This document shows positions 1 to 43,646 of a stretch of 43,646 nucleotides of DNA, in pieces (the stretch's first letter is position 1; the number at the start of each line of letters is the position of its first letter). The notes under the pieces are model-generated. The model was not told the DNA's origin, searched no databases, and saw only the letters and a list, made by a program, of their open reading frames with translations. This stretch comes from a virus, in the IMG/VR virus record IMGVR_UViG_3300020118_000364, positions 1-43,646 of that record. One strand, 5' to 3'. The position numbers were made by a program, and so were the translations under genes.

Positions 1-127
1 GGGAAAGCGGTGATTCCAATCAACGAGGTTCGGTTTACGCCAGCGGATATAAAGTGCTTGACGTGCTTTTGGCAACCGGCCAAGCTGCACAACATGCTGC
101 ACAAACAAACTGCACAAAATACTGGGA
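1..127. repeat. 127-bp terminal direct repeat, copy 1 (circle junction)
   Basis: Bases 1-127 are identical to 43520-43646. A perfect repeat of exactly 127 bp at both ends of a contig is what a de Bruijn assembler with k=127 leaves when it closes a circle, so the window is read as one complete circular genome of 43,519 bp. The repeat contains the start of the integrase gene and three integrase arm-type sites. A biological terminal repeat is the alternative, but the length matches the assembler value exactly. Confidence 0.9.
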
Positions 128-1449
128 CGGAAACTTCAACCTCAACTGCGGATGCCGTGGCGCCGGCCGTTCGGGCGGCGCAGGAAAATATTTTCGTGGA
201 TTATTTTAAGCACAGGGGCCGGGATTATAAGATCTATAAGCACCGCCAATCGAAAGACGCGCCATGGTACCTGCATTACCAATTCGAGGGCCGGCGCTAC
301 CGGGTGTGTGGGCGCACGAACGAGAAAGGCAATGCGATCATTTATTTTAAGAAGCACATCGATGCGGCGTGGACGGGGCGGCTGCAACTGTTAGTGGGGG
401 AGAAGGAGGAGGCGGAGGCGGTGAAGTGTTCGACCTGGGGGGAGTTTTTTCGCGGGGTGGAGCAGGCGCCGCTGGATATTGAGCCGCAGACGCGACGGCA
501 GTACGAGAACTGCCTGCGGAATGTGGTGCGGAGGGTGAAGGGGCAATCGGTGGATGTCGATGGCTTGGCGTGCGACGGGTTTGACGCGGAATTTGTGCGG
601 CGTTTTTTTGAAAATGCGTTGAAGGCGGCGCAGAAGGAATCGAGCCAGGCGGATGCGGCCCGGGTGAAGCGGACGGCTAACAGTGTGTTGAATCAGGCGA
701 AGGCGTTGCTCCGGCCGAAGGTGCTGGCGACGTTGCGGCGAAATGGTTATGTGGATGAGAACAAGCAGCGCGTGGCCTTGCGGTTGCCGAATTTCGACCT
801 GGACCGGGTGTGGAAGGAGGAGAAGTTTGAGGGGATCAATAAGAAGGAGTTTAATTTGCCGAGCGACACGGTTGTGAAGCGGACGCTGCGGGCCTGGACG
901 CGGCTGGCGGATCGGAATCATTTCCTGGCGGTGGGGCTGGAGCTGGCGTTTGGGTTGCGCAAATCGGAGATGAGCCAGGCGACGTGGGGCTGGCTAACAG
1001 TGATGGAGAACCAGCCGTTTATTGACGGCCGGGCGAAGGTGAAGAATGGCGACGGGCGAGTGGTGGTGCGGGCACTGGACCCGTTCTGGACGGTGTTGCG
1101 GCGCCGGATCGAGCGGGAGAACTGGCGGGGCAAACCAGATGAGACGATCCTGAGCGGGACGGAGACGGAGCGGTGTGAGTCGGTGTTTCGCTCGGTGGGC
1201 GCTTGGATGCGGGAGCTGGGCTGGGAGACGCAGAAAACCAACCATGCGTGGAGGGCCTACGCGGGCAGCCAGGTGGCGATGCGTTACGGGATTTATTCGG
1301 CCTTTATTTGGCTGAGGCATTCATCGGTGACGGTAACGGAGGAGCACTACAGTCATTTCATCAAGCGGCACAAGGTGGATTCGGAGCAAAAGATCTTGCG
1401 GCGCTGGGCTCGAGCGCCGAAGAATGTGGCGGCGTTGAAGGCGGCGTAA
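10..1449 (+). CDS. int: Tyrosine-recombinase integrase
   Basis: Site-specific recombinase that inserts and excises the phage DNA at a host tRNA-Lys gene. The 479-residue protein has all catalytic residues of the family: Arg317 in A-F-G-L-R-K-S-E, a lysine around 343-345 in the beta hairpin, His412-x-x-Arg415, His437 in L-R-H-S-S and the nucleophile Tyr447 in E-H-Y-S-H. Residues 60-120 look like an arm-binding domain and about 140-240 like the SAM-like core-binding domain. The GTG start at 10 has AGGGGG six bases upstream across the circle junction. An ATG at 94 (residue 29) is the alternative and has no clear ribosome site. The gene begins just beyond the attP core and is followed 11 bp later by a small HTH gene in the same direction. 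Confidence 0.95.
   Translation: MIPINEVRFTPADIKCLTCFWQPAKLHNMLHKQTAQNTGTETSTSTADAVAPAVRAAQENIFVDYFKHRGRDYKIYKHRQSKDAPWYLHYQFEGRRYRVCGRTNEKGNAIIYFKKHIDAAWTGRLQLLVGEKEEAEAVKCSTWGEFFRGVEQAPLDIEPQTRRQYENCLRNVVRRVKGQSVDVDGLACDGFDAEFVRRFFENALKAAQKESSQADAARVKRTANSVLNQAKALLRPKVLATLRRNGYVDENKQRVALRLPNFDLDRVWKEEKFEGINKKEFNLPSDTVVKRTLRAWTRLADRNHFLAVGLELAFGLRKSEMSQATWGWLTVMENQPFIDGRAKVKNGDGRVVVRALDPFWTVLRRRIERENWRGKPDETILSGTETERCESVFRSVGAWMRELGWETQKTNHAWRAYAGSQVAMRYGIYSAFIWLRHSSVTVTEEHYSHFIKRHKVDSEQKILRRWARAPKNVAALKAA
85..117 (+). promoter_or_regulatory. Integrase arm-type sites, P' arm
   Basis: Three perfect CTGCACAA copies at 85-92, 97-104 and 110-117, spaced 12 and 13 bp. On the circle they are about 130-160 bp right of the attP core. 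They overlap the 5' end of the integrase reading frame: they lie within the coding sequence if translation starts at GTG 10, and two of them follow the alternative ATG at 94. Integrase binding here could therefore repress its own gene. Confidence 0.72.
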
Positions 1450-1459
1450 GGAAATGTTT

Positions 1460-1909
1460 ATGAAAACAAGAAAGATGTATCCGGACCAGGTGGATTGGTC
1501 GAAGTCTGACAAGGAAATTGCCCGAGAGCTGGGTGTTAGCGTGCCGTGCGTCAACCAGCAGCGGCCGCACAACGCTGCTCGGAGATTGATCTACCAGCTG
1601 CTGGGTCTGCTCGGGATCGAGGAACAGAGCGAGCTGTGGGAGCCAGGAGCGGTGCTGCTCGCCTACGCCACCCTGCCAGACCAAATTACGCGCATCCTCA
1701 ATTTGCCGGTCCAGAAGTTGGATGGGTACCGCCAGCGACTGCTGGCCAGCGGCATAATGGATGAGGCTGGAAGAATGTTTGTGGATTGGCTGCCGTGCCA
1801 GGATGACACCAATTCTATATCGCTCTGCCTGGACATCATGGTCGCAGCGGGCCAAATCGTGCGAGAGAAGCCAGGCAGCTCGAATATTGTCCAGCTGCAG
1901 ACAGCCTAA
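1460..1909 (+). CDS. Small HTH-containing protein next to integrase
   Basis: A 149-residue protein of unknown function. Residues about 12-35 (D-W-S-K-S-D-K-E-I-A-R-E-L-G-V-S-V) look like a helix-turn-helix of the kind in which D-x-E-I-A-x-x-L-G-V-S precedes a recognition helix. The remainder is helical and Leu-rich. ATG 1460 is preferred because AAGGA at 1448-1452 is seven bases upstream; ATG 1454 is in frame but too close to it. Position right after int suggests a recombination directionality or regulatory role, but the sequence does not prove one. The stop is six bases from the convergent stop of the leftward gene at 1916, with no obvious terminator between them. Confidence 0.75.
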   Translation: MKTRKMYPDQVDWSKSDKEIARELGVSVPCVNQQRPHNAARRLIYQLLGLLGIEEQSELWEPGAVLLAYATLPDQITRILNLPVQKLDGYRQRLLASGIMDEAGRMFVDWLPCQDDTNSISLCLDIMVAAGQIVREKPGSSNIVQLQTA

Positions 1910-1915
1910 CTTGAA

Positions 1916-2128
1916 CTAACTCTTGACGCCTTCGGGTTGGGCGACGCCGGCGCAGTCGAAGTGGATGCGCTGTTGTTGTAGGGCGGTTTGGGCGGCGCGG
2001 AATTGGCAGCCCCAGTCGGTGGGGTCGTCGGCTTGCCGGTGTTCGCGGGCCAGGTCGGCGGCTTGACCGATCCAGTAGCCGGCCACACTCAAATGGCTGA
2101 GGATGATCCTTTTCTGCACGGCGGTCAT
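1916..2128 (-). CDS. Small protein, last gene of the leftward lysogeny operon
   Basis: A 70-residue hypothetical protein starting M-T-A-V-Q-K-R. It is helical, Gln/Ala-rich, with two cysteines, and matches no family I recognise. Its ATG overlaps the TGA of the upstream leftward gene by four bases (ATGA), so translation is probably coupled. A hairpin lies just ahead of the start (2132-2155 on the plus strand). A GTG at 2134 would add two residues. Confidence 0.6.
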   Translation of the reverse strand: MTAVQKRIILSHLSVAGYWIGQAADLAREHRQADDPTDWGCQFRAAQTALQQQRIHFDCAGVAQPEGVKS

Positions 2129-2406
2129 GCGCACCCCACTTTCTCTTGTGGGGTGTCCGAGCGTTTGGACTGTTCTCTGAGCCAGCGGAAGGCCGCGCGG
2201 AAGCTGCTCTTTACGTGCGGCCAGGTGTCACGACGTCTTTGCCAGTAGATCAAATGGAGGGCCGGACATCGGCGCTTATTGTAATAGTCAGCGGTCCAGG
2301 CGTTGCCGAGCTTCTTGGCGCGCAGGATTCGGGCGCTCGAATCGAATACGATCGCGGCTATGTCGCAAATGAATCCTTCAGTGACGGGTGTGCATTTTGT
2401 TTTCAT
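2125..2406 (-). CDS. Small basic protein of the leftward operon, ends near SKRSD
   Basis: A 93-residue protein starting M-K-T-K-C-T-P-V-T-E-G-F, family unknown. The C-terminal half is rich in Arg, Lys and Trp (residues about 43-80, with Y-W-Q-R-R-R-D-T-W-P), which suggests nucleic-acid binding. Near the C terminus it encodes S-K-R-S-D from a copy of the dispersed 16-bp repeat. ATG 2406 was chosen because it lies four bases after the stop of the upstream HTH gene; a longer frame to 2535 would overlap that gene antiparallel to good coding sequence. The stop overlaps the next start. Confidence 0.65.
   Translation of the reverse strand: MKTKCTPVTEGFICDIAAIVFDSSARILRAKKLGNAWTADYYNKRRCPALHLIYWQRRRDTWPHVKSSFRAAFRWLREQSKRSDTPQEKVGCA
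2132..2155 (-). promoter_or_regulatory. Hairpin ahead of the last leftward gene
   Basis: On the leftward transcript CACCCCAC (plus-strand 2148-2155) and GTGGGGTG (2132-2139) form a perfect 8-bp stem with an 8-nt loop. It lies inside the end of the 2125-2406 gene and four bases before the next start codon, and directly follows one copy of the 16-bp GTCCAAACGCTCGGAC element. It could lower translation of the downstream gene or act as an attenuator. There is no following T-run. Confidence 0.45.
2155..2170 (-). repeat. 16-bp dispersed element GTCCAAACGCTCGGAC, copy A
   Basis: Exact copy on the minus strand, inside the leftward gene 2125-2406, where it is again read as S-K-R-S-D. A hairpin follows immediately on the transcript. 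Confidence 0.85.
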
Positions 2407-2410
2407 GGGC

Positions 2411-2665
2411 TTAGGATTGTTTGAGCTTGCGACGGAGCTCCTGTTCGTTGCGGGCGACGACTGGCTCGGCTGGCCGCAGGTGATAACGTTCCAGGAAGGC
2501 GTTGACCCCGCTGGCGGGAACCCGGTAGTCGTCACCGATGAGGATGCAGCCAGGGCCGAATTCGCCAGCCTTGATTTTGGCCCAGACCCACTTCGTGGAA
2601 AACTGAAGGAGGAGGGCGAGATGTTGTGGGCTGTAGTAAGCTTCGACCGCTTTTTGTTTTTGCAT
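2411..2665 (-). CDS. Excisionase-like HTH protein (leftward paralogue)
   Basis: An 84-residue DNA-binding protein with a MerR/HTH_17 type fold: Y-Y-S-P-Q-H-L-A-L-L-L at residues 10-20, then W-V-W-A-K-I-K-A-G-E-F, a wing G-C-I-L-I-G-D-D-Y-R-V-P, and A-S-G-V-N-A-F-L. It is clearly paralogous to the rightward gene at 3922-4134 (S-T-K-R-V-A-V-M-L ... G-E-F-G-x-G-C-x-L-I-x-x-D-Y-R-x-P-A-S). Such proteins are excisionases or small regulators. It heads a three-gene leftward operon and diverges from the lipoprotein gene across a region with a perfect palindrome. ATG 2665 is the start that fits the domain; an upstream extension would run through the operator. Confidence 0.82.
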   Translation of the reverse strand: MQKQKAVEAYYSPQHLALLLQFSTKWVWAKIKAGEFGPGCILIGDDYRVPASGVNAFLERYHLRPAEPVVARNEQELRRKLKQS

Positions 2666-2681
2666 AAGAGTTGTAGTTGAG

Positions 2682-2695
2682 TGCACGCGCGTGCA
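2682..2695. promoter_or_regulatory. Palindromic operator candidate 1
   Basis: TGCACGCGCGTGCA is a perfect 14-bp palindrome in the 118-bp gap between divergent genes at 2665 (leftward) and 2784 (rightward). The direct repeat GTTGAGTGC occurs at 2676-2684 and again at 2701-2709, flanking it. The position suits a repressor or regulator controlling both directions. The binding protein is not known; the HTH or ribbon-helix-helix proteins encoded beside it are candidates. Confidence 0.6.
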
Positions 2696-2783
2696 TTGCA
2701 GTTGAGTGCTTATGCTGAGGCCCCGGTTGCTGTCAACGGAAAAATACTGGACAGGGCTAAGATCCATTGGCTACAAGGACGTG

Positions 2784-3023
2784 ATGAAGAAAGTTTACCC
2801 TCTATTTTTATTTCTAGCGATCGGCTGTGACCAACACCAAGCGCCTGGGCGGTACCAGATGATGCAAGCTACTTGGCCGTCCTATACGCCCAGCGGCACC
2901 TACGTGCGGAAGGAGCTGCTACGCCTCGATACCGCTACGGGACGCACCTGGCTGATGTTAGACGAAGGATGGCGTGAGATTGCGTCGTCAACTAACATTG
3001 GCTTCGATCCATGGGAACGGTGA
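2784..3023 (+). CDS. Small lipoprotein (moron candidate)
   Basis: A 79-residue predicted lipoprotein. Residues 1-15 (M-K-K-V-Y-P-L-F-L-F-L-A-I-G-C) are a type II signal peptide with a lipobox ending in Cys15. The mature part contains L-R-L-D-T-A-T-G-R-T-W ... W-R-E-I, a beta-strand motif often repeated in secreted proteins. AAGGA at 2774-2778 gives a good ribosome site for ATG 2784. The gene is isolated between two leftward regulatory genes and is less GC-rich than its surroundings, as expected for a lysogenic-conversion gene expressed from the prophage. The role (surface change, exclusion) is inferred from location only. Confidence 0.75.
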   Translation: MKKVYPLFLFLAIGCDQHQAPGRYQMMQATWPSYTPSGTYVRKELLRLDTATGRTWLMLDEGWREIASSTNIGFDPWER

Positions 3024-3024
3024 A

Positions 3025-3258
3025 TTAGCTCTTACGCCGGCGATAGCGCGTAGGTTTGGCGGCCGTCGAAGGGGGACCTGGCGCGTCGTGCACAGCCGCC
3101 ACTTGCTCGGACTCGAGTTCGGGCAGTCCAGCTTCGAGGCACTTCTCAACAAGCCAAGCGAACGACCGCTCTTTGCGTGATTTGAGCTCTTCGAGCCGCC
3201 GGAATAGATCGGGCCGGAGACGGAAGGTCAATTGCACTGTTCGTTTCTCAGATTCCAT
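3025..3258 (-). CDS. Ribbon-helix-helix repressor (Arc/CopG-like), leftward
   Basis: A 77-residue protein with a classic ribbon-helix-helix core: strand R-T-V-Q-L-T-F-R-L (about residues 6-14), helix P-D-L-F-R-R-L-E-E-L-K-S-R, and helix S-F-A-W-L-V-E-K-C-L-E-A-G-L. The tail is basic (R-Y-R-R-R-K-S). Such dimers bind operators through the beta ribbon, as P22 Arc and Mnt do. It diverges from a second ribbon-helix-helix gene at 3504 across about 245 bp holding repeated AATGC/GCATT sites. Start ATG 3258 is the first fitting the domain. Likely role: lysogeny-side repressor (inference). Confidence 0.82.
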   Translation of the reverse strand: MESEKRTVQLTFRLRPDLFRRLEELKSRKERSFAWLVEKCLEAGLPELESEQVAAVHDAPGPPSTAAKPTRYRRRKS

Positions 3259-3503
3259 TTCGCGGGCGCAACCATGCACGCAATGCGGGGCATTGTAAAC
3301 GCATTCAATGGGTGCGAATGCATTGCATTGCATTCTTTGGCATGGAATAGGCTGCTCATTGTTTCTTGAGCAAAAACCCTCAATTGAGCGGCCCGAAGCC
3401 AGCGGGAATAAACCAATCCAAGGAAATCAGAGCAGCCGAGAGCAGCCCAACGCAGCCACGAAAGTTCTTCACGCCGCTCGCGCAGCCGTGCGATAAGCGG
3501 CCC
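3259..3503. promoter_or_regulatory. Divergent control region with operator candidate 2
   Basis: This gap separates the divergent ribbon-helix-helix genes. It is dense in GCATT/AATGC motifs between 3275 and 3340. An inverted repeat GAATGCA (3316-3322) and TGCATTC (3329-3335) is separated by six bases. A TACAAT-like -10 for the leftward gene can be drawn at about 3292-3297 (reverse strand), with half-sites upstream of it, but no consensus promoter is certain. From 3336 to 3503 there is an apparent untranslated leader rich in GCAGCC words. Confidence 0.6.
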
Positions 3504-3728
3504 ATGGCAACGCAAAACAGCGCTGAGCAGCCGAAAGATCGACAGAAGCGTCGAGCCCGAGTGACCCTGAATTTCGCGCCGTCCGAACGCGAGATGTTAG
3601 AGCGGTTGGCGGGGCGACAGAGGATCGACGCAGCGGTGACAGCGCGAAACATTATCCTCGATTACCTCGAAGGGAAACTTGTGCCGGTGGCTGAGCAACC
3701 TTTGCCGGGCCAGGAGGTGGCAGCGTGA
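3504..3728 (+). CDS. Ribbon-helix-helix-like regulator, rightward
   Basis: A 74-residue protein. After a basic stretch (K-D-R-Q-K-R-R-A) comes strand R-V-T-L-N-F-A-P-S-E, helix R-E-M-L-E-R-L-A-G-R-Q and helix A-V-T-A-R-N-I-I-L-D-Y-L-E-G-K-L: the strand-helix-helix order of Arc/CopG-type DNA-binding proteins. It is first in the rightward early operon and opposes the leftward repressor at 3025-3258, so it could be the lytic partner of the switch. ATG 3504 begins the part with good coding character. A TTG-initiated extension to 3366 is open but unlikely. Confidence 0.7.
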   Translation: MATQNSAEQPKDRQKRRARVTLNFAPSEREMLERLAGRQRIDAAVTARNIILDYLEGKLVPVAEQPLPGQEVAA

Positions 3729-3925
3729 ACGCGCCGATGGCAGAGCCGCCAACCACCGAAGTGGCCGGCTTGGCGGTGAACTGGCCAGCAGGGCCGGTGA
3801 TCGTACGCGTGTGCATGGTGTGCCAGTCGGTGTTAGGCTGGAAATCCACGGGCGGACGGCCGAGCACAACCGTGAGCCACGGGATCTGCGAAAGCTGCGA
3901 GAAGGATTGGGGGAAGCCGCAATGA
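3725..3925 (+). CDS. Small zinc-ribbon protein
   Basis: A 66-residue protein with two Cys pairs: V-C-M-V-C at about residues 29-33 and I-C-E-S-C at about 54-58 after S-H-G. The layout C-x-x-C ... G-W ... S-H-G-I-C-x-x-C is a common short zinc-binding module of bacterial signalling and phage proteins. The start is a GTG overlapping the previous TGA (GTGA), with AGGAGG at 3712-3717, seven bases upstream, one of the best ribosome sites in the genome. It overlaps the next gene by four bases. Function beyond metal binding is unknown. Confidence 0.72.
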   Translation: MNAPMAEPPTTEVAGLAVNWPAGPVIVRVCMVCQSVLGWKSTGGRPSTTVSHGICESCEKDWGKPQ

Positions 3926-4134
3926 GCGAGAAGCGAGCGCTGGAAGCGAGCTATTTATCGACCAAACGGGTCGCAGTGATGCTGGATTTCACGCCGCAAT
4001 GGGTGAGACGGGCGATTTTACGCGGCGAATTTGGGGACGGATGCGTGCTGATTAAAAAGGATTATCGAATCCCGGCGAGCGCGTTGAAGGCCTTTTTAGC
4101 AAGGCACCATTTGTCATTGCCTCCAGAGTTATGA
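3922..4134 (+). CDS. Excisionase-like HTH protein (rightward paralogue)
   Basis: A 70-residue HTH_17/MerR-like DNA-binding protein: S-Y-L-S-T-K-R-V-A-V-M-L-D-F-T-P-Q-W-V-R-R, wing G-D-G-C-V-L-I-K-K-D-Y-R-I-P and A-S-A-L-K-A-F-L-A-R-H-H-L. It shares this whole layout with the leftward protein at 2411-2665, so the phage carries two paralogues on opposite strands. The ATG overlaps the previous stop by four bases. Possible roles are excisionase, antirepressor or early activator; being in the rightward early operon favours a lytic role. Confidence 0.82.
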   Translation: MSEKRALEASYLSTKRVAVMLDFTPQWVRRAILRGEFGDGCVLIKKDYRIPASALKAFLARHHLSLPPEL

Positions 4135-4158
4135 GTCGCCTACCGGCGGAGAAACCCC

Positions 4159-4803
4159 ATGCCCAGCAAGTATCATAAGAAGCCGAAAGCCCCGCCGGAT
4201 CACCCCCGCTTTTTTCCTGAAGTGGCAGACGCTGACCTGCCAGACGGCTGGGAGCTGTTAGTCCAGCCAGAGGAGCGCGAGCGCTACCAATTCACAGCCG
4301 AAAGGGTGGCCAAGAACGAGAAAAGGTATCAGGCAATCGTGCAGTGCCTGGGCATGAATATGTCAGCGCACGACATCTCCCGACTCCTCCACGTTCACCA
4401 CCGAGTGGTGGCCGCTATCGTGGAGCGGGAGAAAATCGCCATAGACGCGCTAAAAAACAGCACTGGAGAACTGATGCTGAAGGCATCCGCACTGAGCGTG
4501 CGCTCTTACCTTGTGGACCTGCTCGGCGGGAACGTGGACGCGAAGACGAAGGCTATCGCTGCTGGCATATTCTCCCAGAACGGCATGCTGTTGACCGGCC
4601 AACCGACGGCCATCCTGGAGACGCGGACAAACACGAACCTGAGCGTGGAGGCTGTGAATGGGTTCTGGGACAGGGTGAAGAGGCTAAAAGGGGCGAGCGC
4701 AGCGCCGGCTGAGGCAGCGGCGAACGCGCCGGCGAGCGAGGTGGGCAGGGAAGCGGGGTCGATTGAGATTCAATCAACGGAGGAAGTGGGGAAAGGCCAA
4801 TGA
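4159..4803 (+). CDS. HTH protein of unknown role (possible small terminase or replication factor)
   Basis: A 214-residue protein. Residues about 58-85 (Q-A-I-V-Q-C-L-G-M-N-M-S-A-H-D-I-S-R-L-L-H-V-H-H-R-V-V) look like a helix-turn-helix. The middle is helical (A-L-K-N-S-T-G-E-L-M-L-K), and the C terminus is a low-complexity Ala/Glu tail. An HTH plus helical region is also the build of small terminase subunits, but the large subunit is 8.5 kb away, so an early regulatory or replication role is as likely. The stop overlaps the start of the G-rich small ORF at 4800. Confidence 0.7.
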   Translation: MPSKYHKKPKAPPDHPRFFPEVADADLPDGWELLVQPEERERYQFTAERVAKNEKRYQAIVQCLGMNMSAHDISRLLHVHHRVVAAIVEREKIAIDALKNSTGELMLKASALSVRSYLVDLLGGNVDAKTKAIAAGIFSQNGMLLTGQPTAILETRTNTNLSVEAVNGFWDRVKRLKGASAAPAEAAANAPASEVGREAGSIEIQSTEEVGKGQ

Positions 4804-4943
4804 AAGCAGGGCTTCCGCGAACGCTGGTGCAGCTCCTGGTGCAGTTCTGGAGGGGGGCGGGGGGGGTCGAGGGAGGCCCCGCGACCGGCGGGGGGGGCTG
4901 GGTTGACCCGCGAAAATTTTTCAGCAAAGGGGGCGCCCGATGA
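4800..4943 (+). CDS. 47-residue Gly/Arg-rich small ORF with G-runs
   Basis: An open frame of 48 codons that fits exactly between its neighbours: its ATG overlaps the TGA of the gene before (4800-4803) and its TGA overlaps the ATG of the gene after (4940-4943). The peptide starts M-K-A-G-L-P-R-T-L-V-Q-L-L and is Gly-rich in the middle because of runs of 6, 8, 3, 8 and 3 G at 4852-4902. Double ATGA coupling supports real translation. AAGGGGG near its end is a good ribosome site for the next gene. No family is recognised. The G-runs may form a quadruplex or allow slippage, and also raise the chance of a sequencing length error. Confidence 0.6.
   Translation: MKAGLPRTLVQLLVQFWRGAGGVEGGPATGGGGWVDPRKFFSKGGAR
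4852..4902 (+). other. Potential G-quadruplex (five G-runs)
   Basis: G6 at 4852-4857, G8 at 4859-4866, G3 at 4871-4873, G8 at 4890-4897 and G3 at 4900-4902. The first three runs are separated by one and four bases and the last two by two bases, meeting the usual G3+ loop rule except for one 16-nt loop. It lies at the entry to the replication module, where such a structure could affect translation coupling or DNA replication. Confidence 0.5.
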
Positions 4944-5431
4944 CCGCCGAGAAAGCGCCGCAATTCACCGTCTGGCAATCGTTGCTGCCGAACCGCCTCG
5001 GCATCTCGATTGACGAAGTGCGGGCCAGGCGCAAGGCCTTCCTCAATGAAGGCGTCGATTGGGTGCAGGACGGCAATCGCGTGCTCCTCACAGCCGAGGC
5101 CGAACAAAAACTCCGGCAGAGCCTCTCAATTGCGCCGCCAGCTAACGGAACGGCACCGCCAAACGAGCTGCCGCAAAAAAGCGCGACCGGCCAGCCGCCA
5201 AAAAACGCCGCCCTTCCTGCGCTGCTTGTCTTTCGTTCCGCCCCGCAGATTCGCAACCGCCGGATCGTGGAAGTCTACGCCGAGGGGACGGCCGCCCAGC
5301 GCGAGAACATCCTGCTCCTCTGGGTGAAGAACAACGCCCAGTTCCGCCCGGGCCAGCGCATCCCGCCAGCCGCCATTGAAGCCCGCGCGCCGGGCCAGTT
5401 CACCTACATTGCCAGCCGCCCACCCCGATAA
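4940..5431 (+). CDS. Early-region protein of unknown function
   Basis: A 163-residue protein. Residues about 10-60 (T-V-W-Q-S-L-L-P-N-R-L-G-I-S-I-D-E-V-R-A-R-R-K-A-F-L) contain a helical pattern that ends in V-D-W-V-Q-D-G-N-R-V-L-L-T, resembling a short winged or HTH-like unit. A Pro/Ala linker follows at 65-90. Residues 93-163 form a compact basic domain (F-R-S-A-P-Q-I-R-N-R-R-I-V-E-V, then F-R-P-G-Q-R-I-P). It could bind DNA. AAGGGGG sits about seven bases before the ATG, and the start overlaps the preceding small ORF. Confidence 0.7.
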   Translation: MTAEKAPQFTVWQSLLPNRLGISIDEVRARRKAFLNEGVDWVQDGNRVLLTAEAEQKLRQSLSIAPPANGTAPPNELPQKSATGQPPKNAALPALLVFRSAPQIRNRRIVEVYAEGTAAQRENILLLWVKNNAQFRPGQRIPPAAIEARAPGQFTYIASRPPR

Positions 5432-5434
5432 GCT

Positions 5435-5644
5435 ATGCCAGACCGCGCCCCCAACACTCCGCACGCCCGCGCCAAACAGGCCGCCGAACGCATCGTGGAT
5501 CTCCATGCCGATGTCCTCCTGGGCTCGTACTACGACGGCACCCAGGGCCGGATGATCCACGCTCCAGAGAAGCCGGTCTTTCGCGACCGCGATTTCGCCG
5601 TCGAGGCCCTGGCTGCCATCATCCGCGAGGAGTTCACCCGCTAA
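5435..5644 (+). CDS. Small acidic/basic helical protein
   Basis: A 69-residue protein three bases after the previous stop. It contains A-R-A-K-Q-A-A-E-R-I-V-D-L-H-A-D-V-L-L and ends R-D-F-A-V-E-A-L-A-A-I-I-R-E-E-F, so it is probably all-helical with a short loop Y-Y-D-G-T-Q-G-R. I do not recognise a family. The tight spacing to the replication initiator downstream (12 bp) suggests the same operon. Confidence 0.65.
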   Translation: MPDRAPNTPHARAKQAAERIVDLHADVLLGSYYDGTQGRMIHAPEKPVFRDRDFAVEALAAIIREEFTR

Positions 5645-5656
5645 GGCAATGCGCCG

Positions 5657-6526
5657 ATGGATGCCAAAATCACGCCAGCCTTCTGGGACGACATGGAAGA
5701 ACACCCGCCCGAAATGAAACTGACCGTCCTCTGGGCCATGACGAACAGCTCGCGCGACAACTGCGGCGTGTTCCGGCGTTCGCCCGGGCGCTTCGCTTTC
5801 CAGACCGGCCTGGCCGCCCATTGGCTCAATGACACCATTAGCCGGCTGCCGCGCATGTTCGTGGAGGATGGCGAGCGGGTGCTCCTGCGCAACTTCATCC
5901 GCTACCAGATCGGGGTGGGCGTGGCCCTGGCGCGGGACAACCAGGCCAAAGGGCTTCATAAGGGCTTCAAACTCCTCAGCCCACGTCTCCAGCAAGCCAT
6001 TTTGGAAACCTATCCAGAATTGAAGCCCTTGCTAAGCCCTTACCAAGCCCTCTCCGACCACGGCAAGCCCTTGGATGCGCTGATTGATTCCCCTTTCCCC
6101 GCCTCTCCGCCCGCTCCCGCAGCTCCTCTCTCTCAAGGGCCTGCCAAGCCCTACAAGAAGGATAGGAGAGATAGGCTAGGCAAGGATGGGGAGTGTGAGG
6201 GGGCACCAGGCGCGGGCGACCCGACGCTGGACGAGGTCCTGGCCCGCGCCGCCATGCTCAACGTCCCGGAGGCGGAGGCCCGCGCCTTCTTCGCCCATTA
6301 CGACGGCCTGGGCTGGATGAATGGCCAGACCCACATCACGCGCTGGTGGCAATGGCTCCCCCGCTGGAAGGCCCGCGCCGAGGAAATTTCCGCCCGTAAA
6401 AAACCCGCCCCGCTCCACGCCTCCGAGGAGCTGCGCCGCATCGATGAAGCGCTGGAGACCGAGCGAGACCCGTTGATGCGGGATGAGCTTAAAAAACGGC
6501 GCAGGGAACTGGGGGGGGATTTATGA
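5657..6526 (+). CDS. Replication initiator / DnaD-like replisome organiser
   Basis: A 289-residue protein. Residues 1-95 have the outline of the winged-helix N-terminal domain of phage replication proteins (F-W-D-D-M, W-A-M-T-N-S, G-V-F-R-R-S-P-G-R-F-A-F-Q-T-G, then V-L-L-R-N-F-I-R-Y-Q-I-G). A Pro-rich linker spans 130-190. The C-terminal part, A-R-A-F-F-A-H-Y-D-G-L-G-W-M-N-G ... W-W-Q-W-L-P-R-W-K, matches the short C-terminal motif of DnaD/phage O-type proteins that ends in a basic coiled tail. It precedes a DnaB-like helicase gene, the usual initiator-then-helicase order, so it probably binds the origin and loads the helicase. Confidence 0.75.
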   Translation: MDAKITPAFWDDMEEHPPEMKLTVLWAMTNSSRDNCGVFRRSPGRFAFQTGLAAHWLNDTISRLPRMFVEDGERVLLRNFIRYQIGVGVALARDNQAKGLHKGFKLLSPRLQQAILETYPELKPLLSPYQALSDHGKPLDALIDSPFPASPPAPAAPLSQGPAKPYKKDRRDRLGKDGECEGAPGAGDPTLDEVLARAAMLNVPEAEARAFFAHYDGLGWMNGQTHITRWWQWLPRWKARAEEISARKKPAPLHASEELRRIDEALETERDPLMRDELKKRRRELGGDL

Positions 6527-6550
6527 ATTCTGATTTAGGATTTCTGATTT
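6519..6550 (-). repeat. Heptamer array (AAATCAT family, reverse orientation)
   Basis: ATTTATGAATTCTGATTTAG-type units run from the end of the initiator gene into the 30-bp gap. The array supplies that gene's last sense codon and stop (GAT TTA TGA) and ends seven bases before the next ATG. A G8 run (6512-6519) abuts it. Confidence 0.85.
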
Positions 6551-6556
6551 CAAGCC

Positions 6557-6916
6557 ATGAGCGACCACGATAAATTCTCCAAGTTAGCCCGCGTCTACCT
6601 GCAGCCCAGCGAAGCCGAGCTGTTCGACCGGGCCTGCGAAGCGTTGAAGGAGATCAGCCGCGCCTTCCACCTCGGCAACCCCAAGCAACACATCCGCCTG
6701 CAAATCGTTTGTAGCCAGCTCTGGAGCGGCGATGCGCCCAAGATCGAGTGCTACGCGCACCTGGGCACCGACTGGTGTAATCAAGGCAAAGGCGAGACCG
6801 TGGCCGAGGCCCTGAGCGCGCTGTTTGCGATCACACCGGCCGCCGCCCTCGATAACCAGATTCGCACCAAACAGCAGGAACTAAAAGACCTCCGCCGGGA
6901 GAGGCGAAGACTATGA
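6557..6916 (+). CDS. Replication-region protein of unknown function
   Basis: A 119-residue protein beginning M-S-D-H-D-K-F-S-K-L-A-R-V-Y. The N-terminal half is helical (E-A-E-L-F-D-R-A-C-E-A-L-K-E-I) and the middle is beta-rich (I-R-L-Q-I-V-C-S-Q-L-W, K-I-E-C-Y-A-H-L-G). The last 30 residues are a basic coiled coil (Q-Q-E-L-K-D-L-R-R-E-R-R-R-L). No family recognised. It overlaps the next gene by four bases and lies between initiator and helicase, so a helper role in replication is possible. Confidence 0.68.
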   Translation: MSDHDKFSKLARVYLQPSEAELFDRACEALKEISRAFHLGNPKQHIRLQIVCSQLWSGDAPKIECYAHLGTDWCNQGKGETVAEALSALFAITPAAALDNQIRTKQQELKDLRRERRRL

Positions 6917-7206
6917 CCGTGCGCCCGCTCAACGCTGAAGACCTGGTTTGGTCGGTGACTGAATTCCCGGACCGCTGGCGGGTGCACGTTTCAGTCGCCC
7001 GCATCTCCACCATCCATGCCGTCCGTTACCTGGATACGCTCAACGTGCACGTTAGCGCGGACCCGGCAGCCATCAAGGCTAACCTCCTGCCCGAGCTGCT
7101 GCCGACGCTCCAAACCCAGCTCGAAAGTTTGGCCGCCAATCTCAGCCCGTACTTGGCGACCGACCCAAATCATAAATCCGAAATCCTAAATCATAAATTC
7201 CCGTGA
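6913..7206 (+). CDS. Replication-region protein with array-encoded C terminus
   Basis: A 97-residue protein of unknown function starting at an ATGA overlap. It has a beta-rich N-terminal half (R-W-R-V-H-V-S-V-A-R, L-N-V-H-V-S-A-D) and a Leu-rich helix. Its last 14 residues, D-P-N-H-K-S-E-I-L-N-H-K-F-P, are encoded by the heptamer array at 7167-7199, so the ancestral stop has been passed and the array now forms the tail. The TGA at 7204 overlaps the GTG start of the helicase. Confidence 0.68.
   Translation: MTVRPLNAEDLVWSVTEFPDRWRVHVSVARISTIHAVRYLDTLNVHVSADPAAIKANLLPELLPTLQTQLESLAANLSPYLATDPNHKSEILNHKFP
7167..7199 (+). repeat. Heptamer array translated as a protein tail
   Basis: Units AAATCAT, AAATCCG, AAATCCT, AAATCAT and AAATT run without a stop in the frame of the gene at 6913; TAA triplets fall in the other two frames. 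Confidence 0.88.
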
Positions 7207-8675
7207 CCTCGTCCAAACGCTCGGACTCCGACCGGCTCCCGCCGCACTCCCTTGAGGCGGAGGCCTCGTTGCTGGGGGCGATCCTCCTGGCGGGGAGCGG
7301 GCCGGAGGGGGCGGCCGGCCCGGGGGCGCTGCTGGCCCGGGCCATCGAACGCTTCGGGGGCAGCCAGCCGTTCTACGACCTGCGCCACCGCGATATCTTT
7401 GCCGCCGCCAGCGCCCTCCACGCCCAGGGCAAGCAGCTGGACTTGATTACGCTGGGCGAACACCTCCGCATCGCCAAACAGCTGGAGCCGGTGGGTGGCC
7501 TGGCTTACCTCTCCACCATTACCGACCAGGCGGTGCCGGGCACCTTCGAGCAGCATCTCGAGATCGTCTGGAACCGTTTCATGGCCCGGAGCGGCTTCAA
7601 CCTGGTGAGCGATTGGGCCGCGAAAATTTTCCAGGCCGGCGCCGTCGCCCCGGAGGCCTTGCTCGAGATCCGCCGCCGGGTCGAGCACATCGAGGCCGAG
7701 GCCAGCCGGCACGCCGCCCAGCCGCGCTACCTCCGGCAGCCGGTCGATTTTGGGGATGCCTTCTGGGCCAAATTTTTCGGCGGGCAGACGGGTGAGCCGG
7801 GCCTGGAGCTGCCCATCGAGTTCAAGCTCAAGATTCGCTACGCCGAAAGCACGCTGGTGAGCGGGGATGATGGCAGCGGCAAATCGACCGTGCTCAACTT
7901 CTTCCTCATCCATCTCCTCCGCCAGTTGGAAAGGGGAGAGCGGGCCTGCCTGGCCAGCTTCGAGATGCCGCCGGAAGTCACCCTCTGGATTCTCTGCAGC
8001 CAGCTCCTCGGCGACAAACGCCAGCCGGATTCCACCGCCGGCCAGAACGCCGTCAGCGCCGCCCTGGCCTGGCTCCAGCCGCGCCTGCTCTTCTACAACT
8101 TTCTCGGCATCGGCGATTGGCGGGATGTGATGGACCATTTCCGCTACGCCGCCGAGAAGCTGGGCAGCCGCCTCTTCATCATCGATTCCGTCATGCGCAT
8201 CGGCATTGCGGATGATGATTACGCCCTCCAGGCCACCGTGGCCGCGCAGTTCGACCAGTTCGCCAAGGATTACGAGGGCCACCTTTTCTACGTGCTGCAT
8301 GAGAACAAGGCCGATGCCAAAGGCAAGGCGCGCATTCGCGGCAACAAGCTCTGGACGGCCAACGCCTGCAACGTGGTGCGGGTGGAACGCAACGTCGATA
8401 AATCGGAGCGGATCGAGAAGGCCGAATGGCAGCTCACCCTCGAACGCCGCGCCGCCGAGCCGGATGATGCCGCCATCCGCAAGCACGAGGAGGCGGTGGT
8501 CAAAGCCCAGCGGGAGTGTGATACGCGGATCGTCCTGCAAAAGCAGCGCTGGCCCGGCAGCCAGCAGAACGCCAGCCGCCGCGTCTGGTTCTGCCCGCAC
8601 AGCTTCCAATTTCGCACCGAACACGCCGACACCTCCGTGAACTGGCTGGAACGGTGGAAGGAAAACAAAGGCTAA
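7203..8675 (+). CDS. dnaB: DnaB-type replicative DNA helicase
   Basis: Hexameric 5'-3' helicase that unwinds phage DNA at the fork. The 490-residue protein has the DnaB N-terminal domain (L-P-P-H-S-L-E-A-E-A-S-L-L-G-A-I-L at 12-28; D-L-I-T-L-G-E-H-L at 80-88) and a RecA-like motor: Walker A G-D-D-G-S-G-K-S-T at 221-229, S-F-E-M-P-P-E at 252-258 and Walker B L-F-I-I-D-S at 324-329. The interdomain and last regions differ from cellular DnaB. The start is a GTG overlapping the previous stop, and residues 3-9 (S-S-K-R-S-D-S) come from a copy of the 16-bp dispersed repeat. It lies downstream of the initiator. Confidence 0.9.
   Translation: MTSSKRSDSDRLPPHSLEAEASLLGAILLAGSGPEGAAGPGALLARAIERFGGSQPFYDLRHRDIFAAASALHAQGKQLDLITLGEHLRIAKQLEPVGGLAYLSTITDQAVPGTFEQHLEIVWNRFMARSGFNLVSDWAAKIFQAGAVAPEALLEIRRRVEHIEAEASRHAAQPRYLRQPVDFGDAFWAKFFGGQTGEPGLELPIEFKLKIRYAESTLVSGDDGSGKSTVLNFFLIHLLRQLERGERACLASFEMPPEVTLWILCSQLLGDKRQPDSTAGQNAVSAALAWLQPRLLFYNFLGIGDWRDVMDHFRYAAEKLGSRLFIIDSVMRIGIADDDYALQATVAAQFDQFAKDYEGHLFYVLHENKADAKGKARIRGNKLWTANACNVVRVERNVDKSERIEKAEWQLTLERRAAEPDDAAIRKHEEAVVKAQRECDTRIVLQKQRWPGSQQNASRRVWFCPHSFQFRTEHADTSVNWLERWKENKG
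7211..7226 (+). repeat. 16-bp dispersed element GTCCAAACGCTCGGAC, copy B
   Basis: Second of four exact copies. It lies at codons 4-9 of the helicase gene and is read as S-K-R-S-D. The ends form a GTCC/GGAC inverted repeat. Confidence 0.85.
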
Positions 8676-8697
8676 AGGCTGAATGCTGAAGGCTAAA
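8668..8697 (+). repeat. Heptamer array (AARGCTN family)
   Basis: Units AAAGGCT, AAAGGCT(G), AATGCTG and AAGGCTA. The first unit supplies the helicase stop codon (AAA GGC TAA). The next gene begins 35 bp later. Confidence 0.85.
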
Positions 8698-8731
8698 ACC
8701 AAAACACGTAGAAAGAAAAAAACAAACACCT

Positions 8732-9076
8732 ATGCTCAATCAAATCATCATCACGCCCGTCCTTAACGGCTGGATTGTCACCGCCGGCTGCCAGCGCCTG
8801 GCCTTCAGCGACCCCCAGCGCCTGGCCAACGCGGTGTGGGATTGGCTGGTCCGGCCCGAAGAGACCGAAAAGAGATTCATAGCTGAATCCATCAACCGCC
8901 GCCTCCTTGGCCAACGCACCCTGGAGCAACCAAGGGACGCAGCCGGCCAGGAAATCCTCCCCCCGCCCGCCAACACCAGCTCCGCCGCCGCCACCCCATG
9001 GCCAGCCCCGCCAAACCCATTCTCACCCGACCCCGCCCTGCAAGGCCGCGACCCCGGACCCAACGCCCGCATCTGA
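8732..9076 (+). CDS. Small protein with Pro-rich tail
   Basis: A 114-residue protein. Residues 1-60 form a compact domain (I-I-I-T-P-V-L-N-G-W-I-V-T-A-G-C-Q-R-L-A-F-S-D-P-Q-R-L-A-N-A-V), and residues 75-114 are a Pro/Ala/Asn-rich tail. I do not recognise the family; the N-terminal pattern looks like a short conserved phage early protein. It lies between helicase and DHH genes, both DNA/RNA-processing functions. Confidence 0.65.
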   Translation: MLNQIIITPVLNGWIVTAGCQRLAFSDPQRLANAVWDWLVRPEETEKRFIAESINRRLLGQRTLEQPRDAAGQEILPPPANTSSAAATPWPAPPNPFSPDPALQGRDPGPNARI

Positions 9077-9077
9077 A

Positions 9078-9111
9078 AAAATCATAAATCCTAATTCCTA
9101 AATCATAAATC
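9078..9111 (+). repeat. Heptamer array (AAATCAT family)
   Basis: Fills the whole gap between the stop at 9076 and the ATG at 9114. No ribosome-binding site is visible ahead of that ATG. Confidence 0.88.
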
Positions 9112-9113
9112 CC

Positions 9114-10004
9114 ATGAAGCCTGTTTTAGTTCTCCACCACTCCGCCGATTTCGACGGCCTGTTCTGCCGCGAGATCGCCCGCAAAGCCTACGGCGAACAA
9201 CAAACCGAGTTCCTCGGCTGGGATTACGGGCAGCCGGTCCCGGAAGTCCCGCCCGATACCCTGCTCGTAATGCTCGACCTGGCCGTGCCCGGCCTGATGG
9301 GCCACCCCAAGCTCCTCTGGATCGACCACCACAAAAGCAGCATCGCCCAATACAGCGGCCTGGCCGACAAGCCGATTCCCGGCTGGCGCATCGATGGGGT
9401 GGCGGCCTGCCGGCTGGCCTGGCAATGGTGGTTCGGCGCCCACGAGCCGGACAAGCTGCCGGACCTCGAGGATTTCCGCGAACGCCGCCTCCAGGAACCC
9501 TTGGCCGTGCGCCTGGCCGGGGAGTACGACGTGTGGGACAAGCGGGATAGCCAGGCCGAACTCTTCCAGCACGGCCTGCGCAGCCAACCGCTCACCGCCC
9601 CGCTCTGGAGCACCCTCCTCTCCCTCAACCCGCGCGGGTCGGACCTGGTGGCGCGCCTGCTGGGCCAGGGCGAGTTCATCCAATACGCCCAGCAGCAATC
9701 CGACGCCTCGCTCATCAAGGCCAAAGGTTTCCGCATCCAGTGGGAGGGCCTCTCCTGGCTCTGCTGCAACCACGCCCGGTTCAACAGCCTGCTCTTCGCG
9801 GCGGAAACCCAGCCCACCGATGATGGCCTGCTCGGCTTCAACTGGAACGGCCGCCACTGGAGCGTCTCCCTCTACGGCAGCCCCTTCAACCACGACCTGG
9901 ACCTCTCCAAAATCGCCATCAAATACGGCGGCGGCGGCCACGCCCGCGCCTGCGGGTTTACGTGTACCCAGCTCCCCTTCCCGCTCTCCCCAAACAAATC
10001 ATAA
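9114..10004 (+). CDS. DHH-family phosphoesterase
   Basis: A 296-residue member of the DHH/DHHA1 superfamily (RecJ, NrnA and relatives), Mn-dependent enzymes that cleave phosphodiester bonds in single-stranded DNA, oligoribonucleotides or dinucleotides. Motifs are in order: H-S-A-D-F-D-G at 9-15, D55 in M-L-D-L, the signature D-H-H at 71-73 and the C-terminal G-G-G-G-H at 272-276 followed by A-R-A-C-G-F. In this replication module it may process nascent ends, degrade short RNA, or hydrolyse cyclic-dinucleotide defence signals; the sequence cannot separate these. The last residues P-N-K-S come from the following heptamer array. Confidence 0.85.
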   Translation: MKPVLVLHHSADFDGLFCREIARKAYGEQQTEFLGWDYGQPVPEVPPDTLLVMLDLAVPGLMGHPKLLWIDHHKSSIAQYSGLADKPIPGWRIDGVAACRLAWQWWFGAHEPDKLPDLEDFRERRLQEPLAVRLAGEYDVWDKRDSQAELFQHGLRSQPLTAPLWSTLLSLNPRGSDLVARLLGQGEFIQYAQQQSDASLIKAKGFRIQWEGLSWLCCNHARFNSLLFAAETQPTDDGLLGFNWNGRHWSVSLYGSPFNHDLDLSKIAIKYGGGGHARACGFTCTQLPFPLSPNKS

Positions 10005-10026
10005 ATCCTAAATCATAAATCTTAAA
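9996..10026 (+). repeat. Heptamer array (AAATCAT family)
   Basis: Begins within the last codons of the DHH gene, provides its TAA stop, and ends with AAATCTTAAAT directly before ATG 10028. Confidence 0.88.
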
Positions 10027-10027
10027 T

Positions 10028-11992
10028 ATGGACTATCTCACCACCTCCCTCACCTCGATCCTCCCCAGCACCACCAATCCCCGCAAACAGTTCAACAAAG
10101 ACAAGTTGGCGGAGCTGGCCGATTCGCTCAAAGAAGTGGGCGTGCTCCAGCCGCTCCTCGTCCGCCCGCTGCGGGAGATCAAACTCATCGAGCCCGATTT
10201 GGTCAACCCCGCCCTGCGCCTGACCGTGGGCGGGCTTGGCGTGGATAGCGCCGCCGACAAGGGCAAGGGGGAGAAGCGGGTGCGCGAGCTCCACGCCAAA
10301 CTGTTAGCCGAGCGGGGCGACGCCCTTTACGAGCTGGTGGCCGGCGAGCGGCGCTGGCGGGCGGCCGGGCTGGCCAAGCTCTTCAATGTCCCGGTGCTGG
10401 TCCGCCCGCTCACCGACCAGCAGGTGCTGGAGATCCAATACATCGAGAACCTGCAGCGGGATGATTTGACGCCCATGGAGGAGGCCGAAGGCTTCGCCAA
10501 GCTCATCGCCAGCAAGGCCTACACGCCGGATACCCTGGCCAAGAAGCTGGGCAAGAGCCGCAGCCACATCTTCGCCCGGCTGGCCCTGGCCCGGATTGGC
10601 GGCAAAGTGCGGGAGGCGCTTGAAGCCGGGAAGATTGACCACACTGTCGCCAGCGAACTGGCCAGTGTGCCCAACCAAAAGAACCAGGAAAAGGCGCTCG
10701 AGTATGTCATGCGTTTCGACATGTCCTTCGACAGCGTCCGGAGCTACCTGGCCGACGAATACCGCCAGGCCCTCACCACCGCCCCGTTCGACCGCAAGGA
10801 CGAGGCCCTGCTCAAAGGGGTTCCCTCCTGCGAGGCCTGCCCGTTGCGCAGCGGCAACCTCCCGGAATTCGACCCGGCGAAAAAGGAGAATGCGCACATC
10901 TGCACCGACCCGGCCTGCTACAAGCGCAAGGTGGGCGCCCACGTCAAGCAGCTCCAGGCCAAGTTTGAGGACAAAGGGCTGAAGGTGCTGCCCGCCGCCG
11001 AGGCCCGGGCCGCCTTCGATTGGCAGGATAAATTCGAGCCGGGCCAGTTCGTCCAGGCCCACGACAAGCCGCCCGGCAAGAAGAAGAGCTACGGCGAGCT
11101 GCTGGAAGAGAACCAGGCCGCCCAGGGCTACGTGGCCTTCAACCGCAAGCAGAAGGCCCACGTCGTCTACAAGCTCGCCGAGATCGCCCCGCTCCTCAAG
11201 GAGCAAGGCCTCACCGTCAAGCCCCCCGCCGCACAGCGCCACCTGAACTACAACAGCCCCGAATACAAGGCCCAGCAAGCCAAAGAGCAGCGCGAGCGGG
11301 AAGCGAAAAGGGCGCTGCAACAGGCTGTTAGCCAAAAGGCCATCGCCACCATCCGCGCCGCCGCCGAAGCCAAACCGTATGATTTGGCCCTCTGGCGGCT
11401 GCTTTGCGAACAAGCCCAGGAATCTTGCCAGCAACAGGTGCTGGTGGAAAAGCTCACCGAGCCGCAATGCCGCGCCCTCCTCCTGGAGGCGCGTCTCTGC
11501 CGCATGCCCTACGATTACTACGACGGCAAGCCCACCCAGCACTTCGCCGCCGTCTGCGCTCACTTCAAAATCGACCTGGCCAAACTCACCGCCACCGAGC
11601 AAGCGCGCCTCCGCGAGGAAACCCGGCTTCCGAAAGATAACGAAGAATTCGAGCTGCCCAAAGACCGCATTGAAGAATTGGCCGAGCAGGCCCAGGGCGG
11701 CGACCTCCACACCGGCAAACTCAACCACGCCCCGTTTGAGTTCCGCAGCCACCTCTGGGTGGTCAACCTTCGCGACCGCGCCGGCGGGCCTGGCCAAACG
11801 GTGAGCATCTCGTGTCTTCGGGTGGTGCCAGCCGAGGAATACGGCGACGCCACATCCGGCACTGCCAAGAACCCGATCACGCTAAACCACCTGGGCCAGC
11901 GCGTGCGATGGACAGAAGGAAAAGCAGCGGTCGACTACGTCATCGCCAAGCCCACCATCACGCTCGTGCCCGAGAAAGGAAAGAAGAAGTGA
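10028..11992 (+). CDS. Orphan ParB-like protein
   Basis: A 654-residue protein with a ParB/Spo0J N-terminal domain: N-P-R-K-Q-F at 17-22, L-A-D-S-L-K-E-V-G-V-L-Q-P-L-L-V-R-P at 30-47, G-E-R-R-W-R-A at 106-112 and I-E-N-L-Q-R-D-D-L-T-P-M-E-E-A at 139-153, then an HTH region (T-L-A-K-K-L-G-K-S-R-S-H-I). About 50 residues are inserted between the first strands and G-E-R-R. A Cys cluster (C268, C271, C292, C297) may bind zinc. No ParA is present in the genome, so plasmid-type partition is unlikely. Phage ParB-like proteins may organise DNA, nick it or regulate transcription. The C-terminal half is Lys/Glu/Gln-rich and unrecognised. Confidence 0.82.
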   Translation: MDYLTTSLTSILPSTTNPRKQFNKDKLAELADSLKEVGVLQPLLVRPLREIKLIEPDLVNPALRLTVGGLGVDSAADKGKGEKRVRELHAKLLAERGDALYELVAGERRWRAAGLAKLFNVPVLVRPLTDQQVLEIQYIENLQRDDLTPMEEAEGFAKLIASKAYTPDTLAKKLGKSRSHIFARLALARIGGKVREALEAGKIDHTVASELASVPNQKNQEKALEYVMRFDMSFDSVRSYLADEYRQALTTAPFDRKDEALLKGVPSCEACPLRSGNLPEFDPAKKENAHICTDPACYKRKVGAHVKQLQAKFEDKGLKVLPAAEARAAFDWQDKFEPGQFVQAHDKPPGKKKSYGELLEENQAAQGYVAFNRKQKAHVVYKLAEIAPLLKEQGLTVKPPAAQRHLNYNSPEYKAQQAKEQREREAKRALQQAVSQKAIATIRAAAEAKPYDLALWRLLCEQAQESCQQQVLVEKLTEPQCRALLLEARLCRMPYDYYDGKPTQHFAAVCAHFKIDLAKLTATEQARLREETRLPKDNEEFELPKDRIEELAEQAQGGDLHTGKLNHAPFEFRSHLWVVNLRDRAGGPGQTVSISCLRVVPAEEYGDATSGTAKNPITLNHLGQRVRWTEGKAAVDYVIAKPTITLVPEKGKKK

Positions 11993-11993
11993 C

Positions 11994-12275
11994 ATGGGCA
12001 AACGCCAGCGAGCCTGGGCGCGGCGCGCCTACGACCGGCTCATAGCCGAGCTGGGCGGCCAGTGCGTGGCCTGCGGCACCAAAGGCACGGAGGAGAACGC
12101 CCTGGAGATCGAGCATAAGTATGGCATCGATTGGAGCCACCAGAAGCTGGAATGGAGCCACCGCATTTCCGTTTACCGCGCCGAGGCCCGGGCCGGCCTC
12201 CTCCAGGTCCTCTGCGCCCACTGCAACAAACACAAACGCAAAACCACCGATGTGCAACTCAGCCGCCCGTTCTGA
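11994..12275 (+). CDS. HNH endonuclease-like protein
   Basis: A 93-residue protein with C-V-A-C at residues 22-25, L-E-I-E-H at about 37-41 and L-C-A-H-C-N-K-H at 74-81. Two CxxC zinc knuckles around an acidic E-x-E-H and a final C-x-x-C-N-K-H are the signature of small phage HNH nucleases. These often sit near terminase genes and assist packaging or act as homing-type nucleases. The start is one base after the ParB-like stop, so both are co-translated. Activity is not proven, since the first His of a canonical HNH is less clear. Confidence 0.75.
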   Translation: MGKRQRAWARRAYDRLIAELGGQCVACGTKGTEENALEIEHKYGIDWSHQKLEWSHRISVYRAEARAGLLQVLCAHCNKHKRKTTDVQLSRPF

Positions 12276-12311
12276 AAAATCATAAATCCTCAAATCATAA
12301 ATCATAAATAA
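12276..12311 (+). repeat. Heptamer array (AAATCAT family)
   Basis: Occupies the full gap from the HNH stop to ATG 12313, with units AAATCAT, AAATCCT(C), AAATCAT and AAATCAT. Confidence 0.88.
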
Positions 12312-12312
12312 A

Positions 12313-12684
12313 ATGAAGATCGACCTCGAAGAAATCCGCGCCGAAGCCGCCCAAACCCGCCGCCAGCTCGAAATCACCGAAGCCTTCATCAACCTCTGCG
12401 ACGAGATGAACGGCAAGCAGGAGCCCAAGCCCGAGCGCAAGGCCTCGCCCCAGCGACAGAAGCCGCACGACTACGCCGCCGACAGCCCTGTGGGAATCAT
12501 GGAGCAGGCCCTGGCCACCATCCCCTGCCCCTTCACCAGCCTCCAATTCCGCGCCCACGCCCGGACCATCCACCCCAAGGCTGACCTCTCTAACATGGCC
12601 GTGTTCCTCAAACGCCGCCTCGACCGCAAGCTCCTCACCGGCACGCTCTCACCCGACGGCGCCACCACCTACGCCCGCGCCTGA
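12313..12684 (+). CDS. Protein upstream of the terminase (possible small terminase subunit)
   Basis: A 123-residue protein. Residues 1-35 form a helix or coiled coil (I-D-L-E-E-I-R-A-E-A-A-Q-T-R-R-Q-L-E-I-T-E-A-F). A basic linker follows at 35-55. Residues 60-123 have a winged-helix-like pattern (G-I-M-E-Q-A-L-A-T-I, F-T-S-L-Q-F-R-A-H-A, N-M-A-V-F-L-K-R-R-L-D-R-K-L-L-T). Being directly before the large subunit and having DNA-binding potential makes it a small-terminase candidate, but an HTH regulator is equally possible. Confidence 0.62.
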   Translation: MKIDLEEIRAEAAQTRRQLEITEAFINLCDEMNGKQEPKPERKASPQRQKPHDYAADSPVGIMEQALATIPCPFTSLQFRAHARTIHPKADLSNMAVFLKRRLDRKLLTGTLSPDGATTYARA

Positions 12685-12715
12685 AAATCATAAATCATAA
12701 TTCCTAAATCATAAT
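12684..12715 (+). repeat. Heptamer array (AAATCAT family)
   Basis: Fills the gap before the terminase gene: AAATCAT, AAATCAT, AATTCCT, AAATCAT, AATT. The possible TTG (12715) and GTG (12721) starts of the terminase lie at its end. Confidence 0.88.
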
Positions 12716-12720
12716 TGACC

Positions 12721-14727
12721 GTGCCCGCCGCGCCCCCATCGCCCCTTGAGAACTCCCCCGGCGCTACTCTGTCGCCAGGCGATCGCGCGGCGGGCCCCTC
12801 TTCCCAAATCATAAATCAGAAATCAGAAATCATAAATTTGTTGCAGCAGTTGTTCGCCGACCTCCACCAAAGCGATCTCCACATCACCCTGCAACACCCC
12901 GTCCTCCCACTGCCCACTCCGGAGGAGATCGAGCCGCTCCTGGACCTGCCGGACGGCCGCGAGCAGCTCATCAAGGCCTTGCAGGACCGCGAGCAGCTCA
13001 TTCGCCTGATGGCCCACGACCCGTTGCGCCACGGCTTCCGCCCGGCCTGGTGGGCCGATGCCCGCGAGCTCCTCCACGGCAACCGCTGGGGCGAGCATGA
13101 TGAGCTGCTCATCCTGGGCGGCAACGACTCCACCAAAAGCTGGTGCCTGGCCTACATGGCGGTGGAGATGTTAGTCCGCGAGCACACCATCGAGGTGGGC
13201 TTCCTCCACAAGACGGAGGATACGAGCAAGGCCCAGCAGCAGAACCTGGTTTACCGCTACCTCCCGCCGGAGTGGCGGGACCTCGGGCGGATCGGCAAAC
13301 ACGTGGATGTCTCCTGGCGGGAAAAGACCGGCTTCTCCGACAATAAATTCGTCCTGCCCAACCGCAGCAAAGGTTACTTCTTTTTCTACAAGCAGGAGCC
13401 GGATGTCCTGGCCGGCTACAAGTTCCGCTTCGCCGCTTACGATGAGTTAATCACCTTCGGCCACTTGGAAGAGCTGCGCACCCGCATGCTCGGCCGGGGC
13501 GGGAAGATCCTGGGCGGCTTCACCCCTTCGGAAGGCTACACCACGGTGGTGCAGGACCTGGTCTCCGGCGCCAAAGTGCTGGAAACCCGGCCCAGCAAAT
13601 TCCTCCCCGGGCGCAACTTCGAGAACAAGCCGGAGATACCGGAAGGCCACATGCCGTATATCCTGCAATGCCGGCGCAAGAATGCGGCCGTGATGTTCGC
13701 CTTTACCGAGCACAGCCCCTTCCGCAAACAGGGCGACCTCGAGAAAATGATTGCCACCCGGAGCAAGGCCTATATCCAGATCCGCGCCTACGGCTACGCG
13801 GAAAAGACCGTCGGCAACGCCTTCCCCAAATTCTCCGAGCGCGTCAACGTGTTAGTGCGCGCCCCCGGCCACCCCTGGCACGGCATCGGCCCCGTCCCGC
13901 CGCATCCCTGGCGGCCGGCTCCCAAATCCGAAATCATAAATCATAAATCAGAAATCCTTTTCCCCCAGCTGCCCCAAGAGGGCACCAACCGCGTGGTCGC
14001 CGATCCCGGCGGCTCCAAGAACTGGTTCATCAAATGGTACCGCGCCGGGGCCGAGCCGGGCCACCATTTCGTTTACCGGGAATGGCCGCCCGCCAGCACC
14101 CACGGCCCGTGGGCCGAGCCGAGCAAATCGATCCTGGCCGACGTGCAGAAGCGCCGCTGGGATGGCTACCCCGGCCCGGCCCAGCGTTACGACTTCGATC
14201 CGTCAATCGTCCGCTACAAGAAACTCATTCTCGAAGCCGAAGGCTGGATCTGGGATGAAACAGCCGGCCATTGGGATGGCCGCGATGCCGAACCGATCGA
14301 ACAGCGCCTGATCGACCCGCGCATGGGCGGGGCCACCGTGCCCACAGCCGAGGATGGCACCAGCATCATTGCCCTGATGGAGGATGAGCAGTACGACGGC
14401 CAGGGGCGGCTCATCGGCCCCAGCATGGTCTGGGAGCCGGCCCCGGGCGGCGGCCACGCCATCAGCAACCAGCAGAGCCTGGAGATCTTCAACAGCTATT
14501 TCCACTACGACATCGCCCGCCCCTTAAGCGTGCTCAACTGCCCGAAGTGGTACGTGGTCGAAGCCTGCGAACAATCGATCTACGCCTACAAGGAATACAC
14601 CGGCATCGATGGCGAAAAGGGCGCCCTTAAGGACGTGGTCGACCCGGACTGGTACTATGTGAAGACGGAGCCGGAGCACATTGGGGACACCTCGATGGCG
14701 GTGAGGAGCGGATACGACCAACAATAA
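12721..14727 (+). CDS. terL: Terminase large subunit
   Basis: ATP-driven packaging motor and DNA-cutting nuclease. The frame is about 668 residues. In numbering from TTG 12715, a Walker A-like loop is at G-G-N-D-S-T-K-S (135-142), with Thr replacing the usual Gly before Lys, and Walker B is about Y-D-E-L at 242-245. The nuclease domain begins near V-V-A-D-P-G-G-S (about 426-433), giving a metal-binding Asp. Heptamer arrays are translated twice: near the N terminus (S-Q-I-I-N-Q-K-S-E-I-I-N) and in the linker between ATPase and nuclease (K-S-E-I-I-N-H-K-S-E-I-L). The start is uncertain: TTG 12715, GTG 12721 or TTG 12838 after the first internal array. Confidence 0.9.
   Translation: MPAAPPSPLENSPGATLSPGDRAAGPSSQIINQKSEIINLLQQLFADLHQSDLHITLQHPVLPLPTPEEIEPLLDLPDGREQLIKALQDREQLIRLMAHDPLRHGFRPAWWADARELLHGNRWGEHDELLILGGNDSTKSWCLAYMAVEMLVREHTIEVGFLHKTEDTSKAQQQNLVYRYLPPEWRDLGRIGKHVDVSWREKTGFSDNKFVLPNRSKGYFFFYKQEPDVLAGYKFRFAAYDELITFGHLEELRTRMLGRGGKILGGFTPSEGYTTVVQDLVSGAKVLETRPSKFLPGRNFENKPEIPEGHMPYILQCRRKNAAVMFAFTEHSPFRKQGDLEKMIATRSKAYIQIRAYGYAEKTVGNAFPKFSERVNVLVRAPGHPWHGIGPVPPHPWRPAPKSEIINHKSEILFPQLPQEGTNRVVADPGGSKNWFIKWYRAGAEPGHHFVYREWPPASTHGPWAEPSKSILADVQKRRWDGYPGPAQRYDFDPSIVRYKKLILEAEGWIWDETAGHWDGRDAEPIEQRLIDPRMGGATVPTAEDGTSIIALMEDEQYDGQGRLIGPSMVWEPAPGGGHAISNQQSLEIFNSYFHYDIARPLSVLNCPKWYVVEACEQSIYAYKEYTGIDGEKGALKDVVDPDWYYVKTEPEHIGDTSMAVRSGYDQQ
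12806..12838 (+). repeat. Heptamer array inside the terminase frame (N-terminal)
   Basis: Units AAATCAT, AAATCAG, AAATCAG, AAATCAT, AAAT. Two units are the TAA-free AAATCAG form and the frame stays open. If translation actually starts at TTG 12838, this would be a normal intergenic array. Confidence 0.85.
13924..13957 (+). repeat. Heptamer array in the terminase interdomain linker
   Basis: Units AAATCCG, AAATCAT, AAATCAT, AAATCAG, AAATCCT lie wholly within the gene, between the ATPase and nuclease parts, and are read as a 12-residue linker K-S-E-I-I-N-H-K-S-E-I-L. There is no stop in this frame. Confidence 0.9.
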
Positions 14728-14760
14728 TTTAGGATTTATGAATTCTGATTTATGATTTTT
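14727..14760 (-). repeat. Heptamer array (AAATCAT family, reverse orientation)
   Basis: ATTTAGG, ATTTATG, AATTCTG, ATTTATG, ATTTTT between terminase stop and ATG 14761. Confidence 0.88.
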
Positions 14761-15075
14761 ATGGAAAATGAAGAACTCAAAAGACTGAGCCAGGCCGTCA
14801 AGGCCGATCCGAAACTGGAGGCCACCGCCCGTGAGATCGGGCAATCGCTCGCCAAGGCCTTCGCCAAATGCGTGGCCGACCACGCAGCCACGCACCGGAC
14901 GCAGGCCGAAGTGGACGCCTGCCCCCTCTGCGCCATCCTCTCCAACGGCTTCTCGACTCGATTTAGCGCGCAAACCGAAAAGGCCACCAAGGGCGCGCCC
15001 AAGACCAACCGTTGTTCGTGCGGCGACTACTACTGCCAGGAATGCCACCGCGACGACAACTTCCTCTCCGCATGA
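14761..15075 (+). CDS. Cys-rich zinc-binding protein
   Basis: A 104-residue protein. The N-terminal half is helical (E-E-L-K-R-L-S-Q-A-V-K-A-D). The second half has C-P-L-C (about 54-57) and a cluster C-S-C-G-D-Y-Y-C-Q-E-C-H near the end, probably a zinc ribbon or knuckle. The role between terminase and portal is unknown. ATG 14761 was chosen over an in-frame ATG at 14752 that lies within the heptamer array. Its stop overlaps the next ATG (ATGA at 15072-15075). Confidence 0.7.
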   Translation: MENEELKRLSQAVKADPKLEATAREIGQSLAKAFAKCVADHAATHRTQAEVDACPLCAILSNGFSTRFSAQTEKATKGAPKTNRCSCGDYYCQECHRDDNFLSA

Positions 15076-15308
15076 TGCCCGCCGACCAATGGGCCGCCCG
15101 CTGCCCGACGATTCCAGTGGAATCCAGCGTTGCTGAGATAATGCGCGTCCGCGCCAATTTCATCCGGCAGGTCCAGGCCGACGCGCTGCGCCACGCCGCC
15201 AGCCTGACAAAGGCCAGAGACGCCGAAGGCTGGACCAACCTTAAACTCCTCGCCCGCGCATTCGAGCACGAGGCGCTCAAACTGGCTGCCCCAAATCATA
15301 AATCCTAA
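15072..15308 (+). CDS. Small helical protein ending in array-encoded NHKS
   Basis: A 78-residue, mostly helical protein (V-A-E-I-M-R-V-R-A-N-F-I-R-Q-V-Q-A-D-A-L), family unknown. It starts at the ATGA overlap at 15072. The last residues N-H-K-S and the TAA are provided by the heptamer array. Confidence 0.65.
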   Translation: MMPADQWAARCPTIPVESSVAEIMRVRANFIRQVQADALRHAASLTKARDAEGWTNLKLLARAFEHEALKLAAPNHKS

Positions 15309-15324
15309 ATCATAAATCATAAAT
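15293..15324 (+). repeat. Heptamer array (AAATCAT family)
   Basis: AAATCAT, AAATCCT, AAATCAT, AAATCAT, AAAT. It encodes the tail and stop of one gene and ends just before the start (15331) of the next. Confidence 0.88.
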
Positions 15325-15330
15325 TTGAGA

Positions 15331-15588
15331 ATGACTGTCGCCGATTTCCACCGCCTTCCTCCCCTCATCCGCCGCAGCGACGTGGTTGCGACCGGCATCC
15401 CCGACGCCGCCATCGACAGCCTGCGGGTGTTCGTGAGCGACGCCCAGGCGACCGTGCCGCTGGGCAAACTCGGGGCGATTCGCGGCCTCCTCCACCGCCG
15501 CCGCAAAGGCCGCAAGAAGCCCGGCGCTGGCTACGCCCTCTACCGTAAGAGCGATTTGGCCAAAATACTGGGGCCGGAATGGCAGTGA
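15331..15588 (+). CDS. Small basic protein
   Basis: An 85-residue protein. The first part (V-A-D-F-H-R-L-P-P-L-I-R-R-S-D-V-V-A-T-G-I) has the outline of an HTH. The middle is strongly basic (L-L-H-R-R-R-K-G-R-K-K-P-G), and the end Y-A-L-Y-R-K-S-D-L-A-K-I-L resembles the last helix of excisionase-type domains, so DNA binding is plausible. A TTG at 15325 is the alternative start. Confidence 0.65.
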   Translation: MTVADFHRLPPLIRRSDVVATGIPDAAIDSLRVFVSDAQATVPLGKLGAIRGLLHRRRKGRKKPGAGYALYRKSDLAKILGPEWQ

Positions 15589-15589
15589 G

Positions 15590-15625
15590 AAATTTATGAT
15601 TTATGATTTCGGATTTATGATTTCA
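15590..15625 (-). repeat. Heptamer array (AAATCAT family, reverse orientation)
   Basis: ATTTATG, ATTTATG, ATTTCGG, ATTTATG, ATTTC, filling most of the gap to ATG 15633. Confidence 0.88.
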
Positions 15626-15632
15626 AAACTCT

Positions 15633-15896
15633 ATGCACCAAAACCCACAACCTAACACCAAACCCCTCGGCCGGCGCGACCGCACCGCTGAGCGCATGCT
15701 CGCGGCCCTCGTCTCCCACGGCGATAGCGAACGCCACGAGCCATCCTTCCTTGTCACCAAAGCCTACGCCCTGGCCGACGCCCTGGCCCGTGAACGCCAC
15801 AACCGCTGGCTCCGCCAACCGCAACAGCAAAGCGAAGAAGCTCCCCAATTCCCCATCGTCGTCACCCCGCCCGCGCCCCAACCTCCCAAATCATAA
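15633..15896 (+). CDS. Small protein before the portal gene
   Basis: An 87-residue protein of unknown function with a central helical part (R-T-A-E-R-M-L-A-A-L-V-S-H-G-D) and an extended Pro-rich C terminus. The final P-P-K-S and stop come from the following array. Confidence 0.6.
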   Translation: MHQNPQPNTKPLGRRDRTAERMLAALVSHGDSERHEPSFLVTKAYALADALARERHNRWLRQPQQQSEEAPQFPIVVTPPAPQPPKS

Positions 15897-15920
15897 ATCA
15901 TAAATCCTAAATCATAAATT
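15888..15920 (+). repeat. Heptamer array (AAATCAT family)
   Basis: AAATCAT, AAATCAT, AAATCCT, AAATCAT, AAATT, abutting the portal ATG at 15921 with no ribosome-binding site. Confidence 0.9.
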
Positions 15921-18215
15921 ATGCCCAATCCCCCTGAAATCTCCCCCACTCCCGACCTCGGCAAACTCCACGAGGAGTTCAAGCGCGCCGGCGGCATCGC
16001 CAGCCAATCGGTCCGCCGCGAGTGGAACGACCGCATCCGCTACTGCCGCTGGCACGGCCGCACCAGCGATTACAAGAAGCACCGCGAGGCCCTGGGCCGC
16101 GACCCGGTGCCGTGGGAGGATGCCTGGGATGGCCGCGTTTACACCGCCGATGACGTGATTGAGGAATTGGGCGACATGCTCAGCAACGCCTTCCGCCGCG
16201 CCCAGTTCTCCGTCAAGCCCACCAGCCCGAGCCAGCTCGCCAAGGCCGACTCGGTCAAGAAAGTGATGGAGAAGTATCGCGACCGGCACCGCGCCGCCTG
16301 GAACGACGAGGCCGATTTCATCTGGCAATTCGGCCTCACCTACGGCGCCAGCGTCTGGCAGACCAGCTGGCAGACCCAAATCGCCTTGAAGGAGCAGAGT
16401 GTTAGCCTGGAGGAGATCGCCGCCGCCGCCCAGCAGGCCGCCGCCGCCCTGCAAAGCCCGCAGGCCGGCCAGCTCCCGCCCGAGCAGATCGGCAAACTGC
16501 AGTTCCTCGTCCAGCTCCCGCAAATGGTTGCCGACGCCAGCCGGGAGGAGGAAGTGGCCAAGCTTGTCCAAACGTTTGCACAGCAGCTGGCCGCCCAGCT
16601 CTACCGCCAGGAACGGCAGAACTACGGCGAAGGCTTCCTCGAAAACTATCAGCTCAGCGCCGCCAAGGCCCGCCAGGTGGCCCGCCAGCTGCGCACCGAA
16701 GGCAAATCCAGCTTCCCCGCCCCTTACCTCCACCGGAACGGGCCGGACGTGGTGGCGCGCCAGCCCGGCTACGATTTCTTTCTCCCGCCCGAAACCACCG
16801 ACCTGGACGGCGCTCCCTGGCAAGCCATCCGTGAGTGGCTCACCCCCGCCGATGTCGAGGCCCACCGCGCCGCCGATGGCTGGGCCGAGGCCTGGTGCGA
16901 GCGGGCCATCAAGACCGTGGGCAGCAGCAGCGCCTGGGGCGACGGCATCGACCTGGCCGACAACAGCGATAACTTCGCCACCGACGACACCACCGAGACT
17001 TACGCCTACAAGCAGTCTAACACCAAGAGCAACCTCGTGGAAGTCATCCACCATTTCCAGCGTTACACCAGCCCGGAGGGAGTCCCGCAAATCTGGTGCA
17101 CCATCTACTGCCCGCACGCTCTCAAGGACGAGGCCGGCAAGGACCTTTATGCCAAGCACTATCCCCTGCCCCGCGCCGAATACGACAGCATCGAATACCG
17201 CTGGAAAAAGAAGAAGCGCAACTTCCACGAAAACATGGGCATCCCGGAAATGATCGGGAGCGACCAGCAGCAAATCAAGCGCACCCTCGACCAGCTCGAG
17301 GACCGCAAGGACATCGAGATCAACCCGGCCTGGCAAGTGGCCAACCGCCTTAGCCTCCGTTACAAGGCCGGTCCCGGCGCGCAGATTCCCCGCAAGCGTG
17401 CCGGCGATATCGAGCCGATGCCGCCACCCACCGGCAACCCGGAGCTGGGCTTCCAGTTGCTCGCCCACACCGAGCAGCGCCTGGCCTACAAGTTCGGCCT
17501 CTTGCGCCCGATTGTCCCGCCTGCCCTCTCCCAGCTCCGCCTCCAGGCCATGGCCGAGCGTTACCTGGGGAGCGCCCAGGCCATGTTCGCCGCCATGTTG
17601 AAACTGATCCAGGAAAACGCCGACGAGGCCGAGCTGGCCCGGATGGGCGGCGGCGATCCCGGCTTCCCCAGCACGGCGGAGGAGATCGAGGGGGAATACG
17701 AACTCTCCCTCTACTTCGACGTTAAGGACCTGGACATGGAATTCGTCTGGAAGAAGCTCGAAGCCATCACCAAGCTGGCCGTGCCGCTGGACCGCGCCGG
17801 GGTGATCGACCTTTCCACGCTGGTCAAACTCATCATGCTCGCCATCGACCCGCAATACGCCCAACTGTTAGTCCAGGACAAGCAGGGGGCCAGCCAGAAG
17901 ACCTTCAACGACATGAAGAGCCAGATTGCGCTCATGTATCTCGGCAACGAGCCGGATTACGTGGAGAACGACCCCGCCGCCGGCATGAAACTCCAGTTCG
18001 CCCGCCAGATAATTTTCGGCGACGCCCAGGGCAACGGCGCCAACCCGGAGTACCTCGAGGCCTTGGGCCAGATGCGCGGCGGCGACCCCAGCAAAGTCAA
18101 ACCGCGCTTCCAGGAGCTGCTCCAGAAATTCCAGGACAACCTGCAGATGTCCCTCAAGCAGGACCAGAATAAGCAGATCGGGAGGCTTGGGGTGCAGCCG
18201 GAGGGGCAAGCGTAG
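15921..18215 (+). CDS. Portal protein
   Basis: A 764-residue protein forming the dodecameric ring at the packaging vertex. The N-terminal part has the pattern of large podovirus-type portals: W-N-D-R-I-R-Y-C-R-W-H-G at about 37-48, P-W-E-D-A-W-D-G-R near 67-75, D-V-I-E-E-L-G-D-M-L, and repeated W residues around 130-155. The region 160-215 is Gln/Ala-rich coiled coil. The length matches P22-type portals rather than the shorter siphovirus type. Position after terminase and before scaffold and capsid supports the call. Confidence 0.86.
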   Translation: MPNPPEISPTPDLGKLHEEFKRAGGIASQSVRREWNDRIRYCRWHGRTSDYKKHREALGRDPVPWEDAWDGRVYTADDVIEELGDMLSNAFRRAQFSVKPTSPSQLAKADSVKKVMEKYRDRHRAAWNDEADFIWQFGLTYGASVWQTSWQTQIALKEQSVSLEEIAAAAQQAAAALQSPQAGQLPPEQIGKLQFLVQLPQMVADASREEEVAKLVQTFAQQLAAQLYRQERQNYGEGFLENYQLSAAKARQVARQLRTEGKSSFPAPYLHRNGPDVVARQPGYDFFLPPETTDLDGAPWQAIREWLTPADVEAHRAADGWAEAWCERAIKTVGSSSAWGDGIDLADNSDNFATDDTTETYAYKQSNTKSNLVEVIHHFQRYTSPEGVPQIWCTIYCPHALKDEAGKDLYAKHYPLPRAEYDSIEYRWKKKKRNFHENMGIPEMIGSDQQQIKRTLDQLEDRKDIEINPAWQVANRLSLRYKAGPGAQIPRKRAGDIEPMPPPTGNPELGFQLLAHTEQRLAYKFGLLRPIVPPALSQLRLQAMAERYLGSAQAMFAAMLKLIQENADEAELARMGGGDPGFPSTAEEIEGEYELSLYFDVKDLDMEFVWKKLEAITKLAVPLDRAGVIDLSTLVKLIMLAIDPQYAQLLVQDKQGASQKTFNDMKSQIALMYLGNEPDYVENDPAAGMKLQFARQIIFGDAQGNGANPEYLEALGQMRGGDPSKVKPRFQELLQKFQDNLQMSLKQDQNKQIGRLGVQPEGQA

Positions 18216-18248
18216 ATTTATGAATTATGATTTAGGATTTAAGATTTG
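18215..18248 (-). repeat. Heptamer array (AAATCAT family, reverse orientation)
   Basis: ATTTATG, AATTATG, ATTTAGG, ATTTAAG, ATTTG directly after the portal stop, followed by CTAACACCATG at the next start. Confidence 0.88.
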
Positions 18249-18256
18249 CTAACACC

Positions 18257-18505
18257 ATGAACAAATTCCTCTCCCTCCTCCGCAAGTTGCGGCCACGGCG
18301 CAAGCCGCTGGTGCTGCTCTACCATTATGACGGCGACATCACACTCGCCACCGCGCACCCGTCGCAGAGCGGCTGGCTGGCCCAATGGAGCCCCTGCGCC
18401 CCGTGGAGCCTGCTCCTGCCAGACGGCAAAACCGAAGGCACTCGCATCGTCAGCGGCTGGAAACCGCACCGCGACTGCCCGCCCTCAATGACCGCCAAAT
18501 CATAA
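18257..18505 (+). CDS. Small protein between portal and scaffold
   Basis: An 82-residue protein. It has a basic N terminus (L-L-R-K-L-R-P-R-R-K-P), a beta pattern (L-V-L-L-Y-H-Y-D-G-D-I-T-L-A-T-A) and Trp-rich central residues. The family is not recognised. The final T-A-K-S is array-encoded. Confidence 0.6.
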   Translation: MNKFLSLLRKLRPRRKPLVLLYHYDGDITLATAHPSQSGWLAQWSPCAPWSLLLPDGKTEGTRIVSGWKPHRDCPPSMTAKS

Positions 18506-18530
18506 ATCCTAAATCATGAATCATAAATCA
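18497..18530 (+). repeat. Heptamer array spanning a stop and a start
   Basis: AAATCAT, AAATCCT, AAATCAT, GAATCAT, AAATCAC. A single array gives the stop of one gene (TAA) and the ATG of the next, whose protein begins M-N-H-K-S-H from array units. Confidence 0.9.
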
Positions 18531-19019
18531 CATCCACGCCTGCTAGCGGCTATGGCGCGGTTTCCTGGCACCGAGCCGGTGCAGCTCGTCAGCAACAAGC
18601 TGCAGCTCTGGGCCGTCATCTGCGCCGTCCAACTGGCCAGCCGCCATCCCGCCATCGCCGGCAGCCCGACGCTCAAAATCGCGGTTGAATGGGCGCGCGA
18701 AGTCGGCGCCGCCCTCACCAGCACTGACAACGACCTGCGCCTCCTCATGGAAATGGGCTGGGAAAAGCAGTTTGATGAATTGCAGCCGGCGAAGTGGGTC
18801 TCCGAACACAACGAGCAGGCTCTCCGCCGCCAAATTGACCACATCTACGATCTGGCCACCGATGGTGACCTGCCTGACGGTGATGCGCTCCGCCTGATCG
18901 CGGAGTACATCCTGAAGCACGACCCTAACGCAGCAGCTCCTAAAGGGCCGCCCCGATCAGGCACACCATCAGCACCCAGCACGCCGCCGCCAGAACAATC
19001 GCAATCACAAGCATCATGA
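18516..19019 (+). CDS. Helical head-region protein
   Basis: A 167-residue protein, unknown function. Its start codon and first five residues (M-N-H-K-S) lie in the heptamer array, so the array has created or moved the start. The core is helical (K-L-Q-L-W-A-V-I-C-A-V-Q-L-A; L-R-L-L-M-E-M-G-W), and the C terminus is low-complexity Pro/Ser/Gln. It overlaps the next ATG by four bases. Confidence 0.65.
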   Translation: MNHKSHPRLLAAMARFPGTEPVQLVSNKLQLWAVICAVQLASRHPAIAGSPTLKIAVEWAREVGAALTSTDNDLRLLMEMGWEKQFDELQPAKWVSEHNEQALRRQIDHIYDLATDGDLPDGDALRLIAEYILKHDPNAAAPKGPPRSGTPSAPSTPPPEQSQSQAS

Positions 19020-19270
19020 GCGACTCTAAACCATCCTGGTCCGTCCCGTCCATGAATCCTCCCTGGGCCATCGGCCAGCCGATGCCGCAATTCCTCCTCA
19101 AAGGCGAACTTGCACATATCGATGCGATGCTCGACATGAAGACCGTGTATATCCTCCCTTATTACACCAATCGCCAACCCAAACGCGGTCCGGAGCACCG
19201 CCAGATGCACGTCCACTTCCAAAATACGGACGGGCAAAACCTCGTCCTTGCCACCTTCAGCCTCAGCTAA
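19016..19270 (+). CDS. Small head-region protein
   Basis: An 84-residue protein starting at an ATGA overlap. The second half is beta-like (M-K-T-V-Y-I-L-P-Y-Y, Q-M-H-V-H-F-Q-N-T-D-G-Q-N-L-V-L-A-T-F). No family recognised. Confidence 0.62.
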   Translation: MSDSKPSWSVPSMNPPWAIGQPMPQFLLKGELAHIDAMLDMKTVYILPYYTNRQPKRGPEHRQMHVHFQNTDGQNLVLATFSLS

Positions 19271-19274
19271 CCCC

Positions 19275-19313
19275 AATTCCTAAATCCTAAATCCTAAATC
19301 CTAAATCTTAAAT
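19275..19313 (+). repeat. Heptamer array (AAATCCT-rich)
   Basis: AATTCCT, AAATCCT, AAATCCT, AAATCCT, AAATCTT, AAAT: the most regular AAATCCT run, ending immediately before ATG 19314. Confidence 0.9.
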
Positions 19314-19601
19314 ATGCTTGCCCCAAACCAGCTCCACGAACTCGCCCACACCCTCCAGGCCCACCCGCCAACGAGTCCTCTGTGGACCGGCCTGATCGCT
19401 CTGCTCGACGACACGATCAAGGACGCCAACGACAACAGCACCCACGCCGCCACCCCGCCCGACGAGCGCCCCTGGTGGGCCGGCCACGAACGGGGCCTGC
19501 GCGACTTCAAGCAGGACCTCGAAGACCTCCGCTCCGGCGCCTACCGCCTGTGGCCGATGATGCCGCCAGAGAAGGAGGGGGAGGAAATTTCTGATTTATG
19601 A
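19314..19601 (+). CDS. Small head-region protein
   Basis: A 95-residue acidic helical protein (L-H-E-L-A-H-T-L-Q-A-H, L-I-A-L-L-D-D-T-I-K-D-A-N-D, R-D-F-K-Q-D-L-E-D-L). Function unknown. The last residues I-S-D-L and the TGA are encoded by a reverse-oriented array. Confidence 0.62.
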   Translation: MLAPNQLHELAHTLQAHPPTSPLWTGLIALLDDTIKDANDNSTHAATPPDERPWWAGHERGLRDFKQDLEDLRSGAYRLWPMMPPEKEGEEISDL

Positions 19602-19619
19602 ATTATGATTTATGATTTG
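19585..19619 (-). repeat. Heptamer array (AAATCAT family, reverse orientation)
   Basis: ATTTCTG, ATTTATG, AATTATG, ATTTATG, ATTTGG across the stop of one gene and the gap to ATG 19631. Confidence 0.88.
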
Positions 19620-19630
19620 GAAAACACCCC

Positions 19631-19828
19631 ATGAAGCCGGTTGAAATTCTTCAGCAACGCGCACCTTACAAACTCACCCCGGAGATGGAAGAGATGCGGC
19701 GCAAGCTTGAAAAGCCACAAGATTTAAACGAGGCACTTCTTTCCGTTAAACTCGAAGAGGCGGCCCAACGCATCGCTCGCGACCTGCAGCACCGCATGTT
19801 CGCCCAAATCATAAATCAGAAATCATAA
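19631..19828 (+). CDS. Small helical protein with tail IINQKS
   Basis: A 65-residue protein rich in Glu, Arg and Leu (E-M-E-E-M-R-R-K-L-E; A-A-Q-R-I-A-R-D-L-Q). The final residues Q-I-I-N-Q-K-S and stop come from the array at 19805-19839. Confidence 0.6.
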   Translation: MKPVEILQQRAPYKLTPEMEEMRRKLEKPQDLNEALLSVKLEEAAQRIARDLQHRMFAQIINQKS

Positions 19829-19839
19829 ATCAGAAATTC
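19805..19839 (+). repeat. Heptamer array (AAATCAT/AAATCAG)
   Basis: AAATCAT, AAATCAG, AAATCAT, AAATCAG, AAATT. It encodes the preceding protein's C terminus and its TAA stop. Confidence 0.88.
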
Positions 19840-20074
19840 CCCCAAACGTCGCCGAAGTTACCGCCCATCACTGCCCATCACTGCCCATTCAAATATTTCC
19901 CCTTCTCAAGCGCCCCCCTCTCGTGCGATTAGCCGCCCGTGCGGAAAATTGTCGAACCAGAATCCCGGATTCATAAATCCGAATTCATAAATCTTAAATT
20001 CCCCGCCCGCGTCCTTCTCGGTTGCCCCGCGTTTCCCCAGAAGCAACCCCGCTCCGCCTTAGCCGGCTAACGCT
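19840..20074. other. Gap before the scaffold gene
   Basis: This 235-bp stretch has no convincing gene. It contains a direct repeat of CACTGCCCAT (19867-19886), an AT-richer part around 19890-19905, and a further heptamer array at 19969-20000. It is a plausible place for a late head promoter, but I see no clear -10/-35 or hairpin terminator. Confidence 0.5.
19969..20000 (+). repeat. Heptamer array (degenerate AAATCAT family)
   Basis: GATTCAT, AAATCCG, AATTCAT, AAATCTT, AAATT within the gap, 75 bp before the scaffold start. Confidence 0.8.
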
Positions 20075-21295
20075 ATGCCAAAAGTAACCACCAATACCGC
20101 CCCATCACCAGCGCCCGCAGTCGCTGCCGCCCCGGCCCCGGGGAGCGAGAAACCTGCGCCCAAGCCCGCCGCCACTCCTGCCGCCCCGACCAAGCCCGCT
20201 CCTCGCCGAGCGGCCGCCCCGGTGCCGGCCCCTGGCGCCGCGCCCGCCGACTTCAACGCCGCCCTCCAGCAGGCTACCCGCAGCCTGCTGGAGGACAGCA
20301 TCACCCTCGATGCCGAGGAACCCGTCGCCCCGCCCGCCGCCGTTCCCAAGCCCGAGCCCGCCGCCGCTGCGGCCCAGGAGGAGGCAGCCCAAGAGCCTGC
20401 CGCCGCCGAGGCCCCAGCCGAGGAAACCGCCCCAGAGGAAGAAGCACCAGAAATCGCTAACACCGGGGATGACCCGGAACCGGATGCAGAAGCCGAGCCG
20501 GATGCCGACGAAGCCGCCCTGGCCGAGGAGGCTGCCTCCAATGCCTGGCCCAAAAGCGCGACCAAGCGCCTGACCAAACTGCTGAAGGAGCGCACCGCCC
20601 TGAAAGCGCAGCTTGAAGGCGCCGCCCAGCTCCGTGAGGAGCGGGATGCGCTCAAAGCCAAGCTGGAAGAAGCGCCCCAGCAGCAGGAGCAAGCCCCGCG
20701 CACCATCACCGCCGCCGAGCGCCAGCTCCAGCAGGAGATAGCCGTCACCGAACAGTGGCTCGAAACCATCGAGGCCCATCCGGAAGGCTTGACGCTCACC
20801 GACGCCCAGGGCAAGGAAGTCACCTACGGCCCAGAGCAGCTCCGCAAGGCCCGCACCAGGTTCATCCGCCAGCTCACCACGGCCGAGATCCGTCTCCAGC
20901 AGCACCAGGCCGAGCTGGCCCGGCAGACGGCCGAACACTCCCGCGCCGCGATTGAGCAACACCCGTTCCTCAAGCAGAAGAGCAGCCCCGAGTACCAGAT
21001 GATCCAGCAGGTGCTGCGCGCCTTCCCGGAAGTCGCCCGCATCCCCGATCACCTGTCGGTGTTAGCCGATGCCATTGCCTGGCGCCAGCAGCAGGCCGCC
21101 AAAGCCAAAGCCGCCGCCACCAAACCGGCCGCCCCGGCCAAACCGGCCCCGCCCGCCCGCCCCGGCAAACCGGCCGCCCTCCCGGCAGCCGTCAACCCCG
21201 AGAGCGCCGCCCGCCAGCAGCGCACCAGCGACTTCCTCAAAACCGGCAACCCCGAAAGCGCCGCCGCCACCATCCTGGACCTGGTCGAATCATGA
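20075..21295 (+). CDS. Scaffolding protein (predicted)
   Basis: A 406-residue low-complexity protein. Residues 1-160 are Ala/Pro/Glu-rich and disordered. Residues about 165-300 are a strongly helical, charged coiled coil (L-K-E-R-T-A-L-K-A-Q-L-E-G-A-A-Q-L-R-E-E-R-D-A-L-K-A). The tail is Ala/Pro-rich and ends in a short ordered helix. Lying between portal and major capsid with this composition is the usual picture of an internal scaffold that guides shell assembly. Sequence alone does not give the family. Confidence 0.72.
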   Translation: MPKVTTNTAPSPAPAVAAAPAPGSEKPAPKPAATPAAPTKPAPRRAAAPVPAPGAAPADFNAALQQATRSLLEDSITLDAEEPVAPPAAVPKPEPAAAAAQEEAAQEPAAAEAPAEETAPEEEAPEIANTGDDPEPDAEAEPDADEAALAEEAASNAWPKSATKRLTKLLKERTALKAQLEGAAQLREERDALKAKLEEAPQQQEQAPRTITAAERQLQQEIAVTEQWLETIEAHPEGLTLTDAQGKEVTYGPEQLRKARTRFIRQLTTAEIRLQQHQAELARQTAEHSRAAIEQHPFLKQKSSPEYQMIQQVLRAFPEVARIPDHLSVLADAIAWRQQQAAKAKAAATKPAAPAKPAPPARPGKPAALPAAVNPESAARQQRTSDFLKTGNPESAAATILDLVES

Positions 21296-21299
21296 CCAA

Positions 21300-21376
21300 C
21301 CCAAAAGCTGAAAAACTGAAATTACGAAACGCTGAAATCATTTCAGCCTTTCAGCCTTTCAGCGTTTCAGCATTTC
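21300..21376. repeat. GCTGAAA/TTTCAGC repeat leader with hairpin
   Basis: Variant array of about 8-bp units: GCTGAAAAACTGAAA, then GCTGAAAT, one base, ATTTCAGC (a perfect inverted repeat), followed by TTTCAGCC, TTTCAGCC, TTTCAGCG, TTTCAGCA, TTTCAGG. It fills the leader of the major capsid gene and could form a long snap-back hairpin in the mRNA. Confidence 0.8.
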
Positions 21377-21407
21377 AGGAGGCTCTTGCAGAAAATGGAA
21401 TAAACCA
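21377..21407 (+). promoter_or_regulatory. Capsid leader: AGGAGG plus two-codon ORF
   Basis: AGGAGG at 21377-21382 is a perfect ribosome site. The first ATG after it (21395) makes a minimal frame ATG-GAA-TAA ending at 21403, five bases before the capsid ATG at 21408. The capsid start is 26 bp from AGGAGG, so translation may rely on reinitiation, or the spacing is unusual. Confidence 0.5.
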
Positions 21408-22415
21408 ATGTTAATCGAACGCAACCAAATCGGCAAACGAGAAATGTTAGCCGACTACATCACCCGGGTCGATGCCAAGACCAAGCCGCTTTTGGCCATG
21501 ATCCCCAAAGGCCCGCCCATCACCAACATGTTAGTCGAGTTCCTCGCCGACGACTTCGAGACCCCCGTGGATAACTCGGTCGAAGATGGCAAGGATGTGG
21601 ATACCTTCGACAACGCCGTCCAGAACCGCGCCCGGCTCCAGACCTACGCCATGAAAGTGCGCGAGAGCGCCATGGTGTCCGACCTGGCCGAGAACGTGTC
21701 GGACGTGGCCGGCCTCTCCAAGGGCGAGTTGGCCGAAGCCATCATGAAGAAACTCGAGCGCCTCAGCCGCGCCATCGAGGCCTTCATGTGCGGCGACCAG
21801 GAGCAACAGGCCGGCGCCGCCGGCGTGCCTTACCGTGGCCGTGGCCTGGGCCTTTGGGCCGCGCAGGCCAGCAGCCAGACGGTGTTGCCCGTCAACACCA
21901 ACTACCAGACGGATAGCAGCAGCCTCAACACCACCAGCGCCGCCAGTGTGGCGGAATCGGACATCCAGGATGTGATGCAGAATATTTACACCATCACCGG
22001 CCAACAGATGAACGGCATCTTGTTAGCCAGCCCCATCCTCAAGCGCCGTTTCGGTAGTTTCACCCAGACGGATGCCGGCAGCACGAACACCCGCTCCATC
22101 ATCCGGATGTATCAGACGCAGTTCAACGGGGTGATCGATAACGTGGTCGACCAGTTCAAGGGCGATTACGGCACGCTGGACTTGCACCTCACACTCTGGA
22201 ACGCCCACCCGAATTTCGGCGGCAGCAGCGGCGGCAACCTCCGGCGCGGCTACTTGATTCCGGACATGAAACTCCTCGAGCTCAACTACAAGCGCAACCC
22301 GCGCGTCAAGCAGCTCGAAGATCGCGGCGGCGGGCCCCGTTTCCTGGCCGACGCGATCCTGTCGTGGAAAGTGAAAAACCCCAAACCGCTCGGCAAATTC
22401 AGCAGCACCAGCTAA
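21408..22415 (+). CDS. Major capsid protein (SU10-like, DUF5309 type)
   Basis: A 335-residue shell protein with the HK97-type outline of the SU10/DUF5309 family: Y-I-T-R-V-D-A-K-T-K-P-L-L-A-M-I-P-K-G (about 14-32), E-F-L-A-D-D-F, a spine-helix region (L-S-K-G-E-L-A-E-A-I-M-K-K-L), A-F-M-C-G-D-Q-E near 121-128, D-I-Q-D-V-M-Q-N-I-Y, and the final M-K-L-L-E-L-N-Y-K-R-N-P ... D-A-I-L-S-W-K-V-K-N-P. Length and position after the scaffold agree. Confidence 0.87.
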   Translation: MLIERNQIGKREMLADYITRVDAKTKPLLAMIPKGPPITNMLVEFLADDFETPVDNSVEDGKDVDTFDNAVQNRARLQTYAMKVRESAMVSDLAENVSDVAGLSKGELAEAIMKKLERLSRAIEAFMCGDQEQQAGAAGVPYRGRGLGLWAAQASSQTVLPVNTNYQTDSSSLNTTSAASVAESDIQDVMQNIYTITGQQMNGILLASPILKRRFGSFTQTDAGSTNTRSIIRMYQTQFNGVIDNVVDQFKGDYGTLDLHLTLWNAHPNFGGSSGGNLRRGYLIPDMKLLELNYKRNPRVKQLEDRGGGPRFLADAILSWKVKNPKPLGKFSSTS

Positions 22416-22432
22416 CAGCCGCACTGAACCCA

Positions 22433-22465
22433 AATCATAAATCATAATTCATAAATCATAAATTC
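22433..22465 (+). repeat. Heptamer array (AAATCAT family)
   Basis: AAATCAT, AAATCAT, AATTCAT, AAATCAT, AAATTC, abutting ATG 22466. Confidence 0.88.
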
Positions 22466-23047
22466 ATGGAAAAGATCATCAAAACCACCGCGCTCATCGG
22501 CCTGGCTGTTTTAGCCTTCAGCCTTGAGCCTTCAGCATTGCCCCTGGACGTCCAGCCCCTCTCGCTGGAAACCGCAGCCGCCACCGGGTTTAACTACCAC
22601 GCCATCGTCACCTACACCGATCTGACGAACGCCGCCGCCGGCGAAAAGAGCGTCCAGTTGTTTCCCGGCTCCGGCAACATCAGCACCAATTACCAGATCG
22701 GGCCGGTCGCCTGGTATCTCACCACGCCCTTCACCAACTCCGGCGCCACCATGAGCAACCTCATGTTCAACGTCGGCTTTGGCGGCACCATCACCACCGC
22801 CCTCCCGACCAACCTGTTCGGGCCGGTCCTGGGCATGGATATCAACGTCAAGGGCAGCAACATCGTGACCTTGAACGGGCCGCTCGTGGCCTTCAGCACC
22901 AACCTGGTGGTGAACATCCCCATGGCCAGCACCAATCATCTAGATGCCAGTTTCAGCCTGCGCGGCACCCTTCCCACCCATAGCACCGACCTGGGCGGGC
23001 AGATCGATATCTACTTCCGCGCCATCGACCTGAGCAAAGTTCGCTAA
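22466..23047 (+). CDS. Head-associated protein with signal-like N terminus
   Basis: A 193-residue protein. The N terminus (M-E-K-I-I-K-T-T-A-L-I-G-L-A-V-L-A-F-S-L) looks like a signal peptide, and part of it and the following E-P-S-A-L-P-L are encoded by an AARGCTN-family array (22509-22540). The mature part is Thr/Asn/Gly-rich beta sequence, as in head decoration or fibre proteins. It is last in the head operon, before a strong terminator. If the array is a recent insert, the true mature protein may start after it. Function inferred only. Confidence 0.65.
   Translation: MEKIIKTTALIGLAVLAFSLEPSALPLDVQPLSLETAAATGFNYHAIVTYTDLTNAAAGEKSVQLFPGSGNISTNYQIGPVAWYLTTPFTNSGATMSNLMFNVGFGGTITTALPTNLFGPVLGMDINVKGSNIVTLNGPLVAFSTNLVVNIPMASTNHLDASFSLRGTLPTHSTDLGGQIDIYFRAIDLSKVR
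22509..22540 (-). repeat. AARGCTN-family array inside a gene
   Basis: Reverse-oriented units AGCCTTC, AGCCTTG, AGCCTTC, AGCATT are translated in frame as A-F-S-L-E-P-S-A-L within the predicted signal region. Confidence 0.85.
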
Positions 23048-23083
23048 CGTACCAATCAACCCCGGGGCGCGGTGTAACACCGG

Positions 23084-23130
23084 CCCGCCCCCGGGCTGTG
23101 GAACCGGGCGGCGGGGTTTATTTGTTTTCT
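23084..23130 (+). terminator. Strong hairpin terminator after the head genes
   Basis: Stem CCCGCC-CCCGG (23084-23094) pairs with CCGGG-C-GGCGGG (23104-23115) through 11 bp with one bulged C and a 9-nt loop, followed by GTTTATTTGTTTTC. This is the clearest intrinsic terminator in the genome and ends the portal-to-capsid transcription block. Confidence 0.82.
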
Positions 23131-23150
23131 CCGCCGCCCTCCAAGAAAGA

Positions 23151-23181
23151 AAGGCTAAAGTCTAAATGCTAAATGCTAAAA
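23151..23181 (+). repeat. AARGCTN-family heptamer array
   Basis: AAAGGCT, AAAGTCT, AAATGCT, AAATGCT, AAAATGG. An ATG within it (23166) and one at its edge (23181) are both in frame with the next gene. Confidence 0.87.
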
Positions 23182-23681
23182 TGGATCGGGCCAAGGCAGG
23201 CATTTCAGCATTCAGCATTGAGCCTTTAGCCTTGTCTTCGCTGCCGGCGGAGCTGGAAGCGGAGGACCTGGCCGGCGACCAGGATCTCACGCTCGACCAA
23301 TCGCTCCTCAACAGCGACCCGGCCTTGCACGAGGCGTTGCGCCAGCTCTACGAGAAGACCCTCACCCTGGAAATGCTTCAGGCCCAGGCCGAGCAGAACG
23401 CGCTGGACCGCAGCCTGCGCGAAGCCCGCAGCATCGATGGCGTGGGGGAAGTGGTCCGCCGCGTCCACCCCAGCGCCTATCACCTCTGGGCGCACGATCT
23501 CGGCAGCTACGATTGCTGGCAGGACAAGGGCTTCACCAAGTACTTCGACCGCATCGCCCCGGAGTGCAAAGTCAAGAGCACCGGCACGCGGCTGCAGGTC
23601 GGCTTCCAGCGCGACACCGGCTGGTTCCGCGCCGAGCCCAGGTTCCGCAAGAGCTACCCCGAAGAGAAGGCTAAAGGCTAA
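23181..23681 (+). CDS. Tail/connector-region protein
   Basis: A 166-residue protein. After an array-encoded stretch at its N terminus (F-S-I-E-P-L-A-L-S) come an acidic helical region and a coiled part (E-M-L-Q-A-Q-A-E-Q-N-A-L-D-R). The C-terminal domain is rich in aromatic residues (H-P-S-A-Y-H-L-W-A-H-D-L-G-S-Y-D-C-W; G-F-Q-R-D-T-G-W-F-R-A). The family is not recognised; a virion role is likely from location. The start could also be ATG 23166, or later, if the array is not translated. The last residues K-A-K-G are encoded by another array. Confidence 0.6.
   Translation: MDRAKAGISAFSIEPLALSSLPAELEAEDLAGDQDLTLDQSLLNSDPALHEALRQLYEKTLTLEMLQAQAEQNALDRSLREARSIDGVGEVVRRVHPSAYHLWAHDLGSYDCWQDKGFTKYFDRIAPECKVKSTGTRLQVGFQRDTGWFRAEPRFRKSYPEEKAKG
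23201..23234 (-). repeat. AARGCTN-family array inside a gene (reverse orientation)
   Basis: TTTCAGC, ATTCAGC, ATTGAGC, CTTTAGC, CTTG, translated as S-A-F-S-I-E-P-L-A-L-S near the N terminus of the gene at 23181. With the forward array at 23151-23181 it forms a potential stem. Confidence 0.85.
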
Positions 23682-23697
23682 ATGCTAAATGCTAAAG
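23668..23697 (+). repeat. AARGCTN-family array at a gene end
   Basis: GAAGGCT, AAAGGCT, AAATGCT, AAATGCT, AAAGTCC. It supplies the last codons (K-A-K-G) and TAA stop of the gene at 23181. Confidence 0.87.
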
Positions 23698-23716
23698 TCC
23701 ATCCCGTTCCAGCTGC

Positions 23717-23732
23717 GTCCAAACGCTCGGAC
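23717..23732 (+). repeat. 16-bp dispersed element GTCCAAACGCTCGGAC, copy C
   Basis: Exact copy in the 104-bp gap between genes, placed between a forward and a reverse-oriented array of the AARGCTN heptamer family. Confidence 0.85.
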
Positions 23733-23739
23733 TGGCCCC

Positions 23740-23770
23740 CTTTAGCATTTAGCCTTCAGCATTTAGCCTT
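23740..23770 (-). repeat. AARGCTN-family array (reverse orientation)
   Basis: TTTAGC, ATTTAGCC, TTCAGC, ATTTAGCC. Together with the forward array at 23668-23697 it frames the 16-bp repeat copy C as a pair of inverted arrays, 15 bp before ATG 23786. Confidence 0.87.
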
Positions 23771-23785
23771 TGCCCCCTTCGCCCC

Positions 23786-24853
23786 ATGAGTGCCCCGCAA
23801 ATCCGTTTGACCACCGGCGAACGCCTCCTCAAGGGCGCTATGGAGCTGCTCACCGGCCAGAGCCAGTTGCCCGGCCGGGCCGATTACCCGGTCCTGCGCG
23901 GCCACCTCGATCTCTCGCTGGGCGACGCCTGGCGCAGCGAATGGTGGAGTGACTTGATGCAGTTGGAGGAACGCTACTTCCGCGCCAATTGGAGCAGCGC
24001 CAGCACTTACAGCAAGGCCGATGAGGTTTACGACCCGTTCAGCCAGAAATATTTCCAGAGCCTCCGCAACACGAACACGAACAATGCGCCCACCCTCCTC
24101 TCCGGCGGCGCTTACGTGGAAAACAGCGCCTACTGGGCCGAGAGCATGGCCAGCTACTCCGCCAGCCCGTGGGTGAGCGGCACCGCCTACGCCGTGGGCG
24201 ACAAGGTGTTTTACGCCGTCACCAACCGCTACTATCAGTGCCACACCACCCACACCGCCAGCGGCACGCTCGTGCCGGACGCCACCGGCGGCAATGAGAA
24301 ATGGGGCCTCCTCACCCCGTTCCTGCGCAGCATCAGCTTCGATGCCTCCGGGCAGACGGCCATCGGCGACGTGTTTGACGTCAAGGATTCCGACCCGCGC
24401 GTCAACCCCCGCTGGCGGAGCATCCCCTGGAGCGTCGCGCAGAATACCCTTTACGTGGCCGAGGCCAGCCCGCGTTGCTGGGTGCAATTCCGCAGCCGCC
24501 GCCCCCGGCTCAAAGGCGCGGCCCTCGATATCACGGCCGCCTACGCCGCCGGCGACATGGTGTATTGGGACAACTCCGGGGCCATCGATGGCAACTTCTA
24601 CACCTGCCTGGCCACCACCACCGCCGGCCAGACCCCCACCAGCAACGCCAGCCTCTGGAGCGTGGTCCAGATCCCCGAGCTCTTCGAGGGCTACTTGATC
24701 TGGGCCGCCTACAGCAAAATGCTCACCGGCGATAACCAGGACGATCGCCGGGCCGATGCCCTCGCCACCGCCGAGGGCTTTCTCGCCCTGGAAGCCGACA
24801 ACACCTACCGCCAGCAAGGCCAGGCCGCCAGCCTGCCGCTCCGCACCTACTAA
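23786..24853 (+). CDS. Head-tail adaptor-like protein with two CBM5/12-like inserts
   Basis: A 355-residue virion protein. Residues 1-110 and the last 60 (L-F-E-G-Y-L-I-W-A-A-Y-S-K-M-L-T-G-D-N-Q-D-D-R-R-A-D-A-L-A) are helical, like podovirus tail adaptors. Two segments look like chitin-binding-type modules: W-V-S-G-T-A-Y-A-V-G-D-K-V-F-Y ... Y-Y-Q-C-H at about 130-155, and A-A-Y-A-A-G-D-M-V-Y-W-D ... F-Y-T-C-L at about 250-275. These modules have W/Y residues for polysaccharide stacking. It may connect head and tail and also touch host glycans. Assignment is by pattern and position. Confidence 0.62.
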   Translation: MSAPQIRLTTGERLLKGAMELLTGQSQLPGRADYPVLRGHLDLSLGDAWRSEWWSDLMQLEERYFRANWSSASTYSKADEVYDPFSQKYFQSLRNTNTNNAPTLLSGGAYVENSAYWAESMASYSASPWVSGTAYAVGDKVFYAVTNRYYQCHTTHTASGTLVPDATGGNEKWGLLTPFLRSISFDASGQTAIGDVFDVKDSDPRVNPRWRSIPWSVAQNTLYVAEASPRCWVQFRSRRPRLKGAALDITAAYAAGDMVYWDNSGAIDGNFYTCLATTTAGQTPTSNASLWSVVQIPELFEGYLIWAAYSKMLTGDNQDDRRADALATAEGFLALEADNTYRQQGQAASLPLRTY

Positions 24854-24857
24854 CACT

Positions 24858-25205
24858 ATGAGAAACGTACGCCTTCGCGGCGCCGATAAGAGCGCCAACA
24901 GCAACGGCCTGAGCAACGCCATCCAGGCCGCCGCCGCCCCCGCCCGGCTCTTTAGCGTCACCTGCTACAACAACACTGCCGGCGTCATCTACCTCCAGTG
25001 CCACGACAAAGCCAGCGCGGCCGCCGAGGGGGATGCGCCCAAGTTGCTGGTCAAGATCCTGCCCGACACCACCGGCGGCTTCGACTGGTCCAGCGCCCGC
25101 ATTTTCAGCAACGGCATCTACATCTGCAGCAGCAGCACTGCCGCAACCAAGACGCTGGGCGGCGCCTCCGACGCCATCATCGATGCCACCTTCTCTTTCG
25201 ACTAA
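24858..25205 (+). CDS. Small beta-rich virion protein
   Basis: A 115-residue protein (M-R-N-V-R-L-R-G-A-D-K-S-A-N-S-N-G-L). Beta strands such as L-F-S-V-T-C-Y-N-N-T-A-G-V-I-Y-L-Q-C-H-D-K and A-R-I-F-S-N-G-I-Y-I-C-S-S-S-T-A-A-T-K suggest a jelly-roll or tail accessory protein. ATG 24858 follows the junction TAACACTATG; the gene ends at the same motif. No specific family. Confidence 0.65.
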   Translation: MRNVRLRGADKSANSNGLSNAIQAAAAPARLFSVTCYNNTAGVIYLQCHDKASAAAEGDAPKLLVKILPDTTGGFDWSSARIFSNGIYICSSSTAATKTLGGASDAIIDATFSFD

Positions 25206-25209
25206 CACT

Positions 25210-27183
25210 ATGAATAACGCGAATACGAGGACGGAAGAGGGAGTGAGAAATTTAAGATTTATGATTTCTGATTTAGGATTTGGGTGGGCGGAAATCATAA
25301 ATCATCAACTCCTAAATCCTAAATTTGCCTCCATCCTCGCCCTTCTCCTCCTCGCGCTGCTTCCGGCTAAGCCCGCCGCCTTCGACACCCCCGCCGCTGT
25401 GCCCTCTGGCAAGGGCGTGTATGTGGATGCCTCTTACGGGAGCGACAGCTCCGGCACACGCGGCAACGCCAGCGCGCCCTTTAAAAGCATCCCGGCCGCC
25501 AAGGCGGCCGCCTTGTCTGGCGATACCATCTACGTCTATCCCGGCCTCTACACCAGCCAGACCAATCTCCTCAAGGCCGGCGTCAATTACTGGTTCTATC
25601 CCGGCGCCATCCTCACGAACAGCATGGCTGGCGGCAGCGCCGATTGGGCCTTCTTCGACGATCGGCCCCTGGGCGGCCCCACCACTAACACCATCGGGGG
25701 GCTGGGCGAGTTCGATTGGTTCGACGCCTCCGGAGCCGGCACCACCGAGCTGGGCGCAGTCCTCTGCATCACCAACCCCGCCTCCCGCATTATCTTCCAC
25801 GGCCTGCGCTCAATCGTGGGGGACGACTCCGTGAACGAAGCCGGCCTCTTTGCCCACGCCTTCTACGTCAAGAATGCCGCCTTCATCTTCCTCGACATGG
25901 ACGAGGTGTTGAACCTCAACCCCACCAGCGGCAGCCAGGGCACCGGCTTCTACTGGGAGCGGGCCGATTGCTACGTGAACATCCGCCGCATGGTCTGGCG
26001 CGGCACCGGCTACGCCGTCTGGGGGCACGACCCGGCGGCCGGCGCCACTAACAGCATCTACTACACCGGCCAGTATTTGGAGGCCGATAACATCGCCCTC
26101 TACCAGGACGCCACCCACCTCAGCTTTAAATCCTGGTTCAACATCAATGAGATCACCGTCGTTCCTAACACTGCCACCTGCTTGAGCATCCTGGGAGGCA
26201 AATTCTACGTCACCGCGCAAAAGATTAACGCCGGCGGCATCGTCATCAGTATGTCGTCCGGAGAGGCCTGGATTCAGACGGAGAAGATGACCGGCGGCAA
26301 CTGGGGCTTTATCTCCGGCACCGGCACCCTCCACTGCAACGCCCTCCAGTATGAGGACACAGCGCTAACTCCCCCATCGTTTCGTGGATTCTACATCCAG
26401 AACGGCACCAACTACATCTCCGGCAGCGAGGCCACCGTCACCAATGGCAATGTCCTGACCATGACCGCCACCGCCGGCCGCACCTTTGTCCAGGGCCTGA
26501 AGCTGCGCAGCGTCAACACCACCCCCGGCGGGAACACGAACAGCCCGGTCTCCCTCGCCATCGGCGGCTTGAGCCTGGAGAACTGCAGCCTTGTCGCCCC
26601 CTCCGGGGCAGACTCCATCAGCGCCGCCTCCGCCCAGGCCGTCACGGTCGTTGGCAGCCTCTCGGCTAACAACGCCATCAACGCCAACGTGGCCATCCTC
26701 TCCGCCGGCACTAACAGCTACACTCCGGGCGCGCCCTGGTTCAAGAACGTCACCGCTTTTACCAATCTCAATGCACTGGGCACCCTCTCCAACCTCGCCA
26801 ATGTCTCCATCCCGGCCCATTACTTTACCAACGGCGCGGCCCTCCGGCTCTTCGCCAGCGGCAGCTTCACCAACAACGGGGTGAACACCAACGAGCTCAC
26901 TCTCGTCTACGGCAGCCAGACCGCCCTGGACAGCGGCTTGCAGACGGCCAGCAACGGCGTCTGGCGGATGGAAGCCCTCATTCAGCCGCTCGGCGTCACC
27001 AGCCAGCGCATCGATGCCCGGCTCGATTGGTCCGCCTGCCAGGGTGTGCCCTTTGCCGTCACCAACGTCGTCTTCTTCGCCAGCCAGACCAACGGCATCG
27101 CCACCACCCTGGCCCTGCAAGGCGCCTCCCGCCGCAGCGGCGGCCTCACCAACGACCAGTTCCGCGTCTACTGGGAACCATGA
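25210..27183 (+). CDS. Tailspike-like protein, right-handed beta-helix
   Basis: A 657-residue protein. After about 36 residues derived from inverted heptamer arrays (R-N-L-R-F-M-I-S-D-L-G-F ... E-I-I-N-H-Q-L-L-N) there is a hydrophobic stretch (A-S-I-L-A-L-L-L-L-A-L-L-P, about 40-52). The mature part starts G-K-G-V-Y-V-D-A-S-Y-G-S-D-S-S-G-T-R-G-N-A-S-A-P-F-K-S-I-P-A-A-K-A-A-A (about 68-103), a signature of pectin-lyase-like parallel beta-helices, then Asn/Thr/Gly-rich repeats. It is likely the receptor-binding or polysaccharide-degrading tailspike; catalytic residues cannot be named. A signal-like segment is odd for a virion protein assembled in the cytoplasm. Confidence 0.75.
   Translation: MNNANTRTEEGVRNLRFMISDLGFGWAEIINHQLLNPKFASILALLLLALLPAKPAAFDTPAAVPSGKGVYVDASYGSDSSGTRGNASAPFKSIPAAKAAALSGDTIYVYPGLYTSQTNLLKAGVNYWFYPGAILTNSMAGGSADWAFFDDRPLGGPTTNTIGGLGEFDWFDASGAGTTELGAVLCITNPASRIIFHGLRSIVGDDSVNEAGLFAHAFYVKNAAFIFLDMDEVLNLNPTSGSQGTGFYWERADCYVNIRRMVWRGTGYAVWGHDPAAGATNSIYYTGQYLEADNIALYQDATHLSFKSWFNINEITVVPNTATCLSILGGKFYVTAQKINAGGIVISMSSGEAWIQTEKMTGGNWGFISGTGTLHCNALQYEDTALTPPSFRGFYIQNGTNYISGSEATVTNGNVLTMTATAGRTFVQGLKLRSVNTTPGGNTNSPVSLAIGGLSLENCSLVAPSGADSISAASAQAVTVVGSLSANNAINANVAILSAGTNSYTPGAPWFKNVTAFTNLNALGTLSNLANVSIPAHYFTNGAALRLFASGSFTNNGVNTNELTLVYGSQTALDSGLQTASNGVWRMEALIQPLGVTSQRIDARLDWSACQGVPFAVTNVVFFASQTNGIATTLALQGASRRSGGLTNDQFRVYWEP
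25245..25325. repeat. Pair of inverted heptamer arrays inside the tailspike gene
   Basis: A reverse array (ATTTAAG, ATTTATG, ATTTCTG, ATTTAGG, ATTTGG) is followed after about 10 bp by a forward array (AAATCAT, AAATCAT, CAACTCCT, AAATCCT, AAATTT). The whole is open in the gene's frame and can fold back into a long hairpin at the 5' end of the coding region. Confidence 0.88.
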
Positions 27184-27581
27184 GACATCCCCTGGCCATC
27201 TGCTCTTTGCTCTTCGCCCTGGCCGTCGCCGCCGCCCTCCTCCCGCGTGTCGTCGATCCCGAGCCCGCCCCGCTCCGCCTGGCGCTAACACTCACCATCC
27301 TAGACGAGCCAGCCGGCCAGCCCGCCGCCGGCCTCTGGAACCCGGCCACCGGCGAGCTGGCCATCTCCGCCGATGCCGGTGCCTTCAACTGGCAGCTCGT
27401 CTGCGGCCCCGCCATCGCCCTCACCTGGACCTCCCAACCCGGCATGATCTACGAATGCCAGGCCAGCCAGGACCTCCGCTCCTGGACCCCCTGCGCCGCC
27501 CGCATCGTCGGCAGCGGCCAGCAAATCACTGTCTACGATTGGCCGAGGCCCGGCCGCTTCTACCGCCTCGCGCAATTATGA
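27180..27581 (+). CDS. Secreted protein with verrucomicrobial C-terminal domain
   Basis: A 133-residue protein with a signal peptide (L-A-I-C-S-L-L-F-A-L-A-V-A-A-A-L-L-P). The mature part ends with W-T-S-Q-P-G-M-I-Y-E-C-Q-A-S-Q-D-L-R-S-W-T-P ... R-P-G-R-F-Y-R-L. The pattern Y-x-x-x-A-S-x-D-L-x-x-W-T ... R-F-Y-R-L is a widespread C-terminal domain of secreted Verrucomicrobiota proteins and is the best single clue to the host. The start overlaps the tailspike stop by four bases, and its own stop overlaps the spanin-like gene. It may be an envelope-acting moron or a virion accessory acquired from the host. Confidence 0.72.
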   Translation: MRHPLAICSLLFALAVAAALLPRVVDPEPAPLRLALTLTILDEPAGQPAAGLWNPATGELAISADAGAFNWQLVCGPAIALTWTSQPGMIYECQASQDLRSWTPCAARIVGSGQQITVYDWPRPGRFYRLAQL

Positions 27582-27841
27582 GAACGAGTTTACTGCGCTA
27601 CTCCACCTTCGCCTACCGGCTCGTGCTCCTCTGCTGCAGCTTCGCCGTCCTTTACCTGCAAAATAATTTCGTGCCCAGGAAAACCTACGAGGCCGACCGG
27701 AAAGAGATGCTCAAAGCGCAGTCCGAGATGGCCCAGATTCTCACCACCATGGAGGAGCGCAACAAAGTGAACGACCGCCAGGATAAACAGCTCGAGGACC
27801 ACGAGAACCGCCTGCGCTCGCTCGAACGGAGGATGCGATGA
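27578..27841 (+). CDS. i-spanin (Rz)-like membrane protein
   Basis: An 87-residue protein with one N-terminal membrane segment (L-V-L-L-C-C-S-F-A-V-L-Y-L, about 15-27), then a charged coiled coil to the C terminus (R-K-E-M-L-K-A-Q-S-E-M-A-Q-I-L ... Q-L-E-D-H-E-N-R-L-R-S-L-E-R). This is the layout of inner-membrane spanins, which with an outer-membrane lipoprotein fuse the two membranes at lysis. A holin-like gene and a lipoprotein gene follow, which supports the call. It overlaps both neighbours by four bases. Confidence 0.65.
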   Translation: MRTSLLRYSTFAYRLVLLCCSFAVLYLQNNFVPRKTYEADRKEMLKAQSEMAQILTTMEERNKVNDRQDKQLEDHENRLRSLERRMR

Positions 27842-28146
27842 GCCGCCTGCCCATCATCCTGCGCGGCACCTGCTATTTCCTGGGCGTGCTCTGCATCGGT
27901 TTCGGCAAACAATTCGTCGATGTCGGCGCCGCCAAATTGCACGATTACACCTGGGCCGATTGGGTCGTGCTCAGCGTCGGCCAGGCCGGCGAATGCTTCA
28001 TGACGCTCGCCGCCTTCCTCGACAAAAGTTTCGCCGAACACGTCGCCAGCCTGAAAGTAAGCGCCCCCTCCCTCACCCCCGCCGACTTCGCCGCGTTAAT
28101 GAGCGACTGGGAAAAGCAAAAGGAAATCATAAATCCTAAATCATGA
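27838..28146 (+). CDS. Holin-like membrane protein
   Basis: A 102-residue protein with two probable membrane helices (T-C-Y-F-L-G-V-L-C-I-G-F-G, about 11-23, and W-V-V-L-S-V-G-Q-A-G-E-C-F-M-T-L-A-A-F-L, about 42-61) and a charged C terminus, the class II holin topology. It lies in a cassette with spanin-like genes. The last residues E-I-I-N-P-K-S and the stop are from a heptamer array. Holins have little sequence conservation, so this rests on topology and context. Confidence 0.6.
   Translation: MSRLPIILRGTCYFLGVLCIGFGKQFVDVGAAKLHDYTWADWVVLSVGQAGECFMTLAAFLDKSFAEHVASLKVSAPSLTPADFAALMSDWEKQKEIINPKS
28124..28143 (+). repeat. Short heptamer array at a stop/start overlap
   Basis: AAATCAT, AAATCCT, AAATCAT. 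It encodes the holin-like C terminus, and its last unit supplies ATGA, joining the stop of one gene and the start of the lipoprotein gene. Confidence 0.85.
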
Positions 28147-28307
28147 GAGCTTACATGTTTATTTTAGCGGTGCCCCTCTGGCTGACTGGCTGCGCGATGC
28201 TCCCGGACTCGGTCAACTACACCGCCAGCCGCGACCGCCAGACCGGCGAGTGGGTGGACTACTTCGGGGCGTCCTGGAACGTTCCGAAGCCGGCGAAAAA
28301 ACCATGA
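28143..28307 (+). CDS. o-spanin (Rz1)-like lipoprotein
   Basis: A 54-residue lipoprotein. M-R-A-Y-M-F-I-L-A-V-P-L-W-L-T-G-C has a clear lipobox L-T-G-C with Cys17; the mature 38 residues include T-G-E-W-V-D-Y-F-G-A-S-W-N-V-P-K-P and a Pro/Lys-rich end. Short lipoproteins beside an inner-membrane coiled-coil protein and a holin are outer-membrane spanin partners. ATG 28143 overlaps the previous stop, and the TGA at 28305 overlaps the next ATG at 28304. Confidence 0.68.
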   Translation: MRAYMFILAVPLWLTGCAMLPDSVNYTASRDRQTGEWVDYFGASWNVPKPAKKP

Positions 28308-28939
28308 AAGCGTATATTTTCATCAACGGCATCCTGAACTTGCCATCGGCGTCGACCGACTGGAACGATCTCGCCGTGACGTGGACGCTGAAGAACCTCC
28401 AGTGCGCCGCCGAAAAGTTCGAGTACTTCGCCCTGCCGCTCACCCGCCGCGTTTTCCAGGCTCGACACGCCGACGCGTTGCTAACACTGCTGAACCAATA
28501 TCGCGACCACGACCTCACCATCGTCGCCCACAGCAACGGCGCGGACCTGGCCGTGCGCGCCCTGCAGGAGTTCGGCGGCGCCGTCGATGAGTTGCACTTG
28601 TTCAGCCCGGCCTGCGACAGCGATTGCCTGAGCAACGGCCTGGACATTCGCCTCTCCAAAGCCACCCTCGGCCGCCTCGCCGTTTACATTGCCGGGCAGG
28701 ACCGCGCTATGTGGTGGGCGCAGTTGTCGCGCACCCTCACCGGCTGGATGGGCCTCGGCTACGGAACGATGGGCAAAGACGGCCCCATCGACGTGAGCCT
28801 CTACAACCAGCGCCAGGTCACGACCATCCGCGAGCCGCTCTACGGCCACAGCGACTGGTTCCTCCCCGAAAATTTCGAGCGCACCATGCGCTTGATCTGT
28901 CCCCAAACACCAACAACCACACCAAACCAAAACCAATGA
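28304..28939 (+). CDS. Alpha/beta-hydrolase in the lysis cassette
   Basis: A 211-residue protein. Near residue 65-80, D-L-T-I-V-A-H-S-N-G-A-D-L-A-V-R-A-L is a nucleophile elbow (x-H-S-x-G) after a beta strand. L-H-L-F-S-P-A-C-D follows as the next strand, and the late H in Y-G-H-S-D-W-F-L-P could be the catalytic His. This is the Ser-Asp-His arrangement of lipases and esterases. No muramidase, amidase or transglycosylase is recognisable in the genome, so this enzyme, cotranslated with the spanin-like genes, may act on a lipid or ester target at lysis, or be a moron. ATG 28304 overlaps the previous stop; no signal peptide is seen. Confidence 0.7.
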   Translation: MKAYIFINGILNLPSASTDWNDLAVTWTLKNLQCAAEKFEYFALPLTRRVFQARHADALLTLLNQYRDHDLTIVAHSNGADLAVRALQEFGGAVDELHLFSPACDSDCLSNGLDIRLSKATLGRLAVYIAGQDRAMWWAQLSRTLTGWMGLGYGTMGKDGPIDVSLYNQRQVTTIREPLYGHSDWFLPENFERTMRLICPQTPTTTPNQNQ

Positions 28940-29472
28940 ACAGAATCCAAAGACTAGCCGCACTCGCCCTCACCATCGGCGCCGTCGCCATCTGCCGCGC
29001 CGACGACACAAACCTCCCGCCCGTGCCGACGTCGCCCAACAGCTTCTTCGCCACCGCCACGCAGTACTTCACGTCGTTCAACACGAACAACCTGTGGGAC
29101 ACTCGCGGCGAGGCCTCTGCCGGCATCGCCTCCATCCAAGGCCCCGTAAACTTGGCGAACGACCTGCGCCTCGGCTACGAAGTCAAAGGCGGCCTCCAGC
29201 TCGAATCCGTCTCCCGCTCCAGCGGCATCGCCGGAACCTGGCTCAGCCAAAACCTCGGCCTGGCCTACGGTTTCAAAGTGAACGACGCAAAGTTGTCCGT
29301 CTACGCCGACGCCGGCTACAACTTCTACGAAGCCGGCCACAAATATTTCGGCGAAGTGGGCGCGCGCGTCAGTAAAAAGATGACGCGCTATACGTTCGCT
29401 GGAGTCGGCATCGGCGCGCAAATCCCCACCGGAAGGCAAGTATTTACAGCATTCGCGGGATTTACGTTTTGA
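28936..29472 (+). CDS. Outer-membrane beta-barrel protein
   Basis: A 178-residue protein with signal peptide M-N-R-I-Q-R-L-A-A-L-A-L-T-I-G-A-V-A-I-C-R-A, then alternating strands (G-L-Q-L-E-S-V, N-L-G-L-A-Y-G-F-K-V, L-S-V-Y-A-D-A-G-Y-N-F-Y, F-G-E-V-G-A-R-V-S-K-K) and a C-terminal Phe (A-F-A-G-F-T-F), the signal for outer-membrane assembly. Size resembles 8-stranded barrels such as phage lambda Lom. Phage-encoded barrels alter the lysogen surface or block superinfection. The start overlaps the hydrolase stop by four bases. Role inferred. Confidence 0.7.
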   Translation: MNRIQRLAALALTIGAVAICRADDTNLPPVPTSPNSFFATATQYFTSFNTNNLWDTRGEASAGIASIQGPVNLANDLRLGYEVKGGLQLESVSRSSGIAGTWLSQNLGLAYGFKVNDAKLSVYADAGYNFYEAGHKYFGEVGARVSKKMTRYTFAGVGIGAQIPTGRQVFTAFAGFTF

Positions 29473-29521
29473 CGCAACTGCCCACTGACCACCCAACCAC
29501 TGACGAAGTAAAGCTAGCACT

Positions 29522-29749
29522 ATGCACTACAAAAACGGAAGAGAAGCCAAGCAAGGCGACAAGGTCATCAACCTGCTGAACAACGTTGTCGGTCTAATCC
29601 ACAGCCTGCAACCAGGCTGCAGCTCCTGCAATGGACGCATCGCCGTCACACGTGGGCGAATGCCTCCACGTGGACGACGTCGCCGCAGCCAATGTCCCCG
29701 ACAGCTCCGCGCCTCCCGCCGGGCCGCCGGCCAACCCATAACCACATAG
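29522..29749 (+). pseudogene. Frame-shifted small conserved protein
   Basis: The first 43 codons read M-H-Y-K-N-G-R-E-A-K-Q-G-D-K-V ... C-N-G-R-I-A-V, the start of a small phage/bacterial protein type. After that the frame turns into Arg-rich noise ending at 29749. A +1 shift near 29651-29654 instead gives H-V-G-E-C-L-H-V-D-D-V-A-A-A-N-V-P ending TAA at 29741, the expected C-terminal motif. So either a small deletion has broken the gene, a programmed +1 shift occurs, or the assembly has an error here. Confidence 0.6.
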
Positions 29750-29754
29750 CGCCA

Positions 29755-29790
29755 GGGCCGGGGCCTCCGCGCGCGCAAAGGCTCCGGCCC
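29755..29790 (+). terminator. Long GC hairpin after the lysis block
   Basis: GGGCCGGGGCCT (29755-29766) pairs with AGGCTCCGGCCC (29779-29790) over 12 bp with one G-T wobble and a 12-nt loop of alternating GC. There is no T-run, so it may be a factor-dependent terminator or RNA-stability hairpin separating the lysis/OMP block from the fibre genes. Confidence 0.6.
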
Positions 29791-29810
29791 GTCAAATCAT
29801 GAACCTGAAA

Positions 29811-29841
29811 CTTCAGCATTTAGCATTCAGCCTTTAGCCTT
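29811..29841 (-). repeat. AARGCTN-family array (reverse orientation)
   Basis: CTTCAGC, ATTTAGC, ATTCAGC, CTTTAGC, CTTCTCC ahead of ATG 29850; a single AAATCAT unit is at 29794. Confidence 0.85.
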
Positions 29842-29849
29842 CTCCCCCA

Positions 29850-30563
29850 ATGCTCCTCGATTTCGGCGACATCACAGTCTTCAACGCCCCGCGCGGCCGC
29901 AAGCTGCTCGGGGCCGTCGCCGATACCGACCCCCGCCTCTCCGACGCCCGCACCCCGTTGCCGCACACCCACCGCCTGGCCGACCTGTTGGACATGTACA
30001 GCTTCGGCAGCAGCTCGGGCACGATGTGCCAGGGCAACGACGCCCGCCTGTCGGATAGCCGGGCCGCCAGTTCGGTCGATTCCACCGTGCTCGGCAGCGG
30101 CGCCGCCAGCAGCAGCACATTCCTGCGCGGCGACCGCACCTGGGCCGCCCCCACGGCCAGCGCACCCGGCGTGGTCCCGGTCGGCGCGATCGTCCCCTGG
30201 CTCAAATCGTTCACCGGCACACCCGCCCTGCCCGCAGAGTTCAAAGAATGCAACGGCGGAGTGGTGGCCGATGCCGCCAGCCCGCTCAACGGCCAGACCC
30301 TCCCGAACCTGAACGGCAACGCCCAGTTCCTGCGCGGCGCCGCCACCAGCGGCGGCACCGGGGGCGCCACCACCCACACCCACACTTTCAGCACCACCAC
30401 CAGTGTGGAAGATGGAGACACCGACGTAGCCGGCACCGACGCCGGCGGCACTCCCACCACCGTGGCCTCCGCCGCCCACCTCCACGACGTCAGCGGCACC
30501 ACTGACCCCGCCTCGGTTCTCCCGCCCTACTACGAAGTCGTCTGGGTCATCCGCATAAAATGA
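29850..30563 (+). CDS. Tail fibre with collar domain
   Basis: A 237-residue protein. The N-terminal part has fibre repeats (D-P-R-L-S-D-A-R-T-P-L-P-H-T-H; N-D-A-R-L-S-D-S-R-A-A). From about residue 108 it reads G-A-I-V-P-W-L-K-S-F-T-G-T-P-A-L-P-A-E-F, then L-N-G-Q-T-L-P-N-L-N-G and H-T-H-T-F ... H-L-H-D-V ... L-P-P-Y-Y, the short-tail-fibre/phage collar fold (T4 gp12 type) with its conserved H-x-H metal sites. It probably forms a trimeric receptor-binding fibre tip. Confidence 0.82.
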   Translation: MLLDFGDITVFNAPRGRKLLGAVADTDPRLSDARTPLPHTHRLADLLDMYSFGSSSGTMCQGNDARLSDSRAASSVDSTVLGSGAASSSTFLRGDRTWAAPTASAPGVVPVGAIVPWLKSFTGTPALPAEFKECNGGVVADAASPLNGQTLPNLNGNAQFLRGAATSGGTGGATTHTHTFSTTTSVEDGDTDVAGTDAGGTPTTVASAAHLHDVSGTTDPASVLPPYYEVVWVIRIK

Positions 30564-30595
30564 AATCAGAAATCCTAAATCATAAATCATAAATT
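30563..30595 (+). repeat. Heptamer array (AAATCAT family)
   Basis: GAAATCAG, AAATCCT, AAATCAT, AAATCAT, AAATTC between the fibre stop and ATG 30601. Confidence 0.88.
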
Positions 30596-30600
30596 CGGCA

Positions 30601-32871
30601 ATGAACCCGCCCGGCACACCTAACACCGTCCTGCCCCCCGATGGCGATCTCGGCTTCATCGGCGTGGAGATGCGCTACCACCCCAGCGCCCTCCGCCAAC
30701 GCTACGCCGCCAGTGCCGTGAACATGCGCTTTACCAACCTTGTGGCGGAAACCCGCAAAGGCTCCGTCAAACTCGGCTGGATGAACAAGATCTCCGCCGC
30801 CGGGATCCAGCCCTGGGGCACGATCTACGGCCGGGGCACGTTCGTGGATGCGGCCAATGTGGAATGGCAAATCACCGCTGCCGATGGCAACCTCTACGCC
30901 AGCCGGGCCAATAACCCCACCGTGCAGCTAACACTTCCCGCCGCCACCACCGTTACCCAAAGCTGCTTTTTCACCCAGGCCGCTGGCACCCTCGTGCTCC
31001 ACCGGGGCCTCGATGCCGACCCGCTCGAGCTCACCGATCTCAGGATCGGCTTCGTAGTCGTGCCGCCGCCGGAAGTCACCCAGGCTGGCCTTTCCCCCAT
31101 GCCCCGCGCCCTCAAATCGATCTGGCTGGCCAACCGCCTCTGGGTGCAAACCTCGGACGATCAAGTGTGGGCGAGCGACCTGTTAGACATCCACACCTAC
31201 AGCGAGGCCAACAAGTTCACCATCTCCAGCGGCAACGCCGACCCGCTCGTCACCATCATCGCCTTTGGCAAGACCGATATCATCTGCCTGAAGCGGCACA
31301 GCGTTTACCGGCTTACCAGCATCGTGGGCGATCTCTCCGGAACCAATGCCCTGCCCGTCACCCGCCGTTACGGCTGCCTGGCCGCCCGCAGCGCCGTGGA
31401 TGTGGGCACGGACCTTATTTGGCTTTCCGATGAAGGCATTGCCAGCCTGCACTTGACCGAACTGGGCGAGCTGCAGGCCGCCGAAGGCAAGTTGAACCAG
31501 CAAGGCTGGTTCAGCGACCCCATCGAGCCGCTCATCAAACGGATCAACGGCGCTTACGCCCAAAACGCCGTCGCCACCATCTGGAACCGCCACCTCTACA
31601 TGGCCGTGCCGCTGGATGCCGCCCGCGCCTACGGGCCGGAGCTGCTCCCGACCAGCTTCCAGGTGAGCGCCGGCTCCCTCACCGTCGCCCCGCTCGTGGT
31701 GGGCAAGAGCTACCTCTACCGCCGGGGCAGCGATGCCAGCCTCACCTGCGGGTCTAACACCTATACCTCTACCACGGTGTTCACCGCCACCGCCACCACC
31801 GCCACCATTAACGGCATCCCGGCTAACACCACGCCCACCGCCAGCGTCAAGCTCGTCACCATCGGGATCAATAACGCCATCCTCGTTTACAACTACCGCA
31901 ACCAGGCCTGGAGCGGCCACGACGAATCCGACGCCTGGGACGCCCAGGACCTCTTCCACGCCACCTTCGTGAACAAGGACCGGCTCTTCCTCGCCGGGGC
32001 CGATGGCTGGATTACCCTTTACGAGGAAACGTGGGAGGACCAGATGGCCCTGCCCTACCTCGACCTCACCGCGCCCACCCTGCAGGCCGTCGGCAACACT
32101 CTGCAGGTGAACGGCGGCGACCTGGTGTATGCTGTGGGCCTCAGCACCAATCCGCACGGCCTCGGAGTCTTCACCTGGGGCGTCTCCACGCTGGCCAAGG
32201 CGCAGGCCAATCTCTTCACCGATGAGCTCGGGTTCGGCGGCTGTTACGCCGGGGCCACCGGGCCATGGTCCGCCCCGAACACCGCCGCCATCCAAATCAC
32301 CGGCGGGGTGCGCTTCTACGGCACGAACGGCGTGATGCCGGTCCTGGCCATCACCGGCACCTGGGCCAGCATCACCTATCACCCGCAGCAACCGATCCAG
32401 AGCAGCCTCATCACGCGCGGCTACCTGCTCGGTGCGCCCCTCGCCCGCAAGCGCACCAACGATCTCACCCTCCAGATCCAGACCTGGAGCCCCACCTACA
32501 CCGTGAGCATTTTGAACGACGGTGTGAGTGAAGAGGATATCGTGGCCACGGCCGTCACCCGCGACCGCACCCTCTTCACCCAGCCGTTCAACGCCGCCGC
32601 CTACGACCAGACCAACAGCGGCGATAATTTTCTCGACCCGCACCGGGAGGATTACTCGGTCGTCTTCCCCGCCCAAACCAGCCAGATCGACTTGGGCGAA
32701 AACGGTATCCAGCTCGACCTGCAGCAGGAAGCCACGTTGCAATTGCGCGGCGCCCAATCCCTCGGCCGCACCCCGCAGATCAAGATCCTCAACACCACCG
32801 GCCGCATCCAGGTGTTAGCCGCCGGCCTCGAAGGCTTCCAGGCCGACCAAAGAAAAGGAACCTTCGCGTGA
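30601..32871 (+). CDS. Tail hub / DNA-stabilisation protein (P22 gp10-like)
   Basis: A 756-residue virion protein. The N-terminal third has blade-like repeats, including I-W-L-A-N-R-L-W-V-Q-T-S-D-D-Q-V-W-A-S-D and V-T-I-I-A-F-G-K-T-D-I-I-C-L-K-R-H-S-V-Y-R-L-T, then Y-G-C-L-A-A-R-S-A-V-D-V-G-T-D-L-I-W-L-S-D-E-G-I; this pattern is characteristic of the beta-propeller tail plug of short-tailed phages such as P22 gp10. The C-terminal region is beta-rich. It closes the portal channel below the adaptor. GTGA at the end couples it to the next small gene. Confidence 0.75.
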   Translation: MNPPGTPNTVLPPDGDLGFIGVEMRYHPSALRQRYAASAVNMRFTNLVAETRKGSVKLGWMNKISAAGIQPWGTIYGRGTFVDAANVEWQITAADGNLYASRANNPTVQLTLPAATTVTQSCFFTQAAGTLVLHRGLDADPLELTDLRIGFVVVPPPEVTQAGLSPMPRALKSIWLANRLWVQTSDDQVWASDLLDIHTYSEANKFTISSGNADPLVTIIAFGKTDIICLKRHSVYRLTSIVGDLSGTNALPVTRRYGCLAARSAVDVGTDLIWLSDEGIASLHLTELGELQAAEGKLNQQGWFSDPIEPLIKRINGAYAQNAVATIWNRHLYMAVPLDAARAYGPELLPTSFQVSAGSLTVAPLVVGKSYLYRRGSDASLTCGSNTYTSTTVFTATATTATINGIPANTTPTASVKLVTIGINNAILVYNYRNQAWSGHDESDAWDAQDLFHATFVNKDRLFLAGADGWITLYEETWEDQMALPYLDLTAPTLQAVGNTLQVNGGDLVYAVGLSTNPHGLGVFTWGVSTLAKAQANLFTDELGFGGCYAGATGPWSAPNTAAIQITGGVRFYGTNGVMPVLAITGTWASITYHPQQPIQSSLITRGYLLGAPLARKRTNDLTLQIQTWSPTYTVSILNDGVSEEDIVATAVTRDRTLFTQPFNAAAYDQTNSGDNFLDPHREDYSVVFPAQTSQIDLGENGIQLDLQQEATLQLRGAQSLGRTPQIKILNTTGRIQVLAAGLEGFQADQRKGTFA

Positions 32872-33110
32872 GCCAGCCCAACCACAATCTCGCCCACCTC
32901 GAAAAGGCCCTGTCCGAATTGGGCGAGCACTACGACAGCGCGCAGATTTTCGCAACGCGCCACGAGGCCGGCACGCTCGGAGGCACGGTGCGCGCGGCCC
33001 TCGGTTGCGGCAACTGGTATGCCCGCTACGGCCAGGTCCAGGAGTGGATAGTGCGTCAAGACGAGCAGACCCGAATCAGCGAGCGCAGCGACGACGGTGC
33101 GGAATCATAA
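32868..33110 (+). CDS. Small protein after the tail hub
   Basis: An 80-residue protein starting with GTG in a GTGA overlap. The first half is helical (N-L-A-H-L-E-K-A-L-S-E-L-G-E-H-Y), then a Gly/Trp region (A-L-G-C-G-N-W-Y-A-R-Y-G-Q-V-Q-E-W). Unknown function; the array follows its stop. Confidence 0.6.
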   Translation: MSQPNHNLAHLEKALSELGEHYDSAQIFATRHEAGTLGGTVRAALGCGNWYARYGQVQEWIVRQDEQTRISERSDDGAES

Positions 33111-33111
33111 A

Positions 33112-33138
33112 TCCTAAATCATAAATCATAAATCATAA
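33112..33138 (+). repeat. Heptamer array (AAATCAT family)
   Basis: AATCAT, AAATCCT, AAATCAT, AAATCAT, AAATCAT, AA. It provides a long regular run and ends so that ATAAATG forms the start at 33139. Confidence 0.9.
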
Positions 33139-33510
33139 ATGAGCCAATTGACTGTCACACTCACCCCGCAGCAACAATTCAACCCGGGCGACAAGCTCAG
33201 CCTGGACGCGCTCAACCTCCTCGGCCAGCCCACCATCACCGTTACCGGCAACCTGAGCGACCTGGCCAACGTCAGCACCACCGCCCCCACCAGCAACCAG
33301 GTGCTGGTCTGGAACAGCGGCACCGGCAAATGGACCCCGGCCGCCGTCCCGCTCATGACCGGCGCCACCGCCAGCGCCAACGGAACCAGCGGCGCCGTCC
33401 CCCAACCCCTCACCGCCAACATCGGCCAATTCCTGCGCGGCGACGGCACCTGGGCCACCCCGGCCACCGCCGTGGCGGCCGATGATTACCTCAGCCTCAA
33501 CTCCTACTAA
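33139..33510 (+). CDS. Short tail-fibre protein
   Basis: A 123-residue Thr/Asn/Gly-rich protein: L-S-D-L-A-N-V-S-T-T-A-P-T-S-N-Q-V-L-V-W-N-S-G-T-G-K-W-T-P, then I-G-Q-F-L-R-G-D-G-T-W-A-T-P. The V-L-x-W-N-x-x-T-x-K-W and F-L-R-G-D-G-T-W motifs are repeat units common in phage fibres. It resembles the fibre at 29850 (T-F-L-R-G-D-R-T-W-A-A-P), so the two share modules. Confidence 0.75.
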   Translation: MSQLTVTLTPQQQFNPGDKLSLDALNLLGQPTITVTGNLSDLANVSTTAPTSNQVLVWNSGTGKWTPAAVPLMTGATASANGTSGAVPQPLTANIGQFLRGDGTWATPATAVAADDYLSLNSY

Positions 33511-33522
33511 GCACCAACCATT

Positions 33523-33915
33523 ATGGCTAACACACCCACATACGCCTCCACCGTCCGCGCGGCCATCAAGGCCATCAGCGTGGCCAACACCAACCGCGAC
33601 GGCTCCGGCACCATTGTCGATGTCCTGTCCGCCGGCACCAGCGGCACCCGCATTGACCGCGTCGAAGCGGTCGCCCGCGGCGCCACCACCGCCGGGGTGG
33701 TGCGGCTCTACATTTCCGATGGCTCGACCTATTTCCTCTTCGAGGAGATCCTGGTCACGGCCATCACCCCCAGCGCCAGTGTGGCTGTCTGGAGCGCTGC
33801 CTCCGTGAGAGTCACGCCCACCAAGCCGCTCTGGCTCCCTAACGGCTACAAGCTCGCCGCCGCCCCAAACAACGGCGAAAATTTTAACGTGACAGCCGTG
33901 GGAGGGGACTACTAA
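33523..33915 (+). CDS. Small virion protein
   Basis: A 130-residue beta-rich protein (A-S-T-V-R-A-A-I-K-A-I-S-V-A-N-T-N-R-D-G-S-G-T-I-V-D-V; V-V-R-L-Y-I-S-D-G-S-T-Y-F-L-F-E-E-I). The sequence style is that of phage structural proteins found near tail genes, but I cannot give a specific function. The junction TAACATG follows it. Confidence 0.68.
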   Translation: MANTPTYASTVRAAIKAISVANTNRDGSGTIVDVLSAGTSGTRIDRVEAVARGATTAGVVRLYISDGSTYFLFEEILVTAITPSASVAVWSAASVRVTPTKPLWLPNGYKLAAAPNNGENFNVTAVGGDY

Positions 33916-33916
33916 C

Positions 33917-34021
33917 ATGCGCCTGCTGCTGTCCATGCCACCTCTGGACCAGCGCGAGAAAGCGCATGCAAACCTCTCTCGCGGTGGACAGCGGCTTCAA
34001 CCCTCCGCCTTTTCTTTATGA
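33917..34021 (+). CDS. 34-residue ORF bridging two virion genes
   Basis: ATG 33917 begins one base after the previous stop; the TGA at 34019-34021 overlaps the next ATG at 34018. GGAGGGG at 33901-33907 is nine bases upstream. The peptide starts M-R-L-L-L-S-M-P-P-L-D-Q-R-E-K-A-H and has no family. Exact fit between its neighbours favours translation, but composition is not strongly coding. Confidence 0.4.
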   Translation: MRLLLSMPPLDQREKAHANLSRGGQRLQPSAFSL

Positions 34022-34833
34022 ATCCAGGTATTCGCGCCTTCCCCAGCCCGCCGCCCGCCCGCCAGCTCACCACTGGCGCCACGGGCGACGCCCGGGGCCT
34101 GGTCATTCAATCCACCGGCAACGCCACCCTCACCATTGCCGTGGATGAGATCACGCTCAAGGACGTGGACGGCAATCTCGCTCTGCCTGTCAATGTGGCG
34201 GCCTTCACCGTCACCATGGATGCAGCCACCGGCATCAACCGGCTGGACGCCGGCAGCGAAGCGGCCAGCAGTTGGTATTACGTCTGGATAATTTCCGACG
34301 GGATCAACGTGGCCGGCCTGCTCAGCCTGGCCGATGGCAAAACAGTCAACAGCACGGGCGGCGCCACTGCCCCATTCGAGCCGGTCCTGCCGGCCGGATG
34401 GAACTTCCGCGCCCTCGTCGGAGTGGTGCGCAACGATGGCAGCTCCAACTTCGTGAGCTTCTACCAGACCGGCCGTGAAGTCATTTTCGCCAGCACCAAT
34501 ATCTTCACCGGCAAAGCGGCCGGCGGCGCTAACACTTATGAAATATTGAGCGGCGCCACCCTCACCACTTACCAGGCCACCGTGCCGCCCCTGGCCAAGG
34601 CCATCACTGGCACGATCGGCAGCGTCGGGGCCTTCACCAGCGCCATGGCCGTGGCTGCTGACGTCAATGGTCTGGGCGCCGTCCACGTCGATTGCTCCGG
34701 AGGCGCCGGCGCGCTCGATACGTTCGTCTCCGCCGCCCCGTTTCGCATCACCGTCTCCAGCCAGAATCTGGCCTGGAAATGCTTCGACACTGGCGCGCGC
34801 AACCGGCTCAGCCTCTCCGGCTTCACCATCTGA
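34018..34833 (+). CDS. Tail/virion protein
   Basis: A 271-residue, Thr/Ala/Gly-rich beta protein. It includes D-A-R-G-L-V-I-Q-S-T-G-N-A-T-L-T-I, S-S-W-Y-Y-V-W-I-I-S-D-G and W-N-F-R-A-L-V-G-V-V-R-N-D-G-S, and ends with S-Q-N-L-A-W-K-C-F-D-T-G-A-R-N-R-L-S-L-S-G-F. Such patterns occur in phage appendage proteins. It lies among fibre and ejection genes, so a tail appendage is likely. Confidence 0.65.
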   Translation: MNPGIRAFPSPPPARQLTTGATGDARGLVIQSTGNATLTIAVDEITLKDVDGNLALPVNVAAFTVTMDAATGINRLDAGSEAASSWYYVWIISDGINVAGLLSLADGKTVNSTGGATAPFEPVLPAGWNFRALVGVVRNDGSSNFVSFYQTGREVIFASTNIFTGKAAGGANTYEILSGATLTTYQATVPPLAKAITGTIGSVGAFTSAMAVAADVNGLGAVHVDCSGGAGALDTFVSAAPFRITVSSQNLAWKCFDTGARNRLSLSGFTI

Positions 34834-34835
34834 AT

Positions 34836-35231
34836 ATGAACCCGTCCAAACGCTCGGACCACGCCCCGCAGGACCACCTGCCGATCATCCGCCTGCTCCG
34901 CGATGCCGAGGATCTCCGCCGCCTGGAGGAAGCCGCCGCCCTCGACCGGCACCTCGTGCTGGCCCCGAATTTTGTCATCGAAAAGGCCGGCCAGATTGTC
35001 GGCTACACCGGCTTGAACACCCTGCCGCTCTGCCAGGGCTGGCTGCACACCGAGCGGATGGGGCCGCGCGACAGCCTCATTGTTTTTAACGCCATGGAAA
35101 ACCTGGCCCGGATGCAGGGCATCAAAGCCCTTGGCTTCCTCACCCCTTCTAACGGCAGCTTTGCCCCGCTCCTCGGGCGCATGGGCTACCAAATCGTCAC
35201 AGACTGCAAATTCGGCATGAAAGGAATCTAA
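34836..35231 (+). CDS. GNAT acetyltransferase-like protein
   Basis: A 131-residue protein with GNAT features: I-I-R-L-L-R-D-A-E-D-L near the N terminus, the strand pair F-V-I-E-K-A-G-Q-I-V-G-Y-T-G-L, then helix L-A-R-M-Q-G-I-K-A-L-G-F and the final F-A-P-L-L-G-R-M-G-Y-Q. The acetyl-CoA loop (usually R/Q-x-x-G-x-G/A) is weak. Phages often carry such genes beside ejection proteins. Codons 3-8 are repeat copy D (S-K-R-S-D). Confidence 0.65.
   Translation: MNPSKRSDHAPQDHLPIIRLLRDAEDLRRLEEAAALDRHLVLAPNFVIEKAGQIVGYTGLNTLPLCQGWLHTERMGPRDSLIVFNAMENLARMQGIKALGFLTPSNGSFAPLLGRMGYQIVTDCKFGMKGI
34844..34859 (+). repeat. 16-bp dispersed element GTCCAAACGCTCGGAC, copy D
   Basis: Exact copy at codons 3-8 of the acetyltransferase-like gene, read as S-K-R-S-D. 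As in the helicase gene, it sits right at the protein N terminus. Confidence 0.85.
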
Positions 35232-35234
35232 CAC

Positions 35235-36227
35235 ATGGGCGACTGGAATCTTGATCCCTCCTACCTGGCCCTCGGCAGCGCCGGGCTCTTCGACAAAAGC
35301 TCCTCCCCGCCGCCGCCCAAGCCGCGCACCCTGCTGGACGAGGCCCAGCAATCGTTCGACGTCAACCGCATCATTGCCCCGCAGCAGTTCGACCTCATCA
35401 GCTCCATGCTCAGCAAGTATGCCGGCACCGAAGGGGATATCTCCAGCCGGCTCAACAGCCAATCCCGCGCGGCCGACGTGGCCGACGTGGCCAACCTTGG
35501 CCCCTCCGCCGTGGCCGCCATCAAGGCCAGCAATCCGCAGCAACAGCAGCTCCTCGATGCCTTGAACCAGCAGGCCGCCCAGGGCTTGAGTCTCGGGGCC
35601 AGCCTCGATCCCTCGCTCCGCCGCGAGATCCAGCAAGGAGTGCGCTCTGGCCAGACGGCGCGCGGCATGGGCTACGGCCCGAGCGACCTTTATGAGGAAG
35701 CCCTCACCACCGGCCGGGCTGGCGAAGCGCTCCAGAACCAGCGCCGCGCCTTCGCCTCCAGCGTGGCCGGGATTAACCAGGCCAGTAATGTCGATCCCAG
35801 CCTCGCCGTTCTCGGGCGGCCCAGCCAGGCCTTCCCCGCCGCCAATGCCCGCACCCCCAGTTACGATCCCCTGAACGGCTACGCCCAGGACCTGAACAAC
35901 ACCAACTTCAACGCCGCCTGGAGCAACGTCTTCTCCCAGCGCAACTACGATGCTGCCATCCAAGGCGCGATGATTGGCGCAATCGGCAACATCATCGGCG
36001 GCGCCGGTGGTGCTGCTTTCGCCTGCGCTGTCGCCCGGGAAATCTTCGGCCTCGCCGACCCGCGCTGGATACTCTTCCGCCGCTGGCTGCTCGACCAGGC
36101 CCCGGCCTGGTTCCGCGCCCTCTACCTCCGCCACGGCCAGCGCCTGGCCGCCTGGCTCCGCCACCGGCCCCGCTGCCAGGCCCTCGTCCGCCGGTGGATG
36201 ATCCGCCGCCTCCCTCAACCCGCCTAA
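35235..36227 (+). CDS. Ejection/internal virion protein with CFI-box-like C terminus
   Basis: A 330-residue protein. The N-terminal 220 residues are helical and Gln/Asn/Ser-rich. Residues about 243-265 (A-M-I-G-A-I-G-N-I-I-G-G-A-G-G-A-A-F) form a glycine-zipper membrane segment. The C terminus (C-A-V-A-R-E-I-F-G-L-A-D-P-R-W ... L-R-H-G-Q-R-L-A-A-W-L) resembles the CFI-box domain, where C-x-I-A-T-A-x-Y-G is followed by R-x-F-R-D and Y-Y. Glycine zippers are typical of proteins that form the DNA-ejection channel. The start follows the repeat-bearing GNAT gene by three bases. Confidence 0.65.
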   Translation: MGDWNLDPSYLALGSAGLFDKSSSPPPPKPRTLLDEAQQSFDVNRIIAPQQFDLISSMLSKYAGTEGDISSRLNSQSRAADVADVANLGPSAVAAIKASNPQQQQLLDALNQQAAQGLSLGASLDPSLRREIQQGVRSGQTARGMGYGPSDLYEEALTTGRAGEALQNQRRAFASSVAGINQASNVDPSLAVLGRPSQAFPAANARTPSYDPLNGYAQDLNNTNFNAAWSNVFSQRNYDAAIQGAMIGAIGNIIGGAGGAAFACAVAREIFGLADPRWILFRRWLLDQAPAWFRALYLRHGQRLAAWLRHRPRCQALVRRWMIRRLPQPA

Positions 36228-36238
36228 CGCCTAACACT

Positions 36239-37381
36239 ATGCCCTTCGCACCCGTTTCCAATCCCGACCTGGCCGGCGAATTCATGGCACGCGGCATCAG
36301 CTCGGCCGGCACCGGGCTGGCCACCGGCCTGCAGCGCGCCCTGGAAGGCATGAACGCCAAGAAAAAAGAGCGCAAGACCTATCTCGGCCTGGCCGATGCC
36401 CTCAACAGCCAGGGCCTGGTGGACGACCACACCCGCGCCGCCCTCGAGAACGCCGATACCGACACCATTAAAGGAACGGTCGATGGCCTCATCACCGCCC
36501 AGACCTTGAAGCACGTCGGCTTCAATAACGATCTCCTCAAACAACACCTCGATGCCGCCAACACCGAGCGCACCCAGATGTCCGGCCTCAACGCCGCCCT
36601 CGCCCGGGCCACCGGCGCTAACGATAACCCTGCGCTAGGCGACTTTTACGAGAGCCCCGAGAATTACCCGAACGGCCGCCCCGCCGGCACCCTCGATGCC
36701 GATACCCTCCTGCGCGCCTCCGCCCAGAGCGGCCTCATCGGCAACCCGAATCTCGATAAGTTCATGGCCGCCATGGAGCGGGTCCAGGCCCGCCAGGCCG
36801 AGACCCGCGATTTCGCCAAGCCGGAATTCACCGATGTGCCCGGCAGCGACAGTGTGTTAGTCCGCCTCGGCAAGTCCATCCAGGTCGTCCCCCGCAACAG
36901 CGCCGCCTTCCAGCCCGCCATCGATGCCAAAACCGGGGAAGTGGTGCCGGGCGCCTACAGCGTGAACGGCCGGGTCGTCCAGGTCCCGCAAGCCAGCGAA
37001 GCCGGCCAGCAGAACGCCGACACTCGCACGGTCCAGGACGCCGAGGCCCAACTCCAGGCGCTCGATAAGGCCATCGGGAACTGGCACACCGCGCAATTGC
37101 TCAACAAGGAAGATCCGAAACGCGTCCCCGCGCCCGACCCAGCCAAACTGGCCGAGTGGCAGCGCCGCCGCGCCATCCACCAAAAAATCTTCGATGCCGC
37201 CGCCGCAAGGCTTACGCCCGACGAACAGCCATCCGAAGCCAAACCGAAAGCCACCCGCAGCACCGATATCGAGCCGCCCATCGGCACGGTGAGAGAAGGC
37301 AAAGGTGGCATCAGCTACCGCTACATCGGCGGTTACGGCCCGCGCGACAAACGCAGTTGGCAAGCCGTAGGCAGCCCATGA
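36239..37381 (+). CDS. Internal virion / ejection protein
   Basis: A 380-residue protein. The first part is A-G-E-F-M-A-R-G-I-S-S-A-G-T-G-L-A-T-G-L (an amphipathic or Gly-rich helix); long helical segments follow (A-L-D-K-A-I-G-N-W-H-T-A-Q-L-L), and it ends with K-G-G-I-S-Y-R-Y-I-G-G-Y-G-P-R-D-K-R-S-W. Arrangement between the glycine-zipper protein and the giant ORF fits a second ejection protein. ATG 36239 follows TAACACTATG. Family not identified. Confidence 0.62.
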   Translation: MPFAPVSNPDLAGEFMARGISSAGTGLATGLQRALEGMNAKKKERKTYLGLADALNSQGLVDDHTRAALENADTDTIKGTVDGLITAQTLKHVGFNNDLLKQHLDAANTERTQMSGLNAALARATGANDNPALGDFYESPENYPNGRPAGTLDADTLLRASAQSGLIGNPNLDKFMAAMERVQARQAETRDFAKPEFTDVPGSDSVLVRLGKSIQVVPRNSAAFQPAIDAKTGEVVPGAYSVNGRVVQVPQASEAGQQNADTRTVQDAEAQLQALDKAIGNWHTAQLLNKEDPKRVPAPDPAKLAEWQRRRAIHQKIFDAAAARLTPDEQPSEAKPKATRSTDIEPPIGTVREGKGGISYRYIGGYGPRDKRSWQAVGSP

Positions 37382-37384
37382 CCT

Positions 37385-40300
37385 ATGGGCGACCCATGGG
37401 ATGAACCGCAGCCCGTTCAAGTGGACACCGCCGCCCCGGCGCGTGACCCGTGGGAAGGGCCTGCGGACCGCCCTGCGCCAGAAACTCTACCGCCCGCCTC
37501 CCGACTCGATCCCTGGGAACAACCCGAAGAAGCCGCCAGCAAGCCCGCCCCCGCCTGGCACTGGTGGGAGCCCGGCACCGCCGCCCCCGAGCTAGGCCCG
37601 GGCATGTCGCTGGATTGGGCCACGCCCGCCGCCACCCCGGAAATCCTCGCGGCCAGGAACGCCGCCTTCCGTAAACAGTTCGACCTCAACACCGGCCACA
37701 CTCCGGACCTCTGGCGCAACGCCACCGAGCCGATCCTCAAAGTGGCCCACGCCCTCACCCCGCAGGAGCTCGCCGAAGCCTGGGACGCCGCCAAGATTAT
37801 CCTCAGCCAAAAGGAGGGTGAGACCTGGCAGGACATCGAGGCCCGGCTCGCCGCCAGCCCCACCGCCAAACCGAACGCCACGCAGAAAGCCCTGGCCGGC
37901 ATCCAGCAGCCCGTGGCCGGCGCTGTCAATTTTTTCACCAGCCCCGTCGGTGTGGCCACCCTCGGCACCGGCGCCCTGCCCGCCCTCGCCCAGAAAGCCA
38001 TCAGCGCCATCTTTGTTACCCAGATGCTCACCTCCCTTCCGGAAGACGTGCAAACCCTCTCCGAAGGCTGGTTCGACAAAGACCCGGAAAAGATCAGTCG
38101 CGGCCTGGCCGGCCTCGGCCTCAACGCCACCTTCATCGCCCAAGGCATCAAGCACGGAATGGCCGAAGGCAAAGCAGAAATCAGAAATCAGAAATCAGAA
38201 ATCCTGCAGCCGCCCGCGTCCGCCCCCAGCGAATTCGGCGGCCTCAAATCAGAAATCATAAATCCTAAATCAGAAATCGCGTATGCCCCTCAAGAAAGCC
38301 AAAACGAACCAGGCCTTCAAATACAACGTCTCGGAACTGGTCCACAGCGGCCGCCCGATCAACCAGGCCCTGGCAATCGCCTACCGGATAAAGGGGGAGA
38401 AGCGCCGCCGCAAGCCCTCACCCTCACGGAGCTGAAGTATCTCGCCGAAGACATCCGCGCCCGCCAGCCGGTGAGCGCCGCGCTGGCCGCCCGCGCCGGC
38501 ATCCAACTCCCCGAAGGCTACAAGCTCGAGGGCGACCGCTGGCTCTACACCGAACCACCCCGCCCCGAAACTGAAGCCGCCAGAATGGCCCGCGAACAGA
38601 GCGAAGCGATGGCCGCACTAAGGGCCAGCAAGGCTGCAGAGCCGATCGCCGATCCCTGGGAAGAACCCGCCAAGGCCACGCCCGAGAGAGAAGTCGCAGA
38701 CACCTGGGAACCACCCGAGTCGCCGGCTCCGCACGATCTCGGCGACAGGCCGCCGGACCTCATCGATTGGATCGAGCAAAATTTTCCCAACGGTGTCCGC
38801 GTGCCGTCGACGGCAGACTTCGACGAGTTGTTCGCGAAGACGCGCGCCGTGCAAGCATCTGCCTCAGCGCCGCGCTACAGCGTTGCCAAAGACATCCTGC
38901 GCCGCACGAGTGGCGAACCAGCCGACCAGGTCCTGAAAGAGCTCCACGACCAGGGCATGTATCGCCGCCTCGAATCTCCGGAAGATCTCCTCAACACCAT
39001 CCACGCCGCCGCCGAAGCCAGAATCGGCTGGGCCGAACAGTCTCGCGCAGCCAGAGACCACATCGATGAATGGCTCACCCGCGCCATCGATGCCACCGCT
39101 CTCGACCGCAGCGAACCTTTCGAGGGCATCAGCGGCGCGCCCGTCTGGCTAACCAAGTCCGCCGCCCACGGTGTCCTTTCCGCCATGCGCATGACCTACC
39201 GCGCCAGTCGGAAATTAGGGCTGGCCATCGAGGATGGCCTCGCCTGGCTGCGCAGCCAGAACCTGCCCGGCTTCAACGAACGCCAAGCCCGGCTCTGGCT
39301 CCTGCAGCTCGAAGCCCGCGAGTGGATGCAGAACCTCCGCGCCGCCGGCGGCATGCGCCCCCTTGACAAGTCCAGCCCGGAGGCCCAAGCTGCCCCCGAT
39401 GAAGCGCAAGCACGTGGAGAAATTCAAGGACGGCAGCCGGCTAACGACCTTGCCAAACGGCGCCTGGTTGCTGAGCGAGAGCGACCTGGCTCACTCCCAA
39501 AACCTGGCACACCCGAGCACGAGCGTGAGCTACAGCAAGCCGCCGCCCGCGCCTATGCGGCCGGTGAAGCCCTCCGAGCCCTCATAGACCAGCTTCCCCG
39601 CCGCCCCAGCGGCCAGCTCGACTGGCGCGCCATGGGCAGCAACCGCGCCGACCGCGTCTTCAAGCTCGAGAACCAGCGCCTCGATGCCATCGACGATTAC
39701 CAGCAGGCCGCCAACCGCACCGGCATCGTCTACCCGCCACACCAGGGGCCGCCTCCGGACAACACCTCCCGTTTCACGCCCCGCCAGCCCTACCCGAATC
39801 CCTCCCTGGAACGCTACAGCGAGTTCCCGCCGCGCGAGTGGGACCCGGTGCGGGGCGTTTATAAAACTGGCAACGTCGAACTCTGGGCAGACAAGACCAT
39901 CGCTGAAGGCAGGAAGCGTTTCCACGCCAATCTCGATCCGGAACTGTTAGCCGCTTACGCCGTCAAAGGCGCAATCATCCTCGCCCGCGGCGCGCATGAT
40001 TTTGCCAGCTGGTCCGCCGCCATGCTCTCCGAATTCGGCGAGACCATCCGGCCGCATCTCAGCGCCCTCTGGAACCAGATCCGCCAGCGCGCCTTCACCA
40101 TTCAATCCAGTCCCGATATCTCCGACCAGGTCAAAGCCGGCACCGCTTCGGACCTGCTCTACACCCCGCGCAGTTTCGAGCAGCTGAATCAGGAAGCCGC
40201 CGCCATTATCCAGCAGCACGGGCCGGACGCCGCCCTCAACATTTTTGTAGATCCGCGCAGCGGCCTGCCGGGTGATACCCGGGCCGCCCTGGGCGCAAGC

Positions 40301-43300
40301 CTGGAGCGCCACTACCGGGCCGCCGAGACAGTTGCCCGCACCTCCACCCCGCCGGACCTGGCCGCCGCCAATGCCGCCGCCGATCAGCAAATCAAACTCT
40401 GGCGTGCTGATGCTTACGGCACCGACGTGGCTCAATCCCTCAGCGCCCGCCGGCTCTACGACGGCGCCAGTTCGACCGCCAAACTCCGCCAGGCCCAGGA
40501 CGTGTTCGACCAATCCGCCGGCACCAGCTTTGAGGAGATCCGCCCGCAGGTCGATGCCGTCGCCGGCGCCATCCAACAAGGCCATGCCGATGCCGTGGAG
40601 CAAATCCGGATCGACCCGGCCACCAACGATGCCGCCCGCGCCGCCGTGGATGACGCCGTGGCTAACAGTCCAGAGACCCACCGCGCCGTCATCATGGAAC
40701 TGGCACAGCCGTTTGCCAGCAGTCCGGCCATCCTCGCGAACGCGAGAGTGGCGGTCCGCGCCAAGGCCGATGAGCTGCTCAATCGCGCCCCGCGCCCGCC
40801 CGGCCTCACCGCCCCGCAAGCTCTCCGGAGAATCCTCGATGAGCTGGCCGAACGCGCCGCTACCATTGCCGGCAACCACTACCAGGGCGCAGAGCCGGGT
40901 GTCACTCTGCGCGACAAGCTGCAGCAGCGCCTCGGCCTGGACCAGGCCGCCGCCACCCGCCTGGCTGCCAGCCTCGACAACGGTTTTGCCGCCATGGTCA
41001 AGGCCGCCACCGCCAAACTCTCCCAGCGCGTGGCCACCGAGCGCGCCCGGCAGACCGGCGCGCTCACAGCCGACGCCACCGATTTTGCGGTGGACCGCGC
41101 CATCCGCCAGCAGCTCCGCCAGCACAACCTGCAGCTTGGCGAACTGTTAGCCAAAGCCACCGCCGAGACTGTCCCCGCCACCCAAAAGAGCATCGGCCAG
41201 CGCATCGTCGAGGCCTCCGGCCTCACCGGCGAAGCTGCCCGCAAGCTCCAGGAAACGTTCGACCGCCGTTGGACCGCCCTCTCCGATGCCGCCAAACGCA
41301 GCCGGCTCGAGGCCTTGCAGAAGCAGGCCGGACGCCCGCCCCTCCCGCCCAAGTTGCGCAGCGCCGCCGAGGATCTCATCAAGCTCACCCGCCTGGGCGC
41401 GCTCGATGACACCGCCTTTCACGACCTGGTCAAGAAGCGGATGAACCTGCGCGAGATTACTCCGGAGATTGCCCGCGAGCTGGTCCGCCGCGCCAACGAT
41501 ATCGACAAGCAGCCGCCCGGTTTTTTGCGCGACCGCGCCAGCACCCAGCTCCTCAACTGGGTCTATCGCCAGGCCGGCACCCGCTTGGCCGATGTCCCCA
41601 TGGGCATGTTCTACAACAACGTCCTCTCCGGCCTCACCACCGCCGCGAAAATCCCCTTTGAGAACATGAACCTGTTAGTGGGCCAGACCATTATCAGCCT
41701 CCTGCGCGGCCGGCTCGGCCCCGCCGCCACCCTCCAGGCGTTCGGGCGCGGCCTGAAGAAGGGCGGCCTGCAGGGAGCGGAGATTCTCAAGACCGGCATC
41801 GTCACGGGCGCGCGGGAAGGCCAGCATCCTAGCGGTGTCATGGAGCTAAAGCCGTTCGGCGAAAAAGGTGACATCATCAACTACTGGAAATGGTTTGGCC
41901 GGGAGATTTCCGCATTGCACGTCAGCACCTTCAAGCCCGCCTGGGAAATCAAACAGTCGATGGTTGCCTACCAGCTGGCCCGCACCGAAGGCCTGCGCGG
42001 CCAGGCCGCCCAAGCCCGCGCCACCGAGCTGCTCGCCAACACGCCAGAGCGCATCGATGCCGCCCGCGCCCAGGCCGCCGGCGAGCTGGCCAGGCTCGGC
42101 AACACCAGCAAGCTCGACTACCGCCGCCGCGTCCTGGAAATCCTCGAGCAGCAACGCGAAAGCAACATGCCCGGCTCAACCGCCCTCGCCCGGGATTTTG
42201 CCCTGCGCACGACGTATCTGGGTAAGCCCTACGGGTTCCTTGGCTACATCGCCGAAGCCGTTCACAGCGGCATCGAGGGAGCCCGCGCCCAATTCCCCGT
42301 GCTCGGGCGCGGGTTGAAATCGCAGATCCCCTTTACCACCGTGGTGGCTAACATCCTGAACGAGAAATTGAATTGGACTCCCGTCGGCGCCTTCCGCGCG
42401 GCCGCCGCCCTCCGTTCGGGCGAGCTCTACGGCCGGCCCATGATGGAGCGTGGGGAAGTCGGCGACCTGTTAGCCAAATCAGTTCTGGGCACCATCCTGT
42501 TAGGCACCCTCGGCACCCTCGCCGGCCAGTACATCCACGGCAGCGGCCCCAGTTCCCCAAGCCAACGGAAACAGCTCCAAGCCACCGGCTGGGTCCCCAA
42601 CAGCATCGGCCCGCTCGACGGCCGTTACTACTCCTGGGTCAACACGCCCGCCGCCGCCGGCCTGGCCTGGATTGGCAACTGGCAGGACTGGCACCGTTAC
42701 GGCAAAGGCGACGCTGCTGATGCCGAGAGCCGCGCCGTCTATGCATTGCGCGGGAGTGCGGATGTCATCGTCAGCCAGGGAATGCTCGACGGCCTCAAGC
42801 GCGTCCTGGAAAGTTTCGGCAACGCCAACAAGGCCGAAGGCGGCGCCGCCATCGAGCGATCGCTCGCCCGCACTGCCGGCGCGTTCGTTGCGCCCAACCT
42901 GCTCATGCAGATCGATAAAATTTTCGACCCATCGGTCTACGACAGCACCGGCATCGTGGCCGCCCTCAAGAGCCAGGTGCCGTTCTACCGGCGCGACAAC
43001 AAGCCCGCCCTCAATGCCCTGGGCGAACCGCTCGAGCAAGGCCCCTTCGGCCAGTGGACCAAAGCCCAGACGCAGGACCGCCTCTGGCTCGCCATCGCCG
43101 CCCGCCAGGCCTGGATACCCGAAGTCCCGAAGGACGTCATCGTCGGTTCCAAGTCCGAAGGTCCCGGAAACTTCCGGATTATGTCGCCGGACGAGCGTTA
43201 CAATTACGTTCGCGCCTGCGCCGCCGACTTGCGCGTCGAGCTGGATCCCGTAACGATCCTCTCCAGCGATCCGACGGAGGCGCCGCACTACGTCCACAGC

Positions 43301-43342
43301 GTCGTCGAGGAAGTCCGCGCGCGCCACAAGCCCAGCTTCTAA
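37385..43342 (+). CDS. Giant internal-virion / polyvalent ORF
   Basis: An open frame of 1,985 residues. The N-terminal part repeats D-P-W-E-type motifs (G-D-P-W-D-E, R-D-P-W-E-G, L-D-P-W-E-Q; later A-D-P-W-E-E and A-D-T-W-E-P). Residues about 180-215 and about 1693-1715 (L-L-A-K-S-V-L-G-T-I-L-L-G-T-L-G-T-L) could insert in a membrane. The rest is helical, Ala-rich. Such giant proteins near the tail genes of podoviruses are ejected with the DNA. Two stretches, about 38166-38435 and 39399-39587, have poor G/C third positions in this frame but good ones in another frame, so the ORF may be a fusion or three genes that read through by chance. Confidence 0.75.
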   Translation: MGDPWDEPQPVQVDTAAPARDPWEGPADRPAPETLPPASRLDPWEQPEEAASKPAPAWHWWEPGTAAPELGPGMSLDWATPAATPEILAARNAAFRKQFDLNTGHTPDLWRNATEPILKVAHALTPQELAEAWDAAKIILSQKEGETWQDIEARLAASPTAKPNATQKALAGIQQPVAGAVNFFTSPVGVATLGTGALPALAQKAISAIFVTQMLTSLPEDVQTLSEGWFDKDPEKISRGLAGLGLNATFIAQGIKHGMAEGKAEIRNQKSEILQPPASAPSEFGGLKSEIINPKSEIAYAPQESQNEPGLQIQRLGTGPQRPPDQPGPGNRLPDKGGEAPPQALTLTELKYLAEDIRARQPVSAALAARAGIQLPEGYKLEGDRWLYTEPPRPETEAARMAREQSEAMAALRASKAAEPIADPWEEPAKATPEREVADTWEPPESPAPHDLGDRPPDLIDWIEQNFPNGVRVPSTADFDELFAKTRAVQASASAPRYSVAKDILRRTSGEPADQVLKELHDQGMYRRLESPEDLLNTIHAAAEARIGWAEQSRAARDHIDEWLTRAIDATALDRSEPFEGISGAPVWLTKSAAHGVLSAMRMTYRASRKLGLAIEDGLAWLRSQNLPGFNERQARLWLLQLEAREWMQNLRAAGGMRPLDKSSPEAQAAPDEAQARGEIQGRQPANDLAKRRLVAERERPGSLPKPGTPEHERELQQAAARAYAAGEALRALIDQLPRRPSGQLDWRAMGSNRADRVFKLENQRLDAIDDYQQAANRTGIVYPPHQGPPPDNTSRFTPRQPYPNPSLERYSEFPPREWDPVRGVYKTGNVELWADKTIAEGRKRFHANLDPELLAAYAVKGAIILARGAHDFASWSAAMLSEFGETIRPHLSALWNQIRQRAFTIQSSPDISDQVKAGTASDLLYTPRSFEQLNQEAAAIIQQHGPDAALNIFVDPRSGLPGDTRAALGASLERHYRAAETVARTSTPPDLAAANAAADQQIKLWRADAYGTDVAQSLSARRLYDGASSTAKLRQAQDVFDQSAGTSFEEIRPQVDAVAGAIQQGHADAVEQIRIDPATNDAARAAVDDAVANSPETHRAVIMELAQPFASSPAILANARVAVRAKADELLNRAPRPPGLTAPQALRRILDELAERAATIAGNHYQGAEPGVTLRDKLQQRLGLDQAAATRLAASLDNGFAAMVKAATAKLSQRVATERARQTGALTADATDFAVDRAIRQQLRQHNLQLGELLAKATAETVPATQKSIGQRIVEASGLTGEAARKLQETFDRRWTALSDAAKRSRLEALQKQAGRPPLPPKLRSAAEDLIKLTRLGALDDTAFHDLVKKRMNLREITPEIARELVRRANDIDKQPPGFLRDRASTQLLNWVYRQAGTRLADVPMGMFYNNVLSGLTTAAKIPFENMNLLVGQTIISLLRGRLGPAATLQAFGRGLKKGGLQGAEILKTGIVTGAREGQHPSGVMELKPFGEKGDIINYWKWFGREISALHVSTFKPAWEIKQSMVAYQLARTEGLRGQAAQARATELLANTPERIDAARAQAAGELARLGNTSKLDYRRRVLEILEQQRESNMPGSTALARDFALRTTYLGKPYGFLGYIAEAVHSGIEGARAQFPVLGRGLKSQIPFTTVVANILNEKLNWTPVGAFRAAAALRSGELYGRPMMERGEVGDLLAKSVLGTILLGTLGTLAGQYIHGSGPSSPSQRKQLQATGWVPNSIGPLDGRYYSWVNTPAAAGLAWIGNWQDWHRYGKGDAADAESRAVYALRGSADVIVSQGMLDGLKRVLESFGNANKAEGGAAIERSLARTAGAFVAPNLLMQIDKIFDPSVYDSTGIVAALKSQVPFYRRDNKPALNALGEPLEQGPFGQWTKAQTQDRLWLAIAARQAWIPEVPKDVIVGSKSEGPGNFRIMSPDERYNYVRACAADLRVELDPVTILSSDPTEAPHYVHSVVEEVRARHKPSF
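38177..38205 (+). repeat. TAA-free heptamer array in the giant ORF
   Basis: GAAATCAG, AAATCAG, AAATCAG, AAATCCT: nearly pure AAATCAG units, which contain no TAA, read as E-I-R-N-Q-K-S-E-I-L. Confidence 0.88.
38245..38279 (+). repeat. Heptamer array ahead of a nested gene
   Basis: AAATCAG, AAATCAT, AAATCCT, AAATCAG, AAATCG. It is open in the giant frame but ends four bases before ATG 38283 of the nested gene, the same array-then-ATG order seen at ordinary gene borders. Confidence 0.88.
38283..38435 (+). CDS. Nested 50-residue basic protein
   Basis: The ATG is in a different frame from the giant ORF and directly follows a heptamer array. The product begins M-P-L-K-K-A-K-T-N-Q-A-F-K-Y-N-V-S-E-L-V and continues H-S-G-R-P-I-N-Q-A-L-A-I-A-Y-R-I-K. 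This M-P-L-K-K ... N-x-x-x-L-x-x-x-G-x-P-x-x-Q-A-x-A-I-A pattern is that of a small basic protein family frequent in phage genomes. Third codon positions are mostly G/C here (AAG, GCC, AAC, CAG, TTC, GTC) but not in the giant frame over the same bases. I consider it a real gene. Confidence 0.7.
   Translation: MPLKKAKTNQAFKYNVSELVHSGRPINQALAIAYRIKGEKRRRKPSPSRS
39399..39587 (+). CDS. Nested 62-residue protein
   Basis: A second open frame out of phase with the giant ORF: M-K-R-K-H-V-E-K-F-K-D-G-S-R-L-T-T-L-P-N-G-A-W-L-L-S-E-S-D-L. The segment F-K-D-G-S-x-L-T-T-L-P-N-G-x-W looks like a genuine short beta protein, and codons are mostly G/C-ending, unlike the giant frame (CAA, GCA, CGT, GGA, GAA, ATT) over the same bases. 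There is no ribosome site or array upstream, so it is less certain than the gene at 38283. Confidence 0.52.
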   Translation: MKRKHVEKFKDGSRLTTLPNGAWLLSESDLAHSQNLAHPSTSVSYSKPPPAPMRPVKPSEPS

Positions 43343-43349
43343 CTGGGAC

Positions 43350-43382
43350 CTGCACTACCTACCTGCATTAGAAGCTGCACAA
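43350..43382 (+). promoter_or_regulatory. Integrase arm-type sites, P arm
   Basis: CTGCACTA at 43350, CTGCATTA at 43363 and CTGCACAA at 43375 lie 13 and 12 bp apart, about 50-80 bp left of the tRNA core. They match the three CTGCACAA copies right of the core. Paired sets of short direct repeats flanking a core are the hallmark of attP arm sites bound by the N-terminal domain of tyrosine integrases. The assignment is by pattern and position only. Confidence 0.7.
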
Positions 43383-43430
43383 GAATTGTAAACCCTTCCA
43401 GCGCAACACGCTGCAACGCCATTTCCGTTA

Positions 43431-43475
43431 CTCTTAATCAATTGGTTCTAGGTTCAAGTCCTAGCCGGGGCACCA
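43431..43475 (+). other. attP: attP core: 3' half of a tRNA-Lys(CTT) gene
   Basis: The 45 bp read as a tRNA from the anticodon loop to the 3' end: loop CTCTTAA with anticodon CTT, a 5-nt variable loop TGGTT, a perfect T stem CTAGG/CCTAG around TTCAAGT, then acceptor strand CCGGGGC, discriminator A and encoded CCA (43473-43475). The sequence before it has no D-arm or 5' acceptor strand, so this is not a whole tRNA gene. A temperate phage that integrates into a tRNA carries exactly such a 3' fragment so that the host tRNA is restored. The integrase gene lies immediately downstream on the circle, which supports attP. The exact left border of the core is not known. Confidence 0.88.
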
Positions 43476-43519
43476 CTTTTTAATAGCGTAGTCAATGGAG
43501 TTTGGCGCGGTTTTGCAGG

Positions 43520-43646
43520 GGGAAAGCGGTGATTCCAATCAACGAGGTTCGGTTTACGCCAGCGGATATAAAGTGCTTGACGTGCTTTTGGCAACCGGCC
43601 AAGCTGCACAACATGCTGCACAAACAAACTGCACAAAATACTGGGA
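43520..43646. repeat. 127-bp terminal direct repeat, copy 2 (circle junction)
   Basis: Exact second copy of bases 1-127. Joining the copies places the integrase start directly after the attP region and supplies its ribosome-binding site, AGGGGG at 43517-43522, six bases before the GTG at 43529 (position 10 of the window). Confidence 0.9.

Follow-up and report, generated by a model that had tools for sequence, protein, structure and literature searches.

Within the window – the whole 43,646-nucleotide stretch analysed, an IMG/VR virus record – a small gene of the phrog_2423 family lies inside a giant open reading frame (ORF). We consider it likely that a free-standing phrog_2423 gene was captured, together with a leader of seven-base repeats (heptads), in the variable linker of the giant gene, and that it is translated internally while the giant crosses the same bases in another frame. 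The features concerned are these:

37385..43342, + strand: giant ORF, 1985 aa, of virion/polyvalent type; starts 4 nt after the upstream gene's stop; weak PHROG matches
37853..38164, + strand: conserved domain near the N terminus of the giant (residues ~157-260), with a hydrophobic segment; weak BLASTP matches to the giants of two related phages (G023 and G003)
38171..38203, + strand: heptad array 1, built of AAATCAG units and free of TAA; translates as AEIRNQKSEI in the giant frame
38204..38245, + strand: spacer between arrays 1 and 2, with a GCCGCC...GGCGGC inverted repeat in its sequence
38246..38278, + strand: heptad array 2, putative leader for the nested ORF; contains TAA in the two non-giant frames and leaves the giant frame open
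38283..38435, + strand: nested phrog_2423 gene of 50 aa, with helices predicted at residues 9-22 and 26-37 and a basic tail
38420..38554, + strand: giant-frame coding signal resumes by codon likelihood and GC3 (lead again from about 38405)

The nested gene and its family

The nested ORF opens with ATG 38283, after an array, and runs for 50 codons to a stop at 38433-38435, exactly as an earlier, sequence-only reading of this DNA had described. It lies in frame +1 with respect to the giant ORF, and the two form an internal overlapping pair: the nested frame is wholly inside the giant, in another phase and on the same strand. The length of such an ORF is not in itself unusual. In the relevant frame 47% of 51-codon stretches are open, and ATG ORFs that reach 50 aa out of frame turn up in this phage's genes about 1.1 times per kb, a frequency that would favor a chance ORF with a chance family match. 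It is homology to phrog_2423 that takes the nested ORF beyond chance: residues 1-44 of its 50 align with positions 1-44 of the 52 in the PHROG profile (E=1.5e-11), which bears out the suggestion that the frame has a recognisable small-phage-protein pattern. Against its own profile, which includes the nested sequence itself, E=3e-22. Eleven other out-of-frame ORFs tested within the giant (among them one of 62 aa at 39399 and the ORF 37818-38261) gave no family match. Given this homology, and the codon and leader signals described below, the probability of a chance ORF appears negligible; on sequence comparison the idea is already contradicted.

The core residues of the family (MPL, N15, SELVHSGRP, QA and AI) are present in the nested protein, which agrees with the family at 19 of 24 conserved columns and at one of 12 variable columns; the comparison set was partly found through SELVHSGR, so that agreement there is inflated, and the PHROG match is unaffected. 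The nested gene is the only phrog_2423 copy in the whole record. Pfam DUF6496 is matched weakly by 20 of 34 aligned phrog_2423 members (best 4e-5) and not by the nested protein. AlphaFold models the latter as two helices (mean pLDDT 82), for which fold and sequence searches of the PDB returned no significant match.

Relatives of the nested protein (E up to 1) occur in 179 GenBank phage records; 96 IMG/VR stretches match it, of which 80 were kept. Members elsewhere are either free-standing, at 48-76 aa, or occupy, in frame, the N terminus of longer proteins (about 190 aa). The match in an Obolenskvirus starts at codon 1 of the annotated head maturation protease. In an Acinetobacter phage (NC_041857.1, 1501-2835; locus L324) an annotated head maturation protease begins, in frame, with a phrog_2423-like module. 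Among the family's neighbors in other phages are genes for virion, lysis and packaging functions, from which an assembly-related role for the nested protein is only a guess. At two of the 80 loci (L063 and L064) an open frame of more than 250 codons overlaps the phrog_2423 member; inspection of these alternative frames led us to judge both cases spurious.

Codon usage switches frame at the nested gene. A likelihood scan, its codon usage learned from 13 other genes, puts the giant frame ahead until about 38105, and over 38283-38432 the nested frame leads it by 26 nats; just one of 629 frame +1 control windows of real genes scored as well. Third positions had been described as G/C-rich in the nested frame and poor in the giant frame, and measurement agrees: over the nested-gene bases GC3 is 0.84 in the former and 0.47 in the latter, against an average of 0.855 for the phage's genes. 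The full profile over codon positions 1/2/3 is 0.54/0.46/0.84 in the nested frame and 0.64/0.455/0.855 in the training genes.

By position, the single equalling control window most likely falls within the region 39399-39587 (+ strand). This is a second out-of-frame stretch, of 62 aa and also in the +1 frame, that starts MKRKHVEKFKDGSRLTTLPNGAWLLSESD and in which the nested frame leads the giant frame by about 23 nats. It was rejected as a second nested gene: it has the codon signal but neither a family match nor an array leader, and its IMG/VR matches come from a brief segment of a terminase-like ORF that is unrelated.

Heptad arrays and the putative leader of the nested gene

The heptad units of this phage are AAATCAT, AAATCAG and AAATCCT, and a unit ending in T gives a TAA. 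Array units had been said to lack TAA, which is true of the whole of array 1 but not of array 2: here TAAs stand at 38259 and 38266, in the non-giant frames, and one of them terminates the nested frame shortly before ATG 38283. Such proximity to a start is common, 11 of 18 arrays ending no more than 20 nt from an ATG as against 13% of random positions. ATG 38283 is preceded by no Shine-Dalgarno-like motif. Its leader is the least structured (MFE -0.4 kcal/mol; mean -15.9) and has the highest A/T content among the 92 out-of-frame ATGs tested, and it resembles the array-led leaders of the genes at 10028, 15921 and 19314. We infer that array 2 acts as the leader of the nested gene.

If an array is to be read through, units whose TAA would be in frame must not end in T. 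There are six such phase-critical units in the giant and in a large-terminase-like ORF (TerL, 12715-14727), and all six end in G, while 41 of 48 units in other arrays end in T (p=6.6e-5, in a test that partly restates the openness of the frames); for the giant alone, three of three end in G, with (7/48)^3 = 0.003. The general T bias of the arrays is thus overcome where a TAA would stop the giant or TerL frame.

Arrays also occur at several other places in the window. The one inside TerL (13924-13955) is read in frame as KSEIINHKSEI, in a region homologous to the locus L084, and another lies at the N terminus of the same ORF. Intergenic space at 19601-20075 holds an array (19806-19837), GCCCATCACT repeated 2.6 times (19863-19888) and further heptads. 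For the gene listed at 25033-27183 the start is probably wrong: the first 150 bases favor another frame by 86 nats, and the true start is likely to follow an array, near 25257-25281.

The window carries an exact 127-bp direct terminal repeat (1-127 and 43520-43646), which suggests a complete circular or terminally redundant genome. The host is likely to be verrucomicrobial: in a verrucomicrobial genome of 7.7 Mb the array type occurs 182 times, against two control hits, and related portals are found in 10 of 388 verrucomicrobial genomes, with no nested gene in the stretches examined of those genomes. Three GC-rich (62-63%) viral contigs (L091, L104 and L113) have the same heptad arrays; in the stretches examined they show no detectable protein homology to the window, and they are perhaps phages of the same host group.

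The giant ORF and its relatives

The giant matches phrog_10089 (3.9e-5) and phrog_6651 (6e-5) weakly, the matches being of internal virion protein and DarB-like kinds; a Pfam search with it gave no match. Kin phages were found by major capsid and portal searches. Their giants comprise 1722 aa in G003, and open frames of 1784 codons in G023 and 1363 codons in G027. Both G003 and G023 show weak matches, within a single ORF, to residues around 153-297 and around 824 of the window's giant; in G003, moreover, synteny covers the three preceding genes, and the giant adjoins its upstream gene as it does in the window. MW202801 shares the C-terminal part, and there too the giant is a single ORF. Between these two conserved parts lies a linker that cannot be aligned among relatives and whose length in kin is similar (about 510-550 residues). 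Because kin keep both conserved parts in the same ORF, the giant is most simply read, from these comparisons, as one protein with a small gene in its variable linker.

The sequence-only reading had also raised the possibility that the giant is not one protein. One gene would then run from 37385 to about 38200 and another from near GTG 38471 or ATG 38585, with the small gene between them, and the apparent continuity would stem from missing TAAs or from an assembly error in the number of 7-nt copies. The arrangement has some appeal: arrays are usually intergenic and often supply the upstream stop, DPWEEP-like motifs stand at the start of both halves, and array copy number rests on metagenome assembly, in which errors are plausible for a pure repeat such as array 1. 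Yet related phages hold both halves in one ORF (G003 and G023 keep the N-terminal and middle domains together, and G027 has one long ORF), the window contains no stop, the junction with the upstream gene is like that of G003, every phase-critical unit is without TAA, and TerL shows the same in-frame passage through an array. A split giant is disfavored by these observations, and we hold it to be decidedly improbable.

Searches of IMG/VR and GenBank phages for close relatives of the giant found none, the one distant match being MW202801, and no close relative carrying both overlapping frames was found. Neither does the nested gene follow the giant: phrog_2423 was not found in G003, G023, G027 or MW202801, and no heptad array in the G003-related loci scanned. 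Conversely, the heptad-bearing viral contigs have no giant homologue and no convincing phrog_2423. The linker peptide in the giant frame has no match in phages. Two points weigh against a capture: no empty insertion site was found at the DNA level, and the linkers of kin are of similar length. No relative keeps the giant-frame residues while breaking the nested frame; the relatives conserve neither linker nor nested gene.

Origin of the overlap and comparison with known systems

That two genes overlap here in different frames, as had been proposed, is supported on the side of the inner gene by homology, codon usage and leader, and on the side of the outer gene by its relatives and the phase-critical units. 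As to origin, a free-standing phrog_2423 gene would have been captured, heptad-array leader included, into the variable linker of the giant gene. Translation of the inner gene probably begins internally on late mRNA, at ATG 38283; the array, A/T-rich and unstructured, would provide a leader free of Shine-Dalgarno sequence and halt ribosomes that read the other two frames. Ribosomes from the giant's own start, at 37385, would cross the nested DNA in another frame, adding a linker of about 90 residues that consists of KSEI repeats followed by a Gln/Pro-rich segment. Over the nested gene the giant frame has a non-coding-like composition, and therefore the giant may cross it only recently.

Alternatively, the captured gene may be a relic that is no longer translated, its DNA now serving solely as linker of the giant. 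Five of the 24 highly conserved family columns do differ, and the capture is possibly too recent for decay to be seen. However, start, family core, basic tail and stop are all intact, the differences cluster in variable columns, third positions retain the nested-frame pattern, and the leader resembles those of real genes: we think a relic unlikely and infer that both frames are translated at present.

A broader speculation, to which we give a small but somewhat better chance, is that heptad arrays are portable translation-start cassettes. By combining stops in two other frames with an unstructured leader they would allow a captured gene to be expressed at once, provided that one unit in three loses its TAA and so keeps the host gene open. 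The heptads at start sites would have a possible role in a phage.

Seven-base repeats at starts are known from bacteria. TAACTGA heptanucleotide repeats occur before start codons in Beggiatoaceae, Cyanobacteria and Bacteroidetes; in Beggiatoaceae they lie directly upstream of starts, mostly without Shine-Dalgarno sequences, place stops in three frames and overlap upstream stops (PMC4679880). The phage arrays are likewise direct repeats with TAA just 5' of starts that mostly have no Shine-Dalgarno sequence, and they too often overlap the stop of the preceding gene. The phage heptamer, however, is a different repeat that works alike (TAAATCA in rotation), and in the giant and TerL the arrays are read in frame, their critical units being without TAA.

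The giant itself resembles the polyvalent and internal virion giant proteins of phages (PMC5512222) in being very long and modular, in having variable linkers and in closing the virion gene block; it differs in hosting, within a linker, a separate gene that uses another frame, and its profile matches are only weak. As for the inner gene, it is like the phrog_2423 family (which partly overlaps Pfam DUF6496) in length, start, core (SELVHSGRP..QA.AIA) and basic tail. None of the 80 other loci examined is nested in a convincing larger gene, whereas here the gene is inside a 1985-aa ORF, in another frame.

Gene E within gene D of phiX174 is an example of internal (nested) overlapping phage genes (PMC8227390), and as here one gene is wholly within another in a different frame. 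The usual explanation for such pairs is de novo overprinting of the inner gene. In the present case, by contrast, it is the inner gene that has free-standing homologues and the local segment of the outer protein that looks like the newcomer. It would appear that read-through of a captured gene added a segment to the outer protein, a testable route from capture to overlap. The case suggests that annotation programs limited to one gene per stretch would miss the inner gene, and it suggests how – as distinct from overprinting – a ready-made gene can settle within another gene.
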